31,720 nt of DNA from a virus, in the IMG/VR virus record IMGVR_UViG_3300034121_000256, positions 1 through 31,720 of that record; one strand, given 5' to 3'. The notes beneath the pieces were generated by a model. It saw nothing but the letters and a program-made list of their open reading frames with translations. It searched no databases and had not been told where the DNA came from. Made by a program: the position numbers and the translations under genes. Shown here piece after piece: positions 1 through 31,720 of this stretch. Numbering within the stretch: position 1 is the stretch's first letter; each line of letters opens with the position of its first letter.

Positions 1-209
1 TAGGATGGGCGAGGGCAAATCAACTTGCAAATCGTGAGAAAATATCAAGAGATACGATTGCGAGGATGGCATCATTTAAAAGACATCAACAACATAAAGA
101 TGTGCCATATACTGAAGGATGCGGTGGTATAATGTGGGATGCTTGGGGTGGTACATCGGGTATTGAGTGGGCAATAAAAAAATTGGATCAGATAGATAAA
201 AATATAAAT
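1..209. repeat. Left copy of 209-bp terminal direct repeat (circular overlap)
   Basis: Bases 1-209 recur at 31512-31720 in the same orientation. The only differences are at 128 (T versus C), 161 (T versus A), 178 (A versus G) and 185 (G versus A); the first 127 bases are identical. The repeat lies inside the prohead protease gene and both copies keep its reading frame open. The simplest reading is an assembly overlap of a circular or circularly permuted genome, so the unit length would be about 31,511 bp. The mismatches suggest variation in the sampled population rather than a true exact terminal repeat. Confidence 0.9.
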
Positions 210-920
210 CAAAAAAATATGATATATAATTATAAGTCTTTTGACTTACAAGTTAAAGATGTTGATGTAAAGAGTGGTGTTGTTGCTGGGTATTTTTCAG
301 CATTTGGAATGGTTGATTCCGATGGTGATATAATAATGCCTGGTGCATTTAAGAGATCAATCCAAGATTGGGGTGTTGATGGTAAGCAAAGAATTAAGCA
401 TTTGCTTAATCATAACCCATCACAACCTTTGGGGAAATTAACTGTACTTAAAGAAGATAGTTATGGTTTATATTACGAATCAAAAGTAGGTTCACACCAA
501 CTTGGTACTGATTTTATTAAGATGGTTGAAAGTGGTTTGATTGGTGAACATTCAATTGGGTTTAAGACATTGAGAGAACAAAAAGGTAGTGATGCAAATG
601 AGATTCACGATGTTATGTTATTTGAAGGTAGTTCACTTACTGCTTGGGGTGCAAATGAGAATACACCATTAATCGGAATGAAAGGAATGAAAAACATAGA
701 CAAAATACAAGATCAAATAAAGGCATTTGAAAAGTTCATTAGAGATTCTGATGTAACTGATGAAACCATTGATTTGTGTCTTATAAAAGTAAAACAACTT
801 GCCCAAACAGTTGAGCAAATGCAGACAAGTAGCACTTTGGCAGCGGAAGCACCATTGCAGCAAACGGATGAAAACCAAGAGTTTGAGCAGTCATTAATAA
901 GTATAATTAATAAATTTTAA
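3..920 (+). CDS. Prohead protease (HK97/S78 type) with N-terminal phage domain, left part of a gene split by the window ends
   Basis: Capsid maturation protease that should cleave the scaffold region of the neighbouring capsid protein during head assembly. The frame is open from base 3 and joins the ORF starting at 31292, giving a whole protein of 379 residues. The S78-like domain begins near the Met at base 219; its likely catalytic residues are the His of LLNHN (about residue 211 of the full protein) and the Ser of GEHSIGF (about 258), and the usual VDSDGD and GAWG-like (TAWGAN) blocks are present. Before it lies a domain with motifs such as ARANQLANRE, MASFKRH and GCGGIMWDAWGGTSG, which I recognise as recurrent in phages but whose role I do not know. 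The ATG at 66 is internal, not the true start. The major capsid gene follows after 10 bp. Confidence 0.88.
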   Translation, partial: GWARANQLANREKISRDTIARMASFKRHQQHKDVPYTEGCGGIMWDAWGGTSGIEWAIKKLDQIDKNINQKNMIYNYKSFDLQVKDVDVKSGVVAGYFSAFGMVDSDGDIIMPGAFKRSIQDWGVDGKQRIKHLLNHNPSQPLGKLTVLKEDSYGLYYESKVGSHQLGTDFIKMVESGLIGEHSIGFKTLREQKGSDANEIHDVMLFEGSSLTAWGANENTPLIGMKGMKNIDKIQDQIKAFEKFIRDSDVTDETIDLCLIKVKQLAQTVEQMQTSSTLAAEAPLQQTDENQEFEQSLISIINKF

Positions 921-930
921 AGTAAACAAA

Positions 931-2106
931 ATGGAAAATTTAAAACAGTTTGAATCAGCTTTGGAAGCAAAGTTGGCAGAACAAAAGGCTGAAGTAGCAT
1001 CAGTTACTGAAAAAGCTACAAAGTCATTTGAATCTAAAGTTGAGCAAATCAACGAAAGTTTGTTAAAAACAAACAAAAGTTTGGAAGAAGCAAGGGCAGA
1101 AGTTCTTGAAGCAAAATCAGCTTATGGTAAAATACAAGCTGGTGCTGAAAAGAAAATTGCTGGTTCTTATGCTGAACACATCATGGATATCAAAAACAAC
1201 ATTGGTACATCTATTGAGAAAGGTTGGAACGACATCAAAAGTGCAGCAAGAGGTAAAGGTACTGGCTTTGCGGCTGACCTTGACCTTAAAGCAGTTGGTG
1301 TTATGACTGAAGGTGTAAACCTTACTGGTAGCATCTATACATCTTATGTAGATAATGCATCAATGAGGTCTTACGTTAACCCACATTTGCGTTCAGTATT
1401 TAACATCCTACCGGTATCAACTGGATCAGTATCTTTCCCACGTGGAAATACACCAGTAGGTGAAGGTTCTTTTGGTAAGCAAACTGAAGGTAGTGGTAAA
1501 CCACAAGTTGACTACGATGTAACAGTTGTGAATACTGCTTTGTCATTCATTGCTGGTTATGCTAAAGTTAGCCGTCAAATGATTGATGACCTTCCTTTCT
1601 TGCAATCTTATTTGCAATCTTCTTTGATTGAAGATTTCCAAAAGGCTGAAGATACTTATTACCTAAATGCAATTGCATCTTCTGCAACTGCTGGTTCTAC
1701 ATCTGCTTCAGTTACTGCTGAAAAATTCATCGATTATATCGCACAACTTGGTGCATTGAACTGGAACGCAAACCTTATCCTTACCACATTTGCTGGTTGG
1801 GCAGCGGTTCTTAAGACATTGCCTTCAGGTGGTTCTTATAGTGTTCCTGGTGGTCTTACAATCGATAACAATGGTAATGTAAGGATCATGGGTATCCCAG
1901 TTGTTCCACATTCTCTTGTTACGGCTTCTAAGGCTTATGTTATCGATACAACCAAATATTCAATTGCACAACAGTCAGGTTTGTCTGTTCGTTCAACAGA
2001 GTTTGATCAAGATGACTTCATTAAGAACCTTATCACTTTCCGTTGTGAGGCAAGATGTGAATTGCTACAATTCCAACCTTCTGCGGCTATATACGGAGCA
2101 ATCTAA
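931..2106 (+). CDS. Major capsid protein, HK97 fold
   Basis: 391-residue shell protein. Residues 1 to about 75 are rich in Lys, Glu and Ala and look like a coiled coil, which fits the N-terminal scaffold (delta) region removed by the protease encoded just upstream. The rest resembles HK97-type capsid proteins, including a segment like LRSVFNILPVSTGSVSFPRG and an ending of the form FRCEARCELLQFQPSAAIYGAI-like. It uses noticeably more C-ending codons (AAC, TTC, ATC) than most neighbours, as expected for the most highly expressed phage gene. The start at 931 is preceded by AAGTAAACAAA, the A-rich leader seen before many genes here. A strong terminator follows 16 bp after the stop, so capsid transcripts can end here. 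Confidence 0.93.
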   Translation: MENLKQFESALEAKLAEQKAEVASVTEKATKSFESKVEQINESLLKTNKSLEEARAEVLEAKSAYGKIQAGAEKKIAGSYAEHIMDIKNNIGTSIEKGWNDIKSAARGKGTGFAADLDLKAVGVMTEGVNLTGSIYTSYVDNASMRSYVNPHLRSVFNILPVSTGSVSFPRGNTPVGEGSFGKQTEGSGKPQVDYDVTVVNTALSFIAGYAKVSRQMIDDLPFLQSYLQSSLIEDFQKAEDTYYLNAIASSATAGSTSASVTAEKFIDYIAQLGALNWNANLILTTFAGWAAVLKTLPSGGSYSVPGGLTIDNNGNVRIMGIPVVPHSLVTASKAYVIDTTKYSIAQQSGLSVRSTEFDQDDFIKNLITFRCEARCELLQFQPSAAIYGAI

Positions 2107-2122
2107 TTAATTAGATAATCCG

Positions 2123-2156
2123 AAAGGGGGTGAAAATCCCCCTTTATTTTTATTTT
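2123..2156 (+). terminator. Intrinsic terminator after the capsid gene
   Basis: An 8-bp perfect stem AAAGGGGG (2123-2130) / CCCCCTTT (2138-2145) with a 7-base loop TGAAAAT is followed by ATTTTTATTTT. This is a textbook rho-independent terminator. It sits between the capsid gene and the methyltransferase gene, whose ATG (2157) directly abuts the T-rich tail, so the downstream genes must depend on read-through or on a promoter I cannot see. Confidence 0.9.
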
Positions 2157-2666
2157 ATGCCATATTCATTTGACTATTATAAAGAAGATGTAAAAGAACA
2201 TATAATGCGTAATATTCCACATTATGCTAAAGTTCTTGATGTTGGTGCTGGTAGTGGAAAGTATGGAATGATGCTGAAAGATTATTTTGGCAAAATTCAT
2301 GCACTTGAAGTATATGAACCATATATTGACAAGTTTGAGTTACATTCTATTTATTCAACCATTTTTTGTGCTGATGTACTTGACTTTGATATAAGCGAAT
2401 ACGATTATATCATAATGGGTGATATAATTGAACATATAGAATTAAACGATGCACAAGAATTATTAAGTTATATTAATAATAGTGGCAAGAAATTTATTGT
2501 TGCCGTTCCCTATCAAATGAAACAAGATGAAGTTGGTGGTAATGTTTATGAAAAGCATTTACAACCTGATTTAACACAAAATAATTTTATTGAACGATAT
2601 CCATATATGAGATTGTTATTTAACAATGAATTATATGGGTATTATGTAAACTACCAATTTATATGA
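2157..2666 (+). CDS. Class I SAM-dependent methyltransferase
   Basis: 169-residue protein with SAM-binding motif I VLDVGAGSGKYG at residues 26-37 and a motif resembling YIIMGDIIEHI at about 84-94, typical of the small-molecule methyltransferase superfamily (Methyltransf_11/23 type). The substrate cannot be read from the sequence; with a glycosyltransferase overlapping its end, a sugar or surface glycan is a reasonable guess, DNA less so because no target-recognition domain is visible. I start it at ATG 2157; the in-frame GTG at 2130 lies within the terminator stem. The stop overlaps the next gene's start (ATGA at 2663-2666), so the two are translationally coupled. Confidence 0.8.
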   Translation: MPYSFDYYKEDVKEHIMRNIPHYAKVLDVGAGSGKYGMMLKDYFGKIHALEVYEPYIDKFELHSIYSTIFCADVLDFDISEYDYIIMGDIIEHIELNDAQELLSYINNSGKKFIVAVPYQMKQDEVGGNVYEKHLQPDLTQNNFIERYPYMRLLFNNELYGYYVNYQFI

Positions 2667-3637
2667 ATATAGTATGTTCAATCCATCTTTACCCACCACA
2701 ACATAATTGCGGTGCAGAATATATGTTACATCGGATTATGAAGTATTTGCAATCCAAAGGACATAATGTTAGGATTTTATTGCATCAAGCTAATCATTAT
2801 AAAATTAAAAACAATTATGTATTTGATGGTATTGATGTATTTCCACCAAATCCAAATGTAATTGAAAATTTATTTAATTGGAGTGATATAATTTTTACTC
2901 ATTTGGATTTTACCAAATGGTCAATTGCTTATTCAGCAATGAAAAGAAAGCCATTATTTCATTTAATTCATAATTCATATCCATATCCTGAAATTATACA
3001 AGCAGAGAGAAATCAACACATTGTGTACAATTCAGAGTGGTTAAAGGATGAATTAGCATATAAATTTGATAACTTTACTCTAACCCCACCACTTGACTAT
3101 TCTTTTTTTGATACTGAAAACGATCCAAGTGAAAATGAATTTATCACTTTAATTAATCTGAACGAAAATAAAGGTGGTAAGATATTTGAAGAAATTGCAA
3201 GGGCGTTACCCAACAAGAAGTTTTTAGCGGTTAAAGGTAGTTATGATCAACAAATTGTTCCACAACTACCAAATATTGAGGTTATGAATAATACATCTAA
3301 TATAAAAGATGTGTATAAAAAAACTAAAATATTATTAATGCCAAGTAAGTATGAAAGTTGGGGTATGACTGCAAGTGAAGCAATGTGTTACGGAATACCA
3401 GTTATTTGTACTGATACACCTGGTTTAAAAGAAAACTGTGATAAAGCTGGAATATATATTAAAAATCGTGATGACATTAAAGAATGGGTTAGTGCAATCA
3501 GTAAATTGGATGAAGAAAAGAATTATAAAGCAGCATCAAGAAAAGCAAGAAGTAGATCAAAAGAACAAGCATCAAATGATAACTTGGACAAGTTCCACTA
3601 CTGGATGCGAGAAATGGCAAATAAATACAATCAGTAA
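2663..3637 (+). CDS. Glycosyltransferase, GT4-like
   Basis: 324-residue protein with two Rossmann-like halves, as in GT-B glycosyltransferases. The N-terminus has a GAEYMLHRIMKYLQSKGH segment like GT4 enzymes. The C-terminal half carries LLMPSKYESWGMTASEAM, the E-x7-E nucleotide-sugar signature (about residues 229-240), followed by GIPVICTDTPGLKE. It would transfer a sugar from an activated donor; acceptor unknown. It overlaps the methyltransferase by 4 bp and is followed 2 bp later by the head-tail connector gene. The pair interrupts an otherwise standard capsid-to-tail gene order and may modify virion or host glycans, which is inference. Confidence 0.82.
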   Translation: MNIVCSIHLYPPQHNCGAEYMLHRIMKYLQSKGHNVRILLHQANHYKIKNNYVFDGIDVFPPNPNVIENLFNWSDIIFTHLDFTKWSIAYSAMKRKPLFHLIHNSYPYPEIIQAERNQHIVYNSEWLKDELAYKFDNFTLTPPLDYSFFDTENDPSENEFITLINLNENKGGKIFEEIARALPNKKFLAVKGSYDQQIVPQLPNIEVMNNTSNIKDVYKKTKILLMPSKYESWGMTASEAMCYGIPVICTDTPGLKENCDKAGIYIKNRDDIKEWVSAISKLDEEKNYKAASRKARSRSKEQASNDNLDKFHYWMREMANKYNQ

Positions 3638-3639
3638 GT

Positions 3640-4203
3640 ATGGCAATATTGATAAATAGTGTAACAGTTCTATCAGATGTTGTAACTGAACCAGTTAGTT
3701 TGACGGATGCCAAAAATTGGATGCGTATAACTAATTACACAAGTGATGATAGTATGATTCGTGAGTTATTAAAATCAGCAAGAGTTCACATTGAAAAGTT
3801 GTGTGGTCGTTCTTTGGCAAGTAAAGTATTAAAGTCAAATATTTCATTGACTGGGTATGTTCCAAATGTTTGGATGGTTGATTTACCATATTCACCACTT
3901 ATTTGCGTAACTGAAGTTAAAAGAAAGACTGGTATAAATACTTATGATATATTGACTGAAAACGATGATTATGAAGTAATTGGTGGTAAGATTTGGTTTT
4001 ATATTGCTGGTATTTATTCTATAAAATATCAAGCTGGTTATTCATCATTACCTGAAGATTTAAAGAATGATATTTTGACATTAACTGCTTGGATGTATGA
4101 GAATAGAGGAAAACAAATGAATGCAGAAAATGCACCAACACCATCACAATACCCAAGTTGGGATGGGATGAATTATCATTTATATAAACAAGTTGTAATA
4201 TAG
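3640..4203 (+). CDS. Head-tail connector, HK97 gp6-like
   Basis: 187 residues with the usual pattern of gp6/phiE125 gp8-like adaptor proteins. An N-terminal helix-rich part (SLTDAKNWMRI, then LLKSARVHIEKLCGRSL) is followed by a beta-rich middle with LPYSPLICVTEVKRKTG, and a final YSIKYQAGYSSLPEDLKNDILTLTAWMYENRG-like helical stretch. It should form the ring under the portal that links head and tail. It sits directly before a gp10-like gene, which is the normal order. Its TAG overlaps the GTG start of the next gene (TAGTG). Confidence 0.82.
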   Translation: MAILINSVTVLSDVVTEPVSLTDAKNWMRITNYTSDDSMIRELLKSARVHIEKLCGRSLASKVLKSNISLTGYVPNVWMVDLPYSPLICVTEVKRKTGINTYDILTENDDYEVIGGKIWFYIAGIYSIKYQAGYSSLPEDLKNDILTLTAWMYENRGKQMNAENAPTPSQYPSWDGMNYHLYKQVVI

Positions 4204-4646
4204 TGGCAAAAGGCTTTACCATATCATTTGAAGGTCTTGAAGAAACAATAAAAGAACTTAAAACAACTGTTGCTGATATTGAAGAAAAGGTTGATTTTGC
4301 TTTTGGTGTTAATGTTGAGGCAATGGCTACTGAAGCAAAGAATCGTACACCAGTTGACATGGGTAGATTGAGAACAAGTATAAGTGCAAATAAACAAGCA
4401 AAGTATCAATATGAATTGGTTGCTGGTGTTTTTTATGCACCTTATATTGAATTTGGTACTGGTAAATATGCAGCAACTTATGTTAAAAGTATTGATCCTG
4501 AATGGCAAAGATTAGCATTACAATTTTATGTAAATGGTCAAGGTACAATACCCGAAAGACCATTTCTATATCCAGCATATAAAAGGATTTTTCCAATATT
4601 GGTAAAAGATATTCAAAACCTTGTGAACAAAGATGTTAGATTGTAA
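4203..4646 (+). CDS. HK97 gp10-like head-tail joining / tail component
   Basis: 147 residues. The block RTPVDMGRLRTSI, followed later by YAPYIEFGTG, is the characteristic signature of the HK97 gp10 family, and the C-terminus RPFLYPAYKR also fits. The protein acts at the head-tail junction. The start is a GTG at 4203 that shares a base with the stop of the previous gene; no in-frame ATG gives the conserved N-terminus. It overlaps the next gene by 14 bp. Confidence 0.86.
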   Translation: MAKGFTISFEGLEETIKELKTTVADIEEKVDFAFGVNVEAMATEAKNRTPVDMGRLRTSISANKQAKYQYELVAGVFYAPYIEFGTGKYAATYVKSIDPEWQRLALQFYVNGQGTIPERPFLYPAYKRIFPILVKDIQNLVNKDVRL

Positions 4647-5067
4647 TCAAGATGTAAGAACTACATATTTAACTGCACTAAATAACAATATTAGTTATAA
4701 TGGTGTAAATGTTCCAATATATGGACAAACACCTTTTGAAACTACACCACAAAATTATGTTGTTATTGGTAATATAGTTGAAACACCTGATAACAATAAT
4801 CAAAGATTTAATAATAATGTTGATGTAACAATTGATATATTTTCTGAACAATATAGAACGAATGATTTAAGCATTGTTGATAATATAAGTAATCAAATAT
4901 TAAATATTATGATTAGCAACACATCAATACCAGTATTTCAAACTGCAAACTTTCAAATATTTCCTAAAGAAAGAACTTTATCAAATTATTCATCTTTACA
5001 AAAGGGTGATAATTATATAGCAAGAAAAATAATAATAATTAATAATTTAGTTAATCAGATAAGTTAA
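4633..5067 (+). CDS. Tail terminator-like protein (DUF3168/gp17-like)
   Basis: 144 residues. The position between gp10-like and tail tube genes, the length, and a pattern of PIYGQTPFETTPQNYVVIGN followed by a beta strand with VDVTIDIFSEQYRTND match the DUF3168 tail completion/terminator family, which caps the growing tail tube and joins it to the head. The start overlaps the previous gene by 14 bp. Assignment rests on pattern and gene order rather than a catalytic motif. Confidence 0.72.
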   Translation: MLDCNQDVRTTYLTALNNNISYNGVNVPIYGQTPFETTPQNYVVIGNIVETPDNNNQRFNNNVDVTIDIFSEQYRTNDLSIVDNISNQILNIMISNTSIPVFQTANFQIFPKERTLSNYSSLQKGDNYIARKIIIINNLVNQIS

Positions 5068-5085
5068 AATAAAAAAACAAATAAA

Positions 5086-5517
5086 ATGGGACAAATTTTA
5101 GGTTCAGTACAAAACATTGAAGTTGATGTTGCTGGTGGTAGTTCATACAAAAATCTTGTATGTCTTGCATCTTCTTCAGTAAACACAACATTAGACACCG
5201 CAACGGATCAAACAAACTGTGGTGTTTTAACATCAGTAGGTGAACCATCGGTATCACTTGATTTTGATGCAGTATGCGAAACTGCACCAAGTGTTGCACA
5301 AATTTCTTATGAAGATTTATTGGCAGCATCTATTAACAAAACAATGGTTTCAGTAAGAGTACAAAACCCAACTGTTATTGGTGCATCAATAGGAACTGTT
5401 TATTATCATCAGTTTTCTGCTTATGTTACTTCTTTAACACTTACACAAGCAACGGCTGATTTTATTAAATTTAGTGGCTCACTTTCATCAACTGGAACAA
5501 TTGACATAACTGCTTAA
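5086..5517 (+). CDS. Major tail tube protein (probable)
   Basis: 143 residues, rich in beta-prone and small residues (Ser, Thr, Val, Ala) with a G-x-T-Y-Y-H-Q-F-S-A-Y-V-T stretch and a C-terminal SGSLSSTGTIDITA, in keeping with tail tube proteins. It lies between the tail terminator-like gene and the tail assembly chaperones, the place of the major tail protein in siphoviruses. Codon use is a little more C-rich than its neighbours, consistent with high expression. The leader AAAAAAACAAATAAA is A-rich. A second, longer tube-like protein is encoded at 10257, so which one forms the tube should be treated as likely rather than certain. Confidence 0.75.
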   Translation: MGQILGSVQNIEVDVAGGSSYKNLVCLASSSVNTTLDTATDQTNCGVLTSVGEPSVSLDFDAVCETAPSVAQISYEDLLAASINKTMVSVRVQNPTVIGASIGTVYYHQFSAYVTSLTLTQATADFIKFSGSLSSTGTIDITA

Positions 5518-5519
5518 TT

Positions 5520-5885
5520 ATGAATTATACTAAAATTGATATTGACGGACAAACTATTGGATTGAAATTTGGAATGGCATCGTTTAGATATCTTCAAGGC
5601 AAGATGGTTGATGGTATTGCATTTGATGGTAACACATTAAATGAAATTGGTATATCACAAGTATTATATTCAGGTTATTATAATAATTGTCTAATAAAAG
5701 AAGAAATACCATCATTATCATTTGAATCATTTGTTGATTATATTGAAAAGAATTTAACAAATGATATATTTCTTGAAGAAGTAAAAAGAGTGATTACCAT
5801 TTGGGCTGATAGTGATTTTATAAAGCAGACACAACAAACTGAAAAACCTGAAGCAAAAAAAAAGAGTACTCGTGGGAAGAAATAG
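5520..5885 (+). CDS. Tail assembly chaperone, short (G-like) form
   Basis: 121 residues, translated in the zero frame only. It follows the tail tube gene by 2 bp and precedes the tape measure, the normal place of the tail assembly chaperone. The C-terminus is Lys-rich (PEAKKKSTRGKK) and is encoded across a run of nine A residues at 5855-5863, where ribosomes probably shift into the -1 frame to make the longer form. Chaperones of this kind bind the tape measure during tail assembly and are not part of the finished virion. Confidence 0.82.
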   Translation: MNYTKIDIDGQTIGLKFGMASFRYLQGKMVDGIAFDGNTLNEIGISQVLYSGYYNNCLIKEEIPSLSFESFVDYIEKNLTNDIFLEEVKRVITIWADSDFIKQTQQTEKPEAKKKSTRGKK

Positions 5886-6157
5886 AAAGATTTGCTTTCG
5901 GTGAACTTGGTTTATTGCCTAATCAATTTTATGCAATATCACCAAAACATTTTACATTGATGTTAGATGGTTATCAAAACAAGAAAATTGATAATTATAA
6001 ACTTACAAGGTTATTGATGTTTACTATGGTGCGTTTAATGGGTGATCCAAAGACTGCACCAAAATCACCAAATGCTTTGTGGGAACTTCCAGGTGATGAT
6101 AGTGAAAATGGGGTTACTGATGAAGATATAAAAGAATTATTTAAAAGACTTGGATGA
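5520..6157 (+). CDS. Tail assembly chaperone, long (G-T) form made by -1 frameshift
   Basis: A -1 shift at the A9-G run joins residues 1-115 of the short form to 97 residues read from base 5864, giving about 212 residues. The shifted frame reads YSWEEIERFAFGELGLLPNQ immediately after the slip, then FYAISPKHFTLMLDG, a conserved pattern of tail chaperone T domains. That conserved stretch begins well upstream of the first plausible start in this frame (a TTG at 5915), which argues that the second part is not translated independently. Its stop overlaps the tape measure start (ATGA, 6154-6157). Frameshifted G/GT pairs are known across long-tailed phages. Confidence 0.83.
5855..5864 (+). promoter_or_regulatory. 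Programmed -1 ribosomal frameshift site
   Basis: Zero-frame codons GCA AAA AAA AAG create two overlapping X-XXY-YYZ heptamers, A-AAA-AAA and A-AAA-AAG, both slippery for -1 shifting. The zero frame stops 19 bases later at TAG 5883-5885; the -1 frame is open through 6157. The 8-base palindrome GAGTACTC (5864-5871) follows directly. I see no strong stem-loop right after it. Confidence 0.8.
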
Positions 6158-7845
6158 GTATAAATATAAAAATAGGTGCTGATGTAAGTAGTGTTGATAC
6201 TGCCATTAATGATGTAACAAAATCATTAAATGGCTTAAAGACACCAGTTAAAAATGCCAATTTTGCTTTATTATCATTAAGTCAGGTAACAAGGGATTTG
6301 CCATTTGGATTTATAGCAATTCAGAATAACTTACCATTAGTAGTTGATTCATTTGGTCAGTTAACAAAAGAAGCTGGTGGTGTAGTACCAGCATTGAAAT
6401 CACTTGGTGCATCTTTGATTGGCCCAGCTGGTATTGGATTGGCATTTAGTGCAGTTACTTCACTTATAACAGTAGCAGTTCAAAAATATGGTTCACTTGG
6501 TAATGCTATTGATGCTATATTTTCAAAAAATAGTGAGTTAGTAGCATCACAACAATTATTCAATAAAGAGTTTGCGGATGCAGCTGGTAATACACAAGCT
6601 GAAGCTGAAAAGATAAAAATACTTGTCAGAAATCTAAATGATTTAACAAAACCATTAGCTGATAGATATGCAGCTTATGTTGAGTTAAGAAAAATATCAC
6701 CTGATATTGTTGCTGGTATAAAAGAAGAAAATGCATTAACCGAAAAGAGTATAGGAATTATTAATGCCAATGCACAAGCAAGAAAGGAACTTTTATTACT
6801 TAAAGCAAGAGAATCAGCTATTGGTGCAGTAATAAATAAAAATGCATCTGAACAATTTGCACTTGAATTACAAATTCAGCAAAATGTCAAAGATTTAGTT
6901 ACTGCACAAAATAATTATAATAATTCAAAAAATCAAGGTAGTGTATTAGCAAAAACTGCCCAACAAGGTATAAGTGCTGAATCAGTAAGTTTAAGAAATG
7001 CAAGAAATGAATATACTAATAATGTAAATGCATATAATAAATTAATTGATGTTCAAACGGCTTATGCAAATCAACTTGATCCTATTGTTAGTAAAATAGC
7101 AAACATTGATGGTGCAACAAAAACATTAAATAATTCAACAAAAGAATTATCAAAATCAACTGAAAAACAAGCAAAAGATTTTACTGCAACACAAGTTGCA
7201 GCATCAGCATTATTGGATATATATAAAGGTATTTCCGATATTACAAGAGGTCAAGCAATTCAACTTGATACTAAAGCACTTGATAAAATTAGCGGTAAAG
7301 GTCTTAATTTGACACCTACTGTTGATTTAAAAAAAGCTATTGATGTAAATCAAATATCAGGAATACAAACAGTATTAGCCCAAGCAACAATAAATTCACA
7401 AATTGCAATTACTAATGCAAATAAAGCTATTGTGGATAATTTTAATCAAACATTTGATGCAATATCAAATGTTTTTTTTAGTCCAATACAAGACTTGTTT
7501 TCAAACTTTATACAAACTGGTAAGTTTGCATTTAAGGACTTTGCAAAGGCAGTTTTACAAGCAATTTCACAAGTGGTTGCAAAAGTTATTGCAACTGGAA
7601 TTATAACATTATTAGCAAGTATATTTACCGGTGGTCTTGGTGCTGGTGGTGCAGTTGCAAAAGGTGGAGGTTTTGGCAAAATATTACTTGGTGCATTAGG
7701 TATTGGTGGGGTATCAAATCCATCATTTGGCGGTGTAAGTGGTGGTGGTATGCAAATGGCTGGATCGGTTAATATGGTTTTAAGAGGTCAAGACTTGGTT
7801 GGTTCATTAAATCGTACAAATTCACAAATTTCAAGAGTTGGCTGA
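6154..7845 (+). CDS. Tail tape measure protein
   Basis: 563-residue protein that should set tail length and lie inside the tail tube. It has a long helical, Ala/Asn/Lys/Gln-rich middle, a hydrophobic stretch at about residues 80-110 (LGASLIGPAGIGLAFSA and on), and a Gly-rich hydrophobic C-terminal region at about 460-525 containing SIFTGGLGAGGAVAKGGG. Position directly after the chaperone pair is diagnostic. At 563 residues it is short for the family, which predicts a short flexible tail. The start overlaps the chaperone stop by 4 bp and the end overlaps the next gene by 8 bp. Confidence 0.86.
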   Translation: MSINIKIGADVSSVDTAINDVTKSLNGLKTPVKNANFALLSLSQVTRDLPFGFIAIQNNLPLVVDSFGQLTKEAGGVVPALKSLGASLIGPAGIGLAFSAVTSLITVAVQKYGSLGNAIDAIFSKNSELVASQQLFNKEFADAAGNTQAEAEKIKILVRNLNDLTKPLADRYAAYVELRKISPDIVAGIKEENALTEKSIGIINANAQARKELLLLKARESAIGAVINKNASEQFALELQIQQNVKDLVTAQNNYNNSKNQGSVLAKTAQQGISAESVSLRNARNEYTNNVNAYNKLIDVQTAYANQLDPIVSKIANIDGATKTLNNSTKELSKSTEKQAKDFTATQVAASALLDIYKGISDITRGQAIQLDTKALDKISGKGLNLTPTVDLKKAIDVNQISGIQTVLAQATINSQIAITNANKAIVDNFNQTFDAISNVFFSPIQDLFSNFIQTGKFAFKDFAKAVLQAISQVVAKVIATGIITLLASIFTGGLGAGGAVAKGGGFGKILLGALGIGGVSNPSFGGVSGGGMQMAGSVNMVLRGQDLVGSLNRTNSQISRVG

Positions 7846-10252
7846 AAAATATAGAATAAAATTTAAGACATTACAAGGTCAACAATGTATTGTTCGTTTT
7901 CTTTACGAATCATATACTGGTGGCTCAACTGAACTGCTTGGTTCTTCATCACCATTTGTATTAAGAGAATACAATACTGATGAAAATTTTTATAAGCCAG
8001 TAAGACCAATGATGGCTGAAATACAAATTATTACTGATAATAGTGTATCTATTGATAATTTTTTGAGTGATACTGACAATGAAATTAAAGTAATATTTGA
8101 TTTTGGTAGCTTTACAAATTATTGGATTGGTTGGTTGATGCAAGATGATTTTCAAGAAATATGGGAAAGCACAAATCACATTTTACTTTTAAGGGCGAGT
8201 GATGGCATTGGTCTTTTAGAAAATGTGCCATTGCAAGATAATAGTGGAAATGAACTTCTTGGTAAGTTTACACCTTACGATTTGATAAAATATGCTATGT
8301 ATCAAACACCACAAACATTTGTTAATAGTGTTGTGATAAATAACTTATTTCATACATCAATGAATGACGCAAGTGGTCAAATGCCATTGGATCAATGTTA
8401 TATTGATGCAAAAACATTTCAAACTGATGTTCCAATTCAATATGAATCATCATTAACTGTATTAAATAAGATTAATAGTGCATTTAGTCAAACATTGTTT
8501 CAATATAAAGGGCAATGGCATATTTTAAGAAATGAGGAATTATACGCACCATTTTCTGAAAATTTAAGAGGCTTTACAAATAGTGGTGGTGGTAGAACAT
8601 CATTTACAAAAAGGTATGATCTTGAGATTGGCAACAATAGTGAAATGAAATTTATTACACCATCGGTTTTGAGGTTTATAAATCGTAAAAAAAGATTGGT
8701 TAAAACAAAGTTTTTATATGATGAATTTGAAGAAGTAATAGATAATGAATCTTTTTCAAGGGGTGCATTTGATTCGGCTGGAAGTAATGTTAGATATTAT
8801 GATTTAGATTACTGGCAAGTTGGTAAATTACCAGCTTATGCACCAGTACCAAGTGCAAGTTTATTTGGTAGGATTGAAGAATTTGATGGTGCTGGTAGGC
8901 TTATAGATAATTATGCTTATTTAACACCTGATGGAACAGATATTTCATTTATATATTCTAATCAATTTAATGTAGAAAATGAAGAAAAGTTAGATATATC
9001 ATTTGATGTTAAAATCGAAGATCCAAATAATCCAATTGGTACATCGAATCAAGCATATTTGTTATTGTGGGGTGAATTGGGTGGATATTATATGCTTGAT
9101 AATGATGGTGTTTGGAAAAGCACTTCATCAACATTTAATAGTCCATATAGTATTTTTACTAAATATACTGATAAAGTTTTAGCATCAGAATATCAATCTA
9201 TAAATATAGTAACGCAACCAATTCCTGAAAAAGGATATATTAAATTATATTTAGTTAACAATGCTGATACTTTAACTGGTACTGCAATAAAAAGGTTTAA
9301 ATCTTTAAAGGTTAAAGTAATATCTTATTTTAATTCATTTTCTGATAGGCAAAATATAGGTATTGAATCAATATTTGAAAAAGATGTTTTATTAAAAACT
9401 GAAGCATTAAATCAAATATATCTTGATGATGGGTTTTCATACCATTACAAAGGGAATATATTTGAATCAGATGAAGCAACTTTTACTAATAAAGAATGGT
9501 ATAGGTATCGTTTTAAATCTACTGGTGAGGCTAACGGATTTCGTGCATCAAATCTTATTGCAAATTGGGAGGTTGGTAGATTTAATCGTAATCGTTTTGA
9601 TGCTAATATGTATGGTCTTATTTGGAACGATGGAACAACTGACCAACCATTGGGATTAATTAATACAGTTAAACTTGTTACTGATGATCCTGATAAGGTT
9701 TATGGCATATTAAACTTAAAGGAAATAAATTTTAGCAATTCAACTTGGTCTGCTACTTTAGTTGAAATATATGATGAAAATCTTGATGATGATTCAAGTA
9801 CAGTTAGCAAAACACTTGATACAACAACAACTTCAGGTACTTATAACGCATTAGTTTATGCTAAATTAACAATTGTAAGTGCAGCTGATTTTTTAATTAA
9901 TAGTAATCAAGACCAACTTATTTATAATGGTTCAAATAGTATAACTGTTAATATTACTGCAAGAATTAATGGAATGATAAATAGCAGAACAAGTTCACCA
10001 ATTGAAATTACATTAAGAAAAAATGCAACTATATTAAACACTTATACTTTAGCAGTTCCATCAACACCATTTCCATTTGCTGCTAATTTAGATGTTAGTG
10101 GTATTTTATTAAATAATGGTGATGAATTATTCATTCAATATAGCAGTAATATAACGCAAGTACAAGTAACAAGTGGTGGTATTGATATAACATATAGTGT
10201 AACTGAACCATTTAATTATGATACTTATACTGATGCAGTAATAAATAATTAA
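7838..10252 (+). CDS. Large tail tip / distal tail-baseplate protein
   Basis: 804 residues directly after the tape measure, where distal tail and tail-associated hub proteins are encoded. It looks beta-rich throughout, with an N-terminal part (FKTLQGQQCIVRFLYE, later YWIGWLMQDDFQE) that recalls tail proteins of Bacteroidota phages, and a C-terminal domain of short Thr/Ser-rich strands. No enzymatic motif was found. The start is TTG at 7838, overlapping the tape measure by 8 bp; the first in-frame ATG is far downstream and would remove conserved-looking sequence. The function within the tail tip is inferred from position. Confidence 0.68.
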   Translation: MAEKYRIKFKTLQGQQCIVRFLYESYTGGSTELLGSSSPFVLREYNTDENFYKPVRPMMAEIQIITDNSVSIDNFLSDTDNEIKVIFDFGSFTNYWIGWLMQDDFQEIWESTNHILLLRASDGIGLLENVPLQDNSGNELLGKFTPYDLIKYAMYQTPQTFVNSVVINNLFHTSMNDASGQMPLDQCYIDAKTFQTDVPIQYESSLTVLNKINSAFSQTLFQYKGQWHILRNEELYAPFSENLRGFTNSGGGRTSFTKRYDLEIGNNSEMKFITPSVLRFINRKKRLVKTKFLYDEFEEVIDNESFSRGAFDSAGSNVRYYDLDYWQVGKLPAYAPVPSASLFGRIEEFDGAGRLIDNYAYLTPDGTDISFIYSNQFNVENEEKLDISFDVKIEDPNNPIGTSNQAYLLLWGELGGYYMLDNDGVWKSTSSTFNSPYSIFTKYTDKVLASEYQSINIVTQPIPEKGYIKLYLVNNADTLTGTAIKRFKSLKVKVISYFNSFSDRQNIGIESIFEKDVLLKTEALNQIYLDDGFSYHYKGNIFESDEATFTNKEWYRYRFKSTGEANGFRASNLIANWEVGRFNRNRFDANMYGLIWNDGTTDQPLGLINTVKLVTDDPDKVYGILNLKEINFSNSTWSATLVEIYDENLDDDSSTVSKTLDTTTTSGTYNALVYAKLTIVSAADFLINSNQDQLIYNGSNSITVNITARINGMINSRTSSPIEITLRKNATILNTYTLAVPSTPFPFAANLDVSGILLNNGDELFIQYSSNITQVQVTSGGIDITYSVTEPFNYDTYTDAVINN

Positions 10253-10256
10253 TAAT

Positions 10257-10904
10257 ATGGCATATAACATAACGGCAGAGGGTTTGGTAATGACATTAAC
10301 ATCAGGTGGAAATACTTATCCTATTGCTTGTGCTAAAGATGTATCAATAAATTTAAATAGATCATTCATTGAATTGGCATCATATAGCAATGAAGTTTTT
10401 AGGGAGTATTTACCTGAAAGGGTTAGTGGCACAATAACTGGGAACGCCTTGGTGCTTTTAGAAGGAAGTTATACGCATCCTATGAGTGTTCTTTTTGATG
10501 ATATTTATGATACAACACCAACTTTGTTTAATATTAGTTTTGATGTATTAGATAATAAGACATCAGCACCTAATTATATTGTATATGAAACCAATGCCTA
10601 TTTACAAGATATAACAATGAATAGTGCTACTGGTCAAAACCCATCTTATTCATTTACACTACAAATTAGTGGGGCAGTAGTACCATCAACTTCAAATACT
10701 ACAACTTTTGCTACACAACAAACTTTGGCATCAGGTAAGGTTACTGCACAAGATCCATCAGCTAAAAAGCTATATGCGGTAGGATTTTTTGGCAAATGGT
10801 ATTATAGCTATGTTGTAACAACACCAAGTGCTGGGGTATATGAGATATTAATACCTGGTGTTGCTAACGGAACAAAAATAACAATTTTATATAAAGATTT
10901 ATAA
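10257..10904 (+). CDS. Tail tube-like protein, second copy type
   Basis: 215 residues. The N-terminal half has KDVSINLNRSFIELASYSN followed by REYLPERVSGTITGNALV and later TGQNPSYSFTLQISGAV, a pattern shared with TP901-1-type tail tube proteins (beta strands with an acceptor for the next subunit). The C-terminal ~65 residues form an extra beta-rich domain (KLYAVGFFGKWYYSYVVTTP onwards). Since a shorter tube candidate lies at 5086, this one may be a tip or tube-capping relative. Located after the large tail tip gene with a 4-bp gap. Confidence 0.58.
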   Translation: MAYNITAEGLVMTLTSGGNTYPIACAKDVSINLNRSFIELASYSNEVFREYLPERVSGTITGNALVLLEGSYTHPMSVLFDDIYDTTPTLFNISFDVLDNKTSAPNYIVYETNAYLQDITMNSATGQNPSYSFTLQISGAVVPSTSNTTTFATQQTLASGKVTAQDPSAKKLYAVGFFGKWYYSYVVTTPSAGVYEILIPGVANGTKITILYKDL

Positions 10905-10905
10905 T

Positions 10906-11112
10906 ATGAAACATTGGATAAATAAGCAATTAGTTAAGTATTTTGGAGCAAGTTGGAAAACAAGTTTGCTTGGATTTATAAGCGGTATATCAATAGTGAT
11001 ACAAGATGTTGTGGAAAGGGGTGTTACGGATATTTATAGGATAATTTTGGCTATTTCCGTATATTTGCTTGGGTTGTTTGCTGCTGACAATACTAAAACT
11101 GGGGTGAAATGA
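10906..11112 (+). CDS. Small two-TM protein, holin candidate
   Basis: 68 residues with two likely membrane helices at about 18-35 (LLGFISGISIVI) and 44-61 (IILAISVYLLGLF), joined by a short charged loop, and basic residues at both ends. Size and topology fit a holin, and it overlaps by 4 bp another small membrane protein gene, but it is 5 kb from the endolysin and no family motif was recognised. A tail-associated membrane role is the alternative. Confidence 0.5.
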   Translation: MKHWINKQLVKYFGASWKTSLLGFISGISIVIQDVVERGVTDIYRIILAISVYLLGLFAADNTKTGVK

Positions 11113-11330
11113 CAAATGAAATAATATTTGCTATTTTAGTTCAATCGGTTGCTTTTATTGGTGCATTTACTAAAATGTTTACTGACATGAAAATCAAGTT
11201 AAAAGAACTTGATATAAGATTAAGCCAAGTTGAGAAAAAGGATGATGAAATAGGCAATAAACTTGAAAAGATTTTTGCAAGTCTTAACGATATAAAACTT
11301 ACTTTAAAAGATAAACAAGATAAGCCATGA
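11109..11330 (+). CDS. Small TM plus coiled-coil protein (XhlA/holin-like candidate)
   Basis: 73 residues. One N-terminal membrane helix (about residues 4-22, IIFAILVQSVAFIGAF) is followed by a strongly charged amphipathic coiled coil to the end (LKELDIRLSQVEKKDDE and on). The layout resembles XhlA-type accessory lysis proteins turned around, but there is no decisive motif. ATGA overlaps on both sides (11109-11112 and 11327-11330) couple it to its neighbours. Confidence 0.5.
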   Translation: MTNEIIFAILVQSVAFIGAFTKMFTDMKIKLKELDIRLSQVEKKDDEIGNKLEKIFASLNDIKLTLKDKQDKP

Positions 11331-11665
11331 TAGGGGAAACAAATTTAAGACCAATAAAAAGGGGTGATACTTATATTATTCCGTTTGAATTTTATGCAGA
11401 CGAGTGCGAATCAACACCTATTAATGTAAGCACATATATATTTAAACTAATGGCAAAAAATAGTAGTGGCGTAACACAATTTACTTGGAATAATGCTGAC
11501 TTTGTAAGTGTTGCTACAAATAAAAGGACTGTAACATTATCTAATGTTACTACTGCCACATATAATATTGGCGAGTTTAGTTATGAGTTACAAGTTGATG
11601 TTGGTAGTGGTGTTTATACTTGGATGATTGGATATATTGAAGTTCAGGATCAAATAACATCGTAG
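11327..11665 (+). CDS. Baseplate upper protein N-domain-like (BppU-like) tail protein
   Basis: 112 residues. The opening RPIKRGDTYIIPFEF, followed by ...PINVSTYIFKLMAKNSSG and alternating beta strands ending SGVYTWMIGYIEVQD, matches the small beta-sandwich found at the N-terminus of phage baseplate upper proteins and related receptor-binding adaptors. It lies immediately before the first large fibre gene and probably anchors fibres to the tail tip. No catalytic residues. Confidence 0.6.
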   Translation: MIGETNLRPIKRGDTYIIPFEFYADECESTPINVSTYIFKLMAKNSSGVTQFTWNNADFVSVATNKRTVTLSNVTTATYNIGEFSYELQVDVGSGVYTWMIGYIEVQDQITS

Positions 11666-11668
11666 AAT

Positions 11669-14158
11669 ATGATAGTAATTAAAATAAATTATGCAAGTGC
11701 ATCACCTATTGTCAATGTAAATTATGACATATCACCTATATATGTTAGGGTGATGTATGGCGGTTCTTCTGATAGCATTACTGAGTGGGGTGAGATTGTT
11801 GGCACATTATCAAATCAAATTGATTTACAAAATGCTTTAAATGCAAAGCAAAATACTTTAACATTAACTACAACTGGAACGAGTGGTGCATCAACACTTA
11901 TTGGTAGTACATTAAATATTCCGCAATATGCTGATGCCGTTACATCGGTGTTTGGCAGAACTGGTGCAATAGTATCAACCGAAGGTGATTACACATTAAC
12001 ACAACTTGGTGATGTAACATTAACAAGTCCTACAAATGGACAAGTGCTTAAATATAATGGTACTACATGGGTTAATAATACTGATACTGATACTGGTCTT
12101 ACTTCAGTAGGACTTACTATGCCATCAGCATTTACGGTCAGCAATTCACCATTGACAAGCAATGGGACAATTGGTGTTACGGGTGCTGGTACTTCTGCTC
12201 AATATATTCGTGGTGATGGTCAACTTGCTAATTTTCCAAGCAATGGGGGAGGAGGTTCTGCCTTTAACTACTATTTAAATGGTAGTGTTAGCCAAGGTAC
12301 TTTTGGTGGTGATGTTTATTATGAAATGAGTAAGACACCTGTAATTGGTACTGGTACTGATTTCACAAGAACAAATGCACAAGGCAATGGATATATAGCA
12401 TCATTTCTAACTGATGCTGGAGATCCATCACTTTTAAATATACCTGGTGGTAATTGGAATTTAGAGTTTTATTTTCAAGCAAGTAGTGGTGGTGGAAGTC
12501 CACAATTCTATGGTGAATTATATAAGGTTAGTTCTTCAAATGTTTTTACACTTGTTGCAAGTGGTTCAGCCAATCCCGAAGGGATTACAAATGGCACAAC
12601 GGTTGACCAATACTACACATCTATTCCAGTTCCACAAACATCTTTGCTTGTAACGGATAGGTTAGCTATTAGGATTTATGTGATAACAAGTGGTAGGACA
12701 ATAACATTACATACAGAGAATAGTAATCTTTGTGAGGTATTAACAACATTCTCAACAGGTTTAAATGCTCTTAATGGACTTACTGCACAAGTGCAATACT
12801 TTGCAACTGGTACAAGTGGAACAGACTTTGCAATTAGTTCAGCAACAGATACACATACATTCAATTTGCCAACTGCATCTGCAACAAATAGGGGTGCATT
12901 AAGTAGTGCTGATTGGACAACATTCAATAATAAGCAAAACACTATTACAAACCCAGTAACGGGAACAGGAACAACAAACTATGTAGCTCGTTGGACAAGT
13001 GGTAGTGATATTGGTGTTGGGGTATTGTATGATAATGGTACTAATGTTGGTATAGGTACTACAAGTCCTGCATATAAATTAAATGTAAGTGGTTCTGCAT
13101 ATTCAAGTTTAGGCTTAATCACACAAGGTTATACATTAGCAGCAAGTGGTTTGAATATTGAAATGGGAACTATTAGTGGTTATGCTCAAATAAATGCATA
13201 TAATAGAACAACACCTGCCTTTGGTAGTTTGAGATTAGATGGAAGTAATATTATGTTAAATTCGGGTAGTGGCGGCAACGTACTCATAGGCACAACGACT
13301 GATAGCGGTCAGAAGTTGCAAGTAACGGGTACTGCGAAGGTGTCAAGTAGTGTAACGGCAAGTAGATTTATAAGCACTAGTTCATCAAGTTATAATAATG
13401 ATTTTTTAAATACAAACATTGGAACTGTTGGACAAAATATTGCATTAAGATTTGGATATGATGGTACAACATATAATAAGGGTGCTTTATATTTTATAAG
13501 TAAAAGTTCAAATGGTGTAGGTGATTTAATATTTGCTTTAAATAATGCAGAAAATAGTTCAAATGTTGCAACATCAGATGAACGTATGCGTATCACTTCA
13601 GGTGGCAACGTACTTGTTGGAACAACGACTGATAGTGGCTATAAATTTGATGTGAATGGTACTGCGAGGGTGCAATCAAATTTATTTGTATCAAGTGGTA
13701 ATGCTTTTGCAAGTTTAGGAAATGCTGTTAATCTTAGGTCTAATCTTGCAGGAGGTAGTAGTTATGTTGTAGATGCTCAAAGTTATAATACTTTAAGTGG
13801 TACAAATGTTGAGCAAGGATTTGGATTATTTACAGGTACTTATGCTCCTACAAGTGCAAGTGGTACTCCTTCATTTAATGCTATAAAACTTACTCCCACC
13901 ATAAACCAAACAGGTGGAGCAAATGGTATAACAAGAGGACTTTATATTAATCCTACACTTACAAGTGCTGCTGATTGGAGAGCCATTGAGGTCAGTTCGG
14001 GTGTTTCTATTATGGCTGCATCATCTACCGCAAGTGCATCACTTAGAATACCATCTGGTACTGCACCAACATCACCTAACGATGGTGATATATGGTTTGA
14101 TGGAACAAACCTTAAAATGAGAATAGGCGGAGTAACAAAAACATTTACAATAATATAA
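11669..14158 (+). CDS. Tail fibre protein 1, repetitive
   Basis: 829 residues, Gly/Ser/Thr-rich. An N-terminal region has VFGRTGAIVSTEGDYTLTQL and SPTNGQVLKYNGTTWVN repeats common in fibres; a Gly-rich hinge (SNGGGGS, about residue 190) precedes a globular beta domain. Further on come copies of a repeat of the form IGTTSPAYKLNVSGSA / VLIGTTTDSGQKLQVTGTAKV / VLVGTTTDSGYKFDVNGTARV, which stack as beta hairpins in trimeric fibres. The end SPNDGDIWFDGTNLKMRIGG is a typical fibre tip segment. No intramolecular chaperone (S74) domain was seen. It probably contributes to host binding. Confidence 0.85.
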   Translation: MIVIKINYASASPIVNVNYDISPIYVRVMYGGSSDSITEWGEIVGTLSNQIDLQNALNAKQNTLTLTTTGTSGASTLIGSTLNIPQYADAVTSVFGRTGAIVSTEGDYTLTQLGDVTLTSPTNGQVLKYNGTTWVNNTDTDTGLTSVGLTMPSAFTVSNSPLTSNGTIGVTGAGTSAQYIRGDGQLANFPSNGGGGSAFNYYLNGSVSQGTFGGDVYYEMSKTPVIGTGTDFTRTNAQGNGYIASFLTDAGDPSLLNIPGGNWNLEFYFQASSGGGSPQFYGELYKVSSSNVFTLVASGSANPEGITNGTTVDQYYTSIPVPQTSLLVTDRLAIRIYVITSGRTITLHTENSNLCEVLTTFSTGLNALNGLTAQVQYFATGTSGTDFAISSATDTHTFNLPTASATNRGALSSADWTTFNNKQNTITNPVTGTGTTNYVARWTSGSDIGVGVLYDNGTNVGIGTTSPAYKLNVSGSAYSSLGLITQGYTLAASGLNIEMGTISGYAQINAYNRTTPAFGSLRLDGSNIMLNSGSGGNVLIGTTTDSGQKLQVTGTAKVSSSVTASRFISTSSSSYNNDFLNTNIGTVGQNIALRFGYDGTTYNKGALYFISKSSNGVGDLIFALNNAENSSNVATSDERMRITSGGNVLVGTTTDSGYKFDVNGTARVQSNLFVSSGNAFASLGNAVNLRSNLAGGSSYVVDAQSYNTLSGTNVEQGFGLFTGTYAPTSASGTPSFNAIKLTPTINQTGGANGITRGLYINPTLTSAADWRAIEVSSGVSIMAASSTASASLRIPSGTAPTSPNDGDIWFDGTNLKMRIGGVTKTFTII
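13274..13342 (+). repeat. Fibre hairpin repeat, copy 1
   Basis: A 69-bp unit beginning GGCAACGTACT with a core ACAACGACTGATAG and ending ACTGCGAAGGTG. It is closely repeated 330 bp downstream (13604-13672), with long blocks of identity. The codons are more GC-rich than the flanking fibre sequence. Confidence 0.8.
13604..13672 (+). repeat. Fibre hairpin repeat, copy 2
   Basis: Second copy of the 69-bp unit at 13274-13342, with the same GGCAACGTACT opening and the same ACAACGACTGATAG core, ending ACTGCGAGGGTG. Diverged protein-level versions occur in the second fibre (about 15400-15470 and 15950-16020). Confidence 0.8.
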
Positions 14159-14170
14159 AAACAAAACAAA

Positions 14171-14467
14171 ATGGCAAAACAAATTCAACCAGTTAATATC
14201 TGGATAAATGGAGAAAGCAAAGAAGCTAAGTATTTTTCAGTAACTTGCATCAACGACAACTACGAAAACTCTGCTACGAACTATTGGCAGTTGTATGACG
14301 CAATGGTCGATGAAGAAGGTAATGAGAAAATGGGTATGCAAGTAAGTGCTGGGAATCTTACGATAGATGGTCAAGACTACATAAATTGGGGAGATCAGCC
14401 TGCAATGGCGATAAACGAGTGGATTTATAATTGGAGTGCATCTAAACTAAATTTAGTTATAATCTAA
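14171..14467 (+). CDS. Small protein between the two tail fibres, function unknown
   Basis: 98 residues, acidic, with no signal peptide or membrane segment. It has many aromatic residues (NYWQLYDAM, INEWIYNW) and is soluble-looking. The start has the leader AAAAACAAAACAAA. Its end overlaps the second fibre start (TAATG). Its codons are less AT-rich than its neighbours. Position between fibres suggests a fibre adaptor or fibre-specific chaperone, but I do not recognise a family. Confidence 0.72.
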   Translation: MAKQIQPVNIWINGESKEAKYFSVTCINDNYENSATNYWQLYDAMVDEEGNEKMGMQVSAGNLTIDGQDYINWGDQPAMAINEWIYNWSASKLNLVII

Positions 14468-16164
14468 TGAGAAGATACGGACTTGTAGATATTCCTGACC
14501 AAGCATCGGATATTGATGCAGTTCCTATAACAAGGACACTGACAATAAATGGTACTACATATGATTTAAGTGCTGATAGGACTTGGGCATCCGTTGGTAC
14601 AAATATCTACAATACCGATGGCACACTTACATCTAATAGAACTTTAACAAGTGGTGGATTTAGTCTTACATTTACAGGAAGTAATACTGCATCAAGTGCA
14701 ATAGCAAGAGGTATATTAATGAATCATACACTTGTTGCTGCTGCGAATAATGATGTGCTTGTTGGGCTTGATGTGAATCCGACTTTTACGAATGGTGCTT
14801 TTACCGGTGTAGGTAATTATGGAATTAGAACAAGTGGACAATTAAGATTATCAAGTTATACAACAACTACATCATATAGTGGTACTATTGTAGGTTATTT
14901 AGCATTTGATAGTTCAGGTAACATATTAACTACTGCTACTCCATCTTCATCAATGGCTATCGGTGGAAGCATTACAAGTGCAACGGCAGGTAGTGTTTTG
15001 TTTGCAGGAACAAGTGGAGTGCTTCAGCAAGACAATGCTAACTTCTTTTGGAATGATAGTAATAATAGATTAGGTATTGGAACAAATACTCCTGCTTATG
15101 ATATACATTTATTAAAAAATCAAAATGCTTTAACAAGACAATTAATTGAAAATACAACAATCGGAACTGCAAGTAGGGTTGTTTATCAATTACTTTCTGA
15201 TGTAAGTTCAGGTAATGTACAATTTGGTAAAACATCAAGCACTTATACTCCTAATAAAATAATTAACAGTAGTGATGCATATATAAACAATTCAACAGGA
15301 GGTGATATTGCAATATTAAATGACTTTGCAACAGGCAAAATTAAATTTGCAGGAGGTGGTTCATCTACTGCTCAAATGACATTAACGGCAGCAGGTAGAT
15401 TACTTATAGGAACAACAACTGAAAGTACATATATACTTGATGTAGTTGGAAGTGCAAGAGTTACATCTACATCTACATCATCTACTACATCTACTTATAG
15501 TATAATAGGAAGTTCAAATTTAACTTATTCATCTGGTGCTTCTCTGACAGGTGGTATAGTTATAAACGCATTACAAGGCGGTCTTAACCATACAATGGGA
15601 GGTAATTTAACAGTACCAAACTCATGTGTATTATCAGCAAATATTGGTGTATCTGGATTACGATTTACAAGTGGTGGTACTGTTACTGTAAACCAAGGTA
15701 GTGGTAGTTCAAGAGCAATAAGTAATTTTGCTGCATTGCCAATAAAAAATGATGCAACAGTAGCAGGGACAATATCACATTTTGCAAACTTCCATGGATA
15801 TTCTCCATATTCTACAACTGCAACTAATTTAACATTTACTAACTTTTATCATTTACTTTTAAATGATACATTGCAATATACTGGTATTGCAATAACAAAT
15901 AAGTGGGGTATTTATCAAGAAGGTGCGACAGATAATAACCATTTTAATGGTAAAGTTCTTATAAAAACAACCACTGATGCTGGTTACGAATTAGATGTTA
16001 ATGGAACATCAAGAGCAAATAAGTTTCAATTATCTGCTTTGAATACTGCCCCTGCAACATCATCAAGCACAGGTACACTTGGTGAGATAAGAATTGACGC
16101 AAATCATATTTATATTTGTACTGCAACAAACACTTGGAAAAGGGTTGCGATAGCAACATTTTAA
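14467..16164 (+). CDS. Tail fibre protein 2, repetitive
   Basis: 565 residues. The N-terminus has VPITRTLTINGTTYDLSADR, a common fibre segment, followed by Ser/Thr-rich beta sequence and repeats RLGIGTNTPAYDIHLL, LLIGTTTESTYILDVVGSARV and VLIKTTTDAGYELDVNGTSRA of the same kind as in fibre 1. The C-terminus GTLGEIRIDANHIYICTATN is a compact tip motif ending in an aromatic/basic strand. A hexanucleotide run at 15462-15495 encodes a Ser/Thr tract. The start at 14467 overlaps the preceding stop. Confidence 0.84.
   Translation: MRRYGLVDIPDQASDIDAVPITRTLTINGTTYDLSADRTWASVGTNIYNTDGTLTSNRTLTSGGFSLTFTGSNTASSAIARGILMNHTLVAAANNDVLVGLDVNPTFTNGAFTGVGNYGIRTSGQLRLSSYTTTTSYSGTIVGYLAFDSSGNILTTATPSSSMAIGGSITSATAGSVLFAGTSGVLQQDNANFFWNDSNNRLGIGTNTPAYDIHLLKNQNALTRQLIENTTIGTASRVVYQLLSDVSSGNVQFGKTSSTYTPNKIINSSDAYINNSTGGDIAILNDFATGKIKFAGGGSSTAQMTLTAAGRLLIGTTTESTYILDVVGSARVTSTSTSSTTSTYSIIGSSNLTYSSGASLTGGIVINALQGGLNHTMGGNLTVPNSCVLSANIGVSGLRFTSGGTVTVNQGSGSSRAISNFAALPIKNDATVAGTISHFANFHGYSPYSTTATNLTFTNFYHLLLNDTLQYTGIAITNKWGIYQEGATDNNHFNGKVLIKTTTDAGYELDVNGTSRANKFQLSALNTAPATSSSTGTLGEIRIDANHIYICTATNTWKRVAIATF
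15462..15495 (+). repeat. TACATC hexanucleotide run inside fibre 2
   Basis: Three perfect tandem TACATC units (15462-15479) are followed by degenerate copies to 15495, encoding a Ser/Thr tract. Units of six bases keep the frame, so slippage would change fibre length by two residues per unit without breaking the gene. Confidence 0.75.
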
Positions 16165-16182
16165 TAACTAAAACAAACAACT

Positions 16183-16323
16183 ATGGATTTAATTTCTTTG
16201 AAGGCACAAGCCTACGACATCATTGCACAACTTGAATTTTTACAAAACAAGTTGAAAGAAACAAACGATCAGATTGCTGAAAAAATGAAAGAGGCAAATG
16301 ATAACAACGAGGTTAGTTCTTAA
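16183..16323 (+). CDS. Small coiled-coil protein, 46 aa, function unknown
   Basis: ATG at 16183 opens a 46-residue ORF (begins MDLISLKAQAYDIIAQLEFL) that is almost entirely amphipathic helix, with a heptad-like pattern and a charged, Asn-rich end. It has the A-rich leader AAAACAAACAACT and lies between the second fibre and the endolysin, overlapping the latter by 26 bp. Small helical proteins at this location could be lysis- or tail-associated, but nothing shows function. Confidence 0.65.
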   Translation: MDLISLKAQAYDIIAQLEFLQNKLKETNDQIAEKMKEANDNNEVSS

Positions 16324-16894
16324 ACTTCCGTTATCCGTAACTGGCGAACTTGATGATGTCATAAAAAAGTACAACATCAGTTCGCCTTTGCGACTTTCAC
16401 ACTTTTTATCGCAAGTAGCACACGAATCAAATAACTTCAAAGCTATTCGTGAAAACCTTAACTATTCCGCAGAAGGTTTATTAAAGATATTTCCAAAATA
16501 CTTCTCAAAAGATACTGCATCAGCTTGTGCAAGGCAACCCGAAAGGATTGCTAACATTGTTTACTCAAATAGAATGGGTAATGGCGATAGGCAATCGGGT
16601 GATGGTTACAAGTTTCGTGGAAGGGGTTTCATACAATTAACTGGCAAATCAAATTACAAGTCATTATCTGACTATTTAGAAGTTAACTTATTAGATAACC
16701 CCGATTTAGTTGCAACAAAATATCCTTTGTCAAGTGCTGGTTGGTTCTTTCAAAAGAAAGGACTTTGGACAATATGTGATGAAGGGGATAGTGTTGAGAT
16801 AGTTAAAAAAGTTACCAAAATGGTAAATGGTGGTTACAATGGCTTACAAGATAGGATAAACAAATTTGAAATATTTAATACGTTACTAAAATGA
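16298..16894 (+). CDS. Endolysin, glycoside hydrolase family 19-like
   Basis: 198 residues. LSHFLSQVAHESNNFKAIRE followed by NLNYSAEGLLKIFPKYF is the GH19 (chitinase/lysozyme) active-site region; Glu43 in AHES and Glu52 in RENLNYS are the likely catalytic acids. Later GDGYKFRGRGFIQLTGKSNY is the family's second conserved block. It cleaves peptidoglycan glycan strands at the end of infection. There is no signal peptide, so a holin should be needed. The start overlaps the 46-aa ORF, and the end overlaps the spanin gene (ATGA, 16891-16894). Confidence 0.92.
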   Translation: MITTRLVLKLPLSVTGELDDVIKKYNISSPLRLSHFLSQVAHESNNFKAIRENLNYSAEGLLKIFPKYFSKDTASACARQPERIANIVYSNRMGNGDRQSGDGYKFRGRGFIQLTGKSNYKSLSDYLEVNLLDNPDLVATKYPLSSAGWFFQKKGLWTICDEGDSVEIVKKVTKMVNGGYNGLQDRINKFEIFNTLLK

Positions 16895-17382
16895 AATACA
16901 TAGTATTTATTTTAATTCTTGGTTTTTTCTCTTGTACAACATTAAAAAAGGCAGAGGGGTATTTTGAAAAGCACCCTGAAAAAGCTAATTATGTAGCAAA
17001 GCAGTATATCAATGCTTTTGAACTACCAGGGGCAAAGATTTGCTTGGATGCTTTCCCACCAATTAATAAAATTGATACATTTTCAATTGTCAAGGATTCC
17101 TTGATAGTTCAAAATATAACTGATACATTATATAAGTGGTTAAAGGAAACAAAATACATTGATAGAGAAAAGATAAAAAAGATATTAGTGCCTTGCAACG
17201 ATAGTATCAAGATAGTATCAAAAATAATATATGATGAAAAGTACAAGATATTGTACAACGATTTAAATACAAGATTTATAAACATATCAGATTCCCATTC
17301 CAAAATAAAAAGAATATTGTTTTGGACTTGGTTTTTCATCATTATAATTGCTGCAAGTGCAGTATTATTAAAAAAGAAATGA
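16891..17382 (+). CDS. Probable unimolecular spanin (lipoprotein with C-terminal TM)
   Basis: 163 residues. The N-terminus KYIVFILILGFFSC is a lipoprotein signal with the acylated Cys at residue 15, and the C-terminus has a single strong membrane helix at about 143-160 (FFIIIIAASAVLL) followed by KKK. A periplasmic stretch of about 125 residues lies between. Outer-membrane lipid anchor plus inner-membrane helix in one chain is the architecture of u-spanins such as T1 gp11, which fuse the two membranes in the last lysis step. It overlaps the endolysin by 4 bp, as expected of a lysis cassette, and overlaps the exonuclease start by 4 bp. Confidence 0.78.
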   Translation: MKYIVFILILGFFSCTTLKKAEGYFEKHPEKANYVAKQYINAFELPGAKICLDAFPPINKIDTFSIVKDSLIVQNITDTLYKWLKETKYIDREKIKKILVPCNDSIKIVSKIIYDEKYKILYNDLNTRFINISDSHSKIKRILFWTWFFIIIIAASAVLLKKK

Positions 17383-18107
17383 CAAAACGAAAAAGGCTTT
17401 TTTTTGATATTGAAACTTCACCAAATATTTGTCTTGTATTTCAAACTGGTTATAAAATAAACATTGATAGTGGAAACATTATTAAAGAACGAGCAATCAT
17501 TTGTATTTGTTGGAAATGGGAGGATTCTAAAGAAGTATTTGAGGTTCATTGGGATGCCAAACAAAATGACAAGACATTACTACAAAAGTTTATTAAGGTA
17601 GCAAATGAAGCTGATGAACTTGTCGGCCATAATGGGGATAAATTTGACCTTGCTTGGATAAGAACCAGGTGCTTATATCATGGTATTGAGATGTTTCCAA
17701 AATACACAACCATTGACACCTTAAAGGTAGCAAGGCAAAAATTTAAGTTTAATAGTAATAAGCTAAATTACATAGCGGATTTTTTGGGGTTGGGACAAAA
17801 GATAAAAACTGATTTTAGTCTTTGGAAAAATATTGTTTTGCATAAGGATAAAAAAGCAATGGTTGATATGATTAAATACTGTAAGAAAGATGTACAATTA
17901 TTGGAGCAAGTATTTAAATTATTAAATAACCATATTGAACCCAAAACACATTATGGTGTGATATTTGGTGCTGATAGGGGTAGTTGCCCTGAATGTGGTT
18001 CAGATCATTTAGTTGTCAATAACAAGGTTGTAAATGCATCAGGGTTGAAAAAAATACAATATAGATGCAAGACTTGTGGTAAACTACATTCCAAAACTGA
18101 CAAATGA
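17379..18107 (+). CDS. DEDDy 3'-5' exonuclease (DnaQ-like fold) with C-terminal zinc ribbon
   Basis: 242 residues from the ATG at 17379, which overlaps the spanin stop. Exo I is FFDIET (Asp10, Glu12), Exo II is VGHNGDKFDLAW (Asp90) and Exo III is YCKKD (Tyr167, Asp171), giving the DEDDy set of RNase H-like exonucleases (YprB-type). A zinc ribbon follows: CPEC at 203-206 and CKTC at 230-233. It may degrade single strands in DNA repair, recombination or host DNA recycling; there is no attached polymerase. The reading frame is open upstream to 17322 but that part lies inside the spanin gene. Confidence 0.85.
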   Translation: MTKRKRLFFDIETSPNICLVFQTGYKINIDSGNIIKERAIICICWKWEDSKEVFEVHWDAKQNDKTLLQKFIKVANEADELVGHNGDKFDLAWIRTRCLYHGIEMFPKYTTIDTLKVARQKFKFNSNKLNYIADFLGLGQKIKTDFSLWKNIVLHKDKKAMVDMIKYCKKDVQLLEQVFKLLNNHIEPKTHYGVIFGADRGSCPECGSDHLVVNNKVVNASGLKKIQYRCKTCGKLHSKTDK

Positions 18108-18379
18108 AACGGATAAAAGTAAAATATAAAAAACTTGGCCAGCACAAGGCTTGGGGAATGGCTAACTTTGACGATGATACAATTATTGTTGATAGTAGCT
18201 TAAAACAAAAAAAGAAAATGGAAATTATTCTTCACGAATGTTTGCATTGCCTTTTTAAAGATTTAGATGAAGAAGAAATCATACAAAAATCAGTAATTTT
18301 AACCCACACTTTGTGGCACGAAAACTTTCGTAGCATTGAACCTGAACAAAAGATATTACTGCAAGATGGCACAAAATAA
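18104..18379 (+). CDS. Small HExxH metallopeptidase-like protein
   Basis: 91 residues. IILHECLHCLF contains the zinc-binding HExxH motif (HECLH, residues 44-48), preceded by a short beta-rich part with DDDTIIVDSSL as in ImmA/IrrE- and SprT-like small phage proteins. The third metal ligand is not obvious, so activity is uncertain. It overlaps the exonuclease by 4 bp and ends the operon: a terminator follows 28 bp after the stop. Roles in cleaving a repressor or processing a DNA-linked protein are possible but are guesses. Confidence 0.7.
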   Translation: MKRIKVKYKKLGQHKAWGMANFDDDTIIVDSSLKQKKKMEIILHECLHCLFKDLDEEEIIQKSVILTHTLWHENFRSIEPEQKILLQDGTK

Positions 18380-18407
18380 GTAGTTTTTTTCATTGTGATT
18401 GTTAATT

Positions 18408-18440
18408 CCCCTGATGTTTCTACATTGGGGGTTTTTTATT
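18408..18440 (+). terminator. Intrinsic terminator 1 of a matching pair
   Basis: Stem CCCCTGATGT (18408-18417) / ACATTGGGGG (18422-18431) closes with a TTCT loop and two G-T wobble pairs, followed by TTTTTTATT. It ends the lysis-exonuclease-HExxH transcript. It has the same stem length, loop and order as the hairpin at 19766, and both are preceded by GTGATT. Confidence 0.88.
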
Positions 18441-18484
18441 GATTTTCAATGATTTATAAATATTTTATAAAAAAAGTGATATTT

Positions 18485-18518
18485 TTGTTTTTATATCACA
18501 TAAGATATATTACATTTG
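18485..18518 (+). promoter_or_regulatory. Bacteroidota-type promoter
   Basis: TTG at 18485-18487 (within ATTTTTG), a 23-base spacer and TACATTTG at 18511-18518 match the Flavobacteria/Bacteroides promoter form TTG-N17-23-TAnnTTTG. It lies just upstream of the short ORF at 18535, directly after a terminator, where a new transcription unit must begin. The leader after it is purine-rich (GTGAAAACAAAAAAAAA). Confidence 0.75.
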
Positions 18519-18534
18519 TGAAAACAAAAAAAAA

Positions 18535-18633
18535 ATGGAAAAATTAATTTCAAACGCAACACAAAAACAAGTAATTATTGGATCAATAATACTTGTAATT
18601 ATTATGTCTTTTGCTGATAATATTTTTAACTAA
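18535..18633 (+). CDS. Short single-TM peptide, 32 aa
   Basis: ORF of 32 residues beginning MEKLISNATQKQ with one hydrophobic helix at about 13-26 (VIIGSIILVIIMSF). It is the first ORF after the promoter, with an A-rich leader ending in ten A residues directly before the ATG. No family recognised. Its stop is 13 bp before the HTH gene. Single-TM phage peptides often act on host membranes, but nothing here shows how. Confidence 0.6.
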   Translation: MEKLISNATQKQVIIGSIILVIIMSFADNIFN

Positions 18634-18646
18634 AACTAAAATCAAA

Positions 18647-18817
18647 ATGGAAAAAGTAAACATTAGAGAATTAAGAAAAGAAAAAAAGCTAACACAAATG
18701 AAGTTAGCTGAATTGACTGGTTTGTCATTTGTAACGATTAATCGTGCAGAAAAGAAAGGTGTAATGAGATTATCAACTTATGATAAGATTGTTGACACCT
18801 TAAAAGCTATACAATGA
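18647..18817 (+). CDS. Cro/CI-type helix-turn-helix regulator, XRE-like
   Basis: 56 residues from ATG 18647 (leader AAATCAAA). NIRELRKEKKLTQMKLAELT followed by GLSFVTINRAEKKG is a classical XRE helix-turn-helix, and the protein is just the DNA-binding domain with no protease or dimerisation domain. It probably controls its own promoter or the early genes. It is co-transcribed with neighbours and its stop overlaps the next start (ATGA, 18814-18817). It does not by itself indicate lysogeny since no integrase is present. Confidence 0.87.
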   Translation: MEKVNIRELRKEKKLTQMKLAELTGLSFVTINRAEKKGVMRLSTYDKIVDTLKAIQ

Positions 18818-19137
18818 TTTTATTAGTTATTACTATAATTGCATTTATTGTTGCTGGGATTGTGCTTTATCCAAAGCCTAAAAAAAAACAAGTAAAACCT
18901 AAAAAAATTAAGTTTCAAATACCAGCATCGTTTTGGGATGATTACAATCATTGCATTAATTCTATTCATAAGATGAAACCAAATGATTGTTCAAGAGTTG
19001 AAAATATGATAGACAACATCATGTACCAATATGTTGAACTGCTTGATACAAACACATACATTGATAAGTTAAGCAACTTGGTTGATGCATATAATAAAAA
19101 AGTTAAGACATTTCTTATTACTAAACATTTAAATTAA
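18814..19137 (+). CDS. Membrane-anchored small protein, function unknown
   Basis: 107 residues. An N-terminal membrane helix (residues 2-18, ILLVITIIAFIVAGIVL) is followed by a strongly basic stretch (PKPKKKQVKPKKIK) and a helical domain of about 75 residues, probably cytoplasmic by the positive-inside rule. It is coupled to the HTH gene by an ATGA overlap. The function is unknown; blocking superinfection or tethering host factors to the membrane would fit the topology, but that is speculation. Confidence 0.7.
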   Translation: MILLVITIIAFIVAGIVLYPKPKKKQVKPKKIKFQIPASFWDDYNHCINSIHKMKPNDCSRVENMIDNIMYQYVELLDTNTYIDKLSNLVDAYNKKVKTFLITKHLN

Positions 19138-19142
19138 ACAAA

Positions 19143-19730
19143 ATGGGACTAAATCAAAGTCAGTCAGATTCAGTAATTTTTCTTCAGATTGCCAATGGCA
19201 AAATTGTAAGACAATCAAAAGTGCCAGTAGAAAATTCAGTTGCAAGGATCAACAAACTTGGTCGTGAAGTGCATGAACTATTTTATGATTCAATAACCGG
19301 TGTTATAACTGATGTTATAACAAGAGAATCAGAATATGGAAAGTCATGGGTAGTTAGCATGAAATCAGATGGTAAACTTTACAAGTTAGAGTTTAACTAT
19401 TCAAGCGGTTATGCTACAACTTTCTTAAAAGCATTGCCAAACGTATCTTTTGGGGATGTTGTAACACTATCACCAAAACTTATCATTGATGGTGATAAAA
19501 AGAAATCAGTATTATTTATCAGCCAAGATGGTAAAGGTCTTAAGCATTTCTTTACTAGAGATAATCCAAATGGATTACCCGAACTTAAAAAGATAAAGAT
19601 TAAAGGAAAGGAAAGCTGGGATGATTCTGATAGAATGGAATTTCTTGAGCAGTATGTTCAAAATAATATAATACCTATGCTAAAGCCTACACTTCAAGAC
19701 ACAATTGAAGGCGAGGAAGTACCTTTTTAA
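19143..19730 (+). CDS. Probable single-stranded DNA-binding protein
   Basis: 195 residues. The core from about 55 to 130 looks like an OB-fold (alternating strands such as VITDVITRESEYGKSWVVSM and DVVTLSPKLII). The C-terminus is acidic and ends EGEEVPF, a close match to the ...DDxIPF tip of bacterial SSB that recruits partner proteins. It is followed by a terminator and then nuclease/helicase genes, which suits a replication role. The ATG has an AAACAAA leader. Codon use is somewhat more C-rich, consistent with abundant expression. Confidence 0.68.
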   Translation: MGLNQSQSDSVIFLQIANGKIVRQSKVPVENSVARINKLGREVHELFYDSITGVITDVITRESEYGKSWVVSMKSDGKLYKLEFNYSSGYATTFLKALPNVSFGDVVTLSPKLIIDGDKKKSVLFISQDGKGLKHFFTRDNPNGLPELKKIKIKGKESWDDSDRMEFLEQYVQNNIIPMLKPTLQDTIEGEEVPF

Positions 19731-19765
19731 GTTTTGGTTAGGTTTCGTTTTACAGTGATTACACC

Positions 19766-19800
19766 CCCCTGGTGTTTCTACACTAGGGGTTATTTTAACT
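19766..19800 (+). terminator. Intrinsic terminator 2 of a matching pair
   Basis: Stem CCCCTGGTGT (19766-19775) / ACACTAGGGG (19780-19789) with a TTCT loop, then TTATTTTAACTTTTATT. One G-T wobble; all else pairs. It ends the HTH/SSB unit. It is plainly related to the hairpin at 18408 in stem length, loop and flanking GTGATT. With only about 26 bases between it and the next gene, downstream transcription needs read-through. Confidence 0.87.
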
Positions 19801-19826
19801 TTTATTAATATTTAAACTACAACTGA

Positions 19827-20582
19827 ATGAAAAATTTTACTATTAACAACAACAAAGGCAGAATTGAATTTTTAGATGCAAGGTTTTATCAAACTGAAGA
19901 TGGGTTTGTACCATCTGTAACGACAATTTTAGAGGCTTACCCAAAAGATGCACACTTTTTTAAATGGTTAAAAGAAGTCGGTTCAGATGCCGACACAATT
20001 CGTGATGAAGCTGGTCGTAGGGGATCAATAGTACACGAACTAACAGAAAAATATGATAGTGGTGAAGAATGTTCATTTATAAGTGAACAAGGCTTTCCAA
20101 AATTCAAAATGAACGAATGGAGTATGTTTGAAAGGTATGTTGAGTTTAGTCAGACATATAAGCCAACGATTGATTCAATGGAGTTGCACATGATTTCACA
20201 AGAACTTGGATTTGCTGGTACATTAGATCGTGTTATAAAACTTAATGGCAAAACAATGCTTTTAGATATTAAGACATCAAATGCTTTCCACAATTTTTAT
20301 TGGTTACAATTGTCTGCTTACAATGAATTACTTAAAACATTAGATATCAATGTTGATACAGTTGGCATCTTATGGCTTAACGCAAAGACCAGGACTGTTG
20401 GAAAAAATGGTGCAATACAAGGTGCTGGGTGGCAATTAGTAAGTAAAACAGTTGATGAACTTAAATCAGATTGGGAATTATTCCAAGCTACTTATAAGTT
20501 ATGGTTGGCTTTGAATGCTGATACAAAGCCAAGGCAAATATCTTATCAATTAAAATATAAGAAAGATGGACAAAATTCTTGA
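19827..20582 (+). CDS. PD-(D/E)XK nuclease, RecB/Cas4-like
   Basis: 251 residues. The motifs of RecB-type exonuclease domains are in order: GSIVHELTE (His70), an acidic residue in SMELHM (Glu119), GFAGTLDRV (Asp134), LLDIKT (Asp147, Lys149) and QLSAY (161-165). No cysteine cluster, so it is not an iron-sulphur Cas4. It likely resects phage or host DNA with the helicase encoded two genes on. The next gene overlaps its end by 17 bp. Confidence 0.84.
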   Translation: MKNFTINNNKGRIEFLDARFYQTEDGFVPSVTTILEAYPKDAHFFKWLKEVGSDADTIRDEAGRRGSIVHELTEKYDSGEECSFISEQGFPKFKMNEWSMFERYVEFSQTYKPTIDSMELHMISQELGFAGTLDRVIKLNGKTMLLDIKTSNAFHNFYWLQLSAYNELLKTLDINVDTVGILWLNAKTRTVGKNGAIQGAGWQLVSKTVDELKSDWELFQATYKLWLALNADTKPRQISYQLKYKKDGQNS

Positions 20583-20802
20583 AGAAGTAATTTACATTAT
20601 GCGACAAAGGTCTGAAGTTGGGATAAAGAAATATGGTACAACTTTAAATCGTGAAGATTTGTCACACCTTGATTGGTTAAACCATCTTCAGCAAGAATTA
20701 ATGGATTCAATCTTATACTTGGAAAAAATCAAACAAAATGAAATTAAGGGATTATCAAATAACAATAAAGGATCAAGCATTAACAATCTTACGAGTTTAT
20801 AA
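20566..20802 (+). CDS. MazG-like small phage protein
   Basis: 78 residues. The stretch RQRSEVGIKKYGTTLNRED, then LSHLDWLNHLQQELMDSILYLEKI, is the recurrent phage form related to MazG-type all-alpha nucleotide pyrophosphohydrolases, with the acidic ELMD segment a candidate metal-binding helix. A role in removing unwanted nucleotides or in host alarmone control is known for MazG relatives, but this short form may be inactive. It overlaps the nuclease gene by 17 bp and the helicase gene by 65 bp. Confidence 0.62.
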   Translation: MDKILEEVIYIMRQRSEVGIKKYGTTLNREDLSHLDWLNHLQQELMDSILYLEKIKQNEIKGLSNNNKGSSINNLTSL

Positions 20803-21976
20803 CATTGTTTATTTAGCAATGGAAGTTAGGACTGGCAAGACTTTAACATCACTTGCCATTGCTTATGAAATTGGTGCTAAAAAGGTTTTATTTGTTACAA
20901 AGAAAAAAGCCATAACCGACATCATTGAACAAGCAAAAGAGATGGGTTATGATATGGAAATATACATTACCAACTTTGAACAGTTGCAAAATGTTGAATC
21001 TAAATTTGACCTAATTATCATTGATGAAGCACATTCACTTGGTGCATTTCCAATGCCTTCAAAAAGGGCAAAAGAACTAAAACGGATATGTGATGAAAAA
21101 AAGATAATATATTTATCAGGTACACCATCACCTGAATCGTATAGTCAGTTATTCCACCAGCTTTGGGTATCTACATTTTCACCATTTGGTAATTATTCTA
21201 ACTTTTACACTTGGGCTAAAGATTATGTAACACTTAAGAAAAAGTATGTTTTTAATCGTGCCATCAATGATTATAGTTTCGCAGATTACGAAACGATAAA
21301 AGAAAAGACTGCACATCTATTTTTAACCTTTACGCAAAAAGAAGCTGGGTTTGAATCACTAATAGAAGAAGAACTTCACTATGTTACAATGGAGCATAGC
21401 ACCTATAAATTTGCCGATAAGTTAAAGAAAGATAAAATTGCCATTAATGCAGAAAACCAAGTGGTAAAGGCTGATACTGCCGTTAAGCTGATGAACAAAT
21501 TACATCAGATTTATAGCGGTTCGGTCATAATAGATGAACCACAACGGACTGCAAAGGTGTTTGATTATAAAAAAGCGGAATATATTAGGGACAAATTTAA
21601 AGGCAAAAAGATAGCTATTTTTTATAAATTCGTAGCCGAGTTCTACGCAATCCAATGGGTATTTGGAAAAAACATTGTATTTGATGCTAAAAAATTTAAT
21701 GAAAGTACCAATACAGATATTGTTTTTTGTAGTCAAATTGTTAGTGGTCGTGAAGGTGTTAATCTTTCTACTGCTGACGATCTTGTATTTTACAACATTG
21801 ATTTTTCTGCTCTTAGTTATTTCCAAAGTAGAGCAAGGATTCAAACGAAAGACCGTACAAAAGAAAGCAAGATACACTGGATATTTTCTCTTAACGGTAT
21901 AGAAGATAAGATATACAAAGCCGTAATGGACAAAAAAGACTATACACTTAATCACTTTAAAACTGACTTTTTATGA
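20738..21976 (+). CDS. SNF2/DEAH-type superfamily 2 helicase
   Basis: 412 residues. Walker A appears as EVRTGKT (29-35), Walker B as IIIDEAH (93-99), motif III as SGTP (127-130), and the second RecA-like half has a GREGVNLSTADDLVFYN and QSRARI stretch (motifs V and VI). The composition is typical of compact phage SNF2-like ATPases that translocate on duplex DNA or remodel forks. ATG 20738 has the good leader AAACAAA, which is why I accept the 65-bp overlap with the previous gene. The end overlaps the next gene (ATGA). Confidence 0.88.
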   Translation: MKLRDYQITIKDQALTILRVYNIVYLAMEVRTGKTLTSLAIAYEIGAKKVLFVTKKKAITDIIEQAKEMGYDMEIYITNFEQLQNVESKFDLIIIDEAHSLGAFPMPSKRAKELKRICDEKKIIYLSGTPSPESYSQLFHQLWVSTFSPFGNYSNFYTWAKDYVTLKKKYVFNRAINDYSFADYETIKEKTAHLFLTFTQKEAGFESLIEEELHYVTMEHSTYKFADKLKKDKIAINAENQVVKADTAVKLMNKLHQIYSGSVIIDEPQRTAKVFDYKKAEYIRDKFKGKKIAIFYKFVAEFYAIQWVFGKNIVFDAKKFNESTNTDIVFCSQIVSGREGVNLSTADDLVFYNIDFSALSYFQSRARIQTKDRTKESKIHWIFSLNGIEDKIYKAVMDKKDYTLNHFKTDFL

Positions 21977-22176
21977 ATTTTACTGAAGTAGCACCACAAG
22001 AAAGAGGCATCATTATTGCCAAGATTTATCACAATATTTGGTACGATGAAACAAGATTTGGATTAATTATGGAACTGCTTAATGAATGGGAAAAAAACCC
22101 TATAAAAGAAGCTAAGTTTCTACACGAAATTCAAGATAACACAATAAAAAATAATGACAATGAAATTTACATCTAA
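21973..22176 (+). CDS. Small unknown protein, 67 aa
   Basis: 67 residues, mostly helical and charged (FGLIMELLNEWEKNPIKEAK), no membrane segment. It is coupled to the helicase by a 4-bp overlap and overlaps the next ORF by about 20 bp. No family recognised. Confidence 0.6.
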   Translation: MNFTEVAPQERGIIIAKIYHNIWYDETRFGLIMELLNEWEKNPIKEAKFLHEIQDNTIKNNDNEIYI

Positions 22177-22579
22177 AGATTTTTCTTTTTCAGTAGAAGG
22201 TATAAATAAGAAATTAGGACTATCAAAAACAATTGATGTTGAATATGACCTTAATTATGGACATATATGCTGGGGTGCTGAAATTGAAACAAGAGAATGG
22301 GGTATTAAGTCAATTTATGCTTATGTTAATGATTATGAGATTGAAATAAACTGGTCAATCAATAAGTCTGATTTAAGCACTAAAGACATTCAAAAGTTAT
22401 TGCAAAATGATTTGGGTGAGTTTTATCCAGCGGATCAATCTGAAGAATTTATTACTGGCAAAATCAGAATTGATAATAAGAAATATACAGTAAATAACCA
22501 CATTGAATTAGCTGGTGATTTAATGCAAATAAATGAAGTGATAGTAAATTTTGATGATTACGAAATAACAATATTATGA
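22154..22579 (+). CDS. Unknown protein, 141 aa
   Basis: 141 residues, acidic, beta-rich, with many aromatic residues in the first half (YGHICWGAEIETREWGIKSI). No signal peptide, membrane helix or catalytic motif was seen. Two starts are possible, ATG 22154 or ATG 22160; the second has slightly less overlap with the preceding ORF. The stop overlaps the next gene by 4 bp. Confidence 0.68.
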   Translation: MTMKFTSKDFSFSVEGINKKLGLSKTIDVEYDLNYGHICWGAEIETREWGIKSIYAYVNDYEIEINWSINKSDLSTKDIQKLLQNDLGEFYPADQSEEFITGKIRIDNKKYTVNNHIELAGDLMQINEVIVNFDDYEITIL

Positions 22580-22776
22580 TACACGAATTTAAAACCCCAA
22601 TAGCAGTAGTTACACCACATGGTGATGGTGAAGCAATACTATTTATTGACTACGGTATAAATGTCAATTCAGTATGGGTTGTCAGACTTGATGGTGGTAA
22701 AGTGTTGCACTACTACTCCGATGATATACAAATTTATGATAATCCAATGAACGGCAAAGGCTGGAATATAAAATAA
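22576..22776 (+). CDS. Small unknown protein, 66 aa
   Basis: 66 residues, beta-rich, soluble-looking: IAVVTPHGDGEAILFIDYGI, then VWVVRLDGGKVLHYYSDDI. It has the look of a small SH3-like or beta-barrel domain and small phage proteins with this V-W-x-V-x-L-D-G-G pattern are common, but no function is known to me. ATGA overlap with the gene before; 7 bp to the nuclease gene after. Confidence 0.65.
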   Translation: MIHEFKTPIAVVTPHGDGEAILFIDYGINVNSVWVVRLDGGKVLHYYSDDIQIYDNPMNGKGWNIK

Positions 22777-22783
22777 AAACAAA

Positions 22784-23056
22784 ATGAAAGAATCAACAAT
22801 TCAAGGCAAGATTGCTAAAAGACTTAGAGAAAACGGATGGTTAGTAACAAAGCTAATCCAAACAAGTATGAACGGAATACCTGACCTTATGGCTATTAGA
22901 AAAGGCAATGTGATATTCTTGGAAGTAAAAAAACCAGGCGAAGAAGCATCCGAACTGCAAAAGTATGTAATGGACAATTTAAGCAAAGCTGGTTGCTTCA
23001 CAATGGTTGTAAACTGCATTGAAGATGTTGATGTGTTTTGCTATAAATATGTGTAA
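22784..23056 (+). CDS. VRR-NUC domain nuclease
   Basis: 90 residues. MKESTIQGKIAKRLRENGWL, then MNGIPDLMAI (Asp34) and VIFLEVKKPGEE (Glu47, Lys49) with a following Q (59), gives the full PD-(D/E)XK core of the stand-alone VRR-NUC family, proposed to be a structure-specific endonuclease. In phages it is often next to helicase genes, as here, and could resolve branched DNA before packaging. A-rich leader AAAAACAAA. Confidence 0.9.
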   Translation: MKESTIQGKIAKRLRENGWLVTKLIQTSMNGIPDLMAIRKGNVIFLEVKKPGEEASELQKYVMDNLSKAGCFTMVVNCIEDVDVFCYKYV

Positions 23057-23057
23057 T

Positions 23058-23867
23058 ATGAAAATAGTGAATAGTTTATCTGGTGGGAAAACATCAAGTT
23101 ATATGGCTTTACATTATAAAGCAGATTATAATGTATTTGCTATAATAACAATAGATGATATGAAATGTAAACCAAAGGATACATCAATTATAAATTATGT
23201 TACCAATAAAATTGGTAAAGAATTTATTGCAACCGCTGAAGATGATAAAACATTATATGCAATGATGAATTTAGAACAGAAATTAGGTCAAAATATAATT
23301 TGGTTAAACGATTTATCATTTGATAAATTAATTGATAAAAGAAAAAGATTACCAAATAAAATATGGAGATTTTGTACAATAGAAATGAAACTAATACCAA
23401 TATTTAATTGGTGGAAAGAAAATATAAATGAAAAAGTAATTATGCAAATCGGATATAGATATGATGAAATAGAAAGATCATATAGATTTTCTAAAACAAT
23501 GAAAAGTATTATAGGCAAAAGCAAAACTGGAAACAGAAATGTTTGGGGTGAAATTGAATGGAGAGAAGGCAAATTTCCTTTAATTGAAGATAAAATATTA
23601 CATTATAAAGTAAAACAATGGGCGGATAACAGCGGAATTATATTTCCTAATGATTCAAATTGTATTGGTTGTTTTTGGAAACCACATCAACAATTAAGAA
23701 AAAATTGGGATGATAATACTAATAAAATGCAATGGTTTGCTAATCAAGAAAAAAATAAAAAATGGAAACTTGAAACAACTTATGAGAGAATTAAAAAACA
23801 TCCAATACAATCTGATTTTGATTTTGGTACTGGTTCAGGTTGTCAAGCTGGGTTTTGTACTGATTAA
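23058..23867 (+). CDS. PP-loop ATPase, PAPS reductase-like
   Basis: 269 residues from ATG 23058, 1 bp after the VRR-NUC stop; the frame is open further back but only inside that gene. LSGGKTSSYM (7-16) is the ATP-pyrophosphatase PP-loop, and RFCTIEMKLIPIF resembles the R-x-C-T block of PAPS reductase-like phage enzymes. Four cysteines in CIGC and CQAGFC near the C-terminus may hold a metal or iron-sulphur cluster. Such enzymes adenylate or transfer sulphur; the substrate here is unknown, with nucleotide or DNA thio-modification possible but not supported by partner genes. Codons are markedly A-rich compared with the nuclease gene before it, suggesting separate acquisition. Confidence 0.78.
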   Translation: MKIVNSLSGGKTSSYMALHYKADYNVFAIITIDDMKCKPKDTSIINYVTNKIGKEFIATAEDDKTLYAMMNLEQKLGQNIIWLNDLSFDKLIDKRKRLPNKIWRFCTIEMKLIPIFNWWKENINEKVIMQIGYRYDEIERSYRFSKTMKSIIGKSKTGNRNVWGEIEWREGKFPLIEDKILHYKVKQWADNSGIIFPNDSNCIGCFWKPHQQLRKNWDDNTNKMQWFANQEKNKKWKLETTYERIKKHPIQSDFDFGTGSGCQAGFCTD

Positions 23868-23885
23868 TAAAGATATAACTTGACA

Positions 23886-23906
23886 AAGTTTACAAATAGT
23901 AAACTT
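23886..23906. promoter_or_regulatory. Perfect inverted repeat, operator-like
   Basis: Arms AAGTTTAC (23886-23893) and GTAAACTT (23899-23906) flank AAATA. On each side lies a near-direct repeat of ATAACTT-R-ACAAA (23875 and 23907 onwards). The element sits in the 53-bp gap before the 77-aa ORF. There is no T-run, so it is more likely a protein-binding site than a terminator; the HTH protein at 18647 is a candidate binder. Confidence 0.6.
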
Positions 23907-23920
23907 ATAACTTAACAAAT

Positions 23921-24154
23921 ATGAAAGCTATACTTGAATTTAACTTACCTGAAGATCAGCAAGAATATGACCTTGCAAATAATGCACTAAATTTTTGGAG
24001 GGTATTATATGAACTTCACAAAGATTTAAGAACAAAAACAAAGTATGCATTAGATGATTTGCCACAAGACAAATATGATGCTTATCAAGAAATAAGAGAT
24101 ATGTTACACGAATTAATGACTGATAATAATGTCAGTCTTGATATGGTAAGATAA
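23921..24154 (+). CDS. Conserved small phage protein, 77 aa
   Basis: 77 residues beginning KAILEFNLPEDQQEYDLANN, then a Leu-rich helix, an RTKTKYA turn and DMLHELMTDNNV near the end. I recognise this as a recurrent small phage protein that usually lies in the replication region, but its role is unknown. It is all-helical and acidic. It precedes the primase-helicase by 31 bp. Confidence 0.72.
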   Translation: MKAILEFNLPEDQQEYDLANNALNFWRVLYELHKDLRTKTKYALDDLPQDKYDAYQEIRDMLHELMTDNNVSLDMVR

Positions 24155-24185
24155 AAATTATACTAAACTAACCAAAAAACCAACT

Positions 24186-26693
24186 ATGATTGAGAATTAC
24201 CTTGAACAAGGGTTGAACATTATTGCCGTAAATGACCAAAAACAAGCAATATTCCCTTGGAAAATTTATCAGACAACAAAAATCACACTTAATGAAATAA
24301 ATCGGCAAATGTCGGATTATAAAGCAAAAGGTATTGCGGTGATTACTGGAGCAATCTCCGCAAATCTTGAGGTTATAGACATTGATACCAAATACCAAAC
24401 TTATGATCTTTGGGATGCCTTAAAATCAAGAATACCAAATGAACTGTTTGACAAGCTACAAATAGTAAGAACAAAGAACAATGGCTATCACCTATATTAT
24501 AGATGTGAATCAATTGAAAAGAATAAGAAATTGGCACAAAGGCATCCAACACCAGCTGAACTAAAATCACACCCACAAAACAAAACTTATACTATTATTG
24601 AAACAAGGGGTGAAGGTGGTTATGTTGTTGCACCACCATCACTTGGATATGAAATGTTACAAAATGGGATAAATGTAATTACATTGGATGAACGTAACCA
24701 ACTTCTTGACATTTGTAGGTCATTTAATGAAGTATTTGAAGAAGTCATATTACAAGCACATGAAAGACCATCAACAAAGGAATTTGGATTATCACCATTT
24801 GAAGATTACAACAATCGTGGTGATATAGTTGCCCTATTAGGCAACCATAGTTGGTCAATAGTTGGTGAAAATACAGAAAGGATATACTTTTTAAGACCTG
24901 GATCATCAGCTAAACATTCAGGTTCTTGGAATAAAGAAATGGGTTTGTTTTCAGTTTTTTCCGTTAATACTTCATTTCAGGTTGAAAAGGGTTATAAGAA
25001 ATATGCGGTTTTTTGCATACTTGAATGTAATGGTGATTTTAAGTTAGCTGCTAAAAAATTGCTTGAACTTGGATTTGGTGAAAAAAAAACCACCTTAAAT
25101 AAAGTTGAATCAGAATTATATAAACTTAAAAATGATGGTGCATCTGAAGATGATTTATCAAGTATATTAGTTAAGAAACTTGATATAAGCATTTCCGAAG
25201 CACAAAAGAAAGTTAATAAGTTTGTTAATGACTGGGGTGATAACTTACTTACCTTTTGGGATTTAGATAAAAACGGAAATCCTACCATAAACCGGTACAA
25301 ACTACAAACATTTCTAACCAAAGATGGTGGCTTTAAACTTTACTTTTATGATACTAATAATACATTTTTTCGCCTCATAAAAGTTGAAGATGGGTTTATT
25401 TTTGATGCATCAACTGAACAAGTAAAGAAATATATCAAAAATTATATAGACAAACAAAAAGATAAGTTTGATGGTGGGGTAACACCACAAGACATTCTTG
25501 AACTTATTTATAAAGGTTCATCAATGCTATTTTCAGAATCGGCATTTGAATTCTTTGATAGGGCAGAAATTAACTTTCTTAAAGATGATAAAGAAACTGG
25601 TTATTTTCCATTTAAAAATGGTGTTGTAGAGGTAAAAAAGGACACAATAAAACTTAAAACTTATGGTGAACTTGGAAAGGTTATTTGGAAATCGCAAGTA
25701 ATTGACCATTACATAACCATAAATCAAGACAGTATTGATCCTGAAAACATTGAATACTTTAGGTTTATTAAAAGAATATCTAACAATGAACCTGAAAAGT
25801 ATCTTTATTGCATCTCTATCATTGGTTACTTACTTCATCAGTACAAAGACCCAGCAAGACCTTATGCAATCATTCTTGCTGAAGAAAACGACAATGATGA
25901 AAATGGTGGTGGTACTGGTAAAGGAATCTTTGTTAAGGCTTTAAGCTATATTTTAAACACTATTAGGGTTGATGGTAAGAACTTCAAGATAGATAAGAAC
26001 TTTGCTTTTCAAAGGGTTGACCTTGATACAAAGATTATAGCAATTGAGGACACAAGAAAGAAAGTGGACTTTGAAGGGTTTTATTCTATCATAACTGAAG
26101 GCATAACAGTTGAGAAAAAGAACCAGGATGAACTTTTTATACCTTATAAAGATTCACCAAAGATTCTATTTACAACAAATTATTCAATTCCGCAAAATGG
26201 AGTTCATGCCAAACGTAGGCAAAGGATATTTGAATTTGCATCTTACTTTAACCAAAATCACACACCTGAAGATGAATTTGGACACAAACTTTTTGATGAT
26301 TGGGATAAGGATGAATGGAATAGATTCTACAACCTATTTTTCTTTTGTTTACAGGACTATTTAACCAATGGTGTAGCCAATGTACCATTTTCGGAAAAAA
26401 TGGCAAGGAAGGCTATTAAAAATCAATTTGGTGATGATTTTAATGAATACCTTGATGAAATAGTAAAACATAAGGAATGGGTAAGCATTGATTCTTTGCA
26501 CCAAGAATTTCTAAATATATATGGTTTAGACAAAAAAGAATACAGTAGAATTAGGTTTACAAAGGGGTTAAAAAGTGGTTGTGAAATACTCAAAAAGCGG
26601 TTGGAAGAAAAAAAGGATCATAACAATTCAGGTAAAAAAGTTATAAAAATCCAAAACCCAACCGAATTTGATGAAAATTTAACCACTTTTTGA
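24186..26693 (+). CDS. Primase-helicase: Prim-Pol domain plus SF3 helicase
   Basis: 835 residues. The N-terminal Prim-Pol (archaeo-eukaryotic primase-like) domain has VIDID at 63-67 (metal-binding DxD), NNGYHLYYR at 98-106 and GEGGYVVAPPS at 142-152. A middle region follows, and the C-terminal helicase has Walker A GGGTGKG near residue 574, a Walker B-like KIIAIEDT near 618 and an SF3 sensor-like ILFTTNYSIPQNG. It should make primers and unwind the phage origin or fork, and since no DNA polymerase gene is visible it may also synthesise short stretches or recruit the host enzyme. The gene ends in the first of the ACCACTT repeats. Confidence 0.9.
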   Translation: MIENYLEQGLNIIAVNDQKQAIFPWKIYQTTKITLNEINRQMSDYKAKGIAVITGAISANLEVIDIDTKYQTYDLWDALKSRIPNELFDKLQIVRTKNNGYHLYYRCESIEKNKKLAQRHPTPAELKSHPQNKTYTIIETRGEGGYVVAPPSLGYEMLQNGINVITLDERNQLLDICRSFNEVFEEVILQAHERPSTKEFGLSPFEDYNNRGDIVALLGNHSWSIVGENTERIYFLRPGSSAKHSGSWNKEMGLFSVFSVNTSFQVEKGYKKYAVFCILECNGDFKLAAKKLLELGFGEKKTTLNKVESELYKLKNDGASEDDLSSILVKKLDISISEAQKKVNKFVNDWGDNLLTFWDLDKNGNPTINRYKLQTFLTKDGGFKLYFYDTNNTFFRLIKVEDGFIFDASTEQVKKYIKNYIDKQKDKFDGGVTPQDILELIYKGSSMLFSESAFEFFDRAEINFLKDDKETGYFPFKNGVVEVKKDTIKLKTYGELGKVIWKSQVIDHYITINQDSIDPENIEYFRFIKRISNNEPEKYLYCISIIGYLLHQYKDPARPYAIILAEENDNDENGGGTGKGIFVKALSYILNTIRVDGKNFKIDKNFAFQRVDLDTKIIAIEDTRKKVDFEGFYSIITEGITVEKKNQDELFIPYKDSPKILFTTNYSIPQNGVHAKRRQRIFEFASYFNQNHTPEDEFGHKLFDDWDKDEWNRFYNLFFFCLQDYLTNGVANVPFSEKMARKAIKNQFGDDFNEYLDEIVKHKEWVSIDSLHQEFLNIYGLDKKEYSRIRFTKGLKSGCEILKKRLEEKKDHNNSGKKVIKIQNPTEFDENLTTF

Positions 26694-26858
26694 TTTTACT
26701 TAACCACTTTTTTTACTAACTAAAACATTGATTAACAATACACTACCACTTCTACCACTTTTTTTCTATTTTGATATAGATTTAAAAAAAGAGTATAAAA
26801 TAGAGGGAGGGGGGGGGTAGAGAACACACACACACGCATAACCCAAAAAAATAATAAA
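26679..26858. other. Candidate replication origin: iteron-like repeats, AT-rich stretch, G-run
   Basis: The non-coding stretch 26694-26858 (plus the end of the primase gene) holds ACCACTT at 26682, 26703, 26745 and 26754; the first two lie in identical TTAACCACTTTTT units 21 bp apart, the third is 42 bp on, both close to whole helical turns, and the last two are tandem CTACCACTT. An AT-rich part (26761-26800), GGGA followed by nine G (26805-26817) and a CA repeat (26824-26834) follow. It lies between the primase-helicase and a DnaA domain IV-like protein. Origin function is inference; no single DnaA box TTATCCACA is present. Confidence 0.5.
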
Positions 26859-27263
26859 ATGAACAAAGATTTACTATTAGAAATTATATCAGAAGTTTCA
26901 GGAATACCAAAAATTTTAATACTTAAAAAGAATAGAACAAGAAAGTATTTAGTACCAAGACAAATTTATACTTACTTACTACGAAAGGTTTTAAAAATGA
27001 CCTTAAAAGAAATAGGTGATATATTAAATTCAGATCATACCACAGTTATACATTCAGTCAAAAAAGTTGAGATACTTCTTGAAATAGAAGATGAAATACT
27101 TTGCAACATCTATTATGATGTTGAACAAAGGATGCGTATGCTAATTAAAGAACCTTTAAGATATGTTTTGACTTTTCCAGCTGATAGGTTACTTATAAAT
27201 GAGATTGAGGACATTCAAAAAAATTATAGTTGTAATATTGAAAGATTTTCACATTTTCACTAA
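26859..27263 (+). CDS. DnaA domain IV-like DNA-binding protein
   Basis: 134 residues. Residues about 8 to 75 match the C-terminal duplex DNA-binding domain of DnaA: KYLVPRQIYTYLLRKVLKM, then TLKEIGDILNSDHTTVIHSV, including the DnaA signature D-H-T-T-V-I-H (59-65). The AAA+ ATPase and the other DnaA domains are absent, and about 60 residues of unrelated helical sequence follow. It could bind DnaA-box-like sites in the phage or host origin, either to load the phage helicase or to compete with host DnaA. The gene starts right after the repeat-bearing stretch. A-rich leader ATAATAAA. Confidence 0.85.
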   Translation: MNKDLLLEIISEVSGIPKILILKKNRTRKYLVPRQIYTYLLRKVLKMTLKEIGDILNSDHTTVIHSVKKVEILLEIEDEILCNIYYDVEQRMRMLIKEPLRYVLTFPADRLLINEIEDIQKNYSCNIERFSHFH

Positions 27264-27303
27264 AAGTGATTAAATATCATTATATATAACGAAATTTACA
27301 TTA

Positions 27304-27516
27304 GTGAGTAAAAAAGGATTTTATATAAAATCATCCAAGAAAGATAAATCACTTATGCTTAATGTATGTGTGAGTGATTTTAAGACGTTTTTAGACACCC
27401 TTGATAATAGTGATGGTTGGGTTAAGTTTAGGATATATGAGAGGGATGAGGAGGATGCAAGAGGCTTTACGCACAATATGGAAGTGATTCTTAACAAATA
27501 TTTGAATAATCAATAA
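27304..27516 (+). CDS. Small unknown protein, 70 aa, before terminase
   Basis: 70 residues from a GTG at 27304; the upstream in-frame sequence has no ATG before the stop at 27271. Charged, with a beta-rich middle (DGWVKFRIYERDEED). No domain recognised. It lies 8 bp before the small terminase gene and may be part of the late operon. Confidence 0.6.
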   Translation: MSKKGFYIKSSKKDKSLMLNVCVSDFKTFLDTLDNSDGWVKFRIYERDEEDARGFTHNMEVILNKYLNNQ

Positions 27517-27524
27517 ATATTTCA

Positions 27525-27803
27525 ATGGCTGGAAAAGGTGGTGCAAGACCTGGTGCCGGTAGACCAAGGCGAATGGATGAACAAGAGATAATAGAAAAGC
27601 TAACACCATTAGCCCCATTATTTTTTGATGCACTTGAAACAAAGTTAAAAGATAAGGACAAAGTTGGAATGGAATTATTTGCCAAATATTATTTAGGTGA
27701 ACCATTGAAACGAGTACAAACAACTGTTGAAGGTAATTTAACTGGATTATCCGTAGAGATAATTAACCGACTGACTGATGATACCGAAAATACAAGTAAG
27801 TAA
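27525..27803 (+). CDS. terS: Terminase small subunit (probable)
   Basis: 92 residues. The basic N-terminus GKGGARPGAGRPRRMDE is the hallmark of a family of small terminases and related DNA-binding proteins in phages, followed by helices and an acidic C-terminus. It should recognise phage DNA at the start of packaging. The neighbouring large subunit gene overlaps its end by 26 bp, which confirms the assignment. Shorter than many TerS proteins. Confidence 0.8.
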   Translation: MAGKGGARPGAGRPRRMDEQEIIEKLTPLAPLFFDALETKLKDKDKVGMELFAKYYLGEPLKRVQTTVEGNLTGLSVEIINRLTDDTENTSK

Positions 27804-28920
27804 GGTCTTTGACATATTGCAGAAATCCGATAAGAGAATAACTGTAATGCAAGGTGGTTCACGATCCGGTAAGACGTATAACATAATGATATATCTTATC
27901 GTTCAGTTATTGCAGACACAAGGCAAGACTTTGTCAATTGTCAGGCAATCACTACCAAGCATAAAAGGTTCGGTATTAAGGGATTTTATTGAGATATTAT
28001 TAAAGTTGGGAATATATAGTGAAGCGGATCATAACAAAACCGAACAAACATATAACCTAAATAATAATTTGATAGAGTTTGTTAGTGTTGACCAACCACA
28101 AAAGATAAGGGGTAGAAGAAGAAATATATTGTTTATTAATGAGGCCAATGAATTGAGTTATGAAGCATGGATTCAGTTGACTATGAGGACTGAAGATAAA
28201 ATTATACTTGATTATAACCCATCTGATGAATATAGCTGGATATATGACCAGGTAGTAACACGAACTGATTCAGACTTTTATATTACTACCTATAAAGACA
28301 ATCCATTTCTGCCAAAGGATTTGATAACGGAAATAGAGAGGTTAAAGGATGCCGATGCAAACTACTGGCAAGTATATGGACTTGGACAAAAAGGTAATCA
28401 ACTTAATACCATTTATACACATTGGTTGAGTTGTGATAAGATACCTGATGGTGAAACAGTTTATGGATTAGACTTCGGTTATAACAATCCATCGGCAATG
28501 GTTAAAGTGGTGTTTCATGATGGTTCGGCTTATGTTGAGGAAATATTATATGAAACGAAACTAACAACAAACGATTTGGCTGAAAAGATATTGTCATTAA
28601 ATATATCACAATACGATGAAATATTTTGTGATAATGCTGAACCAAAGACCATTGAAGAACTATGTAGGTGTGGACTAAATGCGAAACCAGCTAATAAGGA
28701 TGTAACTGAAGGGATAAAGAAGGTTAAATCAACACCATTAAATGTTCTTGGTAGTTCAACCAACCTGATAAAAGAGTTGAGGAATTACAAATGGAAAACC
28801 GACAAGAACAACAAGAAACTTGATGAACCAGTAAAGTTTAATGACCACTTAACGGATGCAATGCGATATGCTATATATACAAAACTAAACGCACCACAAT
28901 TAACATGGGGTGTAATATAA
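27778..28920 (+). CDS. terL: Terminase large subunit
   Basis: 380 residues, PBSX/Terminase_3 type. ATPase: Walker A GGSRSGKT (26-33) and Walker B ILFINEANE (117-125), with a likely coupling motif in LDYNPSD. Nuclease (RNase H-like): YGLDFGYNNPSA (Asp232), IFCDNAEP (Asp285) and NDHLTDAMRYA (356-365) give the acidic triad. It pumps DNA into the prohead and cuts at start and end. The gene overlaps the small terminase by 26 bp and precedes portal by 4 bp. Together with the terminal overlap of the assembly, a headful packaging mode is plausible but not proven. Confidence 0.93.
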   Translation: MIPKIQVSKVFDILQKSDKRITVMQGGSRSGKTYNIMIYLIVQLLQTQGKTLSIVRQSLPSIKGSVLRDFIEILLKLGIYSEADHNKTEQTYNLNNNLIEFVSVDQPQKIRGRRRNILFINEANELSYEAWIQLTMRTEDKIILDYNPSDEYSWIYDQVVTRTDSDFYITTYKDNPFLPKDLITEIERLKDADANYWQVYGLGQKGNQLNTIYTHWLSCDKIPDGETVYGLDFGYNNPSAMVKVVFHDGSAYVEEILYETKLTTNDLAEKILSLNISQYDEIFCDNAEPKTIEELCRCGLNAKPANKDVTEGIKKVKSTPLNVLGSSTNLIKELRNYKWKTDKNNKKLDEPVKFNDHLTDAMRYAIYTKLNAPQLTWGVI

Positions 28921-28924
28921 TAAT

Positions 28925-30379
28925 ATGGGAATAATAGATAAATTCATTGATGGTTACTTGCAAAGGAAGGGGATAAATCCATATCCAAATGTACAACCAA
29001 AGATTCAGGGAGTTAATTCATCTATCTTACAAAATTATACCAATGCTGCATACATAACGGAAGGCTATTTAGGCAATTCGGATGTATATAGCATTGTTTC
29101 ATTTTTAGCCAAAAAAGCAGCATCAATACCTTGGTATGTTTATAAAATGGAAAATGGCGAGAAGGCAAAGACTTCACATTTGCGTTATAAGAATTTGATT
29201 AAGGGAATGAATAACAAAGGTGCATTTGAACAAGCTATAATGGCGAGAAAGAATGCATACGAAGAAAATATGGTTATGGATTCGCCATTGGCAAGGTTGC
29301 TTGAAAATCCTAACAAAGGTCAATCACAAGACCAATTCTTTCAGAATCTTTTCGGTTATAGGATATTGAGTGGCGAGGGTAGCATATATGGTAATGATGG
29401 TGGTATTGCTGGAAGTAAGTTTGTAGAACTTAATGTGTTGCCAACACAGTATATGGATATTTATCCTGATCCAAAAGATATTTACGGAATACTTGGATAT
29501 AAGTTAATGGTTGGTAGTGGTGTTGATTTGCCATTGGATCAAGTTTGTATGTGGAAATCGTGGAATCCTGATTTTAATAATGATACAAGGTCGCATCTTC
29601 GTGGTGTATCACCATTGCAATCGGCTTATAAGATTTTAAGGATGTCAAACAATGCAGCGGATGCATCAGCATCAATGACTGCAAATGGTGGTGCAAAAGG
29701 TGCATTAGTACCAGTACCGGTGGCAAACACAATCCCTAAAGTATCACCTGAACAAGCAAGTGAGATTCAAAGGTTAATATCTGATAGGGTTAATGGAACT
29801 GGTAACAAAGGTTCAATTGGAGTTATGCAATATCCTTATGACTTCTTGAACTTTGGATTAAGTTCAGTTGATATGGAGTTGGTGAAGGCAATGCAGTTGA
29901 CATTGCATCAATGGTGTAGGGTATTTGGTTTGCCAATAGTATTATTTGATACTGATACGGCATCTTATAACAACTATGCAAATGCAATGCGTGATTTGAT
30001 TACAAATACAATTGTGCCTTTGTGTTGTGAATTGAGGGATGAATTAAATAAGTTCTTACTTCCAAGGTTTAACGAACCAGGTGTTTATATTGACTTTGAT
30101 ATCACTTCACTACCTGAAATGCAAAAGGACTTGGAACAAATGGTTAACCAATTGCGAATGGCTGATTGGCTTACTTATGATGAAAAGAGGGATGCAATGA
30201 ATTATGAGAAAAAAGGTGGTGCTTATCAGTACAGTTATGTATCACAAGGGTTGATACCATTGGAACAAGTAATGATGGACTTAACAATATCAAATGATAA
30301 CATCAACGACAACGGATTGGGAAATTTGGGAAATGGTAATGGATCGGTTTCCGAAGATAGCAACGGAACGGACTTGTAA
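28925..30379 (+). CDS. Portal protein, HK97 gp3-like
   Basis: 484 residues. The N-terminal YITEGYLGNSDVYSIVSFLA and IPWYVYKM, the central GEGSIYGND, PTQYMDIYPDP and WNPDFNNDTRSHLRGVSPLQ, and the helical FGLPIVLFDTD to ITNTIVPLCCELRDELNKFL match HK97-family portals. It forms the dodecameric ring for DNA entry and tail joining. Follows the large terminase and precedes the Mu F-like gene, the standard order. The C-terminal 40 residues are low-complexity, Asn/Gly-rich. Confidence 0.92.
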   Translation: MGIIDKFIDGYLQRKGINPYPNVQPKIQGVNSSILQNYTNAAYITEGYLGNSDVYSIVSFLAKKAASIPWYVYKMENGEKAKTSHLRYKNLIKGMNNKGAFEQAIMARKNAYEENMVMDSPLARLLENPNKGQSQDQFFQNLFGYRILSGEGSIYGNDGGIAGSKFVELNVLPTQYMDIYPDPKDIYGILGYKLMVGSGVDLPLDQVCMWKSWNPDFNNDTRSHLRGVSPLQSAYKILRMSNNAADASASMTANGGAKGALVPVPVANTIPKVSPEQASEIQRLISDRVNGTGNKGSIGVMQYPYDFLNFGLSSVDMELVKAMQLTLHQWCRVFGLPIVLFDTDTASYNNYANAMRDLITNTIVPLCCELRDELNKFLLPRFNEPGVYIDFDITSLPEMQKDLEQMVNQLRMADWLTYDEKRDAMNYEKKGGAYQYSYVSQGLIPLEQVMMDLTISNDNINDNGLGNLGNGNGSVSEDSNGTDL

Positions 30380-30435
30380 GACTGAAATGATGTTGCGAAT
30401 AGGTGTTAGGAATAGTTACAAACAAAGGTTAACCG

Positions 30436-31290
30436 ATGAACGGGAAGCAAAGAAAAGATTACTGGTTGAAGGTGCAAAGGTTAAGGTTGACATTGGAAAA
30501 CAAATATAACGATGCAGTTATAAAGTCTATTCAAGGTCAATTCAAGAAGTTTGCAAGGGATATAAAGATATACGGAACATCAGGTGCAATAAGTAGGTTG
30601 GGATTAGAGGCATGGAATAAAGAGTTGTACAAGGTCTTTGAACAGTTATATAGAGAATCAGCGGTATTGTTTGGTAATGCAACATATCGTGCTTTAAAGA
30701 TTCAAGCAAATCAAAAGGCTGATACTTTTGGATTTAATCGTGAGTGGACAAATGAGGTGTTGAAGTTTTTAGCAACAAAAGGATTTGAACTTGTTAGCTT
30801 AATTACTAAAACGACAAAAGATAAGTTGATTAGTATAGTTCAGCAAGGTGTAAATGAAGGCCTTGGTGTTGAAGATATTGTGAATCTGATTTTGGCTGAT
30901 GATACAATAGGTTATGCAGCATTTAGGGCGAAAAGGATTGTGAGGACTGAAGTAATGAGGGCAAGTAATATTGCTGCAATGAATGGTGCAAAATCACATG
31001 GCTTTGAAGTTGACAAGCAATGGATAAGTGCGAGGGATAGTAGAACGAGAAGAATTCCAGCTGATGAATTTGACCATGTGGAATTAGATGGTGTCATTGT
31101 TGGTTTTGATGAACCATTTACATCAACTGGAAAGAAGGGTGAACCAGTAGTGGCAATGCAACCTGGTGATTTGTCTGCACCAGCGGGGTTTACAATCAAT
31201 TGTAGGTGTGCAGTTGGGTTTATACCAAAGAGGGATAACAATGGTAATTTAATATTTAAACCGAGGCTTAATGCCGCAACAATAGAGTAA
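30436..31290 (+). CDS. Minor head protein, Mu F/SPP1 gp7-like
   Basis: 284 residues. The C-terminal half has AKRIVRTEVMRASNIAAMNG, KQWISARDSRTRRI followed by DHVELDGVIVGFDEPF, and ends INCRCAVGFIP: the Phage_Mu_F signature, including the conserved final Cys-Arg-Cys. It binds portal in the prohead and may be ejected with DNA. The N-terminal half is helical. Start ATG 30436 is 56 bp after portal; stop codons block further extension in this frame. It is followed after 1 bp by the protease gene. Confidence 0.88.
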   Translation: MNGKQRKDYWLKVQRLRLTLENKYNDAVIKSIQGQFKKFARDIKIYGTSGAISRLGLEAWNKELYKVFEQLYRESAVLFGNATYRALKIQANQKADTFGFNREWTNEVLKFLATKGFELVSLITKTTKDKLISIVQQGVNEGLGVEDIVNLILADDTIGYAAFRAKRIVRTEVMRASNIAAMNGAKSHGFEVDKQWISARDSRTRRIPADEFDHVELDGVIVGFDEPFTSTGKKGEPVVAMQPGDLSAPAGFTINCRCAVGFIPKRDNNGNLIFKPRLNAATIE

Positions 31291-31291
31291 G

Positions 31292-31720
31292 ATGCCAATA
31301 TTTAGATGCGATAATGGGAAATATAGGATTGGTGAAGGCGAGTGTATGTACGAATCAGAATCAAGTGCAGAAAGAGCCTATGTAGCTTATTTGGCACAAG
31401 AGAATGATGAAAAGGCAATGACCTATAATGATTATCCTGAATCAGCAACAAACAATGCTAAACGAGCATTAAAGTATAAAGAGGAGAATGGTAGTGATTG
31501 TGGAACACCAGTAGGATGGGCGAGGGCAAATCAACTTGCAAATCGTGAGAAAATATCAAGAGATACGATTGCGAGGATGGCATCATTTAAAAGACATCAA
31601 CAACATAAAGATGTGCCATATACTGAAGGATGCGGTGGCATAATGTGGGATGCTTGGGGTGGTACATCGGGAATTGAGTGGGCAATAAGAAAATTAGATC
31701 AGATAGATAAAAATATAAAT
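31292..31720 (+). CDS. Prohead protease fusion protein, N-terminal part (continues at base 3)
   Basis: From ATG 31292 the ORF is open to the window end (143 codons) and joins in frame with 3-920 once the window is circularised, giving 379 residues. This part starts PIFRCDNGKYRIGEGECMYE with an SSAERAYVAYLAQ helix, then DYPESATNNAKRALKYKEEN, CGTPVGWARANQLANRE and GCGGIMWDAWGGTSG. It is a compact phage domain of unknown function attached to the protease, perhaps a targeting or scaffold-binding module. It contains the 209-bp repeat. Starts 1 bp after the minor head gene. Confidence 0.85.
   Translation, partial: MPIFRCDNGKYRIGEGECMYESESSAERAYVAYLAQENDEKAMTYNDYPESATNNAKRALKYKEENGSDCGTPVGWARANQLANREKISRDTIARMASFKRHQQHKDVPYTEGCGGIMWDAWGGTSGIEWAIRKLDQIDKNIN
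31512..31720. repeat. Right copy of 209-bp terminal direct repeat
   Basis: Matches bases 1-209 with four substitutions (31639, 31672, 31689, 31696), all in the last 82 bases. At the protein level 31672 and 31696 lie in or next to codons whose translation stays the same or conservative (for example Lys to Arg at 31689), so both copies are functional coding sequence. Confidence 0.9.

Follow-up and report, generated by a model that had tools for sequence, protein, structure and literature searches.

At which site does this phage begin to copy its genome, and which of its proteins recognises that site? The question is raised by a locus in which a primase-helicase gene, a cluster of ACCACTT repeats and the gene of a stand-alone DnaA domain IV (DnaA-IV) protein follow each other. 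The repeats and the AT-rich DNA behind them (26679–26806) are very probably the phage replication origin, to judge from sequence comparison. The model developed here as a whole, in which the primase-helicase reads its own iterons at this origin and DnaA-IV is a separate factor that likely acts at host DnaA boxes, is only just probable.

The window, that is, the whole stretch of DNA analysed, is a viral record of 31,720 bases. Its two ends (1–209 and 31512–31720) share an overlap of 209 b that contains 4 mismatches, and the record is thus a complete circular phage genome of ~31.5 kb; the circularly closed genome is an assembly from mixed strains. The phage is of the Bacteroidota type. All of its likely genes lie on one strand, and because they run one way the GC skew is positive throughout. 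In 11 related genomes the detrended GC-skew minimum falls 0.4–5.2 kb from the primase stop, a weak signal from genomes that are not independent. Apart from the locus under study, methyltransferase and glycosyltransferase (GT4) genes are found within the structural gene block (2130–3637), after a capsid-like gene.

The features of the locus are collected in Table 1.

Table 1. Genes and sequence elements at the putative origin, in positions of the window
Feature	Position	Strand	Basis or remark
Primase-helicase P0002, 835 aa	24186..26693	+	Family profiles, AF2, Foldseek
Iteron 1, TTAACCACTTTTT	26679..26691	+	Overlaps primase stop codon; position conserved in L054, L068
Iteron 2, TTAACCACTTTTT	26700..26712	+	21 bp from iteron 1
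TTGATTAACAA, window copy of TTGATWATCAA between the iteron groups	26728..26738	.	Conservation in relatives
Tandem pair, first iteron, CTACCACTT	26743..26751	+	
Tandem pair, second iteron, CTACCACTTTTTTT, 9 bp on	26752..26765	+	
Candidate unwinding element, AT-rich, behind the tandem pair	26761..26806	.	Sequence; AT-rich also in L054, L068
G-run (GGGAGGGGGGGGGTA)	26807..26821	+	G-runs similarly placed in many relatives
Stand-alone DnaA domain IV protein P0001, 134 aa	26859..27263	+	Pfam, AF2, Foldseek

The preliminary description, made from the letters alone, had recognised P0001 as a DnaA domain IV that stands without an AAA+ domain, and this identification is well founded. The profile search against Bac_DnaA_C that it had suggested gives a match above the cutoff (PF08299, E=9.4e-19, 67.7 bits vs a cutoff of 31.5, residues 6–70). 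The Pfam profile search found no match to AAA+ domain III in the protein, which also scores far below the cutoff against full-length DnaA models and bears a C-terminal extension of ~40 aa. Its AF2 model (pLDDT 90.7) matches the DnaA-DBD/DNA structures 3pvp and 1j1v (M. tuberculosis and E. coli) in Foldseek. The E. coli residues R399, R407, D433, H434, T435, T436 and H439, which we take from established structural work on DnaA to be the DnaA-box contacts, mark positions conserved at 89% in the phage proteins, vs 51% elsewhere. D433 is replaced by H in 3 of 27 representative phage DnaA-IV proteins and T436 by S in others. P0001 retains the contact residues, and binding of DnaA boxes is predicted for it. 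Beyond its closest kin, the protein evolves fast, with 22–34% identity to P0001 vs 42–67% for the primase; a scan with P0001 alone returned one distant locus only, and the DnaA-IV alignment is too variable for a collection scan.

This type of protein is not new, since annotations of it exist for cultured phages. Cellulophaga phi18:3 gp012, Olleya Harreka_1 gp24 and many uncultured Caudovirales have small proteins with only Bac_DnaA_C, as in the window, and stand-alone DnaA C-terminal proteins are common among predicted viral structures (59 matches at E<=0.001). A literature search found no tested function for them in phages. Unlike in the window, the stand-alone proteins examined in these phages are not encoded beside a primase gene and an iteron array. 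Each of the 61 Bacteroidota genomes surveyed encodes DnaA in full length, and a further, short match to Bac_DnaA_C is present in only two, so that host chromosomes seldom carry stand-alone copies.

The second candidate for reading the repeats is the primase-helicase. Its N-terminus is a Prim-Pol domain (PF09250, E=3.8e-15, residues 4–154), followed by a P-loop helicase with DUF5906 (residues 575–671, E=1.2e-7). The P4-family primase profile (TIGR01613, primase_Cterm) reaches 19.9 bits vs a cutoff of 108.7, and no solved structure matching P0002 by sequence was found. The SF3 label given earlier to the helicase draws on these weak DUF5906 and primase_Cterm matches only and is provisional. The C-terminal 131 aa are modelled (AF2, pLDDT 83.5) as helices, then a recognition helix, then two strands; Foldseek matches to this part are weak, with a best E of 0.07, and mostly to winged-helix proteins. 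We propose from this model that residues ~740–825 form a winged-helix-like domain that may read the iterons.

The repeats themselves are as first described. ACCACTT occurs on the + strand at 26682, 26703, 26745 and 26754, with spacings of 21, 42 and 9 bp, and the copies at 26679 and 26700 are identical throughout TTAACCACTTTTT. The primase-helicase gene does end inside the first repeat, which shares the first base of the stop codon TGA (26691–26693), and two copies do carry TTAACCACT, which differs from the DnaA box TTATCCACA at 2 of 9 positions. This resemblance is confined to two copies in the subclade of the window. Across the genome ACCACTT is found 26 times vs 4.6 expected; 19 of these copies fall within + strand genes but are read on the minus strand. 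The single copies mentioned earlier, as near 3085 and 3893, lie at 3088 and 3894 and are among 22 copies outside the cluster. It is indeed the clustering that matters and not the bare motif: among 7-mers that contain 3 or more G/C, ACCACTT alone reaches 4 copies in a 72-bp span of this genome, and 100 dinucleotide shuffles yielded no comparable cluster. The cluster is not due to chance. A significant hairpin or stem-loop 3' of the primase gene was not found in the window (DNA fold z=-0.37), and a stem-loop origin like that of plasmid pRN1 is rejected on this ground.

A relative of the primase-helicase is encoded by 69 viral contigs, and ~60 related phage contigs share a single layout behind its stop codon. 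The layout begins with up to four iterons of ~10 bp and the element TTGATWATCAA; two further iterons, in tandem at a distance of 9 bp, and a T-tract come next. TTGATWATCAA (at least 9/10) lies within 170 bp after the stop in 41 of 48 non-redundant loci, vs 69 of 3660 control stretches. The iteron copy number is unmatched by any control window in 25 of the 48 loci and matched by at most one in 30, with 24–40 control windows per locus; the loci counted are related by descent and these counts are not independent. The repeat score was an 8-mer with at most 1 mismatch, as a loose 9-mer (2 mismatches) failed to discriminate in AT-rich DNA. Within the first group, iterons are spaced by 10–12 or 20–21 bp, and the gap from this group to the pair spans 3, 4 or 5 helical turns (~31, 42 or 53 bp). 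When the 9-bp pair is excluded, the gaps follow a period of 10.5 bp (R=0.87), a value reached by 0 of 10000 random sets. The window iterons, at -13, 8, 50 and 59 relative to the primase stop, sit on a grid common to the two nearest relatives L054 and L068; it is the conserved grid of the layout with two copies decayed and no longer recognisable. The suggestion that the window holds a phage origin is strengthened by this phased array, which is conserved in the related phages and not peculiar to one genome. A more distant case, and the only integrated element that the search for a host turned up, is L149 in a Bacteroidetes MAG, with an integrase at 5672–6715 and a primase-helicase of 31% identity at 9056–11377. 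Behind the latter lie TTATCACTTT-type repeats (~11377–11760), and the next ORF does not encode a DnaA-IV. The small element is possibly a satellite with the same origin plan.

Other readings of the locus have to be weighed against this evidence. Instead of an origin, the end of the primase gene may hold a T-rich terminator or low-complexity sequence that arose by chance, and the region is indeed AT-rich with T-tracts. However, the cluster is the sole one of its kind in the genome and is unmatched in the shuffles, the layout is kept across subclades with differing core sequences, and a significant hairpin is absent, all of which leaves such an explanation very improbable. As for the reader of the repeats, the preliminary description had favoured the DnaA-IV protein, which would bind the ACCACTT iterons, bring the primase-helicase there and replace DnaA as the origin recogniser. 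In all 51 inner-clade loci that reach 700 bp or more beyond the primase, window included, a DnaA-IV gene (127–144 aa) follows the primase and its array, which would also fit an origin role; two iteron copies match the DnaA box at 7/9, the contact residues are kept and the fold matches DnaA-DBD/DNA complexes. Despite these points, we consider this proposal unlikely. The array is found without DnaA-IV in L149 and in L055, L056 and L057 (57, 64 and 47 kb), where Bac_DnaA_C is absent from contigs that may be incomplete. Moreover, the iteron core is completely different from one subclade to the next: CCAC in the window and L003, CCGC in L005, CATC in L012 and L069, TTAC in L055 and L057, CGCG, CGTC or CACG in L008, L014, L026, L035 and L043, and GTCC or GCGC in L028 and L038. 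As the DnaA contacts are kept at the high level given above while the cores differ, the contact residues do not follow the iteron changes; identical residues accompany CCAC, CGCG, GTCC and CATC cores. Conversely, one iteron, GTACGCGAT, occurs with four differing recognition helices (DHTTVMH, DHTSVIH, HHASVIH and DHTTAIN). Furthermore, array and DnaA-IV have been exchanged independently. L012 and L013 share 96% identity in the array and 97% in the primase C-terminus vs only 66% in DnaA-IV, and L012 and L008 share 82% in DnaA-IV vs 74% in the array. By these identities L012 is a natural recombinant, in which the array goes with the primase C-terminus and not with DnaA-IV. The arrays of L012 and L008 have copies in common (ACACGA, ACGCGA), and the swap is thus no proof of a change in specificity. 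In the L012 subclade the array correlates with the primase C-terminus given DnaA-IV (partial r 0.85) far more than with DnaA-IV given the primase (0.20), a correlation to which physical linkage contributes and which it alone could explain, since the array adjoins the primase C-terminus. Taken together, the comparison suggests that it is the primase-helicase, and not the DnaA-like protein, that reads the iterons.

The targets of DnaA-IV would then lie elsewhere. Canonical DnaA boxes are not enriched in the phages (112 seen, 138 expected), and host DnaA-box sites are for this reason thought to be its likeliest targets, instead of the phage iterons; near the origin, no canonical box is conserved among the relatives. 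Displacement of host DnaA, which the preliminary description had offered as an alternative, fits better than a DnaA-IV that reads the repeats. Having lost the AAA+ motor, the protein would occupy DnaA-box sites at host oriC or promoters and so blunt host DnaA. It may go as far as a trans dominant-negative effect, in which the captured, motor-less domain sits on the boxes of host oriC and stops host initiation, leaving the phage initiator on its unrelated iterons untouched; this idea is tentative, and we regard it as possible but doubtful. Phage proteins are known to interfere with host initiation in other ways; lambda P and the YfdR cluster, for example, act on DnaA (PMC4776307). DnaA-IV could also be a local transcription regulator of its own promoter and/or the following packaging genes, with the DnaA fold as a conventional HTH. 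Its gene separates the origin from the terminase genes, in L021 and L022 a perfect TTATCCACA precedes the dnaA-IV start codon by 36 bp, and the copies of Cellulophaga phi18:3, Olleya Harreka_1 and Rhizobium RHph_N28_2 are placed among early or methylase genes and not beside a primase. However, L021 and L022 are a near-identical pair and the upstream box is absent from the other subclades, and a local regulatory role appears rather improbable.

In the preferred model, the primase-helicase would bind the iterons through its predicted C-terminal winged-helix domain and form a hexamer along the phased array, where TTGATWATCAA would be bent or occupied by a host factor. The AT-rich DNA beyond the tandem pair would be opened and then primed by the primase-helicase, after which the host polymerase would take over. 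The logic would be that of phage P4 alpha and plasmid pRN1. The window has the features of an iteron origin, i.e. direct repeats in helical phase, AT-rich DNA and an adjoining putative initiator gene. According to PMC4234260, which cites Ziegelin and Lanka (1995) and Yeo et al. (2002), the C-terminal winged helix of P4 alpha binds the origin repeats. P4 alpha and the primase-helicase of the window both combine primase and helicase in one polypeptide, and a C-terminal winged helix like that of P4 alpha is predicted for the latter from its model. The P4 primase is of the Toprim type, whereas that of the window is a Prim-Pol, and the origins differ in repeat sequence, in the TTGATWATCAA layout and in the DnaA-IV gene next to the window array. 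ORF904 of pRN1 comprises a Prim-Pol, an SF3 helicase and a C-terminal winged helix, with the origin just 3' of the replication gene, and its authors proposed stem-loop origins for proteins of this build (PMC4234260). The window shares the Prim-Pol N-terminus and the position of the array just 3' of the replication gene, to which the provisional SF3 helicase and the putative winged helix would be added. However, pRN1 relies on a stem-loop of 100 nt and has no iterons, whereas the window has phased iterons and no significant stem-loop, so that its system can be viewed as a variant of the pRN1 type. With bacterial DnaA and oriC, the window has in common the fold and the contact residues of domain IV; the phage protein differs in being without domains I–III and in its C-terminal extension, and the repeats are mostly unlike DnaA boxes.

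These comparisons predict where a group of uncultured phages has its origin, and the layout allows such origins to be spotted in new genomes despite the changing repeat sequence. They would also extend Prim-Pol/winged-helix initiators, proposed with stem-loop origins, to iteron origins. Additionally, the widespread stand-alone DnaA domain IV proteins of phages become a testable question: whether they serve the phage origin or act against host DnaA.

Some relatives show further variations of the locus. L048–L052 have no DnaA-IV after the primase and instead encode a protein of 237–240 aa, ~370–1080 bp after the stop, which has no NCBIfam match and is sigma-region-4-like to the eye. In L008-type loci, a large subclade, an operator-like inverted repeat (GTACTTGGCAATGCAAGGTAC in L014) lies ~40–60 bp upstream of dnaA-IV. 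Inverted copies of the iteron pair beyond the AT-rich stretch are not present in the window; significant ones occur in L035, L046, L063, L009 and L024, ~90–106 bp after TTGATWATCAA, and the origins of these five look two-sided.
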